This document shows positions 1 to 37,419 of a stretch of 37,419 bases of DNA, in pieces. This stretch comes from a virus. The stretch spans positions 1 through 37,419 of the IMG/VR virus record IMGVR_UViG_3300030090_003419; one strand, written 5' to 3'. A program made the position numbers and the translations under genes. Within the stretch, counting starts at the first letter, position 1; each line of letters starts with the position of its first letter. A model generated the notes under the pieces. It worked only from the letters and a program-made list of their open reading frames with translations. It had not been told where the DNA came from and searched no databases.

Positions 1-148
1 TTTGCAGAAGTAAATGGGTTAAGCAGTTTTAGAAAATACACAGGGAACTCAAGCTCAAATGGAACTTTTGTGCACACAGGTCACAGACCTTCTCTAATCA
101 TTATAAAAGAATTAGCGACAGAAGATTGGGTCATTTATGACACTCAGC
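1..148 (+). repeat. Left copy of terminal homology inside the fibre gene
   Basis: Positions 1-148 align without gaps to 37272-37419 with 23 mismatches, mostly at third codon positions. Within it, 58-116 is a perfect 59-bp match to 37329-37387. The reading frame is the same in both copies. See the fibre genes and the finding on the window ends. Confidence 0.95.
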
Positions 149-345
149 GAAACCCTATAAATGTATCAAAGACGGTTTTGAGAGTTGACAGCAACACTAC
201 CGAATTTACAGGCTCTGGTCGTGAAATAGATATTTTGAGCAATGGTTTTAAACTCAGAACTTCCAATGCAACGCTCAATTCTTCTGGTGATTTCATTTAC
301 ATGAGCTGGTCAGAAACCCCTTTCAAAACAGCACGTGCGAGGTAA
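1..345 (+). CDS. Tail fibre protein, C-terminal part (5' truncated by window edge)
   Basis: The frame is open from base 1 and ends with TAA at 343-345, giving the last 114 residues. It ends in ETPFKTARAR, a closing motif I recall from many marine-phage fibres whose repeated beta-rich modules end in a PFK-x-ARAR tail. The first 49 residues (FAEVNGLSSFRKYTGNS onward) match almost exactly the last residues encoded at 37272-37419, so this is most simply the end of the fibre gene that begins at 35502. Joined through that overlap the fibre would be about 704 residues. The next gene, four bases downstream, looks like a fibre chaperone, which fits. The protein probably sits at the distal tail and binds the host surface. 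Alternatively it is the end of a second, tandem fibre gene lying outside the window. Confidence 0.85.
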   Translation, partial: FAEVNGLSSFRKYTGNSSSNGTFVHTGHRPSLIIIKELATEDWVIYDTQRNPINVSKTVLRVDSNTTEFTGSGREIDILSNGFKLRTSNATLNSSGDFIYMSWSETPFKTARAR

Positions 346-348
346 AAA

Positions 349-861
349 ATGTGGCAACATAATGGAACAACAATTAAGGAGGGTAAGGGCTGGAAGGACA
401 GCAATGGCATACAGCACCCTCCTAACTGGCACATCTGGACAGTTGAAGATAAAAAAGCGGCTGGCCTAAAAGAAGTTATACCAGAAACGCCGCCAGATTC
501 GCGGCTATATACCTGGTCACAAAATGCGGATGGCACAATTAACAAGAGTGCAAAAGCGTTAGACGATAGCGGTTCCGGCGATACCCTGGTTCTAGGTGTC
601 AAATCAACACTCAAGAATGAAGTTAAAACACAGCAGGGTCGTTTACTCAGTGTCACTGATTGGGCGGTAATTCGCAAAGCTGACAAAGGCACGGCTATTC
701 CGTCTAACATCCAGACTTACCGCGATGCGATCCGCACCAAAGCCACAGAAATGGAAACAGCCATCGACAATGCGTCGGATACAGATGCAATCGCCGCGCT
801 TTTTGTGGCCAACGGAAACAAATCGGGAGTCCTTTACGACTGGCCAACTTTAGAGGAGTAA
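349..861 (+). CDS. Tail fibre assembly chaperone-like protein
   Basis: 170 residues starting at ATG 349, with GAGG just upstream overlapping the fibre stop region. The C-terminal half contains the pattern R-LLS-x-TDWAVIRKAD...IP...YRDAIR (around residues 96-130). I recognise this from the C-terminal domain of phage tail fibre assembly or chaperone proteins, where R-x-x-LL-x-x-TDW and YR-x-x-LR are typical. The N-terminal part (MWQHNGTTIKEGKGW) resembles a small beta-rich binding module. Such chaperones are normally encoded directly after the fibre they help to trimerise, as here. The exact partner is inferred from position. A virion-associated role is possible instead. Confidence 0.65.
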   Translation: MWQHNGTTIKEGKGWKDSNGIQHPPNWHIWTVEDKKAAGLKEVIPETPPDSRLYTWSQNADGTINKSAKALDDSGSGDTLVLGVKSTLKNEVKTQQGRLLSVTDWAVIRKADKGTAIPSNIQTYRDAIRTKATEMETAIDNASDTDAIAALFVANGNKSGVLYDWPTLEE

Positions 862-865
862 GCAT

Positions 866-1069
866 ATGTCACACCACACTGTATTACATCGCACACGAAA
901 CTGGTTTGTCCAACGCGGATCAGAGGCGTCTACACTTGCAGGAATTGCGGTTGTCGCCGTGAGCCTTAGCGTCCTTCTTAGCATTAGCTGGATATCTTTA
1001 GTGGCGCTTGGTTGTGCTGTCGCCGCAATGTTGAAGGGTGATCCTGGCTGTCCAAAGTGTAACAGATGA
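866..1069 (+). CDS. Small membrane protein of the lysis cassette
   Basis: 67 residues with a good ribosome site (AGAGGAG, seven bases before ATG 866). A charged N-terminus of about 20 residues is followed by a long hydrophobic stretch (residues 24-54, LAGIAVVAVSLSVLL onward). That is enough for one or two membrane helices. The tail ends in GDPGCPKCNR with a CPKC pair. Its stop overlaps the start of the holin gene by four bases, so the two are translationally coupled. The position suggests a holin partner or antiholin, but no family is recognised. The CxxC pair might bind metal or form a disulfide. Confidence 0.65.
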   Translation: MSHHTVLHRTRNWFVQRGSEASTLAGIAVVAVSLSVLLSISWISLVALGCAVAAMLKGDPGCPKCNR

Positions 1070-1473
1070 TCGCCTCACTTATACCGACGCTACTGCCAGC
1101 GGTAACTAATATTATCGACAGGTTTTTGCCAGAAGATAAAGAAGCAAAGGCGAAAGCAAAGCGCGAGATAGAACAACAGCTATCTAATCACCTAGCACAA
1201 ATTGACCTGGCACAGCTTGAAATAAATAAAAACGAAGCATCGCACAGAAGCATTTTTGTAGCAGGGTGGCGACCCTTCATCGGGTGGTCTTGTGGTATTG
1301 CACTCGCCTGGACATATGTGGCCACGCCAATTTTACAATTTGCATTAGCTCAAACTGGACATTTGATTGATTTACCCGCGCTCGACATGAGCCAGATGAT
1401 GCCCGTCCTTATGGGGATGCTCGGTCTTGGCGGCCTCCGTACTTTTGAAAAGTTTAAAGGCGTGTCACGCTAA
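1066..1473 (+). CDS. Three-helix holin, gene-transfer-agent type
   Basis: 135 residues. After a short hydrophobic N-terminus and an amphipathic, charged region (EDKEAKAKAKREIEQQL, residues 23-39) comes the hallmark VAGWRPFIGW (residues 65-74). A hydrophobic segment follows (around 75-100), then another C-terminal one with MMPVLMGMLGLGGLRTFEK. This arrangement and motif match the family of 3-TM holins used for release of gene transfer agents and alphaproteobacterial phages. The protein would form inner-membrane lesions that let the endolysin reach the cell wall. The gene overlaps its neighbours on both sides (ATGA with 866-1069, TAATG with the next gene), typical of a lysis operon. Confidence 0.85.
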   Translation: MIASLIPTLLPAVTNIIDRFLPEDKEAKAKAKREIEQQLSNHLAQIDLAQLEINKNEASHRSIFVAGWRPFIGWSCGIALAWTYVATPILQFALAQTGHLIDLPALDMSQMMPVLMGMLGLGGLRTFEKFKGVSR

Positions 1474-1823
1474 TGGATGTCGCCGCGCTAAAAACTTTGA
1501 TCCCTTTAGGTATCACAATCATAGGGGCGGTTATTGCGTTGGCGAAAATGCAAGCAAAAGTAGCCGAAAATTCAAAACAACTCGACATGCTTGCAAAAGA
1601 TGTATCTCGCCTGGAAAGCGAGCAAGTGCACACCACGACACTGCTTGCAAAAATGGATCAAGCTGAAAGGAATGTTACACAACTCTGGACGGCACATGAA
1701 TCGGTCAACCAAAAATTGGAAGCTAGCGAAAGAAACATTACCTCAAAATTGGAGCGGCACCGCGACCGTCTTGATGAAAGATTTATCGCACTCCGGGAAA
1801 AGATCAACGGCGGTCACAAATGA
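1473..1823 (+). CDS. Membrane-anchored coiled-coil protein of the lysis cassette
   Basis: 116 residues beginning at ATG 1473 within the TAATG overlap with the holin. One N-terminal membrane helix (residues 7-26, LIPLGITIIGAVIALAKMQ) is followed by about 85 residues of charged heptad-like sequence with several Leu-x-x-x-x-x-x-Leu spacings, predicted to be coiled coil. This topology is like i-spanins, which bridge the inner membrane to the outer membrane, or like phage haemolysin XhlA-type holin helpers. No lipoprotein partner with a lipobox is evident next door, so the spanin assignment is only an inference. Confidence 0.7.
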   Translation: MDVAALKTLIPLGITIIGAVIALAKMQAKVAENSKQLDMLAKDVSRLESEQVHTTTLLAKMDQAERNVTQLWTAHESVNQKLEASERNITSKLERHRDRLDERFIALREKINGGHK

Positions 1824-2056
1824 TTGAGCTTTGGATTGTTGTTATTCTCATGTTTGGTGGCCCAACAAAAGCTCCACAACTGCATACAATCTCTGGGCCT
1901 CCAATGGAAAGTTTTGAGCTTTGCCAAGATGATGGTTTAAGCAAAGGAATTGAAATTTATTACAAATACAAAGCGCCACAAAATTGGAAACTACTTGGTG
2001 TTTTTTGTGTGCCACTTTTAGAAAATTTCAAGCTAAAACTAGGTGAGGAGGTGTAA
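1820..2056 (+). CDS. Small protein with N-terminal signal-like segment
   Basis: 78 residues, overlapping the previous stop by four bases. The first 14 residues (MIELWIVVILMFGG) are strongly hydrophobic, suggesting a signal peptide or membrane anchor. The rest is soluble with two cysteines (C36 in ELCQDDG and C63 in VFCVPLL). The following lysozyme start overlaps its stop. No family is recognised. Sitting between the coiled-coil protein and the lysozyme, it may be a periplasmic lysis accessory or an o-spanin substitute, but there is no clear lipobox cysteine. Confidence 0.6.
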   Translation: MIELWIVVILMFGGPTKAPQLHTISGPPMESFELCQDDGLSKGIEIYYKYKAPQNWKLLGVFCVPLLENFKLKLGEEV

Positions 2057-2487
2057 TGACTCTTGTGTTCAACACTGATTCCGTTGCTGACCAACTTTCA
2101 AAAGAAGAAGGATATCGACGTTACGTTTACCTAGATCATCTGGGCTATGAAACGATTGCGTATGGGCGTTGCATTGCAGAAGGCGTCGGCTATGGCATTG
2201 ACGAGGAGGAGGCGCGGTATCTTTTAATGAGAGACATTGATCGCGTCAAACGTTCATGTGCTGATGCCTTTGATTTTTGGGAGGATGTATCGCCCAACAT
2301 TCGAGAAACAATCGTGATGCTTGTCTTTCAAATGGGGCTTGCTGGCTATCAAAAATTTACAAAGCATCTTCGTGCGATTGCTGACAAAAATTTTGACGAA
2401 GCCGCCGCTCAACTTTTAGATTCAAAGTTTGCCAAACAAACACCGGCTCGCGCAAAGCGTATGGCCAAACGGATTAAACGCGGTTGA
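2056..2487 (+). CDS. Endolysin, T4-type lysozyme (glycoside hydrolase 24)
   Basis: 143 residues, preceded by a strong GGAGGTG ribosome site. The catalytic triad of T4-type lysozymes is visible with correct spacing: E18 in KEEGYRRY, D27 in YLDHLG and T33 in ETIAYG (T4 E11, D20, T26). The protein hydrolyses the glycan strands of peptidoglycan. No signal peptide or SAR anchor is visible, so export should depend on the holin. It is close to the usual length for the family and ends in a basic tail (RAKRMAKRIKRG). It closes the lysis cassette that begins at 866. Confidence 0.9.
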   Translation: MTLVFNTDSVADQLSKEEGYRRYVYLDHLGYETIAYGRCIAEGVGYGIDEEEARYLLMRDIDRVKRSCADAFDFWEDVSPNIRETIVMLVFQMGLAGYQKFTKHLRAIADKNFDEAAAQLLDSKFAKQTPARAKRMAKRIKRG

Positions 2488-2813
2488 GATTTCCAAAACA
2501 CGTTAGGGGTGATCTTTGTGAGGCCATAGCGCTAAAAGAATTAATCTCTCGCGGGTATTGGGTCTTTAAATCAGACTTAACACACAGTCCTATCGATATT
2601 ATTGCTGTTGCTCCTGGTGGCAATGTGTTAATGCTTGATGTAAAGCAAGAAGCCAGGAGAGTTTTAAAAGATCGAAAACATCTTGGCCCCTGTCGTATTC
2701 ATCGTGTGCTGAGCGAACAGCAAAAAAAACTCGGTGTCCGGATGTGCTATGTCAACCTAGACACCGAGGAAATTTGCATCATCCCAAGAGACGGATTGAC
2801 CGGGCCGAGTTAG
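2484..2813 (+). CDS. Small PD-(D/E)XK nuclease
   Basis: 109 residues from TTG 2484, which overlaps the lysozyme stop by four bases. No in-frame ATG precedes the motif region, so TTG is preferred. The fold signature is clear: E13 in GDLCEAIALKELISRGYWV, D38 in SPIDIIAV, and D52-x-K54 in LMLDVKQE, with the usual helix-strand spacing of Holliday-junction-resolvase-like nucleases. Such enzymes cut DNA using metal bound by the acidic residues. Whether it resolves junctions or attacks host DNA is unknown. Its 3' end overlaps the 3' end of the leftward LexA-like gene by 35 bp, tail to tail. Confidence 0.75.
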   Translation: MRFPKHVRGDLCEAIALKELISRGYWVFKSDLTHSPIDIIAVAPGGNVLMLDVKQEARRVLKDRKHLGPCRIHRVLSEQQKKLGVRMCYVNLDTEEICIIPRDGLTGPS

Positions 2814-2994
2814 TTTTGGTCAGATGCCCCCGGTCTGCAAGATTGTTAATGTGTGCTGTAACATTGCTTGGCGATTTAATATTACACGCCTCCATAATTT
2901 CCCTATAGCTTGGAGAATATTCGTGCCGTTGAAACCAACTCCGCAGAAAATTCATAATTTCAGTTTGGCGTTTTGTAAGTCCTCGCTTTTCCAT
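2779..2994 (-). CDS. LexA-type winged-helix DNA-binding protein without peptidase domain
   Basis: 71 residues. The pattern LTKRQTEIMNFLRSW...EYSPSYREIMEAC...SPSNVTAHINNLADRGHL is the N-terminal winged helix of LexA repressors. The wing and the L-x-x-x-G-x-L turn are intact, and the protein ends right after the domain (RSIRLLG). The autocleavage and dimerisation domain of full LexA (about 200 residues) is absent, so it cannot be a classical SOS-cleaved repressor. It is the last gene of a leftward unit and starts exactly where the YqaJ-like gene stops. It could compete with host LexA at SOS boxes or repress phage promoters. The DNA-binding call is firm; the target is unknown. Confidence 0.8.
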   Translation of the reverse strand: MEKRGLTKRQTEIMNFLRSWFQRHEYSPSYREIMEACNIKSPSNVTAHINNLADRGHLTKTNSARSIRLLG

Positions 2995-4001
2995 TAGATT
3001 GCCTCCTGATCTTTTGTCTGGATTATTTTTAAAGTTTTTGAACGACGCGCTGGAACAGCCTTGCGAACATGCTCTTTGATGGCGTTGCTCATGCCCCAGC
3101 TAACTTCGGCTATCACATCGCCGTTGCCATCTTTCGCTAAAGCCATGTCGTGCTTTCCCATGTAGTCCATGATCCGTGCGGTGTATTTTGCCTGTAGATC
3201 CCTCACCGCTTTTTCAGTGCGCTTCGCTTCTTGAAGATCAAGCACCATTTGAGAAAGTTCATCGTCGAGGTTGACCGGCTCAAGACCTTTTTCCGGCTCA
3301 TCGTAGGTCGCCGCGGCATCGTTGACATGCAGTGCTGGATACCAATCGCGCAACCCTTCTTTGCGATAGGTGTCGATTCGACTCTGAAAATCAATTACAT
3401 CTTGTTCAATTTTCATTTGCGTCGCTTGGTCTTGGCTAATCAAAAATGTGTGGAGTGTCGTGCCATAACTGGTAAAAATTGCTGACCAGCGATAGCCAGT
3501 GCACATCATCAAGCCCTGGCATTGAATTGGCCCCCGATATGCTCTCGGCTCTTGCGAAACACGATCCTGAGTTAATTTTGCTTCAGCAACACCAGGGCCA
3601 ATGAGTTCAATTTCGTCTTGGCCAATGACAAAAATTCCCTTCGACGGTTCGCTTGTCATTATCCGCCCATCACCTTCAAGTATCCCGTCTAAAGAACCTT
3701 GCAGGGGTAGGGTCGGATGCACAACACGCTCAGTAATTTGTGTGTCAATTTCTAGCATCAAATTTTTGGCGCCCTCGTTGAGAATAAAGTTCTCGTTGTG
3801 GTTGCCCGCCCGTGTTGCGAAGTTGTCTACACGGTTGGGCGCCGCGCCATTTGTTTTTGAAGCCTGACGATCAACCGCCTCAAAGCTAGACCGGAGTTCG
3901 TCATTTGGTGTCGAGTAGGAGCTAATCCCGAACAATGCGGGAAGCCGACTGCAACTCATTACTGTGTCATCGGACAGCTTGCCTATGATTTGATCGCTCA
4001 T
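2994..4001 (-). CDS. YqaJ-type viral recombinase (PD-(D/E)XK exonuclease)
   Basis: 335 residues. The YqaJ or lambda-exonuclease-like core is recognisable: R64-AGNHNE, D105 in QGSLDGILEG, E140-x-K142 in GVAEAKLTQ, then GPIQCQGLMMCTGY with Gln160 and Gln162, followed by a long helical C-terminal part with a coiled-coil-like stretch (about 245-285). Enzymes of this type resect double-strand ends 5' to 3' and work with a single-strand annealing protein. No obvious annealase is adjacent, though the SSB-like gene at 7447 could take part. The gene sits between the LexA-like gene and a small membrane protein in a leftward unit and overlaps both by one base. Confidence 0.75.
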   Translation of the reverse strand: MSDQIIGKLSDDTVMSCSRLPALFGISSYSTPNDELRSSFEAVDRQASKTNGAAPNRVDNFATRAGNHNENFILNEGAKNLMLEIDTQITERVVHPTLPLQGSLDGILEGDGRIMTSEPSKGIFVIGQDEIELIGPGVAEAKLTQDRVSQEPRAYRGPIQCQGLMMCTGYRWSAIFTSYGTTLHTFLISQDQATQMKIEQDVIDFQSRIDTYRKEGLRDWYPALHVNDAAATYDEPEKGLEPVNLDDELSQMVLDLQEAKRTEKAVRDLQAKYTARIMDYMGKHDMALAKDGNGDVIAEVSWGMSNAIKEHVRKAVPARRSKTLKIIQTKDQEAI

Positions 4002-4159
4002 TAGCTGTCTCCAAATCCGATATATAAGAAAAGAAGCACGGCAAAAATAGCCGCCAATGCAAATGCTTCAATACACATACGCGTGAAAGTTTTTATCTTG
4101 GGTCGGCGTAATGTTGCGGCAGTAATGTGAACCGCTAGGCACCTGTGAAAAAGTGACAT
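4001..4159 (-). CDS. Small membrane protein
   Basis: 52 residues when started at ATG 4159, chosen because GGAGGA lies six bases upstream on the minus strand; an upstream in-frame ATG at 4201 lacks such a site. A basic N-terminus (LRRPKIKTFTR) precedes one strong membrane helix (residues 30-47, EAFALAAIFAVLLFLYIG). It is the first gene of the leftward unit leading into the YqaJ-like gene, with a one-base overlap. No family is recognised. Small basic single-helix proteins at this place can act in superinfection exclusion, but that is a guess. Confidence 0.55.
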   Translation of the reverse strand: MSLFHRCLAVHITAATLRRPKIKTFTRMCIEAFALAAIFAVLLFLYIGFGDS

Positions 4160-4191
4160 TTTTTGTCCTCCTTGAATTGGAGGTGTCGCTA

Positions 4192-4321
4192 TGTTTTCCA
4201 CAATTCTAAGGCTAAGTCATTGTATTAATTAACTTTACGGTATGCCCGTAGGGGTCACCAAAACTTGCGGAAAGCCTAGCAAAACCTTGTTGTTTTCCAA
4301 TCAAATGTAATTGTTTTCCAG
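4192..4321. repeat. Three direct copies of tgttttcca around the putative attP
   Basis: The nonamer TGTTTTCCA occurs at 4192-4200, 4292-4300 and 4313-4321. The last two extend to TTGTTTTCCA and lie 21 bp apart, two helical turns. They flank the tRNA-like sequence at 4245-4260 and lie next to the integrase 3' end, as expected for arm-type integrase binding sites. No binding data exist here; this is inferred from position and spacing. Confidence 0.5.
4245..4260 (+). other. Putative attP core resembling a tRNA 3' end
   Basis: CCCGTAGGGGTCACCA reads exactly like the 3' end of a tRNA: T-stem 3' strand CCCGT (with the invariant C61), acceptor 3' strand AGGGGTC, discriminator A and CCA. No upstream T-loop, anticodon arm or 5' acceptor strand is present, so this is not a tRNA gene. 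It lies 72 bp from the 3' end of the tyrosine integrase gene, and integrases of this class often recombine at tRNA 3' ends, with attP restoring the end of the host tRNA. The amino acid identity cannot be told from this fragment. Confidence 0.6.
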
Positions 4322-4331
4322 AATGTTCTAA

Positions 4332-5429
4332 TTACGTTCCAGTGTCAAACATTTTAGTTGCGGCGCCGAGGGCTAATCTGGCTCTCTCGGCCTTGCGTGT
4401 ATATAGCTCTGCCTCTTTGATATCCAACCAACCAAAGAGCGCCATAAGCTCATTCGCGGTGGCCCCGTTTTCAGCGGCATGAGTCGCCGCGGCCTTCCGG
4501 ACTCCGTGACAAGAATAACCTTTTTCGATCCCGGCTCTACGCGCATCTTCGACAAAGCGTTGGCCAAAACCTTTGACGGTAAACGGCATACCAAAGCTCG
4601 TAATGCAAAATGTAATCTCGCCGGTTTTTGTGGCTGATAAAACTTCTTCAAGCGGCGGCACAATTCTGACAATCGTGGGGTCTTTGGCGTAACGATCCCG
4701 CCCTTTATATTCTTTCCATTGCAAAATTCTGTTACCACCGCGTGTTCCGATATGCGGTGGGCCAAGTCTGTGTGCGTCTGAAATTCTCGCTCCTGTGTAA
4801 TATAAGAGTTTGAGCATAAGGTGTGACATTGTGCCGAGCGGGTAAAAGCCAAGGAATTGTGCAATCTGCTCACGGCTCCAAATTTTAATACCGTCGGTTT
4901 TCGTGTTGAGCTGTTTGACAACTTGCCGAACTCGCGCATCGCCGCAGGGGTTTGTGTCAATCCAGCCCCGCAGATTTGCAAATTCCAGCATGTATCTAAT
5001 ATTTTTGTAACGACTTTTTGCCGCAATCGGATAACCTTCAGCGTTCTTTGCTTCGATAAGCTCGTTGATTTCTTTGAATGTAAATTTTCTAAAATCTTCG
5101 TTGGCGATAAGCGAAAGAAACTGCTTGATAATCCCTGTCCGATTTGTTTGGGTCTTAACGTTAAGTTGTTTAAATTGTGCAGACGCCTCGTATTGGCTCC
5201 AAAGCCACCGCCAAGTGAATTCTTTTTGAAGTGGCTCTGCCAAACTACCGAACCGCTCCAGGCACTCCGAATACTCGGCAAAGAAGGCCGCGCTTCCTGG
5301 TGCGGCATGGAGGCGTTGGTTTGTTTCATTGCCATTAACATCGACGCGCCGGAAGTAGATATAGACGCGCCCACCCCGACCGGTTTTTGTAGTGACATAT
5401 GGCAGTTTAGTTTTTTCCATTGCATCCAT
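4332..5429 (-). CDS. int: Tyrosine-type phage integrase
   Basis: 365 residues. The N-terminal half holds an arm-binding-like region and a SAM-like core-binding domain (about 65-165, with QTNRTGIIKQFLSLI). The catalytic domain shows R215 in YYTGARISDAHRLG, K242 in WKEYKGRDR as likely beta-hairpin lysine, H308 and R311 in SCHGVRKAAATHAAE, W334 in LFGWLD at the second-histidine position, and the nucleophile Y343 in AELYTRKAE. This is a complete active site, so it should be functional for integration and excision. The start is ATG 5429 or ATG 5420; no strong ribosome site decides. A tRNA-like attP follows its 3' end. A 350-codon open frame in +1 (5425 down to 4373) lies inside it, treated as a shadow. 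Confidence 0.92.
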   Translation of the reverse strand: MDAMEKTKLPYVTTKTGRGGRVYIYFRRVDVNGNETNQRLHAAPGSAAFFAEYSECLERFGSLAEPLQKEFTWRWLWSQYEASAQFKQLNVKTQTNRTGIIKQFLSLIANEDFRKFTFKEINELIEAKNAEGYPIAAKSRYKNIRYMLEFANLRGWIDTNPCGDARVRQVVKQLNTKTDGIKIWSREQIAQFLGFYPLGTMSHLMLKLLYYTGARISDAHRLGPPHIGTRGGNRILQWKEYKGRDRYAKDPTIVRIVPPLEEVLSATKTGEITFCITSFGMPFTVKGFGQRFVEDARRAGIEKGYSCHGVRKAAATHAAENGATANELMALFGWLDIKEAELYTRKAERARLALGAATKMFDTGT

Positions 5430-5471
5430 AAATGTTATACGAACATTCTTGTAATAAAATAGTCATGTGTT

Positions 5472-6047
5472 TCAATCGAATGTGAAAGCGTTTTTGTCGG
5501 GAATGAAAATGTCTTTCACAATATCGGTCGGTTTATAACTGCTTTTTCCATTATTATAGTAGGCTGGACGATAAACTGTGTAGACTTGTAAATTGTGCAA
5601 AGTGTCCACCAAGCTCATAAGGCTTGGCAATTCAAGAAGTGAATTTACACTTTCTTGATATAGGTTCACAATTTCTATCGATGGCATAAAATCTTCATCA
5701 ATAAATCCGCCCGCCTGTCCGTCTTTTAATTTCTGTCTAAGCGTCGGACGACTTAATTGAGTGTTTTCAATAATATCAATCATTCTGGGCTTTTCTTGCA
5801 ACATATGGTGATAAACGAGGAAACTACACAGCACGATGGACTCCTCGCTCGCATAGTAAAAAGCATATGCTGGGCTTTTGGCACGACCGGCACGTACATC
5901 ATTAACTTTTTCTCTACGCTTTTTTCCACGCTCAATGATAAATCTTAGGTAACGCATTTCCGCAGTTTCTTGCAAAATTTCGATAACGTTATGGTGTTTT
6001 TTGTGCATATCAGCAGTGCTTGTATATTTGAAACTTCTTTCACTCAT
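5472..6047 (-). CDS. Winged-helix-like regulator, unknown target
   Basis: 191 residues from ATG 6047, chosen because AAAGGAG lies eight bases upstream on the minus strand; the longer reading from TTG 6065 has no such site. Residues about 85-135 show a helix-turn-helix layout: ESIVLCSFLVYHHML, then MIDIIENTQLSRPTLRQKL with a typical recognition helix, then DGQAGGFIDED as a possible wing. This resembles MarR-like folds. The N-terminus is basic (KKRREKVNDVRAG), the C-terminus has aromatic clusters (YTVYRPAYYNNG). It lies between the two recombinase genes in the lysogeny region, so it may be the phage repressor or an excision factor. The DNA-binding call is moderate. Confidence 0.6.
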   Translation of the reverse strand: MSERSFKYTSTADMHKKHHNVIEILQETAEMRYLRFIIERGKKRREKVNDVRAGRAKSPAYAFYYASEESIVLCSFLVYHHMLQEKPRMIDIIENTQLSRPTLRQKLKDGQAGGFIDEDFMPSIEIVNLYQESVNSLLELPSLMSLVDTLHNLQVYTVYRPAYYNNGKSSYKPTDIVKDIFIPDKNAFTFD

Positions 6048-6084
6048 CGTTGAAACTCCTTTCAAAAATGTTTTCCCGGTTAAA

Positions 6085-6789
6085 CTATTTTTTTCGTCGC
6101 AACTCCTCGTATCTCAATCTTAAGTTTCGTATCGAACTAAGGCTCCAATGCGTCTTGTCCCGCCTGTTACGGATGCCGCGGGCTTCAAGACCAGCCTTAA
6201 TTTTTACAAGTGTGTCGCACCCGTATTTTTCTAACTCAATAATAATTGGCCCAACTTCACGCGCAAATTCGTCGGCACTCTGCTCATTACCTTTGACGCC
6301 ACGTTTTTGAATTTTTGTGACGTTTGGATTGCCAAGCTCGACGCCGCGTTTCTTGGCTTGTGCCAGGGCATTGGTGACGCGCTCTGAAATGATTGCACCG
6401 TCACGCTCTGCCGCGTTGGCTAAATTCTGTAGTAGATACCGTGTGTTAATCGGATCGCCCATAGGAACATCAGCCGCAACAATTTCCAGGTTGCTTTCAA
6501 GCAATCGTGTTAGCAGGGGGAGATTTCGCCCTAGGCGATCTGTTGTGGCGACAATCAGTTTGGCGTTTTGTGAGCGGCACATCGCTATAGCTTTTTTTAG
6601 CTCTGGTCGCTTGGCGTCCGACTTCTTTCCGCTCTCGGCTTCAGAAAACTCTCCAACCAATTCCCAATCGCCGCCGTTCAGGTAATCGGACACACGCTGT
6701 TGCTGTGCGTCAAGACCTAAGCCGCTTGCTCCCTGTCGCTTAGTGCTGACTCTGTAATACGCCACAAATTTACCAAAGTGCGGCGTCAT
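6085..6789 (-). CDS. Serine recombinase (resolvase/invertase family)
   Basis: 234 residues. The N-terminal catalytic domain begins VAYYRVSTKRQGASGLGLDAQQ, with R13 and the nucleophile S15, followed by the active-site arginines in TTDRLGRNLPLL (R85, R88). The long E-helix with IISERVTNALAQAKKRG follows (about 133-150). The C-terminal part (about 175-230) resembles a DNA-binding recombinase module ending in WSLSSIRNLRLRYEEL. It is longer than small resolvases but far shorter than large serine integrases. It may act as a resolvase for dimers, an invertase or a second site-specific system. A ribosome site AAGGGA precedes ATG 6789, and a possible promoter lies at 6855-6883. Confidence 0.85.
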   Translation of the reverse strand: MTPHFGKFVAYYRVSTKRQGASGLGLDAQQQRVSDYLNGGDWELVGEFSEAESGKKSDAKRPELKKAIAMCRSQNAKLIVATTDRLGRNLPLLTRLLESNLEIVAADVPMGDPINTRYLLQNLANAAERDGAIISERVTNALAQAKKRGVELGNPNVTKIQKRGVKGNEQSADEFAREVGPIIIELEKYGCDTLVKIKAGLEARGIRNRRDKTHWSLSSIRNLRLRYEELRRKK

Positions 6790-6854
6790 TTTTTTGTCCC
6801 TTATGCACTTGTGTTTCTCCCGGACTATTTATGTTCCATAATTTTTCCAGTTAA

Positions 6855-6905
6855 TCAATAGCATTGTCTATGTTACTTTGCAATACCTAAACAGTAGCTA
6901 TAGGC
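6855..6905. promoter_or_regulatory. Divergent promoter/operator region A
   Basis: The 120-bp gap between the leftward serine recombinase and the rightward RHH gene carries a 29-bp element at 6877-6905: TTTGCAATACCTAAA, six free bases, CTATAGGC. The same element occurs at 12303-12331. TTGCAA (6878-6883) is its own reverse complement and could serve as a -35 leftward with TATTGA at 6855-6860 (17-bp spacer). Rightward, TATAGG 15 bp away is a weaker -10. CCTA and TAGG form an inverted repeat with 11 bp between, suggestive of an operator. The RHH start codon is six bases after the element, so a rightward transcript from here would be nearly leaderless. Confidence 0.5.
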
Positions 6906-6909
6906 AACC

Positions 6910-7080
6910 ATGAATATTCAGAAGCATTTATATCTGTCAGAACAATGTGTTGAGGCTCTTTTATCTGAGGCTGAAAAAGAGCAAAGATCGGCTTCACGCA
7001 TGGCGGAGGTGCTTATTCGTGAGGCAATCGCGGCGCGAATTAAAAGCGGTTATAGTGCGATTCCGAGGGACGTTGAATGA
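6910..7080 (+). CDS. Ribbon-helix-helix (CopG/Arc-like) small regulator
   Basis: 56 residues from ATG 6910. The sequence MNIQKHLYLSEQCVEALLSE continues with AEKEQRSASRMAEVLIREAIAARI. This is a short beta strand followed by two helices with the alternating pattern and the S-x-S-x-x-x-x-x-L-I-R-E-A turn of ribbon-helix-helix repressors. Such proteins dimerise and bind operators with inverted half-sites. Its stop overlaps the next start (GAATGA). It sits directly beside the 29-bp element with CCTA/TAGG half-sites, making it a candidate for binding that element and controlling the divergent units. That pairing is inference. Confidence 0.65.
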   Translation: MNIQKHLYLSEQCVEALLSEAEKEQRSASRMAEVLIREAIAARIKSGYSAIPRDVE

Positions 7081-7463
7081 GTTCTAAATCCAAACGCAAA
7101 GGATCAGGGTTTGAGCTTGAGATTGCCCGGCGCCATCAGACTTTAGGGATTGCCGCGAACAAAACCCCGTTGTCCGGAGCGCTCGGGGGCAAGTATGCGG
7201 GCGATGTTCAAATCGCGGGAATGATCGCCGAGTGTAAGCGGCGCAAGAGGGGCTACACAAGCCTCTACAAAGCACTCGCTCAAGGTGGCGGGTCAGACGT
7301 TTTGTTTGTTCGAGATGACCACCAGGACACGCTCGTAGTGCTTCCTTGGGACACTTGGGAAGCGATGCTTGGGTGGTGTGATCTCGCAAAGAAATTCCCA
7401 CACCGGGAATCCGAAGTCAGCGGAACTGACATGCACAAAGGAGAAAATGAAAATGGTATTTGA
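7077..7463 (+). CDS. Holliday-junction-resolvase-like PD-(D/E)XK nuclease
   Basis: 128 residues. Motifs: GSGFELEIARRH (E13 or E15), then TPLSGALGGKYAGDVQIAGMIAECKRRKRG, with D43 and E52-x-K54 forming the catalytic core, then DVLFVRDDHQDTLVVLPW as a closing strand. This layout is typical of phage and archaeal-type Holliday junction resolvase-like nucleases that process branched replication and recombination intermediates before packaging. It is coupled to the RHH gene upstream and overlaps the SSB-like gene downstream, so it belongs to the replication operon 6910-9877. It is one of three PD-(D/E)XK proteins in the genome. Confidence 0.75.
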   Translation: MSSKSKRKGSGFELEIARRHQTLGIAANKTPLSGALGGKYAGDVQIAGMIAECKRRKRGYTSLYKALAQGGGSDVLFVRDDHQDTLVVLPWDTWEAMLGWCDLAKKFPHRESEVSGTDMHKGENENGI

Positions 7464-8007
7464 TGCTTTTGAAGATGAAACAGAGGGCTACTTTCAATGG
7501 GGTGCTCAGGATAAAAGTTGGAAAGTTGATGGCGATCTTGTTGCTCTCAGCGATCTTAAAAAATTTGCTATTGATCCTCACTCTATCAAAACGGGCTATG
7601 GTCATCTCGCCGCAGGGCAAAGCCCGGAGTGGAAATGGGCGGAGATAGCAGGGACAAAAATTGATCGCCCTGGTGAAGATTATAAGCCCGCGGTTCATGT
7701 TGATGTTTTCTTAACAGAAAAAGGTGGCTCTCCACATGAAGGTTGGCGACCCTGGACAACAAACGGCGCGGGTGCGCGTGATGCGATAAAAGCTATTTGG
7801 AAAGATGTTCATGAAGGCGCGGCGAAAAACGAAGGCAAGATTGCAGTTGTCAAAGTTGCCGGTTGCACTGAGAAAAAATACAAGAACGGGGGTAGCACTA
7901 GAATCCCTACGCTCGAAGTTGCGGGCTGGATTAAGAAGCCCGACGCACCCGAACCTGTAGCACAAGTCGAAGCGGCTCCCGCCGAGGACGACGACGACCT
8001 TTTCTAA
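7447..8007 (+). CDS. Probable single-stranded DNA-binding protein
   Basis: 186 residues from ATG 7447, preceded by AAAGGAG; an ATG at 7453 is also possible. The body is beta-rich and moderately charged, with WKVDGDLVALSDLKKFAIDP and PAVHVDVFLTEKGG. The end is a disordered linker (PDAPEPVAQVEAAPAE) followed by a very acidic tip, DDDDLF. An acidic tail closed by an aromatic residue is the hallmark of phage SSBs such as T7 gp2.5 and of bacterial SSB, where it recruits partner proteins. It is placed between a junction nuclease and the primase-helicase. No direct OB-fold motif can be proven by eye. Confidence 0.65.
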   Translation: MKMVFDAFEDETEGYFQWGAQDKSWKVDGDLVALSDLKKFAIDPHSIKTGYGHLAAGQSPEWKWAEIAGTKIDRPGEDYKPAVHVDVFLTEKGGSPHEGWRPWTTNGAGARDAIKAIWKDVHEGAAKNEGKIAVVKVAGCTEKKYKNGGSTRIPTLEVAGWIKKPDAPEPVAQVEAAPAEDDDDLF

Positions 8008-8008
8008 G

Positions 8009-9877
8009 ATGCAAGGGTGGGAGACACACATCCTTGAAGTCGCAAAGCATTTCAAGGGAAAGCCAAGTCATGTCCGTGGCAATGAAGCCAGATGGGGTAC
8101 CCACGGCTCCTTCAGCGTTGATATTGCCAAGGGCGTGTTCACCGACCATGAGTCTGGTGAAAGCGGCGGCGTTGCAGATTTAATCCGTTCTTGTCTCCCA
8201 GATGGGAATAAACCTGGCGCCGTCGCAACTTTTATTGAGGAATTTTTAGACGAACCAAAGTCGGAGATGGCCGATGAGGTTAGCGCGTTTGCCGCCCCGC
8301 AATATGTTGAGGCGGAGTATCATTATCTAAACGCCGCGGGTGAGCCATATTTAAGAGTCGAGCGCCACGCCCCACAAAAAACATTTCGGCAATATTTACC
8401 GGACGGACGCCCGCCGACCAGCGACCCGGATTTCAAACCCGTTCCCTATCGTTTAGAAAAAATTCTGAGCCGCATTAAGGCGCCCGTCTTTATTGTCGAA
8501 GGGGAAAAGGACGTTCACAACTTGGAAGCGTTTGGACTGCTCGCCACATGCAATCATGGAGGGTCAGGCAAGTGGACAGACATTCACGCGGCATATCTCG
8601 CAAATCGCAAGGTGGTGGTTATCCCGGACAACGACGATCCAGGGGACAAACACGCAAAGCAAGTCATTAAAACATTAAAAGGCATTGCGGCAGAAATAAG
8701 GCGCGTTGATTTACCAGGGCTATTGCCTAAAGGAGATGTGTCGGATTGGATCGAAGGCGGCGGAAATAAGGAACAGCTTGTCGCCCTCGTTAAATCCGCA
8801 CCGCCGATCACCCAGGATGATCTTGACTTGCATTATAGGGTTATCACATTAGGCGATCTAATGGAGCGGGAGCCGGTGCCGTGGCTTATTCCGAATTACA
8901 TTCCGGAGCAAAGTCTTGTGGCTATTTATGGCGATCCGGGAAGCTACAAAACTTTTCTTACCCTGGACATGATGCTTTGTGTATCGCACGGCTACGACTT
9001 TCACAAAATGTCAGTGGATCAGGGCTTGGTGGTGTATGTCGCGGGCGAGGGGGTTGGCGGATTAAGAAAAAGAGTTGGCGCCTGGCACGAAGCAAATGAA
9101 CCCAATGTCGCCAATGCACAATTTCTATTAATTGAGGAGCCGGTGCCGTTGCGTGAGGAGGGCGCGGTGGATCATTTGATTGAGGACATTGAGGCACTAA
9201 GAAATGGACGCGATGTTAAATGTATTGTGTTCGACACGCTTGCCCGGTGTATGAGCGGTGATGAAAACTCGTCAACAGACATGGGCGATGCAATCAGGGC
9301 AATGGATATTATTAAGGGTCATTTTGGTGCGGCGATAATTGCTGTTCATCACCAAGGCAAAGATTCCGGGCGCGGCTTGCGGGGAAGTTCAGCCCTTCTC
9401 GGCGCCCTTGATGTTGCGTTGCAGTGCAAAAAACACGACCAGCACCTTGAAGTTGTGACTCAAAAACAAAAAGACCATGAGCCAGCCGAACCGCAATATT
9501 TTGAAGCGCAGTTATGTAGCTATCAGCAACACGCGCTCGATGATCCCGATTCTTCACTAGTTCTCGTTATGGCAGACGAAAAACCCAATCTCGCTACTAA
9601 TCTCAGCCAGCCGCAAGCAAAATGCCTCAAGGCGTTGCAAAATGTATTGGTAGAGTATGGGGAGCGGGACAACCCCGCCGTTGCTAAGTTCAATGTGTCC
9701 TGGCCAACGGTTGACCAGAATTTATGGGAAGCGGAATCTTTGAGTATGTCGTTAGCCGATGGCGAGGCAGAGAGCCAAAAGAAGGCATGGAAACGGGCAG
9801 TCAAAGGGCTTGAAAAGAAGGGGCTTGTAGCGGCGCGGAATGGGCGCGTATGGCTGGTTAAACACGCCGCCGATTAG
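8009..9877 (+). CDS. Primase-helicase (TOPRIM plus RecA-like ATPase)
   Basis: 622 residues. N-terminal region: ARWGTHGSFSVDIAKG followed by GVFTDHESGESGGVADLI, the DnaG-like entry segment, without a visible zinc-binding cysteine set. TOPRIM: VFIVEGEKDVHNLEAFG (about 158-175) with the catalytic Glu, and VVVIPDNDDPGDKHA (about 203-217) with the Asp-x-Asp. ATPase: Walker A GDPGSYKT (about 309-316) and Walker B-like CIVFDTLARC (about 405-414), then AIIAVHHQGKDSGRGLRGSSAL. This is a RepA/AAA_25-type RecA fold. It would prime and unwind the phage replication fork. No phage DNA polymerase is present, so the host replicase probably follows. It ends the rightward operon, tail to tail with the leftward cluster. 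Confidence 0.85.
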   Translation: MQGWETHILEVAKHFKGKPSHVRGNEARWGTHGSFSVDIAKGVFTDHESGESGGVADLIRSCLPDGNKPGAVATFIEEFLDEPKSEMADEVSAFAAPQYVEAEYHYLNAAGEPYLRVERHAPQKTFRQYLPDGRPPTSDPDFKPVPYRLEKILSRIKAPVFIVEGEKDVHNLEAFGLLATCNHGGSGKWTDIHAAYLANRKVVVIPDNDDPGDKHAKQVIKTLKGIAAEIRRVDLPGLLPKGDVSDWIEGGGNKEQLVALVKSAPPITQDDLDLHYRVITLGDLMEREPVPWLIPNYIPEQSLVAIYGDPGSYKTFLTLDMMLCVSHGYDFHKMSVDQGLVVYVAGEGVGGLRKRVGAWHEANEPNVANAQFLLIEEPVPLREEGAVDHLIEDIEALRNGRDVKCIVFDTLARCMSGDENSSTDMGDAIRAMDIIKGHFGAAIIAVHHQGKDSGRGLRGSSALLGALDVALQCKKHDQHLEVVTQKQKDHEPAEPQYFEAQLCSYQQHALDDPDSSLVLVMADEKPNLATNLSQPQAKCLKALQNVLVEYGERDNPAVAKFNVSWPTVDQNLWEAESLSMSLADGEAESQKKAWKRAVKGLEKKGLVAARNGRVWLVKHAAD

Positions 9878-9883
9878 CTGGTT

Positions 9884-10102
9884 TTATATGTCATCCCATT
9901 GGCGCACCCAAGTCTGGCATTTTTTTATATCGTCAAAAAATTCTTGTGTGCCGTCACCCAGATATTGAGCATGCCAGCATGGGCTAAACGGTGTCAACGT
10001 GCCAGCCATATCTTCCGGCTTTGCAATAAAACCAATACTAAAACCCTGAACTACATTTGTGCGAATAGCCTTTAAGGTTACGGATTTTTGCCACCGTGTC
10101 AT
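9884..10102 (-). CDS. Small hypothetical protein (early cluster)
   Basis: 72 residues from ATG 10102, chosen for the GGAGGA ribosome site six bases upstream; longer readings lack one. It overlaps the previous stop by four bases (ATGA). The sequence, with VQGFSIGFIAKPEDMAGTL, WHAQYLGDG and C/W-rich ending KKCQTWVRQWDDI, matches no family I know. It is the last gene of the leftward cassette and stops six bases from the primase-helicase stop, with no clear terminator between. Confidence 0.6.
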   Translation of the reverse strand: MTRWQKSVTLKAIRTNVVQGFSIGFIAKPEDMAGTLTPFSPCWHAQYLGDGTQEFFDDIKKCQTWVRQWDDI

Positions 10103-10284
10103 TTCTTGTCCTCCATTTGTTGGTTTGTTAAGTCCTGGATAATTTGTGATAGCCAAATAATTACAGCTTCATCTTCTTTTGGTGCGTCTGTTTGAGCTTC
10201 ATGCCAGCTTTTCTTTTGCTCAAGAGCCGTAATGATCGTGTCCAAATAATCGGGGTAAACTTCAATTTTGATTCTTTCACTCAT
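10099..10284 (-). CDS. Small acidic hypothetical protein (early cluster)
   Basis: 61 residues, ribosome site GGAGGA five bases before ATG 10284. It is predicted to be largely helical and acidic (LDTIITALEQKKSWHEAQ, DEAVIIWLSQIIQDL). It overlaps both neighbours by a few bases. No family is recognised. Acidic small proteins in phage early clusters can be inhibitors of host enzymes or DNA mimics, but nothing in the sequence proves this. Confidence 0.6.
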   Translation of the reverse strand: MSERIKIEVYPDYLDTIITALEQKKSWHEAQTDAPKEDEAVIIWLSQIIQDLTNQQMEDKK

Positions 10285-10502
10285 TACTTGTCCTCCAGTT
10301 CTTTAATAATTAACCCAATCTCGCCGCCCTTGTTCTCCAATAACCGGATTAGTTCGGAACGGAAGCGGTCGGGTATGTCCCGGTTACCACTAGCAAAGCG
10401 TTGTATTGAGCGTGGATTGACGCCCAGCGCCTCGGCCAGTGGGTGATGCCAACGCTCGCCAAATAATGCGGCGCCAGCTTTTTTAAATAGCTGAGGTGTC
10501 AA
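10284..10502 (-). CDS. Cro-like helix-turn-helix regulator
   Basis: 72 residues. GERWHHPLAEALGVNPRSIQRFASGNRDIPDRF is a compact helix-turn-helix with the conserved A-x-x-L-G-V, R-S-I-x-R and SG-x-R-x-IP features of small alphaproteobacterial and phage HTH proteins. The C-terminal helix (RSELIRLLENKGGEIGLIIKELED) could mediate dimerisation. It lies inside the leftward cluster of tiny genes and overlaps its downstream neighbour by one base. It may regulate this cluster or the divergent promoter at 12283-12331. Confidence 0.75.
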   Translation of the reverse strand: MTPQLFKKAGAALFGERWHHPLAEALGVNPRSIQRFASGNRDIPDRFRSELIRLLENKGGEIGLIIKELEDK

Positions 10503-10784
10503 CTAGACCTCACCATCAAAATAAGCCCAACGATGGTCGCCGGCATCCATAACATATAGATTACCCCGTGCTTTACCTTTGCGGCTTTGTTGATTTTCCC
10601 ATACATAGAGAATACCAGGTGGCGTATTAACTTTTTCAAATGCTGGGCCGCTCGCCTCAATAAAATGCTCTAAAGTGTCAGCCGTCCACACAACATCGTC
10701 TGGTTCACATACCCAACCAAGTTCGTCAACTTCGTGACCGTTCCAAACGCTTGTAGCGTCACAAAAATCCTTTTCTGTTATCAT
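10503..10784 (-). CDS. Small hypothetical protein sharing its first nine residues with another gene
   Basis: 93 residues, ribosome site GGAGGG seven bases before ATG 10784. It starts MITEKDFCD, identical to the small membrane protein at 11739-11843, and the DNA match covers the ribosome site as well. The rest is Trp- and acid-rich (DVVWTADTLEHFIEASG, PPGILYVWENQQSRKGKARGN, RWAYFDGEV). No family is recognised. It is the first gene after a 103-bp gap holding a hairpin. Confidence 0.6.
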   Translation of the reverse strand: MITEKDFCDATSVWNGHEVDELGWVCEPDDVVWTADTLEHFIEASGPAFEKVNTPPGILYVWENQQSRKGKARGNLYVMDAGDHRWAYFDGEV

Positions 10785-10797
10785 TTCTTTGCCCTCC
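10757..10797 (-). repeat. Copy 1 of a 41-bp translation-start repeat
   Basis: This stretch covers the ribosome site, start codon and first nine codons (MITEKDFCD) of the gene ending at 10503. It matches 11816-11856 with about four mismatches. Beyond the repeat the two genes are unrelated. Confidence 0.8.
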
Positions 10798-10864
10798 TAA
10801 TTATACTTTATCTAAGTTTTGCAATTTGGCTACCTCATCAGGCCTGAGCCGCCACGCCCAAGCG

Positions 10865-10880
10865 ACGCCCCGAAGGGCGT
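10865..10880 (-). terminator. GC-rich hairpin downstream of 10888-11163
   Basis: On the minus strand ACGCCC-TTCG-GGGCGT forms a six-pair stem with the very stable UUCG tetraloop, eight bases after the stop of the 91-residue gene. It is not followed by a U run on that strand. On the plus strand TTTCGGCTTTATTT follows, so as a classical intrinsic terminator it fits rightward transcription better. It lies in an unusually GC-rich island in a 103-bp gap with no gene. Confidence 0.45.
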
Positions 10881-10887
10881 TTCGGCT

Positions 10888-11163
10888 TTATTTGCTTATA
10901 GCTTTAAGTGCCTTTGGATTTCCGTATTTTAGAAAAATGGGATCAATGACTGCATCGTATTCGTGAAATAATGCAATCAAATCTGGATCATCTGGAGCTA
11001 AAAAACCAATTGCGTCGTGCGGTAAAAATGAGCCGCATTGACCACTCCCCTCAATATCGTAATATTCCAAGCAAATGTGCCAACAACCAATGTCATAAAA
11101 TCCTAATTGTTTGGCATAATCTGAAGTAGGGTAGGCGTAACTTATAGCTTTTAATGTTTTCAT
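10888..11163 (-). CDS. Small hypothetical protein (early cluster)
   Basis: 91 residues from ATG 11163, ribosome site AAAGGAA upstream. It is rich in aromatic residues (GFYDIGCWHICLEYYDIEG) with FLPHDAIGFLAPDDPDLIALF in the middle and IFLKYGNPKALKAISK at the end, probably a compact alpha/beta fold. No family is recognised. It lies in the leftward cassette, separated from the downstream gene by the hairpin gap. Confidence 0.6.
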   Translation of the reverse strand: MKTLKAISYAYPTSDYAKQLGFYDIGCWHICLEYYDIEGSGQCGSFLPHDAIGFLAPDDPDLIALFHEYDAVIDPIFLKYGNPKALKAISK

Positions 11164-11178
11164 TGTTAGTTCCTTTCG

Positions 11179-11358
11179 TTAAGTATGGGAATAACCGTCC
11201 TTTTCGATGCCAATCAACATTCCGCAATATTCGACCATCACGCAGTCCCACCCGGACTGTACTGAGCGCCGAAATTCAAAATAAGATTTTGGTTTTGGCC
11301 AATCGCGGTCGTAGATAGCCTTCAATGCGATTTGTTGCGGTTTGTTTAAATAAATCAT
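11179..11358 (-). CDS. Small hypothetical protein (early cluster)
   Basis: 59 residues from ATG 11358, chosen for GGAGGG seven bases upstream and for the four-base ATGA overlap with the preceding gene. The sequence has LNKPQQIALKAIYDRDWPKP, then WDCVMVEYCGMLIGIEKDG. The pattern KPQQ-x-ALKA-x-Y-R-x resembles a helical start seen in other short phage proteins, but I cannot name a family. Confidence 0.6.
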   Translation of the reverse strand: MIYLNKPQQIALKAIYDRDWPKPKSYFEFRRSVQSGWDCVMVEYCGMLIGIEKDGYSHT

Positions 11359-11738
11359 TGTGCGGCCCTCCAAAGTTCTTCGCAGGCATCATCAACGCCC
11401 ATCTTGTCATCATAAAAGCCATAGCTCGCACTATCGCCCCACCAGGCGCCTTTGACCTGATTGTTGCGGGTGTCAATCCTGATGTCTGGGCCACCAAAAC
11501 TAACCAGGATTAGGGCGCCCAGATAATCGCCAGACTTCGAGATAACATATTCAATATCTAAAGCGTCTTTGATGTAGTCGAAGCCGGACTGCTGTTGATC
11601 TTTATAATCGTCACAACAATTATTGTCCCAAGTCTCGCTATCGCACTCCGGGCAACGCTCATATTCAACACCTTCAGTAATTTCCTGGGCGATGCGATGA
11701 CATGTTCTGGCTAATTGTTCTTTGCATGTATCAGTCAT
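11355..11738 (-). CDS. Conserved phage hypothetical protein with cysteine cluster
   Basis: 127 residues, ribosome site AAGGAGG before ATG 11738. Residues 29-42 hold CPECDSETWDNNCC, possibly a metal-binding knuckle. The C-terminal half (DIEYVISKSGDYLGALILVSFGGPDIRID, then VKGAWWGD and DDACEELW) is a pattern I recall from short proteins in many phages and prophages: Y-x-I...VSFGGP-x-I-x-IDT...V-x-x-WWGD...EELW. Its function is not known to me. It is the longest gene of the leftward cassette. Confidence 0.65.
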   Translation of the reverse strand: MTDTCKEQLARTCHRIAQEITEGVEYERCPECDSETWDNNCCDDYKDQQQSGFDYIKDALDIEYVISKSGDYLGALILVSFGGPDIRIDTRNNQVKGAWWGDSASYGFYDDKMGVDDACEELWRAAQ

Positions 11739-11843
11739 TCAGCGGCCCTCCTTGTTTATAAATAAAGTTAAAAATAGAAATATTGCGGGGGCGCTTACTA
11801 TGGTTAAAGCGATAACGTCGCAAAAATCCTTTTCTGTAATCAT
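11739..11843 (-). CDS. Tiny membrane protein
   Basis: 34 residues from ATG 11843: MITEKDFCD, then a membrane-spanning stretch VIALTIVSAPAIFLFLTLFI and NKEGR. Its start abuts the stop of the upstream gene (11844) and its stop abuts the next ATG (11738), so it fits the operon exactly. The first nine residues equal those of the 93-residue protein at 10503-10784. The upstream purine run is GGGGGG rather than a perfect ribosome site. A single-helix toxin-like or exclusion role is possible but unproven. Confidence 0.45.
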   Translation of the reverse strand: MITEKDFCDVIALTIVSAPAIFLFLTLFINKEGR

Positions 11844-11856
11844 TTATTTGCCCCCC
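11816..11856 (-). repeat. Copy 2 of a 41-bp translation-start repeat
   Basis: Matches 10757-10797 (about four mismatches) over ribosome site, start codon and nine codons. It suggests that a start module was duplicated and fused to a different downstream sequence. Confidence 0.8.
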
Positions 11857-12038
11857 ATTTGAGAAAGTAAAAATAGAACTTCTTTTTGCATGTAGCGTGT
11901 GCGGGTTCGGTCGCGTGGGCCAAAATAAAGAACGGCGCGTATTTCGTTTTTGACTGTCTGGGGTTGGTCGGCGGTGATACCGGCGTCCCAGAATGATTGC
12001 GCCCATTGATGTGGGTTGGGGTGATTGTGTCTGTTCAT
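11844..12038 (-). CDS. Small hypothetical protein (early cluster)
   Basis: 64 residues, GGAGGG seven bases before ATG 12038 and a four-base overlap with the upstream gene. The sequence has HPNPHQWAQSFWDAGITADQP and then QTVKNEIRAVLYFGPRDRTRT, ending MQKEVLFLLSQMGGK. This is probably a small helical protein. A different 114-codon frame covers the same bases but lacks a ribosome site and is treated as a shadow. No family is recognised. Confidence 0.6.
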   Translation of the reverse strand: MNRHNHPNPHQWAQSFWDAGITADQPQTVKNEIRAVLYFGPRDRTRTRYMQKEVLFLLSQMGGK

Positions 12039-12229
12039 ATGACTGCCCTCCCAAAATCAATATTTGGTTGAGCAATCACAACCTCAAAACCAAGCTGGCT
12101 AATTTGGCGCAAGGTTTGAGTGGTTAAAGTTTTAGAATTTGCAATCCTGGCAAACGCTTCGGCATGTTTGCAAGCTGGATAATAAAGCTCATTGCCGTAA
12201 ACATTCTTAACTTCAATTTCTATCTTCAT
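12035..12229 (-). CDS. First gene of the leftward early cluster, hypothetical
   Basis: 64 residues, strong ribosome site AAAGGAGG seven bases before ATG 12229. It begins with a beta-type segment (MKIEIEVKNVYGNELYYPAC), continues with HAEAFARIANSKTLTTQTLRQISQLGFEV and ends VIAQPNIDFGRAVI, probably a small alpha/beta protein. It lies about 47 bases downstream of the expected start of transcription from the promoter with a perfect TATAAT at 12283-12288, so it is probably the most strongly expressed gene of the cluster. No family is recognised. Confidence 0.65.
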   Translation of the reverse strand: MKIEIEVKNVYGNELYYPACKHAEAFARIANSKTLTTQTLRQISQLGFEVVIAQPNIDFGRAVI

Positions 12230-12282
12230 GGCTAGGCCTCCTTTGCCTATGTTGCGCGGCGTTAAGTGCCGCTATTGTTCTT

Positions 12283-12331
12283 ATTATACTATCCTCAAAT
12301 GTTTTGCAATACCTAAATTAATTCTATAGGC
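12283..12331. promoter_or_regulatory. Divergent promoter/operator region B
   Basis: On the minus strand a perfect -10, TATAAT (12288 down to 12283), has TTGCAA at 12309-12304 with a 15-bp spacer, or TATTGC with 17 bp. This would start the leftward cluster about 47 bases before the ATG at 12229. The -35 side is inside the 29-bp element 12303-12331 (TTTGCAATACCTAAA, six free bases, CTATAGGC), which matches 6877-6905 at all 23 conserved positions. The leader contains an inverted repeat GCGGC/GCCGC. Rightward transcription could use TTGCAA and TATAGG. Confidence 0.6.
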
Positions 12332-12356
12332 TTAAAAATATGGTTATTGTGGTTCT

Positions 12357-12547
12357 GGACAACCCGGACAAGTCACCCGGACAAGTTGTCCGAAACTATG
12401 GTTTCCAGATTAGGGAGCAATATCAATGGCTTACAAGCAATTTAAAAAAAGCCGGACACGCACCGGACAAAATTCGGACAAAACCCCGGAAACCGATGGA
12501 CGCTGGACAGACACGGACACACCTTTAGGTGTCCTGTCCAGATGTCC
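12357..12547. other. Iteron-like GGACA repeat array, candidate replication origin
   Basis: GGACA occurs in direct orientation at 12357, 12366, 12379, 12454, 12465, 12476, 12505 and 12515, with degenerate copies near 12488 and 12498. Inverted copies (TGTCC) lie at 12387, 12530, 12535 and 12543. Most copies read CGGACA, and several are 10-11 bp apart, one helical turn. The array starts just beyond divergent promoter B, runs into the beginning of the 198-residue gene, and lies some 450 bp before a replication-initiator-like winged-helix gene. This resembles lambda-type or plasmid-type origins. No A+T-rich unwinding block was proven, although 12331-12350 and 12440-12450 are A-rich. Confidence 0.5.
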
Positions 12548-13022
12548 CGAAGCAAAATTGTCTGAACTAGAAGATTTGGATTGCGTCGTTTTTGAAATAG
12601 AAAAGACCTGGGGCGTCGATAGATTGAGGCTGGAAGTTGATGATGAGCTGGGGGCGCGTTTTGATGCTCAACTGGAAAAGTTAAACGCGGCGATTGAATC
12701 CGACAACAAGCCCAAAATTAGAAAAGCCGCTAACGCAATGCGCCGAGCTTGGTGGGCGCTCGATGGTGCGGCAAGGGCGCAGGGTAAAAAACCGCCAGGT
12801 GAGGCGGTATGGGTTGGCAAACATCCGAACGGCGAAACTGTCTGTATTTATACTAATGCCGCGTCGATTGTGGATATTGAGGAACATCCCGGCGCTTTAA
12901 ATATCTCCGAGCTTGTGAAGTTCATACCGGCGGAAGTGTTGAAAGTGAAAAAAACATTTCCTGGTAGCAAGGTGTCCAAAGTTCAACAGAAATACGAGTT
13001 TGACGATGAAATCCCATTTTGA
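12426..13022 (+). CDS. Hypothetical protein, replication region
   Basis: 198 residues from ATG 12426, with GGGAG eight bases upstream. The first 45 residues are low-complexity and polar (KKSRTRTGQNSDKTPETDG), because the DNA there is the GGACA array. The conserved-looking body has helical segments (LEVDDELGARFDAQLEKLN and KPKIRKAANAMRRAWWALDGAA), followed by an EAVWVGKHPNGETVCIYTN strand pair. The protein ends acidic and aromatic, YEFDDEIPF. No family is assigned. Its position between a putative origin and an initiator-like gene suggests a replication role. The true start could be further downstream if the 5' end is purely the origin. Confidence 0.6.
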   Translation: MAYKQFKKSRTRTGQNSDKTPETDGRWTDTDTPLGVLSRCPEAKLSELEDLDCVVFEIEKTWGVDRLRLEVDDELGARFDAQLEKLNAAIESDNKPKIRKAANAMRRAWWALDGAARAQGKKPPGEAVWVGKHPNGETVCIYTNAASIVDIEEHPGALNISELVKFIPAEVLKVKKTFPGSKVSKVQQKYEFDDEIPF

Positions 13023-13677
13023 AAATAAACCGGACACGCGGCTTTATTCTATTATGCCCGCGCGAGCTATCCAGGACGACGCGTTGCATAGCACATCTTT
13101 AAGAGTGTTAGGGGCGCTATGTCTCCACGCTAATAAGTATGGCATTTGCTGGCCGAGTCGGGAAACAGTCGGGCGCCATGTAAGCCGTAAGCCGGTGACA
13201 ATTACGCGTCATTATAAGCGCCTTGTCGATGCGGGTTATTTGCGACGGCTACAAGGCCGCAAGTATCCAGTTCCACGCCGACAGCCGGGCAGATGGTACA
13301 CGGCAAGGTTTCAAGTGCTATACGAGGGCGCCGCAACGCCCATGCCGACCTATGAGCAATTCGCCGCACCCAAGCCGTTGGTGGTCGCAGAACTCGACGA
13401 GGCAATCCCGCAAGAGGATAACAATAAAAGTAAGGGGGTTAGGGGGATGAATACACAATCTCTCGCACAAGCATTTTGTGCCGGCGTGGCGGCGGCGTCC
13501 GGCCAGCATCGCATCCTAGACAACCAACTGGATGTTGCGGCGGAACTGGCGGGCAGTGGCGTGGAGCCTGCACAGCTTAGGGAATACGCCGAGCAGATGA
13601 CTGCCGAGCGGTTGGAGCAGGGAAGGTCAGCACCCCAAAATATAAAGCAGGTAGCGAACTGGGCGGGATTATTATGA
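13006..13677 (+). CDS. Replication-initiator-like winged-helix protein
   Basis: 223 residues from ATG 13006; a TTG two codons earlier is possible. It overlaps the previous gene. Residues about 15-75 form a helix-turn-helix of the HTH_36 type found in phage replication proteins: MPARAIQDDALHSTSLRVLGAL, NKYGICWPSRETVGRHVSRK, then PVTITRHYKRLVDAGYLRRLQG. After a variable linker the C-terminal part (about 155-223) is helical, with AQLREYAEQMTAERLEQG and NIKQVANWAGLL, like the helicase-loading end of lambda O-type proteins. It could bind the GGACA array upstream and recruit the primase-helicase. That link is inferred. Confidence 0.7.
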   Translation: MKSHFENKPDTRLYSIMPARAIQDDALHSTSLRVLGALCLHANKYGICWPSRETVGRHVSRKPVTITRHYKRLVDAGYLRRLQGRKYPVPRRQPGRWYTARFQVLYEGAATPMPTYEQFAAPKPLVVAELDEAIPQEDNNKSKGVRGMNTQSLAQAFCAGVAAASGQHRILDNQLDVAAELAGSGVEPAQLREYAEQMTAERLEQGRSAPQNIKQVANWAGLL

Positions 13678-13820
13678 GAGTTGCAAAGCCTATACTAAAA
13701 TATAGAGACTGCAAGCCTTTGAAATCATTGAAAACACGCGGCACCCGCCCCTCTCCCCCCACCCGCCGCGGCTTGTCTAGGGGGGGTTCGCTCAAAATTA
13801 TGCCGAATTTACTGCGATGA
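13674..13820 (+). CDS. Small basic protein in a coupled gap
   Basis: 48 residues from ATG 13674, which overlaps the previous stop by four bases (ATGA), and its stop overlaps the next ATG at 13817 by four bases. That double coupling in an operon of overlapping genes argues for a real gene. The protein is very basic (KPILKYRDCKPLKSLKTRG, then PSPPTRRGLSRGG) and partly low-complexity. Its DNA holds a C-run and a G-run (about 13755-13788) that could pair as a hairpin, so the region may alternatively be a structured spacer. Confidence 0.45.
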   Translation: MRVAKPILKYRDCKPLKSLKTRGTRPSPPTRRGLSRGGSLKIMPNLLR

Positions 13821-14086
13821 CAAAACGCAACGACATACTTGCCGAAGCGCAAGACTTAATTACTGGCGACCGTGCCAAGACGTATGGCGATGCCAAGCTG
13901 AACCATGAGCGTATTGCGGCGATATGGAGTGTTGTTTTGGGACATCCTGTCACGCCGCAACAGGTCGCTTTGTGTATGGCGGGCGTAAAGATAGCGCGAC
14001 TTGCCGAAACCCCTAACCATAAGGACAGCCACACCGATTTAATTGGTTATGCGGCGTTGGCTTGGGAGCTATGCGATGAAAAATAA
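13817..14086 (+). CDS. DUF6378-like conserved phage protein
   Basis: 89 residues, overlapping the previous stop by four bases. The order of motifs ILAEAQDLITGDRAKTYGDAKLNHERIA, then IWSVVLGHPVTPQQVALCM, AGVKIARL, and finally DSHTDLIGYAALAWEL matches a short, helical, conserved phage family (DUF6378 as I recall it). Its role is not established. It resembles MazG-like all-helical folds in its GDR-x-x-x-YG and D-x-x-x-GYAA-x-A motifs, which hints at nucleotide metabolism, but key metal ligands are not certain. Confidence 0.75.
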   Translation: MTKRNDILAEAQDLITGDRAKTYGDAKLNHERIAAIWSVVLGHPVTPQQVALCMAGVKIARLAETPNHKDSHTDLIGYAALAWELCDEK

Positions 14087-14420
14087 GAGGGATAATCAAT
14101 TATTTAAAATTGTTGCCGAGTTTTGGGAGAAGGAAAACCGCGGGCCGACGATACGCGACATTGCTTACATTACCGGGCTTTCGTATCCGGGTGCGGCGTG
14201 GTCGATACGGCGGGCGATACATAACGGGGTTTTGACGCGGGTTCCAGGGCGTCATCGTGATTTGCGGGTAGCTCCAGATTATGGGCGGTGCAATATTTGT
14301 GAGGGTGAGGGCTACATCCCGGTAATGGTGGGGCGCACTAATGGTAGTGGCATGTTTGCGGGTGTTGATGTTCAAGAGTGTTCTGTCTGTGATGGATCGG
14401 GGGTAGGGTCTAATGTCTAA
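14076..14420 (+). CDS. Winged-helix protein with C-terminal zinc-knuckle motif
   Basis: 114 residues from ATG 14076, overlapping the upstream gene by 11 bases; longer readings lack a ribosome site. Residues 6-60 look like a LexA/MarR-type helix-turn-helix (IVAEFWEKENRGPTIRDIAYIT then GLSYPGAAWSIRRAIHNGVL). Residues about 72-112 hold two CxxC pairs, CNICEGEG and CSVCDGSG, like the paired knuckles of DnaJ-type zinc domains. Together they suggest a small DNA-binding regulator or a replication accessory protein. No named family is assigned. Confidence 0.65.
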   Translation: MKNKRDNQLFKIVAEFWEKENRGPTIRDIAYITGLSYPGAAWSIRRAIHNGVLTRVPGRHRDLRVAPDYGRCNICEGEGYIPVMVGRTNGSGMFAGVDVQECSVCDGSGVGSNV

Positions 14421-14628
14421 ACAGTCCCGTAAAATGTCACTGATTGAGGCGTGGTGTAATGCCGGGATTGGTTTGGTCGTGTCGTGGTTGTTTACGTTTT
14501 ATTGCTTGCCGCTGTTTGGCTATGAGCCGTCAGCACATGCGGCATTGTGGATTACGCTCATTTATTTTTTTCTTAGCATGAGTCGCACTTACGTCTTACG
14601 CAGATTGTTTAGCTGGTATGACAAATGA
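14413..14628 (+). CDS. DUF7220-like two-helix membrane protein
   Basis: 71 residues. The motif QSRKMSLIEAWCNAGIGLVVSW, a second membrane segment (AALWITLIYFFLSM) and the ending SRTYVLRRLFSWY match a short phage membrane family (DUF7220 as I recall it: QSR-x-x-S-x-x-E, and RSY-x-x-RR-x-F). Two transmembrane helices are clear. Function is unknown. It overlaps the upstream gene by eight bases and the methyltransferase start by four. Confidence 0.75.
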   Translation: MSKQSRKMSLIEAWCNAGIGLVVSWLFTFYCLPLFGYEPSAHAALWITLIYFFLSMSRTYVLRRLFSWYDK

Positions 14629-15557
14629 AAGTGATCGATTTATTTTCTGGCATTGGAGGATTTTCACTTGGTCTTGAAGCAACCGGAGCTTTTCAAACTG
14701 TCGCCTTCTGTGAACAAGACAAGTTCTGCCAAGCCGTCTTGCGAAAACACTGGCCAGGAATCCCCATCCACCCAGACGTCAAAACCTTCGACTTCGAAGG
14801 AGAGTGCGACGTTATCACCGGCGGCTACCCCTGCCAGCCTTTCAGTACTGCCGGGAAGCAAAAAGGCACAGCGGATAACCGCCACCTCTGGCCGTCAATG
14901 TTTAAAATTATTGCACAAAAAAGACCCTCTTGGGTTATTTGCGAGAATGTTAGTGGTCACGTCACCCTGGGCCTCGACCAGGTGTTATCTGACTTGGAAA
15001 GTGAAGGCTACACCACAAGGCCGTTTGTTATTCCAGCTTGCGCGGTCAATGCCCCGCACAAACGAGATCGCGTCTGGATCATCGCAAGAAAAAATGTGGC
15101 CAACCCCGAAAGCAACCGAAATCAACGAAAGCGTGGAGCAGTGGCAGAAGCGAAGAAAGAAACCTTCCGCAAAAATGATGGGGCCAACTTTGACGGTAGC
15201 GGCAAAGATGTGGCCGACACCTCGAGCCAACGAGCCAGGCAGGACGACAAAAGGCTATGGACGTGGGTTGGCAGAGTTAGTGGAGGGCAAGGAACAGGTG
15301 GAGCAGAAAAGCCTGACAACAGAAGTTATCGACAACATGGGTGGCCGCAAAGCGACAACGGGACAACTGAACAGTGCCTGGGTTTGCCGATTGATGGGCT
15401 TTCCAGATGGCTGGCTGGAGATTGGGAGCGAGGCGTTCCAAGAGTTGTCGAAAAAGAAGAAGGCCGCAAAATGAAATTACAGGCCCTCGGAAATGCAGTT
15501 GTGCCACAGATTGTTGAGCAAATTGGTTTGGCAATTATCGCGGCGGAACGGCAATGA
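14625..15557 (+). CDS. C5-cytosine DNA methyltransferase
   Basis: 310 residues. Motif I is DLFSGIGGFSLG (residues 5-16), motif IV GGYPCQPFS with the catalytic C70, motif VI CENVS (E107), and motif VIII NAPHKRDRVWIIA with R147 and R149. A short variable target-recognition region follows. Motif X is LGNAVVPQIVEQIG near residue 290. All core motifs are present, so it should methylate cytosine C5 and protect phage DNA from restriction or mark it. No matching restriction enzyme is nearby. Between motif I and the end of the variable region the +1 frame is also open for over 260 codons with conserved-looking sequence (see separate entry). Start and stop overlap the neighbours. Confidence 0.92.
   Translation: MKVIDLFSGIGGFSLGLEATGAFQTVAFCEQDKFCQAVLRKHWPGIPIHPDVKTFDFEGECDVITGGYPCQPFSTAGKQKGTADNRHLWPSMFKIIAQKRPSWVICENVSGHVTLGLDQVLSDLESEGYTTRPFVIPACAVNAPHKRDRVWIIARKNVANPESNRNQRKRGAVAEAKKETFRKNDGANFDGSGKDVADTSSQRARQDDKRLWTWVGRVSGGQGTGGAEKPDNRSYRQHGWPQSDNGTTEQCLGLPIDGLSRWLAGDWERGVPRVVEKEEGRKMKLQALGNAVVPQIVEQIGLAIIAAERQ
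14668..15474 (+). CDS. Overlapping +1-frame reading frame within the methyltransferase gene
   Basis: 268 codons from TTG 14668, which has a textbook GGAGGA seven bases upstream (formed by the Gly-Gly codons of motif I); TTG 14653 is an alternative. The product reads like a phage protein I associate with methyltransferase genes. It has ITATSGRQCLKL, then ARMLVVTSPW, STRCYLTWKVKATPQGRLLF, two copies of MWPTP (MWPTPKATE and MWPTPRANE), LTVAAK, and TGQLNSAWVCRLMGFPDGWL, ending ELSKKKKAAK. The last motif resembles the L-N-P-x-W-V-E-W-L-M-G-F-P-x-G-W segment of proteins annotated with phage DNA methylases. Either two proteins are encoded here, or the +1 frame is a relic or by-product. Long +1 frames also occur elsewhere in this genome (inside the integrase), so length alone proves nothing. 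Confidence 0.35.
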   Translation: MVLKQPELFKLSPSVNKTSSAKPSCENTGQESPSTQTSKPSTSKESATLSPAATPASLSVLPGSKKAQRITATSGRQCLKLLHKKDPLGLFARMLVVTSPWASTRCYLTWKVKATPQGRLLFQLARSMPRTNEIASGSSQEKMWPTPKATEINESVEQWQKRRKKPSAKMMGPTLTVAAKMWPTPRANEPGRTTKGYGRGLAELVEGKEQVEQKSLTTEVIDNMGGRKATTGQLNSAWVCRLMGFPDGWLEIGSEAFQELSKKKKAAK

Positions 15558-15940
15558 GTCGTAAACCCATATCAGTGCGCGAGGCACGGGCGGCGTTGGC
15601 TTCTTTGGATGAGGAGAAACGCGAAACGGTGCGTAAAGAATTGGAAGCTATAGGGGCTTCAGAGATCACGGATATTTTAGCCTGGGATAAGTATGGGCGT
15701 GTTGAGTTTAAGGGTTCTGATGATTTGAGTCACGGGGCGCGGAAGGCGGTAAAGCGGGTAAAGGTTACAGCGACACAGCATGGTCAGAATGTAGAAGTTG
15801 AGATGCACGATAAGATATCGGCGTTACGCCTGTTGGCAAAACACCACGGATTATTAGAAGTAAATTCAGATGTAAATCGACCTACTTTAATTGGCATAAA
15901 TTTAAAAGGCCCGGAGGACGATGCCCCATTGGACGAATGA
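15554..15940 (+). CDS. terS: Terminase small subunit
   Basis: 128 residues, starting within the methyltransferase stop (ATGA overlap). The N-terminal helical segment (SVREARAALASLDEEKRETV) and the pattern ASEITDILAWDKYGRVEFKGSDDLSHGARKAVKRVKV, then VEMHDKISALRLLAKHHGLL, are typical of Terminase_2-type small subunits, which recognise pac or cos DNA and load the large subunit. It is shorter than many members and lacks a strong N-terminal HTH. The next gene, an XRE protein, overlaps its end and separates it from the large subunit. Confidence 0.85.
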   Translation: MSRKPISVREARAALASLDEEKRETVRKELEAIGASEITDILAWDKYGRVEFKGSDDLSHGARKAVKRVKVTATQHGQNVEVEMHDKISALRLLAKHHGLLEVNSDVNRPTLIGINLKGPEDDAPLDE

Positions 15941-16145
15941 AACAATTCGAGAGTTACGTCTGGAGAAGAAGTGGAGCCAGTTTACTTTAGCGATTGAAGC
16001 GGAAGTTTCGGAGTCAACGCTTAACGCTATCGAAAAGAATAAACACGGAACGAATATTGAGACAATAGACAAGTTACTTCAAGCATTGGGATATGAACTA
16101 GAGGCGGTTCCGATTACAGGTCATGGCAAGGCGAAACAACGATAG
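15921..16145 (+). CDS. XRE-family helix-turn-helix protein between the terminase genes
   Basis: 74 residues, GGAGG just before ATG 15921. The sequence ETIRELRLEKKWSQFTLAIE, then AEVSESTLNAIEKNKHGTNIETI and DKLLQALGYELEAVP is a full XRE/Cro helix-turn-helix of five helices, with the second half being the usual dimerisation surface. Its ends overlap both terminase genes (20 and 23 bases), so it is part of the packaging operon. It may autoregulate late expression or substitute for the missing HTH of the small terminase. Both are inferred. Confidence 0.85.
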   Translation: MPHWTNETIRELRLEKKWSQFTLAIEAEVSESTLNAIEKNKHGTNIETIDKLLQALGYELEAVPITGHGKAKQR

Positions 16146-17676
16146 ATCATCGCGGCGCAAGCGTCGTGTTGAGGATATGGATACTCTAGGTTCGCTGAAT
16201 CTGGATTTTTCCAAGGCACCAACAACATGGAGATTTTTAGGTGATAATTCTTTCTTTCGTGGACTTATGGGGCCTGTCGGGTCGGGAAAGAGCTATGCGT
16301 GTGCGGCGGAAGTCATGTTGCGAGCGGCGAAACAGCCCCCGTCGCCTAAAGATAATATCCGCTATACGCGCTTTGTGGTGGTGAGGAACAGCTACCCGGA
16401 GCTACGCACAACAACGTTAAAGACCTGGACGGAGTTGTTTCCGGAGAACCAGTGGGGGCCGTTGCGCTGGTCGCCACCGATTACACATCATTTGAAATTG
16501 CCACCGCGTGATGAGGTGCCAGGGCTGGATTGCGAGGTGATTTTTTTGGCGTTGGATCAGCCCAAGGATGTGCGCAAATTACTGTCGCTGGAATTGACGG
16601 GCGGTTGGGTGAATGAGGCACGGGAGTTACCGCTTGCCGTGATCCAGGGGTTGACTCACCGTGTCGGGCGTTACCCAACAAAGGGAAATGGTGGTGCGCC
16701 GTGGCGGGGTATTTGGGCGGATAGCAATCCGATGGACGACGATCATTGGTGGCACAATCTGGCGGAAAAGGAGCCAGTTAAGGGCAAGTATAAGTGGACG
16801 TTTTTTCGTCAGCCCGGAGGCATGATAGAGGCGGGGCCAGATAGTGAGGGAGCTGTTCCCGCGGCTAACCGGTGGTGGGTTCCAAATGATAAAGCGGAGA
16901 ATATAAATAATTTACCCGAGGGGTATTATCACCAACAACTTGGCGGCAAGGATTTAGATTGGATTCAGTGTTATGTCGGTGGCCAATACGTTTTTGTGAA
17001 AGAAGGGCGTCCCGTCTGGACAGAATATGATGATGTAACGATGAGCGTTGAGGGGCTTCAAATTGATGACAGCTTGCCTATCCATGTGGGGCTTGATTTT
17101 GGTTTGACGCCCGCGGCGGTGTTTGGTCAGCGCACTTCGCAGGGAACGTGGAAAATTTTATACGAACTGGTTACGACCGATATGGGGCTGGAGCGTTTCG
17201 GCCAGATGCTTCTTTATGAATTGAATACGCGCTTTAAGGGTTGTGATCCTCTGGTGTGGGGTGATCCGGCTGGTCAAAAGCGCGATGAAATTTTTGAGGT
17301 GACAAGTTTCGATCACCTGAGAACGCTAGGACTTAATGCACGTCCTACGGCAAGTAATGACTTTCAAGTGCGGCGTGAGGCGGGTGCGGCACCAATGACA
17401 CGGCTTATTGCTGGCAAACCTGGACTGCAAGTGGATAGCTTGTGCCGCCGGTTACGCAAAGCCTTGGCTGGCGGATACCATTTTAAGCGTGTGGGTATTT
17501 CGGGCGGCACAGATCGGTTCAGAGATATGCCGAACAAGGACAATAATTCGCACGTTGGAGATGCGTTTGGCTATCTCATGCTTGGAGGCGGAGAGCATCG
17601 AAGGCTGGTGCGCGGATCACTACACGCAAAAGTTACAGAGCCAATACGAGCGTCTATGGATTTTAATGTGCTGTAA
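16123..17676 (+). CDS. terL: Terminase large subunit
   Basis: 517 residues. ATPase: Walker A GPVGSGKS (residues 50-57), a Walker B-like region ending GGWVNEARELP (about 160-170), and a coupling region after it. Nuclease: HVGLDFGLTPAA (about 322-333), PLVWGDPAGQKRDE (about 378-391) and HVGDAFGYLM near 480-490 supply the three acidic positions of the RNase-H-like fold. The enzyme cuts concatemeric DNA and pumps it into the procapsid. The start at ATG 16123 overlaps the XRE gene; a later ATG (16177) is possible. The type of packaging (headful or cohesive end) cannot be read off here. Confidence 0.92.
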   Translation: MARRNNDRSSRRKRRVEDMDTLGSLNLDFSKAPTTWRFLGDNSFFRGLMGPVGSGKSYACAAEVMLRAAKQPPSPKDNIRYTRFVVVRNSYPELRTTTLKTWTELFPENQWGPLRWSPPITHHLKLPPRDEVPGLDCEVIFLALDQPKDVRKLLSLELTGGWVNEARELPLAVIQGLTHRVGRYPTKGNGGAPWRGIWADSNPMDDDHWWHNLAEKEPVKGKYKWTFFRQPGGMIEAGPDSEGAVPAANRWWVPNDKAENINNLPEGYYHQQLGGKDLDWIQCYVGGQYVFVKEGRPVWTEYDDVTMSVEGLQIDDSLPIHVGLDFGLTPAAVFGQRTSQGTWKILYELVTTDMGLERFGQMLLYELNTRFKGCDPLVWGDPAGQKRDEIFEVTSFDHLRTLGLNARPTASNDFQVRREAGAAPMTRLIAGKPGLQVDSLCRRLRKALAGGYHFKRVGISGGTDRFRDMPNKDNNSHVGDAFGYLMLGGGEHRRLVRGSLHAKVTEPIRASMDFNVL

Positions 17677-17680
17677 AAGA

Positions 17681-17738
17681 CCGTGACCCCTGTTAAAGGG
17701 CCACGGAGGAGAGAAGAATGAAAGGAGGTCTTGCGTGA
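17681..17738 (+). promoter_or_regulatory. Hairpin and six-codon leader peptide before the GNAT gene
   Basis: CCGTG (17681-17685) and CACGG (17702-17706) with inner CCCT/AGGG form a hairpin directly after the terminase stop. It is followed by GGAGGAG and, six bases on, an ATG at 17718 opening MKGGLA. The stop of this mini-frame (17736-17738) overlaps the GTG start at 17735. The Lys-Gly-Gly codons AAAGGAGGT themselves form the ribosome site for that GTG. The layout suggests translational coupling of the GNAT gene to a tiny leader. Confidence 0.45.
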
Positions 17739-18355
17739 ATAAAGAAATTATAGCCGATGTGCAACACGTTCTCCCCCGAAATTTCGTTGTCGTTGAATAT
17801 GCCCGCGCACATACGCTTTTACTTAACCACGATTATTTTCAACAGAGAATTATGCGTCATATTCCAGATTATTTGGATCGTTTGGATATGCAAAAAGACA
17901 TGGGTGTCGCGTTAACGCTTTTATATGAGGGGCGTGTTGTTGCATGTTTTGGAATTGCACAAATACTTGGCGGCGTTGGCGAAGCGTGGATGACGCGGGA
18001 TGTAGACTTTCGCAACTATATTAGGGGCGTTGTGCCACTAGCGAAGCGGTTTTTTGTCATTGCTCCCCCCGTAATGCAACTAAAGAGGGTGCAAATGATA
18101 ATAGATTCCCGAAATTTTAAGGGCATCCGTTTTGCAGAATGGCTACAGTTTGAGCATGAAGGAACATTGCGTTGCTTTGGGTTTGGCGATCACGAAATGA
18201 TGGCGAGGATTTATGGGCGGAGTAGTATCGAGCATTACAAGCATATTCAAGGGAGTCAAGCCGGTGAAGCCCGACCCCTCCATTGGAATAGCACAGGCGG
18301 CTCAGGAGAAGCGGCTTGCAAAACAGGAGAAGCGGCAGAGCGAGCGTCAGGCTGA
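17735..18355 (+). CDS. GNAT-family acetyltransferase-like protein
   Basis: 206 residues from GTG 17735 (AAGGAGGT five bases upstream). The GNAT-like core has DMGVALTLLYEGRVVACFGIAQI, the phage-typical GGVGEAWMTRDVD, then VMQLKRVQMIID followed by GIRFAEWLQFEHEGTLRCFGFGDHEMMARIYGR, the usual beta5 and end of the fold. Phages often carry such a gene between terminase and portal, possibly modifying structural or host proteins. After about residue 165 the sequence becomes low-complexity (GSQAGEARPLHWNSTGGSGEAA) and lies in a different frame over the next gene for 143 bp, so its C-terminus may be an extension with no fold of its own. Confidence 0.7.
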   Translation: MNKEIIADVQHVLPRNFVVVEYARAHTLLLNHDYFQQRIMRHIPDYLDRLDMQKDMGVALTLLYEGRVVACFGIAQILGGVGEAWMTRDVDFRNYIRGVVPLAKRFFVIAPPVMQLKRVQMIIDSRNFKGIRFAEWLQFEHEGTLRCFGFGDHEMMARIYGRSSIEHYKHIQGSQAGEARPLHWNSTGGSGEAACKTGEAAERASG

Positions 18356-18473
18356 AGAAGCCAGGCGTATTGGGGCCGCGCGAAAAGCACGGCAAACAGG
18401 CGGCTTGCGGATGCTTCTCTCCAGCGACCGCGAGGACGCAATGCTCGGCCTTGATGACAAATTGGGTAGGTAA
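18213..18473 (+). CDS. Small basic protein before the portal
   Basis: 86 residues from ATG 18213, in a different frame within the last 143 bp of the GNAT gene. The N-terminus (GGVVSSITSIFKG) is followed by a charged helical stretch rich in Lys, Arg, Gln and Glu (RLAKQEKRQSERQAEEARR) and then LLSSDREDAMLGLDDKLGR. The layout resembles small proteins preceding portals in marine podoviruses. No function is known to me. Its stop overlaps the portal ATG. Confidence 0.6.
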   Translation: MGGVVSSITSIFKGVKPVKPDPSIGIAQAAQEKRLAKQEKRQSERQAEEARRIGAARKARQTGGLRMLLSSDREDAMLGLDDKLGR

Positions 18474-20017
18474 TGCCGCTCAAGCCCGAACAAGTAATTA
18501 AACGCGCCGATAAAGCATCTTCGCGCAAAGATCAATGGCGAGGCATTTTTGAGGAGTGCTACGAATTTGCGTTGCCTCAGCGGAATTTATATTCGGGGTA
18601 TTATGACGGCCATGCGCCTGGTCAGTCAAAGATGGATCGTGTCTATGACTCCACGGCCATCAATTCAACACAGCGTTTTGCTAATCGACTGCAAAGCACA
18701 CTGTTCCCGCCTTATCGCCACTGGTGCAGTTTACAGGCAGGTAACGAAATTCCCGAAGAACAGTTTGACGATGTGCAACGTGCTTTAGACATTTACAATG
18801 AAAAGTTTTTTGCGGTGCTACGTCAGACAAATTTTGACTTAGCCATGAGTGAGTTTTTGTTGGATTTAGCGGTGGGAACTGCCGTGATGTTGATCCAGCC
18901 AGGAGATGAAAATACGCCGGTAAGATTTGAGGCGGTTCCACAATTCCTTGTGTCGCTTGAAGAAGGCCCACACGGAAAAATTGATAATGTGTATCGCAAG
19001 CTACGTCTTAAAGCTGAGGCTATTCAACAACAATGGCCCGATGCAGAACTAAACGACACATTAAAAAAACTTGTTGAGGATAAGCCGACCGATGATGTGG
19101 ATTTGTTGGAGGCTACAATTTATCTGCCGAAAGAGGACTACTGGTGCTACCACATTATCAATCCCAAGGATCGGCATGAACTGGTTTACCGGGAAATGGA
19201 CGGCTCGCCCTGGATTGTCAGCCGCTATATGAAAGTGGCCGGTGAAATTTATGGACGCGGGCCTTTACTCACAGCACTTCCAGATATTAAAACACTCAAC
19301 GCCACCAAGCGGATGCTTTTGCAAAACGCGAGTCTCAGCATTAGCGGAATGTTTACTGCCGCGGATGACGGCGTTTTAAATCCACAGACCATTAGTATTG
19401 CTCCAGGTGCCATTATTCCTGTTGCACGAAATGGTGGCCCACAAGGGCCGTCGCTTGCTCCGTTGCCACGTTCCGGAGATTTTAATTTAGCGCAGATTGT
19501 CATTAATGATCTTAGCGTTGCAATTAAAAAAGTGATGCTTGATGACACCTTGCCTCCCGACACTATGTCAGCGCGAAGTGCAACCGAAGTCCAGGCGCGG
19601 ATGCAAGAGTTGGCAAGTAACATGGGCGCCGCGTTTGGGCGTTTGATTACCGAAGCAATGCTTCCGATTGTTGCCCGCACCCTAAAAGTAATGGACATGG
19701 CAAACATTATTGATATGCCTCTTAGGGTTGATGGTCAGCAGGTAAAAGTTGTGCCGATCAGTCCATTGGCAAAAGCACAAAACTCCGAAGAATTAGAAAG
19801 CGTTTTACAGTTTATGCAACTTGCCGGAGGTCTGGGGCAGGGCGGCATGATGGCAATTAACATGGATGAGGCATTAGCGTTTATTGCGGATCGTTTAGGC
19901 GTTCCAATGCGAGTGTTGACAACAGAAGAAGAAAGGGCGGCAATGATGGCGGAAATGGCCGAGGCAATGCAACAACAGCAAGAAGCGGCACCGCCAACTG
20001 ATGCTGAAGCGGCGTGA
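18473..20017 (+). CDS. Portal (head-tail connector) protein, podovirus type
   Basis: 514 residues, about the usual size for T7-type connectors. Recognisable stretches are the start WRGIFEECYEFALPQRN, then SKMDRVYDSTAINSTQRFANRL, LQSTLFPPYRHWCSL, and LLDLAVGTAVMLIQPG. Later come GSPWIVSRYMKVAGEIYGRGPLL and PDTMSARSATEVQARM, all characteristic of the Head-tail_con family. The C-terminus is a Gln/Glu-rich tail (MAEAMQQQQEAAPPTDAEAA), as in related connectors. It forms the dodecameric ring through which DNA is packed and ejected. The start overlaps the upstream stop; the stop overlaps the Bbp19-like gene. Confidence 0.9.
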   Translation: MPLKPEQVIKRADKASSRKDQWRGIFEECYEFALPQRNLYSGYYDGHAPGQSKMDRVYDSTAINSTQRFANRLQSTLFPPYRHWCSLQAGNEIPEEQFDDVQRALDIYNEKFFAVLRQTNFDLAMSEFLLDLAVGTAVMLIQPGDENTPVRFEAVPQFLVSLEEGPHGKIDNVYRKLRLKAEAIQQQWPDAELNDTLKKLVEDKPTDDVDLLEATIYLPKEDYWCYHIINPKDRHELVYREMDGSPWIVSRYMKVAGEIYGRGPLLTALPDIKTLNATKRMLLQNASLSISGMFTAADDGVLNPQTISIAPGAIIPVARNGGPQGPSLAPLPRSGDFNLAQIVINDLSVAIKKVMLDDTLPPDTMSARSATEVQARMQELASNMGAAFGRLITEAMLPIVARTLKVMDMANIIDMPLRVDGQQVKVVPISPLAKAQNSEELESVLQFMQLAGGLGQGGMMAINMDEALAFIADRLGVPMRVLTTEEERAAMMAEMAEAMQQQQEAAPPTDAEAA

Positions 20018-20274
20018 TGAATTGGGATACATTACTTTCACCACCTCCAACTAACATCGAACACGAAATAGACGAAACGGACAAACTTTACGCCCAAGTC
20101 TTTTCGACCCGTGCAGGTAAAAAACTCCTCGCACATTTACGCTCTGTCACAATCGAACAACCGACATGGTATCCGGGCGAGGACGCCAGCCACGGATATG
20201 CGCGTGAGGGGCAAAACAGCCTTATCCGCGAAATAGAACGGCGTTTAGAAAGAGTAAGGAACCAAGATGGCTGA
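20017..20274 (+). CDS. Bbp19-like conserved phage protein
   Basis: 85 residues from ATG 20017 (TGATG overlap with the portal stop); GTG 20014 is possible. The pattern YAQVFSTRAGKKLLAHLRSVT, EQPTWYPGEDASHGYAREGQ and NSLIREIERRLERV matches a short family (Bbp19) I recall next to portal and scaffold genes in BPP-1-like podoviruses. Its role in the virion or assembly is not established. It overlaps the scaffold start by eight bases. Confidence 0.75.
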   Translation: MNWDTLLSPPPTNIEHEIDETDKLYAQVFSTRAGKKLLAHLRSVTIEQPTWYPGEDASHGYAREGQNSLIREIERRLERVRNQDG

Positions 20275-21091
20275 AGAAACGACGACCGCTGAAGTCGATA
20301 CCCCCGAAGCAGGGGCCGAGGAAAGCGAAACTCAGAGTTTGTTAAGTGCAGAACCCGTTGAGCAAACAGAGGCTAAAAAAGAGGAACCTGTTCCACATTT
20401 GGCACAAGAGACAGACGATCTCATTGAGGCAAAAGAAACCGCACCGGCAGAACGCCCGGAACACATACCAGAGCGGTTTTGGAAAGACGATGCGATAGAT
20501 GCCGAGGGTGCGGTTAAGGCATACACCGAATTACGCAAGAAGATGGATTCTGGAAAGCATAAGGCACCTAAGGATGGCAAATACGACATGGAGTCAGCGA
20601 AAGGTCTTGATGTCGAGGGTGAAGATTTTGCAGAGTTTTTAGATTTGGCAAAAGACGAAGGCATGTCACAAGGCATGTTTGATCGCCTTACAAAGTTTTG
20701 GCTTGATATGACAAGTGAACAAAACCAGCAAATCCAATACCACCGCGATGAGGAAATGAAAAAGCTAGGGCGCAACGCTGACAAAGTTATTGAGTCGATG
20801 GATGCCTGGCTAACGCGGCTGAATAGCGCTAAAGTTCTTAACAATGACGAGCTTTCGGCTTTGGCTAATGCGTCAACAAATGCGGCGTTTATTTCTGGCC
20901 TAAATAAAATTCGGCGTTCATATAATGAGCCAGATATCCCAAGTGTTGGCGTGATGGAGCCGGACAATATTGGTATGGATGATATTGAGCAAATGATGAA
21001 CGACAGCCGGTATGGAAAGGATATGGCTTACACCCGCCAGGTTGAGCGCAAAGTTTATGAATTGCACGGTGAGAAAGCTGGAACTGCCTAG
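20267..21091 (+). CDS. Capsid assembly scaffold protein
   Basis: 274 residues, AAGGA upstream of ATG 20267. The first 75 residues are acidic and low-complexity (EETTTAEVDTPEAGAEESE). The middle has PERFWKDDAIDAEGAVKAYTELRKKM, a motif shared by scaffolds of T7-like and related phages, followed by PKDGKYDMESAKGLDVEG and helical coiled regions. It would guide procapsid assembly and then leave or be degraded. Its position directly before the capsid gene and the acidic, helical composition support the call. Confidence 0.8.
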   Translation: MAEETTTAEVDTPEAGAEESETQSLLSAEPVEQTEAKKEEPVPHLAQETDDLIEAKETAPAERPEHIPERFWKDDAIDAEGAVKAYTELRKKMDSGKHKAPKDGKYDMESAKGLDVEGEDFAEFLDLAKDEGMSQGMFDRLTKFWLDMTSEQNQQIQYHRDEEMKKLGRNADKVIESMDAWLTRLNSAKVLNNDELSALANASTNAAFISGLNKIRRSYNEPDIPSVGVMEPDNIGMDDIEQMMNDSRYGKDMAYTRQVERKVYELHGEKAGTA

Positions 21092-21233
21092 CAACAAAAT
21101 TTTGAGGGCAGTGATTGTTTTTGTTGCTTAAAATTTACAAGTCGATACCCGCATTTTGCGACCGACGCGCTTGCGGCCCATTTGGATACCCGCGTCAAAA
21201 TTTATTTTTAATTTAACAAAGTGAGGAAAGCAG
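21090..21233 (+). promoter_or_regulatory. Structured leader upstream of the capsid gene
   Basis: This 142-bp gap holds no gene but two strong inverted repeats. AGCAACAAAA (21090-21099) pairs with TTTTGTTGCT (21119-21128): ten pairs and a 19-base loop. GACGCG (21164-21169) pairs with CGCGTC (21191-21196), with a possible outer ATTTTG/CAAAAT extension across a bulge. GATACCCGC is also repeated directly at 21144 and 21185. The ribosome site GAGGAAAG follows before ATG 21234. Likely roles are transcript stabilisation, a processing site or attenuation for strong capsid expression. A promoter was not identified with confidence. Confidence 0.6.
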
Positions 21234-22094
21234 ATGGCTACTATTAGTCCCGCCTTTGTGACTCTCTTTGATGCGGAAGTTAAGCAAGCATATCAGGCTT
21301 CAAGGTCGCTTGCTGGATTGACGCGGGAAAAGAGCGCAGAAGGCTCATCTACCGTCAAATTTCCGAAACTTGCTAAAGGCGTAGCATCCGTAAGGACGCC
21401 ACAATCCGATGTCGTGCCGATGTCGATAGCCTATAGCCAAGTAACGGCGACAATGACCGATTATATTGCCGCAGAATACAGCGATATTTTCGATCAGTCT
21501 CATGTCAACTTTAACGACCGTCAGGAACTTGTGTCGGCTGTGGGTAATGCCATTGGTCGTCGCATGGATCAGGTCACAATAGATGCCCTAGATGCCGCAA
21601 CCGCGGTGGCCGTAGCAAACACGGTCGCAGAGGATGGCACTTCGGGATCAGCAAGTGATCTAAATACTGGCAAGATCAGAGCCGCGAAAAAAGCTCTGGA
21701 TGCGAACAATGTTCCACCAGACAATCGGTGCCTTTTGATCCACGCCAATAACCTGTCGTCATTGCTGGCTCAAACAAGTGCTACTTCTAGCGACTTTAAC
21801 ACAATTAGAACTCTCGTTGACGGGTCGATTAACACCTGGCTCGGCTTCCGTGTGGTTGTAATTGGGGATCGTGATGAAGGCGGCCTTACTAAGGATGGTT
21901 CAAACGACCGTTCGACGTATGCCTTCCATCGTGACTCAATGGGTCTGGGAATTAGCATGAACCAGAAAACTAATGTCGATTGGGTGCCAGAAAAAACTTC
22001 ATGGCTTGTCGCCTCCATGTTTGGGGCCGGGGCAATCGCTATCGAAGATGGTTCTTCCGGCGGGATTGTCAAAATAACCTGTAGGGAGTCTTAA
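21234..22094 (+). CDS. Major capsid protein
   Basis: 286 residues. The start is ATISPAFVTLFDAEVKQAYQ. The middle has TVKFPKLAKGVASVRTPQSD, YIAAEYSDIFDQSHVNFND and IGRRMDQVTIDALDA. The C-terminal part (DNRCLLIHANNLSSLLAQT, then WLGFRVVVIGDRDEGGL, SMGLGISMNQKTNVDWVPEK and WLVASMFGAGAIAIEDGS) has the strand-rich order of HK97-fold capsids in BPP-1-like and marine podoviruses. It lies directly after the scaffold with its own structured leader, and is followed by a small decoration-like protein and a hairpin. No protease is visible, so maturation by cleavage is unlikely. Confidence 0.88.
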   Translation: MATISPAFVTLFDAEVKQAYQASRSLAGLTREKSAEGSSTVKFPKLAKGVASVRTPQSDVVPMSIAYSQVTATMTDYIAAEYSDIFDQSHVNFNDRQELVSAVGNAIGRRMDQVTIDALDAATAVAVANTVAEDGTSGSASDLNTGKIRAAKKALDANNVPPDNRCLLIHANNLSSLLAQTSATSSDFNTIRTLVDGSINTWLGFRVVVIGDRDEGGLTKDGSNDRSTYAFHRDSMGLGISMNQKTNVDWVPEKTSWLVASMFGAGAIAIEDGSSGGIVKITCRES

Positions 22095-22096
22095 TC

Positions 22097-22378
22097 ATGG
22101 CATTTGCTAGATCAGGCTGGAACGCCATTGGTGGTCAAAGTCGTAAAGGCTTCGGCCCCCAAATCTGGAGCTACACTACTACGGACGCAAAAACCGTTGT
22201 GGATGGCGAAGGGTATTTTAATTCAGTCTCGGATGATGTGACTGTTGGTGATCTCATCTACTCGTATGCCTCAACAGGTGGCACTGCTACGGCGACACTT
22301 CATGTCGTTTTGAGCAATGCTTCTGGGGTTGTCGATTGTTCAGATGGAACCGCCATAGCTGTATCGGATTCCGACTGA
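22097..22378 (+). CDS. Capsid decoration-like small protein
   Basis: 93 residues, three bases after the capsid stop. FARSGWNAIGGQSRKGFGPQIWSY, DGEGYFNSVSDDVTVGDLIYSY and TATLHVVLSNASGVVDCSDG form a beta-rich, Gly- and Ser-rich protein. I recall similar short proteins directly after capsid genes in marine phages, with an N-terminal GG-x-S-x-x-G-x-x-PQ-x-W motif, usually left as hypothetical. A capsid cement or head-fibre role is inferred from position and size. It is followed by a terminator-like hairpin. Confidence 0.6.
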   Translation: MAFARSGWNAIGGQSRKGFGPQIWSYTTTDAKTVVDGEGYFNSVSDDVTVGDLIYSYASTGGTATATLHVVLSNASGVVDCSDGTAIAVSDSD

Positions 22379-22392
22379 CGACTAATATGGGT

Positions 22393-22424
22393 GCAGGGGG
22401 TTTCGGCTCCCTGCTATCCCTTTT
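22393..22424 (+). terminator. Terminator-like hairpin after the capsid gene pair
   Basis: GCAGGG (22393-22398) and CCCTGC (22409-22414) form a six-pair stem with a ten-base loop, followed by TATCCCTTTT. It lies 15 bases after the decoration-like gene stop and before the tail genes, a common place for a partial terminator that gives more capsid than tail message. The U tract is short and interrupted. Confidence 0.55.
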
Positions 22425-22434
22425 GTGAGGTTTT

Positions 22435-23058
22435 ATGGCTACTGGTGATACCAAGTTAAGCATCTGTTCGGACGCCCTTATCATGCTTGGTTCGTCGCCA
22501 CTATCAAGTTTTTCTGAGGGAACAGATGCGGCGCAAATTACCGACCGCGTTTATGACGATCTCAGAGATACAATTTTATTAAGTTACCCGTGGTCGTTTT
22601 CAATCAAAAAGTCACAACTAGCGCGGAGCGTCGATACTCCGACGAACGAATATGATTATCAGTATCCTTTACCAAGTGACGCAATTAGCTCTGGAGTGCG
22701 AGCATTTTTTACTGGCTCTGGGTCTGGGGTAAAGCCTGTCACAACCGGGTGGGAAATATACGGCTCAAACATTTTTACAAATTACACGACTGTCTATGTC
22801 GATTATCAGTTTCGTCCTTCCGAAGATGTGATGCCAACATATTTTATTCAGCTTCTAAAATATTATATGTCGTGGCATATCGCGGAAGCAGTTACCGATC
22901 AGATTTCAAAGGCTCAATATTTTCAATCTTTGGCTGTCGGGATGCCGTCTGAAAACATGCGCGGTGGCATGATGCGCCAAGCAATGCAGATTGATGGTGG
23001 TGGCGAGCCAGTCCAAGCGTTTCAGGATTTTCCACTTATTACTGCTAGGGCAAGTTAA
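22435..23058 (+). CDS. Tail tubular protein A-like adaptor
   Basis: 207 residues, GTGAGG before ATG 22435. The pattern LSICSDALIMLGSSPLSSFSEG, AAQITDRVYDDLRDTILLSYPWSF and LPSDAISSGVRAFF matches T7 gp11-type adaptor proteins, which form a ring below the portal; a YPWSF motif and an ICNDAL-like start are hallmarks. The length is typical. It overlaps the tail tube B gene by one base (TAATG), and the two genes are usually paired as here. Confidence 0.85.
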   Translation: MATGDTKLSICSDALIMLGSSPLSSFSEGTDAAQITDRVYDDLRDTILLSYPWSFSIKKSQLARSVDTPTNEYDYQYPLPSDAISSGVRAFFTGSGSGVKPVTTGWEIYGSNIFTNYTTVYVDYQFRPSEDVMPTYFIQLLKYYMSWHIAEAVTDQISKAQYFQSLAVGMPSENMRGGMMRQAMQIDGGGEPVQAFQDFPLITARAS

Positions 23059-25631
23059 TGCCGCGCCTTGTGCGAATACAGACAGACTTTGCGTCGGGCG
23101 AAGTTGATCCGTTATTGCGTTCGCGTATTGATCTCAAACAATATTATTCAGCACTCCAAACAGCCAGCAATGTTTTTATTTTGCCGCAGGGCGGAGCAAA
23201 GAGGCGTGACGGTTTAAAGTTTGTTGCCGAGTTACCAAGTGCGGCGGCACCCCAAAATGGCGTTAGGCTAATCCCTTTTGAGTTCAACACCACGGATTCC
23301 TATATGTTTTGCGTAGTTAATCAGCGTATTTATATTTTTCGTGCGGGTGCATTGGTTACTAACATAAATGGAAGCGGAAATGATTATTTAGCGGTAAGTG
23401 CTATCACAAGCTCAATGCTTTCAACTTTGCGCCATGCTCAAAGCGCAGACACCATGATTTTAGTGCATGAGGATTTAACGCCTCTAAAGATTGTGCGGGG
23501 TGCAAGTCATAGCACCTGGACGGTTTCAACCATCAGCTTTACGAACGCGCCGAAACATGCCTTCACTTTAACTACTACAAATCCAAGTAGTAACATTGAT
23601 CCAGATAAATCTACGGGCAATATTAAAGTTACAGCTTCAGCGGCAACGTGGCACAGCGGTCGATCCGCAACGGCACAGGCGGGCGCCTCTACAACCATTA
23701 CGCTGGACAGTTCTGCGAGTGCAACAAATGACATTTTTAACGGAGCGACTATCCGCATAACCAGCGGAACAGGCTCCGGGCAAGAAAGAATTATTTCAGA
23801 TTATGTGGGTAGCACTAAGGTAGCAACAGTTTCAGTTGCATGGTCTACTAATCCAGCGAGCGATAGCGTGTTTTCGATTGATAGCCAAGTTGGACAATAC
23901 ATCAATCATACCGCCAGCTTTGGTCGCTTACGGATAACAGAAATTGTTAGTGACACAATTTGCAAAGCCTTTGCAGAGGTCGCTTTATTTGATGATGAGT
24001 CAATTAGCACGGGCGATTGGGAATTAGAAAGTGGGTATGAGGACGCTTGGTCTACAGATCGCGGCTATCCAAAGTCCATTACGTTTCACGAAGGGCGACT
24101 TTTCTTTGCAGGTTCCAAAAGTTTGCCGACAACTTTTTGGGGAAGCGTCGTCAATTCGTTTTTTGATTTTGACAAGGGCGAGGCAACAGATGACCGAAGC
24201 CTAGAGGCGACTATAACTACAGAATCTTTAAATGCGATTGTCGATATTTTCAGCGGTCGTGATCTGCAAATATTTACAACTGGCGGGGAGTTTTACGTCC
24301 CTCAATCAACAGATGATCCAATTACACCGAGTAGCCTCGTTGTTCGGATGGCGACACGCAACGGTGCAAAAGAAGGCATCCCGGTTGTCGGTTTAGATTC
24401 CGGCACAATGTTTATTCAACGCCAGGGCAAGCAGTTAAACGAATTACTCTTTACAGATGTTGAGTTGACCTACACGACTTCTAATGTGTCCCTCCTCAGT
24501 GGTCATTTGCTCAAATCACCTACTGATATGGCTATACGTCGCGCCACTTCTACAGAGGAGGCGGATCGGCTATTTATTGTCAACAGCACTGACGGTTCTA
24601 TGTGTTGCTATTCACTGCTTCGCGCTCAACAAGTCGTGGCGCCGTCTAGCGTAACAACAGAGGGTTTAGAGGCTAACGATCAATTCAAAGCGGTCGCGGT
24701 GGATGTGGATACAATCTACACGGTCGTAAAGCGCTCTCTGCCAACGCAAGCTACAGCTACAATTACAGTGACAGATGCAAGTAATATAGCCGCTGGATCG
24801 ACGATAGAAATTAAAGAGAATGACGGCACGGCCACCACAATGACTGCGACAACCGATGACCCGGCTGGCGCGTTGTTTTTCTCCGTTGGGGGAAGCCGCA
24901 CACAAAATGATATTGCGGATAACATAGCTGTCGGCAGTGGCGGAAGTTTAGGTATCAATGCCTTGAGTGGTTTTAGCGCACCAAATCCAGCGGCAAATGT
25001 AGTTACTGTCACGCGGGCAACGGCTGGAAGTAAAAATGCAACAGTTACAAGCTCTGATGGCACACGTTTGGCGGTCACTAATTTTACAGGTGGAAGCACA
25101 GATAAATACTATGTTGAAATTTTTGATGCGTCTTTACATACAGACAGCTCTGTTTATAGCGCGTCGGCAAGTTCAACCGGCACAGCGGCACATCTCCCAT
25201 TGGAAACGTTGGACGTTATTGTTGATGGAAATGTGCAAAGCTCAAAAACATCAAACGGTAGCGGTGTGGTTACGTTTGATCGTGCATCGACCAGTAATTA
25301 TGAAATTGGATTGCCGTTCTCCATCGAATTAAAAACAATGCCTTTAGAGCCACGACTACAAAGCGGGTCGATCAAAGGGTTTAAGAAACGTGTCCTCAAA
25401 GTAAACGCTGAAGTTTATCAGAGCCAGGCTATGTCTATTAACGGACAACTAGTCGCGTTCCGCTCTTTTGGCGAAGATGTTTTAGATATTTCGGTTCCCA
25501 AATTTACAGGCGTCAAAACCGTTGGGCCATTGTTAGGGTTTGTCGATGAGGGAACAATCACAGTTACACAAACCGCGCCGCTAGATTTAAATTTGTTGGC
25601 GCTCGACTATCAACTTTCGGTGGGCCAGTAA
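23058..25631 (+). CDS. Tail tubular protein B-like nozzle, with an inserted domain
   Basis: 857 residues. The opening LVRIQTDFASGEVDPLLRSR, then DLKQYYSALQTASNVFILPQGGAKRRDG is the hallmark start of podovirus tail-tube B/stabilisation proteins, and the C-terminal part (IKGFKKRVLKVNAEVYQSQ) agrees. The hub probably forms the tail nozzle below the adaptor. Residues about 561-682 (24739-25104) are Thr/Ala/Gly-rich and end VTNFTGGSTD. They interrupt the normal VVKR...YYVEIFD link and look like an inserted beta domain. A second Ser/Thr/Ala-rich stretch lies at about 195-275. The insertions could be decorative or host-binding. Confidence 0.85.
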   Translation: MPRLVRIQTDFASGEVDPLLRSRIDLKQYYSALQTASNVFILPQGGAKRRDGLKFVAELPSAAAPQNGVRLIPFEFNTTDSYMFCVVNQRIYIFRAGALVTNINGSGNDYLAVSAITSSMLSTLRHAQSADTMILVHEDLTPLKIVRGASHSTWTVSTISFTNAPKHAFTLTTTNPSSNIDPDKSTGNIKVTASAATWHSGRSATAQAGASTTITLDSSASATNDIFNGATIRITSGTGSGQERIISDYVGSTKVATVSVAWSTNPASDSVFSIDSQVGQYINHTASFGRLRITEIVSDTICKAFAEVALFDDESISTGDWELESGYEDAWSTDRGYPKSITFHEGRLFFAGSKSLPTTFWGSVVNSFFDFDKGEATDDRSLEATITTESLNAIVDIFSGRDLQIFTTGGEFYVPQSTDDPITPSSLVVRMATRNGAKEGIPVVGLDSGTMFIQRQGKQLNELLFTDVELTYTTSNVSLLSGHLLKSPTDMAIRRATSTEEADRLFIVNSTDGSMCCYSLLRAQQVVAPSSVTTEGLEANDQFKAVAVDVDTIYTVVKRSLPTQATATITVTDASNIAAGSTIEIKENDGTATTMTATTDDPAGALFFSVGGSRTQNDIADNIAVGSGGSLGINALSGFSAPNPAANVVTVTRATAGSKNATVTSSDGTRLAVTNFTGGSTDKYYVEIFDASLHTDSSVYSASASSTGTAAHLPLETLDVIVDGNVQSSKTSNGSGVVTFDRASTSNYEIGLPFSIELKTMPLEPRLQSGSIKGFKKRVLKVNAEVYQSQAMSINGQLVAFRSFGEDVLDISVPKFTGVKTVGPLLGFVDEGTITVTQTAPLDLNLLALDYQLSVGQ

Positions 25632-25632
25632 T

Positions 25633-26253
25633 ATGACAATGACCGCTTTTATGGTGGCTGGTGCGGCGTTAAGTGCCGTTAGCCAAATCAAACAGGGCCA
25701 AGCGCAAAAGGCAATGTTTAACGCACAAGCGCAACAGACGCGGATACAGGGGCGCTCGCAAGCCCTTCAAGCGCGGCAACAGGCATTACAACACAAAGAA
25801 GATGCGTTAGCGGTAATGGAAAAGGTGCGCCGTAATCTTGCCACAATCAATGCACGGGGAGCGGCGGGTTCTCTTGATCCGTTTTCTGGAAGCACTGGTA
25901 ATTTGATGACTGTGAATTTAGCAAATGCGGCGGATGACTATTATGCGGCGATGGATAACGCACAAATTTCCTACGAAAACGAAAAGATTTTACGCGGTTC
26001 GGCAAATTACCAGGCACAGATTTATAAGGCGGCGGGTAAACAAGCTATGCAACAGGCTATGATGGGTGCTTTAACGTCAACGGCTATGGCTGGTTATCAA
26101 GGGTATAAAGGTGGAATGTTTGGAACGCCAAGCCCTGCACCGGCATCAAGCGTGAGTCCCTACACTGGCCCCACCGGAACTTACGGCATGAATTTTTCAC
26201 AGTCATTTGGTGCAATGTATCCAGCTTATCCTAGATACACGGTTGGAACATAA
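25633..26253 (+). CDS. Internal virion (ejection) protein, gp14-like
   Basis: 206 residues. The N-terminus has a membrane-like start (MTMTAFMVAGAALSAVSQIKQG) followed by long amphipathic helices rich in Ala and Gln (QKAMFNAQAQQTRIQGRSQALQ). These are typical of T7 gp14-type ejection proteins that form the outer-membrane part of the injection channel. The C-terminus is Pro/Gly/Ala-rich and less ordered. It lies between the tail tube B and the two large internal proteins, the standard order. Confidence 0.75.
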   Translation: MTMTAFMVAGAALSAVSQIKQGQAQKAMFNAQAQQTRIQGRSQALQARQQALQHKEDALAVMEKVRRNLATINARGAAGSLDPFSGSTGNLMTVNLANAADDYYAAMDNAQISYENEKILRGSANYQAQIYKAAGKQAMQQAMMGALTSTAMAGYQGYKGGMFGTPSPAPASSVSPYTGPTGTYGMNFSQSFGAMYPAYPRYTVGT

Positions 26254-28604
26254 TGGCTGATAGATACCCCACATATCAAAGGCGAGGACGACTAAGCGCT
26301 CAGATTGTTACTCCGCCAAATGTCGATCAAGCGGCGTTACGCGAACAGGCGCGGGGCTATGGTAATGTAGCACAGGCGGCTAATCGTGTTGTCGATTTTG
26401 CTTTAAAAGAAGGAAGTCGCCAAGCGGCAATAAAAGGCACCTCGGCGGGTGCGGCTGATCCCGAAGGCACATTGCAGACATACAAAGATGATGCACCTTT
26501 CACCTCGTATGAGATAGCGGCCTACAATGCGGCGGTCAAAGCAAGCTCTGCGCAAATACAATCGGACGCACGGCTTAAAATCAACAACGCTCTGATTAAA
26601 GCAACGCACAACAGAACCGATCCAACGGTTTTTAGGGGTGAAATAGATGCGATTGCACAAGGTTCAGCGGAAGCGATTGCACTACTTGATCCAGAAACCG
26701 CGGCGGCAACACAGCTAAACATAAGCGGTTTTGCGGATACTGCGTTTTTAAAACTTAGTGAAAGCGATTTGCAACGCGAGCAAGCAGAGTTGAAGGCCAA
26801 GTGGGTGCCATCGTTTGACACTTACCGGGATCAGATTGAACAAATTTCACGGGATCAGGGCGATATCTCGGAGGTGCTAAAGGCGGCGAGGGAAAATGCG
26901 TTAGGGCTTGGTGTATCTCCCGCAACTTTAGAAAAGGACATACTTGCACTTCAAAGCGTTGGGCGTATTGCCAGGGTCAACGGAGCATTTGAAGCGTCAG
27001 AAGATAAAGAGGCGTTTCTTTCCGAATTTAACAAAAATGTCAAAGACGGCGATAAGCTGGCAAAGGGCTTAAATGAGAAAGAAATAAAATCACTTCGCTC
27101 GGGAATGAGTGCCGTTATTAACGGGGAAAAAGCTGAATACAAGCGTCGGGTATCGGCGGCGTCGAGTGATATCACAGAGCAGGGAAAGATACTTGCCAAC
27201 GGCGATGATGTAAGTCCTAAAGCTCTGGGCGACATTAAAACGGCAGTTGAGGAGCTAGGCGACCCAGATTTATCTAAAGAATTTGCGCTCCTGGACGCTA
27301 AGGCGGATGTTGCGAGAACCATGGATGAACAATCTTTGTCTGTTCAGCTTGCAACAGTCAGAGCATTACGCGCTGGTGCGGGCGAAGATATTACTTTCGA
27401 GGAATCCGAGTTAATAGAATTTGCTGAAAAAAGATTTGAAAGCAACCAGACAAAGTTTACGACAGACTTAGTGGGTAATGGATTACTTGACGGTGAAGAT
27501 TTAGGGCCAGTTTTAGTTACCCCGATGGACGCGGGCGACTATGTGGAGGGCGGAAACTTAGATCAGCGAATAGCGGCGGTTCAGCGTTACGCCACACAAA
27601 AAGGGGTTACAAACACCCAAATTTTAAGTAACAACGAGGTTAGGCAATGGACAAACATAATGACCTCTGGCGACACACTACCAGCCGACAAATTAGCAGT
27701 TATTCAAGGAGTTATTCAAAGCGCACAGCGTAATGGAATGAATGTTAATGACGTTTGGGGCGCGATGGTTGAGGGCGATAAAGATGCGCCCATATGGATT
27801 GATGTGGGGCGAAATTTAAGCTCTACCGGCAACGCCATTTTTGCTTTTGATGTGTTGGAGGGCCTAGCGGCAAAACAAGGCGGTGTTAAACTAAATGATT
27901 TTGTGAGCGTTGAAGGGTTACAGGCAGACAGGGCAAAAATTCACAAAGAGCTTATTGATACCGGCGTTCAACCGGCCAATATGGGATCGTTGATGAATCA
28001 GGCTGAATTAGCAACTTTGGCGCGGCTTGCTAAAGATGACAGCTTAAATTTTGGGGATACATATAAGCAAGCACTTGCCGAAGCAATGGGCCAGCATACG
28101 CATAAAACAGTTACGGGGAATGTTGAAACTTTTGGCGGCTCCTATGAAATGTTCTCGCTTGATGAAAACAACGTCATTCTTCCACCCGATATGTCGCATA
28201 CCAACGCTGGCGAATTGCGCCGTAATTTTACATCTCTTGATGCGAACAGTATTGCGCGTATCGGCTCTTTGAGTGGTTTAGATGGGCCGCCGCAAACGCT
28301 AAGGGGTCAACTAAGTGAAACAGATATAGAAAACATTATTTTTCAAGGGGTAGGTAAAGCGGGTAAGGTCATATTAAAAAGTCCAGCTGGCGACCATTTT
28401 ATTGATAAAAACGGTAATGATTACATTATTGATCTTAAAGATGCCTGGGAAATTACAAGTGAGTTTGTGCAGGGCAATGCCGCTATTAAGGAGGTGACAG
28501 GAGAGGGTAGAAAAACTCAGTCTAAGCAAGAGCGAAATACATTAGATAGGATTTCACCTGGGATAAGCACACGCTACACAAACCCACTTGGTGACGATTT
28601 ATGA
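26253..28604 (+). CDS. Large internal virion (ejection) protein, gp15-like
   Basis: 783 residues, overlapping the gp14-like stop (TAATG). The N-terminus (YPTYQRRGRLSAQIVTPPNV) is followed by a long helical, charged protein with segments like KDGDKLAKGLNEKEIKSLRS. The length, position and all-helical character resemble T7 gp15, which forms the periplasmic tube during DNA ejection. No enzymatic motif was seen. The protein overlaps the next gene by four bases. Confidence 0.7.
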   Translation: MADRYPTYQRRGRLSAQIVTPPNVDQAALREQARGYGNVAQAANRVVDFALKEGSRQAAIKGTSAGAADPEGTLQTYKDDAPFTSYEIAAYNAAVKASSAQIQSDARLKINNALIKATHNRTDPTVFRGEIDAIAQGSAEAIALLDPETAAATQLNISGFADTAFLKLSESDLQREQAELKAKWVPSFDTYRDQIEQISRDQGDISEVLKAARENALGLGVSPATLEKDILALQSVGRIARVNGAFEASEDKEAFLSEFNKNVKDGDKLAKGLNEKEIKSLRSGMSAVINGEKAEYKRRVSAASSDITEQGKILANGDDVSPKALGDIKTAVEELGDPDLSKEFALLDAKADVARTMDEQSLSVQLATVRALRAGAGEDITFEESELIEFAEKRFESNQTKFTTDLVGNGLLDGEDLGPVLVTPMDAGDYVEGGNLDQRIAAVQRYATQKGVTNTQILSNNEVRQWTNIMTSGDTLPADKLAVIQGVIQSAQRNGMNVNDVWGAMVEGDKDAPIWIDVGRNLSSTGNAIFAFDVLEGLAAKQGGVKLNDFVSVEGLQADRAKIHKELIDTGVQPANMGSLMNQAELATLARLAKDDSLNFGDTYKQALAEAMGQHTHKTVTGNVETFGGSYEMFSLDENNVILPPDMSHTNAGELRRNFTSLDANSIARIGSLSGLDGPPQTLRGQLSETDIENIIFQGVGKAGKVILKSPAGDHFIDKNGNDYIIDLKDAWEITSEFVQGNAAIKEVTGEGRKTQSKQERNTLDRISPGISTRYTNPLGDDL

Positions 28605-30988
28605 GTATCTTCGATAACAAACCATCGCCTTACCCCCAGGATTTTGGCAACGTTGCCATAGCACCAACCCTTTCGACGTTGGAAGCATTGGAACAGTCTT
28701 ACGAGCTATCCCGAATGGTGGAACAGTTTGCATCTGAAGATTATGCGGAAAAAACATATTGGGAGCCAAAATTTGAGCAAGTTGAAGCCGCACTTAGAGA
28801 AAAGGGTGTTACGGACGAAGTGCAATTATACGTTCCTTCTTGGGACATAACAGAATTTGGCGGATCTCATTTTATTGTTGGGGATAAAGCACATCAACGA
28901 TATATAGCTATGGTTGATAACTATAACGCGATAATCGACAAGTATGGCCTAAACATCGATATTTTTAGTGCCGAAGAACATAATCGGCGCACTTTAGATA
29001 TGGCGCGTAAGGTTAAGGAAGAAGCGGAATTGCGTCCAACAAACACAGGCGTTTTTGGCGACCTGGCTTGGCTTGCAGGAATGGTCGGCGCAGATATCCG
29101 GTATATGTTCCAAGACCCTGCTTATGGAGCAATTAATATTTTAGGGCCAGTAAAAGCGGCGGCGGCAGTTAAGGCGGGCTGGTCTTGGGCGCAAAAGGCC
29201 GCGTTTTGGGGATTAACTGAAGGTATTGTTAATGCGGGTGCGGAAGTTTACCACCAGCCAAATGTTGCGGCGTGGCGAAAAAAACTCGGATACGATTACA
29301 CATTTGAAGATTTTTCAACTCGCGTCGGAGCCGCGTTTGGCTTTGGTGTTTTAATTGGCAGTGGCGGACAAGTTGTTGGTAGTGGAATAAACAGGGCGTT
29401 GTCAGGACGACAAATCCGCGAAGGTATGGACGCGGTTGAAAAGGCGGGAGGCAAGATTAATCCGGATGCTCGCAAGTATGCAAATTTGGCCGAAGGCGAG
29501 GAAACGATTGAAAGGCAAAACCCCTTAGCTGGTGGTGCCGATGGCGAAATAGAACACATTATGCGAGCGCTTGAAACAGAGGTCGCCGCCGCACAGAGCC
29601 GCCCCGCTAACATTTCCGAAACACCTAACGCGCCAGTCAAACGAGAAACAGATATTTTTATCAATGACAAGGCAGATGCAAATGTCGTGTCTGTGTTGCC
29701 AGATGATGTCGAAGTCGATGCTCAATTATTTCAGTTCAAACGCGGCGGAGATGATGCGGGTGTTACTGAGCGTTTACGAGATGTGGATGATTGGAATCCG
29801 GAATGGTCAGGCCAAGTCATCATCTACGAGCGCACAGACGGACGCCGCGTCATTGTTGACGGACACCAGCGGCTCGGATTGGCAAAGCGGATCAAAGAAA
29901 AAAACCCGGATGCAGATATTCGTCTTTATGCCCGCGTGTTGCGCGAAGCAGATGGGATTACAGTGGATGCGGCAAGGTTACGCGGTGCGTTAAAAAATAT
30001 AGCTGAGGGTAGTGGTGATCCGGTTGACGCCGCTAAGGTGCTTCGGATTGATCCAGATTCATTAACTAATTTACCCCCGCGCTCAGGATTGGTTAGAACA
30101 GCCAGAGGCATGATGAAGCTCGATGACGAAGCGTTTGATCTTGTCGAGCAGGGATTTCTTGATCCCGCAATGGCGTCTTTGGTGGGGCGTTATGTTGATG
30201 ATCCAGCGCGTCAAATTGCAATCATGCGCTTGTTAAAAGACATTGAACCAGACAATCTTGTTGAAGCAGAGGCAGTTATACGGCAAGCTCTCGACACACC
30301 ATTTGACACACAAACGCAAGTAAATTTGTTTGGCGAGGAAATTATTACAAGCAGTTTGTTTAAAGAGCGAGCGAAAGTTTTAAGTCAAACATTAAAAGAA
30401 TTAAAAAAAGATAGAACAACATTTAAAAATTTAGTTGATAATGCTTCTGATATTGAGGCGGGCGGAAATAGATTAGCAAAAACACAAAACAACGAAAGGG
30501 CTATGACTGATGGCGAAGCGATCCAAACCATCCAAAAAACGGCCAACCGGAAAGGGCAATTATCAGACGCGCTCAACGCCGCGGCCCAAAAATTCAAAGA
30601 AACAGGCAACCTCAGCGGAGCCGCAAGAGATGTTGTCAGAGCTGTCCGAGAGGGAGTTGAACGAGGCGATTTCCGACGCATGGATGATGGCGGAACAGGA
30701 CGCAATCTCGATGGTGCAGAGGCGCCGGATATCATCAAGGATGCGCCTGGACAACGCGAGTTAGACAAGTTTGACGATCCTTACGCCGGCCCTGGTGTCA
30801 AAGAGCAAGGCGATCAATTAGAGGCTGTTGCTGATACGACGACCAATATTAACGAAAAAGAAATACCTGTTGGTGTTATTCTTGGAGATCAGGGTGAGTT
30901 AATCCCCGATTTAAAAAGCAAAAAGGAAATATTTGACGATATTCAATCCGACGAAAAATACCTCGCACGGCTAAAGGATTGTGTCTGA
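28601..30988 (+). CDS. Internal virion protein with ParB-like domain
   Basis: 795 residues. The first about 260 residues are helical with membrane-like segments (GAINILGPVKAAAAVKAGW; FGFGVLIGSGGQVVGS). Residues about 370-500 form a ParB/Srx-like domain: VEVDAQLFQFKRGGDDAGV, DDWNPEWSGQVIIYERTDGR, VIVDGHQRLGLAKRI, then RLYARVLREADGITVDAARL. The key DGHQRLG is the nucleotide-binding pattern (G-x-x-R) of ParB-type and ParB-nuclease domains. The rest is helical. It lies between gp15-like and gp16-like genes, so it is probably ejected into the host with the DNA. A ParB-like domain there could act on host DNA or nucleotides. That role is inferred. Confidence 0.7.
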   Translation: MSIFDNKPSPYPQDFGNVAIAPTLSTLEALEQSYELSRMVEQFASEDYAEKTYWEPKFEQVEAALREKGVTDEVQLYVPSWDITEFGGSHFIVGDKAHQRYIAMVDNYNAIIDKYGLNIDIFSAEEHNRRTLDMARKVKEEAELRPTNTGVFGDLAWLAGMVGADIRYMFQDPAYGAINILGPVKAAAAVKAGWSWAQKAAFWGLTEGIVNAGAEVYHQPNVAAWRKKLGYDYTFEDFSTRVGAAFGFGVLIGSGGQVVGSGINRALSGRQIREGMDAVEKAGGKINPDARKYANLAEGEETIERQNPLAGGADGEIEHIMRALETEVAAAQSRPANISETPNAPVKRETDIFINDKADANVVSVLPDDVEVDAQLFQFKRGGDDAGVTERLRDVDDWNPEWSGQVIIYERTDGRRVIVDGHQRLGLAKRIKEKNPDADIRLYARVLREADGITVDAARLRGALKNIAEGSGDPVDAAKVLRIDPDSLTNLPPRSGLVRTARGMMKLDDEAFDLVEQGFLDPAMASLVGRYVDDPARQIAIMRLLKDIEPDNLVEAEAVIRQALDTPFDTQTQVNLFGEEIITSSLFKERAKVLSQTLKELKKDRTTFKNLVDNASDIEAGGNRLAKTQNNERAMTDGEAIQTIQKTANRKGQLSDALNAAAQKFKETGNLSGAARDVVRAVREGVERGDFRRMDDGGTGRNLDGAEAPDIIKDAPGQRELDKFDDPYAGPGVKEQGDQLEAVADTTTNINEKEIPVGVILGDQGELIPDLKSKKEIFDDIQSDEKYLARLKDCV

Positions 30989-33390
30989 TGAGCTTTTCAG
31001 AATGTGTCACAAATGCTGTTAAAGCCAAGGACATTACCAAGGAACAGGCCGACGAAACGCTTGAGTTGTATCAAGAGGTGCAACTTGATCTTCTTCGTCA
31101 AATGGGGCCGGATCAGGCTCAAGCCGCCGCGGGTAAAATGGCATATGACATTATGGCGGCTGACATAGCACAGCGAAAGCGGGTTAGGCTTATGTCAATG
31201 AACGCGTTTAGCCGCAATCGAGAAGCGCTAAAAAAACTTAACATGCGTGATGGAAAAAAATTACAGGAAATTGTTGAAAGTCGTGGTGGCTATGGCAACG
31301 ACCTTCATTACACACAGCGCACTATCCGGCGCAGTCTTGTCAGTCAAATGTCTGAGCTTTTAGCCGCACACAAACTAACATTGACAGGTGGCCAGCGCGA
31401 CAAGGCGGGGATGTTGGATATTGTCAAAGCTCTGTATGGAGATGAAAGCAATGTCTATGCCAAACAACTGGCCGATGCCTGGAGTGCGGCGGCGGAAACT
31501 GCACGAAAGCGAGCAAACGACGCAGGGATGCGGATTCCGAAGCTGGATAATTGGAGACTCCCCCAAACCCATGAACAGTTAAAGGTTACGTCTGTCGATA
31601 AAGATGAGTGGATTAACTACACCTTTGATCGTCTTGACATGGCGGCAATGACAAACACAAAAACCGGACTGCCCTTCAACGAACAAACGCTCAAGCTGGC
31701 TCTTGGTGAAATGTATGAGTCGATCAAAGACCCATTTTCTGATGTTTTGCCAGGAACATCGCCGCGCGGTAAATCATTAGCAAACCAGCGCACCGATCAC
31801 CGTTTTCTAGTGTTTAGAAATGCTGAGGGTTGGATGCAGTATCAAGAGCGTTTCGGCAACCCGAATGTTTTTGAAACAATGATGAAGCATCTCGACGAAA
31901 TGGCGAAAGACATTGCTCTTTTAGAGGTGCTTGGCCCCAATCCAAAAGCGATGGCGGAAGCCCTAAAGGTCAAAGCGCGAAGCGACGCGGCTAAAGCGGG
32001 AGGCAGGGCTAATGAAAAAGTTAGCGGCGATATTCAGCGTTTTGAGGAATTATTCGATCAATTTAATTTTGGTGAAAAAACACGAAATACGCTTGTAGCT
32101 CAATTTATGGGCGGCTTTCGTGACATAATGTCCTCAGCCAAACTTGGCGGCGCCCCGATATCGGCCCTAGCTGACTTCAACACACAAAGAGTCCAGGCAA
32201 ATCTTGTTGGGATGCCGACAACAAAACTAATGACCCGGATATTTAAAGAGATGCCGCAGGGTAAAGAGGGCGTAGTTTTTGCGGCACGAATGGGTGTAAC
32301 GGCTGACGCGGTAATGCAAACACTGGCGGCTCAAGCACGATATGCTGATGATACTATGAGTCCTCGAATTACGCGGCGTATTGCCGACACAACACATAGG
32401 CTTTCTGGATTGACAGGACTTACCCGCGCCGGGCAACAGGCATGGGGGATTGAGTTTCAAGGCTTTTTGGCGGATCAGGCTGGTAAATCATTTAGTGACT
32501 TAGCCAAAAGTAGATCGAGTAGCGACAAGATGTTTTTTGATACTCTGGTTCGCAATGGTGTAACAGCAGACGAATGGAATACTGCACGATCAACAAAATT
32601 GCACTCACAGGATGGTGCTACATTTTTACGTGTAAACGACATTGCAGATCGCGCTGATTTAAACAAGATGGCACGGCGTAGGCTTTCAACAAAAATGATG
32701 AATATGATTCTCCGTGAAGGCGACCGTGCGGTTCCAGTTCCAACATTGCGCTCGAGAACGCTTGTTGTGAGTCGAACAGAACGCGGCACTTTTGCCGGTG
32801 AAGCAATGCGGGCGGTAGGTATGTTTCGCAGTTTTCCTGTAGCGATCATTATGAATAATTTAGTCACTTACGCCACACTTTCCAACAAAGCCAGCCGCGC
32901 CCGCTTCACTGCTGATTTCATTATTAGTTCGACTGTGGTGGGCGGGATGCTTTACCAGGCAAAACAAATTGTTTCAGGGCGTGATCCGCGGGACATGGAC
33001 GACCTTAAATTTTGGCAAGCGGCTATTTTGCAGGGTGGCGGCTTAGGCATATTTGGAGATTTTTTGTTTGCAGATTATTCCCGCTTTGGCCGAAGCCCTT
33101 CCACAGAAGCGGTCGGGCCAGTTGGCGGTTTTGCAGATGACATTGTGAAACTTGCTAAAAATATAGGTGAGGATCGCTTTGGCAGTGACCTTATCAACTT
33201 CCTCTGGAAAAACGCACCAGGAAACAGAATTTGGTATTTACGGCTTCTTGTTGAGAGGGAAATTATAAATCGATTAGAGGAGGTGGCAAATCCAGACATT
33301 ACCAGGCGTTGGCAAAACAATGCGAGGCGGCATGAGAGGGAAACAGGACAGGGGTCGATTTACGCAAAGGGAACAAGTATTTTTCGATGA
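30988..33390 (+). CDS. Large internal virion protein, gp16-like
   Basis: 800 residues from ATG 30988 (TGATG overlap with the previous stop); an earlier TTG three codons upstream is less likely. Features: RLPQTHEQLKVTSVDKDEWINYTFDRLD, NQRTDHRFLVFRNAEGWMQY, and a hydrophobic stretch near the end (FIISSTVVGGMLYQAKQIV). This pattern matches the last large ejection protein of podoviruses, where T7 gp16 carries a lytic transglycosylase. No transglycosylase motif is visible here. It ends in a Gly-rich, basic tail (TGQGSIYAKGTSIFR). Confidence 0.7.
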   Translation: MSFSECVTNAVKAKDITKEQADETLELYQEVQLDLLRQMGPDQAQAAAGKMAYDIMAADIAQRKRVRLMSMNAFSRNREALKKLNMRDGKKLQEIVESRGGYGNDLHYTQRTIRRSLVSQMSELLAAHKLTLTGGQRDKAGMLDIVKALYGDESNVYAKQLADAWSAAAETARKRANDAGMRIPKLDNWRLPQTHEQLKVTSVDKDEWINYTFDRLDMAAMTNTKTGLPFNEQTLKLALGEMYESIKDPFSDVLPGTSPRGKSLANQRTDHRFLVFRNAEGWMQYQERFGNPNVFETMMKHLDEMAKDIALLEVLGPNPKAMAEALKVKARSDAAKAGGRANEKVSGDIQRFEELFDQFNFGEKTRNTLVAQFMGGFRDIMSSAKLGGAPISALADFNTQRVQANLVGMPTTKLMTRIFKEMPQGKEGVVFAARMGVTADAVMQTLAAQARYADDTMSPRITRRIADTTHRLSGLTGLTRAGQQAWGIEFQGFLADQAGKSFSDLAKSRSSSDKMFFDTLVRNGVTADEWNTARSTKLHSQDGATFLRVNDIADRADLNKMARRRLSTKMMNMILREGDRAVPVPTLRSRTLVVSRTERGTFAGEAMRAVGMFRSFPVAIIMNNLVTYATLSNKASRARFTADFIISSTVVGGMLYQAKQIVSGRDPRDMDDLKFWQAAILQGGGLGIFGDFLFADYSRFGRSPSTEAVGPVGGFADDIVKLAKNIGEDRFGSDLINFLWKNAPGNRIWYLRLLVEREIINRLEEVANPDITRRWQNNARRHERETGQGSIYAKGTSIFR

Positions 33391-33405
33391 CCAAAACTTT
33401 GACCG

Positions 33406-33425
33406 CCTAATCGAGTTTTTTTAGG
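33406..33425 (+). other. Short inverted repeat with T-run before the fibre genes
   Basis: CCTAA (33406-33410) and TTAGG (33421-33425) flank TCGAG and seven consecutive T residues (33416-33422) in the only gap of the tail region. It may be a weak terminator or, because it repeats the CCTA/TAGG half-sites of regions A and B, an operator. The stem is only five pairs, so this is a weak call. A ribosome site AGAGGTG follows before ATG 33460. Confidence 0.25.
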
Positions 33426-33459
33426 TATGGTTTACAAATCATAAAGAGGTGATTTAGGT

Positions 33460-35502
33460 ATGGCAGATTATCCGATTACAGCCGTTGCTCGGCGTGTGGT
33501 CTACTCCGGTTCAGCCGGAACAGGGCCATACAATTTTTCGTTTCCTGTAATAACGTCAACTGATATAGATGTTTACAAGGATTCCACCAAGCTAACGCTG
33601 ACAACAGATTACACCGTGACTGTCAGTGCAACCGATGGGACAGGCTCAGTTACGCTTGACTCAGCGGCAACCAGCGACAATACAATTACTATTGTTGGTG
33701 CCAGGGCATTGCAAAGAACTACTGACTTTGTGACCGCGGGAGATTTATTGGCCAACAGCTTAAACACAGAGCTTGATAGCCAAACGATTTTTGTCCAGCA
33801 AGCCTCGGAAGATGCAACGCGGGCAGTTAAAGCACCCGTCTACGATCCAACGTCTATCGACATGACACTACCAGCAAAGGCGGATCGTGCCGGAAAGTTA
33901 ATGGGCTTTCATTCCTCAACAGGCAATCCCGAAGCAACAACTGGCCGGGTAAATTCGATTGCTGTTACTACAGTCACACCAACCAATGGTGCGGCGGGAA
34001 GTGCAACCGCTTCATTTGTTACTTCAACAGGAGTTTTAACTTTAGGCATACCACAAGGATCGACCGGAATTGGTGGCGTCGGCATGCAATATTCGACAAC
34101 AACGACGGACTCTGATCCGGGCGCCGGATTTATCCGCTTTAACAACACAAGCCTCAACTCAGCAACCATTATGTATGTTGATGACTCGGATGGATCAGTT
34201 GACATATCCGCATGGGTTCAAAGTTGGGACAACAGCACAAGCGGTTCGAAAGGTTTCATTACAATTACCGGCAATCCAAACGCATCATCTCCGTTAGTGA
34301 TCTTCAAAGTGAACGGGGCGGTTACGGATGCAAGTGGTTACACGAAAATTCCTGTTGCTTACGTTGCAGGTTCGACAAGCATCTCTAACGCGGCTGAAAT
34401 TAGTGTGCAGTTTAGCCCCGCTGGTGATGGTGATGTAGCTGGCCTTGATTACACGTTCAGCACAACAACAGCCGATGCTGATCCAGGGGCGGGAGTTTTG
34501 CGCCTTAATCATTCTAGCCTTGGCTCTGCAAGTGCGGCCTACATTGATGATAGCGATGCGAATGGCGCGGATGTCAGTGCATATATTTTAACGTGGGACG
34601 ACTCAACAAACACAGCAGACCGCGGCCAGCTTTACATCACTAAAAAATCAGCACCCGCGAATTTTGCAATTTACAAAATATCGGGAGCCTCCACTGATGC
34701 GTCGGGCTATGTGAAACTGGCTATTACGCATGTCGATTCCAACGGTTCTTTTTCTAACACTGATCCGATTGCCATTGAGTTTAACCGCACAGGTAATAAA
34801 GGCACTGATGGCACGATGGCGGGGCCGGGGAGTAGCACTGATAACGCTGTTACTCGTTTTAATGGAACAAGTGGAGAGACAGTTCAAAACTCTGGCGTCA
34901 CGCTGGATGACTCAAATCACATGAGTTTCCCGGACGATGCTAAAGTTCAATTTGGGGCGGGCAATGATCTCCAAATCTATCACGATGCCAGCAACAGCTA
35001 CATCAACGACGCAGGGACGGGAAACCTTAAAATTGCCGCTTCACAAATTGATCTGCTAGGTGGCACAGACGGCGGCGAGACAATGGCTACGTTTGTCGAT
35101 AATGGTGCGGCTACGTTGTATCACGACAATTCTGCTAAGATTGCGACTAGTGCAACAGGTGTCTCAATCACCGGCACATTGCTGGCCACAACCGATACCG
35201 ATACCAGCAACACCGGTAGCGTAACGCTGGACTTTGCGGCAAATCAAAACTTTGTGCTGACGCTTACGGGAAATGTGACTTTAGCCAATCCATCCACGGA
35301 ACAAGTGGGGCAGGCCGGTGTTATCGTGTGCATCCAGGATGGCACTGGTTCTCGCACCTTGTCGCTTGGCACCGACTACGAAACGGCAGGCGGGGCTGGC
35401 ATTACCCTTAGCACAGCGGGGGGTGCGGTCGATGTGATCCCATATTTTGTGAAGGCGTCGGGCAGTATTCAGCTTGGCGCTGTGCAGTTGGCGTTTAGCT
35501 GA
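33460..35502 (+). CDS. Tail fibre protein with T7-type N-terminus and two tandem repeats
   Basis: 680 residues. The start AVARRVVYSGSAGTGPYNFSFP, then DYTVTVSATDGTGSVTLDSA and RALQRTTDFVTAGDLLANSLNTELD is the tail-attachment domain of T7 gp17-type fibres (residues 1-140). Residues about 209-329 and 330-448 are two tandem copies of a domain: QYSTTTTDSDPGAGFIRFNN and YTFSTTTADADPGAGVLRLN, each with an A-x-Y-I/V-DDSD segment. The C-terminal part has LQIYHDASNSYINDAGTGNLKI, a motif common in marine-phage fibres. It probably anchors the second fibre (35502 onward) or binds the host itself. Stop and next start overlap (TGATG). Confidence 0.82.
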   Translation: MADYPITAVARRVVYSGSAGTGPYNFSFPVITSTDIDVYKDSTKLTLTTDYTVTVSATDGTGSVTLDSAATSDNTITIVGARALQRTTDFVTAGDLLANSLNTELDSQTIFVQQASEDATRAVKAPVYDPTSIDMTLPAKADRAGKLMGFHSSTGNPEATTGRVNSIAVTTVTPTNGAAGSATASFVTSTGVLTLGIPQGSTGIGGVGMQYSTTTTDSDPGAGFIRFNNTSLNSATIMYVDDSDGSVDISAWVQSWDNSTSGSKGFITITGNPNASSPLVIFKVNGAVTDASGYTKIPVAYVAGSTSISNAAEISVQFSPAGDGDVAGLDYTFSTTTADADPGAGVLRLNHSSLGSASAAYIDDSDANGADVSAYILTWDDSTNTADRGQLYITKKSAPANFAIYKISGASTDASGYVKLAITHVDSNGSFSNTDPIAIEFNRTGNKGTDGTMAGPGSSTDNAVTRFNGTSGETVQNSGVTLDDSNHMSFPDDAKVQFGAGNDLQIYHDASNSYINDAGTGNLKIAASQIDLLGGTDGGETMATFVDNGAATLYHDNSAKIATSATGVSITGTLLATTDTDTSNTGSVTLDFAANQNFVLTLTGNVTLANPSTEQVGQAGVIVCIQDGTGSRTLSLGTDYETAGGAGITLSTAGGAVDVIPYFVKASGSIQLGAVQLAFS

Positions 35503-37419
35503 TGCCTGTAAGCTCACAATGGTTTGCCAATCCTGGCTCAACGTATGAGATAGATCAGTCTATTCGTTTTAACGATGACGATTCAGCCCAACTATCGAAA
35601 ACTTACTCTGGTGCGGGCAATCGTAAAACCGCCTCTATTTCAATGTGGATCAAAAGAGCCAACATCTCCGCAACGATGGATGTGTTCGGAGTGAACTCTA
35701 GCAATTTGGACACTATTAGATTCAATTCCAATGACACAATGATGATTCGCGTTGGAAATTCTGACAGCACAACAGATCGTGTTTTTCGCGATGTTGGAGC
35801 TTGGGGGCATTTGTTCATTGTGCGTGACACAACGCAGTCGACAAGCACGAACAGACTCAAAGCGTGGTGGAACAACGAAGCCCTAACTTTTTCAACTTAC
35901 AGTGTGCCTTCACAAGACACTGACACAGAATTTTTAAACGCTGTCATCCATCGTATCGGAACAGAGGGTGGGGGAGGCAGTCAATTTTTTGATGGCTACC
36001 TTGCAGAAATACACGTCATTGATGGAACAGCGAAAGCCACAACAGACTTTGGTGAGATTGACAGTGACACAGGGCAATGGGTGCCGAAGGCTTATTCGGG
36101 TAGCTACGGAACCAACGGCTTTTATATAGATGGCAGGGATAGCTCTGATCTTGGCGATGATGAAAGCGGCAACGGAAACGACTATGCAAGCAGTGGCTTG
36201 TCAACAGCAGATCAAGTAAGCGATTCACCAACTAATAACTTTTGCACCTGGAACGCAGTTGACGCGGGTTCTGGAACGCTGAGTGACGGAAATCTAGTCC
36301 TGGCATCAACGACAGATCGTTCTGGCACGTTTGCGATGCGTAGTGGTAAATGGGCGTGGAAGATAACTACAGCGGCTTCTGGTGCTTTTGGAATTGTGGC
36401 TGACAGTTTAACGGGAACTGAAACAACCTACAGTGCGGGTAGCGGTGAAGTTTTGGAATTTCAACTTGATCTTTCGGATGGAACATTAGAAGTGAGTGTG
36501 GATGGTGGGAGCTATTCAAGTGTTGCTTCCAGCTTGTCAGGCATATTTTTTCCACTAGCGAAAGCCGCTTGCACAGCAGATTTTGGACAGAGTGGTTTTA
36601 CCCGAGATGACACAACCTTTAACTATTTATCGACCAGCAGTTTATCGCCAGCAGTAGAAGATAGCTCAACCGCTTTTCAAACTACACTCTACACAGGGAA
36701 CGGGTCTACACAATCTATAACTAATGGCGGCAACAGTGACCTGCAACCAGATTTGATCTGGATAAAAAACAGAGATGCTTCAGATAGTAGTGTCATTACC
36801 GATGCTGTTCGAGGCGTCACAAAAATTTTAGCTTCTGATTCAAATAGTGCTGAAGCAACAGACGCGGACACAGTAACAGCATTTGCTTCAGATGGTTTTG
36901 CTTTAGGTGCTGATGATAAGGTCAATACAAACACCGAAAAATATGTCAGTTGGAACTGGAAAGAATCCGCAACAAATGGTTTTGATATTGTATCTTTTAC
37001 AGGCAATGCCACAGCCCGAACAATCTCACATTCGTTAGGGGTTATACCTCGGTTAATGATGGTCAAAAACTTAGCCGACTCTGATAATTGGGCCGTCTAC
37101 CATGCGTCGATGTCAGCCGACCCGCAGACCGATTATTTAAGTTTGAATACGAATAGTAATATTACAGACGATAGCACAGTCTGGAATGATACAGCCCCAA
37201 CAAGCTCAGTATTTTCTGTTGGCACAAGTAGTTTAACAAATGGAAATTCGGAAGCCATGATTGCCTACCTTTTCGCAGAAGTGGATGGCCTAAGTTCGTT
37301 TCGCAAATACACTGGAAACTCAAATGCGAATGGAACTTTTGTGCACACAGGTCACAGACCTTCTCTAATCATTATAAAAGAATTAGCAACTGAGGATTGG
37401 GTGATCTACGACACTCAGC
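35502..37419 (+). CDS. Tail fibre/receptor-binding protein, N-terminal part (3' truncated by window edge)
   Basis: 639 codons from ATG 35502, in the TGATG overlap with the previous fibre; the frame is still open at the window end. Residues about 40-200 look like a LamG/concanavalin-type lectin fold (ASISMWIKRANISATMD, then AWGHLFIVRDTT, FFDGYLAEIHVIDGTA). A SPRY-like segment follows (residues about 240-370). The rest is a long beta module of the kind found in marine-phage fibres: LQPDLIWIKNRDAS, DAVRGVTKILASD, YVSWNWKES, SLGVIPRLMMVKN, and FAEVDGLSSFRKYTGN. Its last 49 residues match the start of the window, where the expected ending continues. Combined length is about 704 residues. It is probably the receptor-binding fibre. 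Confidence 0.85.
   Translation, partial: MPVSSQWFANPGSTYEIDQSIRFNDDDSAQLSKTYSGAGNRKTASISMWIKRANISATMDVFGVNSSNLDTIRFNSNDTMMIRVGNSDSTTDRVFRDVGAWGHLFIVRDTTQSTSTNRLKAWWNNEALTFSTYSVPSQDTDTEFLNAVIHRIGTEGGGGSQFFDGYLAEIHVIDGTAKATTDFGEIDSDTGQWVPKAYSGSYGTNGFYIDGRDSSDLGDDESGNGNDYASSGLSTADQVSDSPTNNFCTWNAVDAGSGTLSDGNLVLASTTDRSGTFAMRSGKWAWKITTAASGAFGIVADSLTGTETTYSAGSGEVLEFQLDLSDGTLEVSVDGGSYSSVASSLSGIFFPLAKAACTADFGQSGFTRDDTTFNYLSTSSLSPAVEDSSTAFQTTLYTGNGSTQSITNGGNSDLQPDLIWIKNRDASDSSVITDAVRGVTKILASDSNSAEATDADTVTAFASDGFALGADDKVNTNTEKYVSWNWKESATNGFDIVSFTGNATARTISHSLGVIPRLMMVKNLADSDNWAVYHASMSADPQTDYLSLNTNSNITDDSTVWNDTAPTSSVFSVGTSSLTNGNSEAMIAYLFAEVDGLSSFRKYTGNSNANGTFVHTGHRPSLIIIKELATEDWVIYDTQ
37272..37419 (+). 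repeat. Right copy of terminal homology inside the fibre gene
   Basis: Aligns without gaps to 1-148 (125 of 148 identical), in the same codon frame. The centre, 37329-37387, is a perfect 59-bp match to 58-116. If the copies are overlapped, the fibre reading frame continues correctly to the stop at 345. If the ends are joined directly, the frame is lost. Confidence 0.95.

Follow-up and report, generated by a model that had tools for sequence, protein, structure and literature searches.

Replication origins are seldom annotated in environmental phages, and a tight cluster of GGACA pentamers at positions 12357–12547 of one viral genome raises the question of whether such repeats belong to an origin and, if so, which protein reads them. 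The genome is IMG/VR virus record IMGVR_UViG_3300030090_003419, analyzed here over its full 37,419 nucleotides (the window) and carrying integrase and structural genes. A tyrosine integrase (4332–5429) and a serine resolvase-type recombinase (6085–6789) are both encoded. The ends of the window (1–148 and 37272–37419) are 84% identical (125/148) and lie inside a tail-like gene running off both ends; the genome is perhaps circular, closed through a variable repeat.

The GGACA array and the gene overlapping it

A motif recount returned exactly the eight forward and four reverse GGACA copies that the initial annotation had reported within these 191 bp. A first iteron block (12357–12391) holds copies at 12357, 12366, and 12379 on the plus strand and at 12387 on the minus strand. 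After a 62-bp AT-richer spacer (12392–12453; 65% AT vs. 52.5% in the window), a second block runs through five direct copies on the plus strand (12454–12519; at 12454, 12465, 12476, 12505, and 12515) to three inverted copies on the minus strand (12530–12547; at 12530, 12535, and 12543). A dyad, ACACCT-TT-AGGTGT (12519–12532), marks the point where the repeats pass to the other strand, and the spacer contains an IHF-consensus site, TATCAATGGCTTA (WATCAANNNNTTR), at 12421–12433 on the plus strand. Spacings of 8–15 bp are frequent, and the repeat unit is (C)GGACA(A), a non-palindromic sequence of 5–8 bp in about 12 copies.

Across the window GGACA occurs 77 times (58.9 expected from shuffles), so that about 0.3 copies would be expected per 191 bp. 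Its local count of 12 is the highest of all 5-mers in the window, the runner-up being poly-A with 9, and at most six copies per 200 bp arose in 300 Markov simulations with the same dinucleotide make-up. The local enrichment that the initial annotation had proposed to check by a whole-genome count is thus confirmed, the array being denser than any other 5-mer cluster there; the cumulative GC skew, proposed alongside it, mostly tracks gene orientation and favors no decision on an origin either way.

The array overlaps residues 1–44 of a 198-residue gene, gene X (12426–13022, plus strand). A role as a protein-coding repeat was considered and ruled out: the GGACA copies within the X reading frame occupy all three frames, and residues 1–44 are poorly conserved (26/45 identical to the relative L003, vs. 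139/154 for the remainder), which argues that the repeats are maintained at the DNA level. X begins past the array in L011 and L019. The C-terminal tip of X, DDEIPF (12990–13022), has nearly invariant D, I, P, and F in a 42-sequence alignment, is kept in most of 78 homologues, and is very similar to the tip with which bacterial SSB ends, so that X may bind SSB partners. An AlphaFold model of X gave no PDB match at E ≤ 0.001.

The primase-helicase and arrays in related elements

The gene at 8009–9877 (plus strand), whose product we propose as the initiator, encodes a primase-helicase with a Toprim region and an AAA_25 (RepA/RecA-fold) motor (Pfam AAA_25, 6e-39; Toprim_2, 4e-5). Its AlphaFold2 model has a mean pLDDT of 88 and, in PDB searches, an overall T7 gp4/Twinkle-like fold, with the motor matching RSF1010 RepA (Z 23.7, rmsd 2.7 over 224 residues). 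The model ends in a winged helix of good confidence (residues 534–616; 9608–9856, plus strand), built from helices 534–550, 570–578, and 587–603 and strands 567–569, 607–610, and 613–616; it has no Pfam match above the cut-off, and Pfam has no family for the domain. We propose this domain as the iteron-binding one and predict its third helix, AESQKKAWKRAVKGLEK (residues 587–603; 9767–9817, plus strand), to be the recognition helix. The gene upstream of the helicase (7369–8007) ends in an acidic DDDDLF tail, and its counterpart in the CRP phages is annotated as an ssDNA-binding protein.

We found relatives as viral contigs via homologues of gene X and of the gene at 13006–13677, and scanning with the helicase yielded 80 loci. 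An array was scored when a single 6-mer recurred at least five times inside 240 bp directly 3′ of the helicase gene, with loci made non-redundant and 890 control windows drawn from the same loci. Arrays lie 3′ of the AAA_25 primase-helicase gene in 72 of 89 non-redundant loci, compared with 34 of 890 controls; at a threshold of at least eight copies, the figures are 49/89 and 0/890. Helicase loci with a weak array or none are L049, L050, L142, L151, and L157. The last three are helicase relatives that lack both X and the array and have a terminator-like hairpin 3′ of the helicase gene. Directly past the helicase stop, L128, L131, L116, and L124 carry longer units of degenerate sequence (CCATCCCACC/TCGCACC) grouped around a GATC-rich dyad, which the 6-mer count missed and which are probably the same element.

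A comparison among relatives, for which the initial annotation had suggested an alignment, places the array at the same position in all intact own-clade relatives, but the unit itself is not constant. The window and L003 have CGGACAA, L004 and L005 GGGACAC, L010 CGGACAAG, L028–L047 CGTGCGA, L011 and L019 a GCGCA type, L032 and L040 GGGACAGT, and L027 TGCGAAGG. The array lies between co-directional genes in relatives. In the window it stands 2.5 kb away from the helicase gene, with a leftward gene block (9884–12229, minus strand) in between; this block is missing in L004, L005, and L010, where the helicase gene ends directly at the array, whereas MW202711 shares the window's arrangement of helicase, leftward block, and then a GGGACA array.

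Named phages carry arrays after an AAA_25 helicase as well, built of repeats that are unrelated to one another. The units are ACTACAAA in Roseobacter phages CRP-811 and CRP-823, GTATAAA in CRP-831, and GGCTGGAAA in CRP-406; GCGTGACAA, GGCGGAGAT, and CGTTCCCA in Rhizobium phages 16-3, RHph_N65, and RHph_Y3_1, respectively; and TGGTTCA in Alteromonas phage XX1924, CGGTACA in Idiomarinaceae phage 1N2-2, and GGGGACATG in Salicola phage CGphi29. Arrays also occur in rhizobial prophages. A scan of GTDB genomes with the 16-3 helicase returned two rhizobial prophages; a scan with the HTH_36 alignment returned no relative. No comparable array was seen in MEP301, which has the nearest TerL and a distant HTH_36 homologue. 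In addition, arrays lie 3′ of RepA-family helicase genes on plasmid records. Two of these, from Escherichia coli and Klebsiella (L161 and L162), contain capsid genes and a short RepA-family helicase gene followed by AAGTGAG or GTGCGGCA arrays; both are probably phage-plasmids whose origin is of this type too.

The smaller elements of the window's array recur to different extents. Of 63 array regions, 34 have a dyad with an A/T loop and arms of at least 5, where 7.7 would be expected; such dyads often center on CCYTWARGG-like cores (exact in 21/62 vs. 1.3 expected). An exact IHF-consensus site is found in 12 of 74 array regions, with 0.9 expected from shuffles and a frequency of 1.7% in control windows, so that help from IHF at the array is plausible but not universal.

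Covariation of repeats and recognition helices

Between loci, recognition-helix similarity follows repeat similarity with a rho of 0.65 for the helicase (Mantel p 0.001) and 0.24 for the HTH_36 protein encoded at 13006–13677; within the GACA clade, the values are 0.25 (p 0.003) and −0.06 (p 0.70), respectively. A coarser first analysis had given 0.34 for whole 130-residue helicase C-termini vs. 0.51 for whole HTH_36 identity, and because those 130 residues hold a variable linker and tail, recognition helices were compared instead.

The second K of AESQKKAWKRAVKGLEK, at −2 from the W, covaries with the repeat sequence. The column at −2 from the aromatic residue is the decisive one: it holds K or R in 31/31 GGACA loci and in 0/16 non-GGACA loci, with Q accompanying TGACA and M accompanying GAACA and GCACA. 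On the helicase-core tree, repeat class and residue class change seven times each, always jointly. This column was chosen post hoc, so the covariation is strong and not a blind test; the fold model agrees with it, as do three loci retrieved once the rule had emerged, L166 (Pseudorhodobacter; GTGACA/Gln), L167 (Xanthobacter; GGGACA/Lys), and L164 (phage 1.076.O; CGGACA/Lys).

A natural swap is seen between CRP-823 and CRP-831, whose DNA is about 95% identical across the motor, 50–80% across the C-terminal domain and array, and again about 95% across X. Their X proteins are 93% identical and their repeats unrelated. CRP-811, which has CRP-823's repeat, keeps 90–100% identity across the stretch of C-terminal domain and array. 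The predicted binding domain and its sites thus appear to change together. CRP-831 also has a PAPS reductase gene inserted directly past X (L076, 4821–5624) that is absent from CRP-823.

Models of initiation and a possible wider class

That the GGACA array is part of the phage DNA replication origin, as the initial annotation had proposed, is well supported by its conserved position, its architecture, and its covariation with a DNA-binding domain. From the comparisons and the fold model, we consider it quite probable that 12357–12547 is the initiator-binding part of this origin, read by the C-terminal winged helix of the primase-helicase.

The initial annotation had assigned the reading to another protein, the product of 13006–13677 (plus strand), in the style of lambda O. 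Profile matches do make this protein HTH_36/O-like (Pfam HTH_36, 3e-9; phrog_270, 391, and 428), its gene lies 0.5 kb downstream of the array and co-occurs with it in many loci, and its whole-protein identity correlates with the repeats as noted above. We pursued it first as the array binder, but it is disfavored by arrays that lack the gene and by the absent helix covariation: no HTH_36 above the cut-off was found anywhere in 11 array-bearing annotated phages, nor an HTH_36 initiator in array-bearing L027, L032, L040 (a 34-kb record), and L041, and under a constant GGACA the recognition helix varies (TITRHYKRL, WVCRTMRIL, and TVSTHVGRL). Moreover, unit size and copy number are unlike those of lambda, the phage encodes its own helicase, and it is with this primase-helicase that the array tracks. 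It is therefore unlikely that the HTH_36/O-like protein binds the array and recruits a helicase. Extra DNA-binding proteins are common at origins and both genes flank the array in the window's clade, so the HTH_36 protein could use the array or dyad alongside the winged helix of the helicase in phages that have both; with no covariation of the HTH_36 helix in the GACA clade, we regard this two-component initiation as very improbable.

Binding by gene X, or a regulatory, partition, or packaging site in place of an origin, would fit an array that runs into the 5′ end of X and has a divergent promoter region nearby, and repeats with a dyad are compatible with an operator or centromere. Such readings seem distinctly improbable, because X barely differs between CRP-823 and CRP-831 despite their different repeats, X was not detected in array-bearing 16-3, N65, XX1924, and 1N2-2, relatives have the array between co-directional genes, and the constant partner of the array is the replicative primase-helicase.

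With the primase-helicase as initiator, we infer a sequence of events in which it would recognize the GGACA iterons through recognition helix 587–603. Several copies bound on either side of the AT-richer spacer would position the hexameric motor, perhaps with host IHF bending the spacer at 12421–12433; the strand switch at dyad 12519–12532 would set the two arms, and the dyad might in addition offer the primase part a hairpin. Melting would then give the motor single strands to load on, and both forks would be primed by the Toprim part, which would account for origin activity. In this scheme X and the HTH_36 protein probably assist the replisome as accessory factors.

Precedents for an origin bound by a helicase C-terminus, the most likely reading here, are PICI/SaPI Rep and P4 alpha, although the motor here is RecA-fold. 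In PICI/SaPI Rep and SCCmec Cch2, the origin lies immediately 3′ of the helicase gene, the iterons are short, differ between elements, and are bound by the C-terminal domain, and in PICIs two sets of them surround an AT-rich region (PMC7581432, PMC6092414). Similarly, the array is directly 3′ of the helicase gene in most relatives, the displacement in the window being that of MW202711, and blocks 12357–12391 and 12454–12547 surround the AT-richer 12392–12453. The PICI/SaPI-type helicases, however, belong to the DUF927 or D5_N/Primase_Cterm families (PMC7581432), and the present motor is a RecA-fold AAA_25 one, which whole phages as well as plasmids carry in fusion with a primase of Toprim or Prim-Pol type. 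In P4 alpha, a single polypeptide holds the primase, the helicase, and the C-terminal winged helix that serves the origin repeats (PMC4234260, referring to Yeo et al. 2002). Toprim_2 primase and modelled winged helix likewise share one protein here, but with a motor that is AAA_25 by Pfam and RepA-fold by PDB searches, and array position and repeats also differ. The helicase of P4 alpha is of a different, SF3-like class.

RSF1010 RepA shares the AAA_25 RecA-fold motor, putatively hexameric in the phage protein, and RSF1010 has an iteron origin with short hairpins for priming. Its iterons are bound by a separate protein, RepC (PMC4234260), whereas the putative iteron-binding domain here appears fused to the helicase. 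In lambda, the O protein binds four iterons (six in Stx phages) that lie within its own gene, each of them a 19-bp inverted repeat (PMC7466680). The array resembles them in lying beside an AT-rich stretch and overlapping a replication gene, with an O-like gene nearby; it differs in its 12 copies of a non-palindromic unit rather than 19-bp inverted repeats, and in occupying an intergenic stretch and the 5′ end of X, with the O-like gene starting at 13006. In the archaeal plasmid pRN1, the origin is just downstream of orf904, whose primase-helicase product has a winged helix at its C-terminus (PMC4234260), but it is a large stem-loop without iterons and the helicase is SF3. A literature search of incomplete coverage found no paper on iterons beside an AAA_25 phage helicase. 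By comparison with these systems, C-terminal iteron binding is known from other helicase families, and what differs here is the motor, an AAA_25 one carrying a putative iteron-binding domain.

On balance, we favor the existence of a class of phage and plasmid replicons, widespread but unannotated, whose RecA-fold (RepA/T7 gp4-like) primase-helicase would be its own origin recognizer, its winged helix reading clade-specific iterons 3′ of the gene, and domain and iterons forming an exchangeable cassette with a residue-to-base rule. Such a rule would make origins findable and their specificity predictable from sequence: a search just 3′ of the AAA_25 primase-helicase gene would locate origins in many phages and phage-like plasmids. 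The final 100 residues of the helicase would in turn predict the repeats read. A DnaB/RepA-type motor would then perform its own origin recognition, usually the job of a separate initiator, and the natural swaps of recognition domains suggest how related phages may keep their replicons compatible or separate.

Follow-up and report, generated by a model that had tools for sequence, protein, structure and literature searches.

Multispecific C5 methylases of the SPbeta-type Bacillus phages carry several small contiguous recognition modules per enzyme. Two-polypeptide C5 methylases are known as well, M.AquI and M.EcoHK31I among them (PMC3404938). In M.EcoHK31I, the large subunit has motifs I-VIII and X as well as the predicted TRD, and the small subunit has motif IX (PMC3404938). 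M.AquI is split in tandem after motif VIII, with motifs I-VIII on one side and TRD, motif IX and motif X on the other, and is not described as nested. Lee et al. 1995 are said to have found the small EcoHK31I gene embedded in the large gene but read in a different frame, and M.EcoHK31I thus provides a precedent for the nested two-subunit architecture.

The window, i.e., the whole stretch of DNA that was analysed, is an entire IMG/VR virus record of 37,419 bases. Its frame 0 at 14625-15557 encodes alpha, a C5-cytosine DNA methyltransferase of 310 residues, and a +1 gene, beta, lies wholly within alpha and ends just 5′ of alpha motif X. The elements of the locus are as follows.

14625-15557, plus strand: alpha, C5-cytosine methyltransferase catalytic subunit, 310 aa (PF00145, PHROG 363, AF2, Foldseek)
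14637-14660, plus strand: alpha motif I, DLFSGIGG (sequence; invariant columns of alignment A3)
14655-14660, plus strand: GGAGGA, candidate ribosome-binding site of beta, 7 nt 5′ of TTG 14668 (sequence)
14668-15474, plus strand: beta, nested +1 gene with TTG start, 268 aa, putative recognition/motif IX subunit
14680-14694, plus strand: QPELF, beta residues 5-9, weak putative match to the sliding-clamp motif
14820-14846, plus strand: alpha motif IV with the catalytic PCQ, GGYPCQPFS (sequence; alignment A3)
14943-14951, plus strand: alpha motif VI, ENV (sequence; alignment A3)
15051-15074, plus strand: alpha motif VIII region, APHKRDRV (sequence; alignment A3)
15097-15210, plus strand: beta cassette 1, WPTPKATEINESVEQWQKRRKKPSAKMMGPTLTVAAKM
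15211-15366, plus strand: beta cassette 2, beginning WPTPRANEPGRTTKGYGRGLAELVEGKEQ...
15367-15417, plus strand: motif IX-like block of beta, LNSAWVCRLMGFPDGWL (aligned by hhalign to canonical C5 methyltransferases)
15477-15515, plus strand: alpha motif X, LQALGNAVVPQIV, directly 3′ of the beta stop (sequence; G289 and N290 invariant in A3)

The window follows the split of M.EcoHK31I (and M.EaeI; YGGCCR), with motifs I-VIII and X in alpha and motif IX in beta, where the assignment of motif IX to beta combines a weak direct match with the evidence of fused homologs; the likeness is one of described architecture. Two differences are apparent. M.EcoHK31I is part of a restriction-modification system, whereas no partner endonuclease was identified beside the window's locus, and the TRD, attributed by the literature to the large subunit of M.EcoHK31I, apparently belongs to beta here. 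With M.AquI the window shares the split after motif VIII, but its motif X stays in alpha, so it is not of the AquI type. When M.EcoHK31I itself was sought in E. coli genomes by means of DNA of the E. coli phage K1ind2, only prophage-like relatives were found.

Membership of alpha among C5 methyltransferases follows from the presence of motifs I, IV (PCQ), VI (ENV), VIII and X, as well as from matches to PHROG 363 (E 7e-74) and PF00145 (E 1.2e-45), the latter covering residues 1-185 only. Not only the Pfam match but also most PDB matches end near motif VIII, and Foldseek comparison with M.HaeIII and M.HhaI matched only about 163 columns. The AF2 model is confident over most of residues 1-165 and over 280-310, while residues 181-274 have pLDDT below 50 and are predicted to be disordered. 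TRD and motif IX, looked for in the alpha chain using Pfam and AF2, are absent. Thus, alpha is devoid of half of the normal C5 enzyme.

The +1 frame is open from stop to stop over 14635-15471 (279 codons, or 273 if counted from TTG 14653), and its translation contains TATSGRQC, STRCYLTWK, two MWPTP segments and GQLNSAWVCRLMGFPDGWL. Re-reading of the sequence found the coordinates, these strings and the seven-base spacing between GGAGGA and TTG 14668 to be correct as given in the initial annotation. In most relatives a +1 stop is located near alpha codon 55 and beta starts from ATG or GTG just 3′ of it; SD-like sites precede the beta starts in 35 of 57 relatives (61%) as compared to 17% of control ATG/GTG codons. 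The window's beta is one of a group that are extended at the N-terminus. Over this stretch the extra similarity is modest overall and clear in L007, L096 and L098 (z 3.2-3.5), the nearest relative L007 retaining the same TTG with GGAGGG upstream. TTG 14668 together with GGAGGA may be regarded as the best candidate for the beta start.

Comparison of the +1 translation with Pfam and NCBIfam matched no model, and a PDB sequence search with beta gave no significant match. Beta matches PHROG 1008 (E about 7e-27, profile positions 9-284 of 329), and all 50 aligned members match; PHROG 1008 holds both nested and separate forms, while PHROG 1008 (beta) and PHROG 363 (alpha) are both annotated only as "DNA methyltransferase". 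The relationship of beta to methylases is most evident in actinophages. Unlike the window's enzyme, Babsiella gp54, Shauna1 gp67 and Jabberwocky gp4 are methylases encoded in one frame as a single chain; in them, motifs I-VIII are followed by [LW]PTP repeats, a block of the MMGxPxGW type and motif X; the catalytic half, the PTP repeats and this block have their likeness in the window. In Eurydice (gp80/gp79) and Upyo (gp54/gp53), the two halves are adjacent genes with beta-like gp79 and gp53 downstream. The beta profile, built from nested beta proteins only, matched the single-chain enzymes with E 8.6e-18, 1.1e-9 and 9e-9 and the separate downstream genes with E 6e-15 and 2e-14, and none of the canonical methylases was matched in this search. 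The WPTP...LMGFP module of beta is thus the C-terminal half of single-chain actinophage methylases. Homologs of the +1 product, which the initial annotation had proposed to look for, were found in nested, separate and fused forms, and the last two rule out mirrored misannotation as their origin. Alignment by hhalign placed LNPxWVEWLMGFPxGW of beta against canonical motif IX (LTPRECFRLQGFPD; LTPRECxRLQGFPD) with a score of 22.5, exceeding all of 60 column-shuffled controls (17.3 at most), although the match is weak in absolute terms (P 0.03, or 0.005-0.016 with a shallower set). For beta by itself AF2 gave a poor model (pLDDT 59), which has no fold match in PDB, and a TRD fold in beta is thus only putative.

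Two further relatives may be considered as natural conversions of the nested form into an AquI-like split, judging by their sequences. In L134 (Brevibacillus, 2238-3522) and L190 (a Bacillota genome, 3790-5089), alpha closes after motif VIII and past its end the alpha frame has 11 and 4 stops, respectively, while beta remains free of stops and extends, in its own frame, through motif X. They are in fact natural experiments: an alpha frame freed of its motif X duty decays, and that of beta does not. AquI-like gene content, with motif X in the small subunit, is confined to L134, L190, Eurydice and Upyo.

Relatives were gathered with alpha only, so that their +1 frames were not found by searching for +1, and the count of openness takes relatives having at least 200 alpha codons on the contig. 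Every alpha-found relative with enough sequence keeps the +1 frame open over 165-391 codons. This holds also at 36-37% GC, in genomes whose +2 frame contains 29-43 stops and is never open beyond 39 codons; the +1 stops in relatives that would have spoken against the initial proposal are thus not what was observed. In the window, 1 of 1000 shuffles preserving the alpha protein and its codons reaches 279 codons (mean 136); the length of the +2 frame agrees with the shuffles. Across 34 distinct genes, window included, mostly 0-2 of 1000 shuffles are as long as the real +1 frame (16 in the worst case), and the +2 frames are chance-like. The p-value of the window alone is weak evidence, because the integrase gene (4332-5429, minus strand) also possesses a long +1 frame, open over 351 codons and equalled by 0 of 500 shuffles, that looks unconstrained. 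This frame is still open in L241, its one relative; substitutions there amount to 34/16/77, which is a normal pattern, a search for homologs of the frame found none, and it is probably unconstrained. It is comparative evidence that decides the reality of the beta frame, and chance or GC artefact as a source of the +1 frame is ruled out by shuffles, relatives and substitution patterns taken together.

The strongest form of doubt would be that the +1 frame is a passive shadow, kept open by conservation of the alpha protein and by base composition. Conserved DNA common to both frames and the accidental-looking 351-codon frame of the unrelated integrase gene are in its favor, and still it deserves practically no credence. 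Alpha-preserving shuffles abolish both openness and similarity. In shuffles of 88 relatives, compared with the window's +1 translation, over alpha residues 53-155 the +1 identity is 0.457 against 0.271 expected, while over residues 1-52 observed and expected values coincide (0.266) and the motif X stretch is at expectation as well, despite similar alpha identity in both stretches (0.59 for 1-52 and 0.565 for 53-155). Mapping with ten-residue steps shows that this excess begins at alpha residue 61, lasts until about 150 and returns at the WPTP block and at LNPxWVEWLMGFP. The substitution pattern, moreover, flips within the overlap. Before the overlap, 24 independent close pairs show.08/.04/.23 substitutions per codon at alpha positions 1/2/3; the corresponding values are.20/.13/.18 inside the overlap and.09/.07/.25 past its end. 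The two closest pairs have counts of 18/1/3 and 19/1/1 inside (the latter for L105/L121), almost confined to alpha position 1, the wobble position of beta, whereas the integrase contrast retains its normal pattern. At the catalytic motifs alpha constraint dominates, while in the recognition region beta-silent changes are enriched (1.47) and alpha-silent ones show no enrichment (1.00), so that over the latter alpha mostly rides along. Constraint on the synonymous codons of alpha, which the initial annotation had suggested should be checked, is limited to the part shared with beta. Its claim of selection on both frames in many phages passed each of the computational tests that it proposed. Position-specific substitutions and the occurrence of the family as separate and fused genes have already refuted the shadow, and it is near certain that beta is a real, conserved and selected protein-coding gene.

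As to its role, beta is very probably the recognition subunit of the same two-polypeptide C5 methylase, nested in the catalytic gene. This reading follows from the module being fused or separate in actinophages and from beta running into motif X in L134 and L190. Alpha would provide cofactor binding and catalysis (motifs I-VIII) together with motif X, its middle of about 90 residues being a mere spacer over the DNA encoding the recognition part of beta, while beta, translated from its own start and ribosome-binding site, would contribute target recognition by means of the WPTP array plus motif IX. The two chains are supposed to assemble as a heterodimer into an active methylating enzyme, which is probably an orphan phage methylase shielding phage DNA from host restriction. 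Beta had been described as an overprinted methylase partner or regulator; the first part stands, most likely as the recognition/motif IX half, and the second probably gives way to the lack of a TRD in alpha and to the fused homologs. A regulator or another partner acting outside the catalytic complex is improbable: about 100 N-terminal residues of beta (PGS..KMTATSGR..CYLTWK), unmatched by the beta profile in single-chain enzymes, would fit such a role, but alpha has no TRD, the C-terminal module of beta occupies the TRD/IX position of the single-chain enzymes, and in L134 and L190 it passes into motif X. There is likewise only a slim chance that ribosomal frameshifting fuses alpha motifs I-VIII with the recognition part of beta in one chain. 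Eurydice gp79 would agree with this, since it starts at the junction, overlaps gp80 by 26 bases and goes without the N-terminal part; the nested form, however, would need two shifts because its motif X is in the alpha frame, and the N-terminal part of beta over motifs IV-VIII shows conservation of its own and has start codons with SD sites ahead of it. If the recognition-subunit reading is true, the overlooked protein probably holds the sequence specificity, and predictions of specificity for these methylases have to be made from the +1 frame.

The core of beta, which lies between its N-terminal part and the block of motif IX, is built from 1-8 blocks that are some 30-50 residues long and open with WPTP or a variant of it. 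A survey of 509 blocks from 175 proteins revealed block types recurring across phages in differing orders and neighborhoods, and all 51 of the 51 types present in at least three loci occur in at least two combinations of position and array size. Cassette 2 of the window is 88% identical, over the scored start, to cassette 5 of 7 in L056 and L058. For pairs of cassettes picked by nucleotide identity alone (clusters picked by beta identity being circular), substitutions at beta positions 1/2/3 are.11/.06/.30, which is the signature of ordinary coding in the beta frame. By analogy with multispecific C5 methylases, the natural reading is that each cassette may serve as a target-recognition module and that swaps would change the specificity of the phage. 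At the level of sequence a shuffled dual-frame array is well supported, while its function in specificity is putative. Each swap would also have to keep the alpha frame open, alpha needing only an open spacer. Modularity of this kind is shared with the multispecific methylases of SPbeta-type phages, which are not nested. New here is the core of beta as an array whose WPTP cassettes are reshuffled from phage to phage and coded in the beta frame. If true, this would be one of the rare instances in which long dual coding on one strand, clearly selected in both frames, extends over a large family and has modules shuffled inside the overlap, making questions of overlapping-gene evolution directly testable.

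One more feature is found near the N-terminus of beta. A Q-x-[S/D/T/N/E]-L-F motif is present there in 63 of the 103 viral relatives (shuffles predict 1.7, maximum 6), and the same type of motif in 50 of 73 bacterial relatives (2.1 expected, maximum 7), where it is usually QLTLF at 2-8 residues after the start codon; its position relative to alpha varies among relatives. It resembles the bacterial sliding-clamp consensus QL[S/D]LF (PMC3716654, PMC9690074), and putative docking of beta on the sliding clamp via this motif is a good hypothesis, while the window's own beta has only QPELF, a weak match. Taken as a whole, the proposal of a phage-wide methylase system in which specificity cassettes in dual-coding DNA are exchanged between phages and in which Q-x-x-L-F docks the enzyme on the host clamp for methylation at the fork is put forward tentatively, as a possibility somewhat short of being probable. 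Methylation of new phage DNA at the fork would parallel DNMT1, which binds PCNA (PMC9690074), and a clamp-docking methylase subunit, if true, would be a bacterial parallel to the DNMT1-PCNA pair.

Two proteins seem to be encoded by each of hundreds of methylase genes in phages and prophages, and often only one of the two is annotated. Annotators had noticed beta before, since that of K1ind2 is labeled "Mte8-like" and that of Paenibacillus phage Shelly "g55 internal gene"; among open-licence papers none was found on the beta family, its cassettes or the N-terminal motif. In E. coli chromosomes (L212-L218), nested beta is open over 223-343 codons in 7 of 7 loci and only alpha is annotated. At one of them (L212, 2363-3532), annotation presents alpha as incomplete and in two pieces, while the alpha frame has no stop and beta is open over 343 codons; this alpha is probably intact with an unusual middle, as far as can be read from the sequence. 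Five copies of the methylase locus with identical match statistics, several of them about 46-48 kb apart, occur in a Roseovarius MAG (OX638333.1, L177-L181), which would fit either a tandem array of prophages or an artefact of assembly. In Streptococcus phage IPP54 (L226, 1501-2639), the annotation divides a canonical-looking C5 methylase into two neighboring genes, the break falling in the recognition region and motif IX being of the ordinary LTPRECWRLQGFPD kind. Elsewhere in the window, at 20267-21091, an antisense frame over a gene is open for 231 codons, a length reached by 1 of 500 synonymous shuffles.
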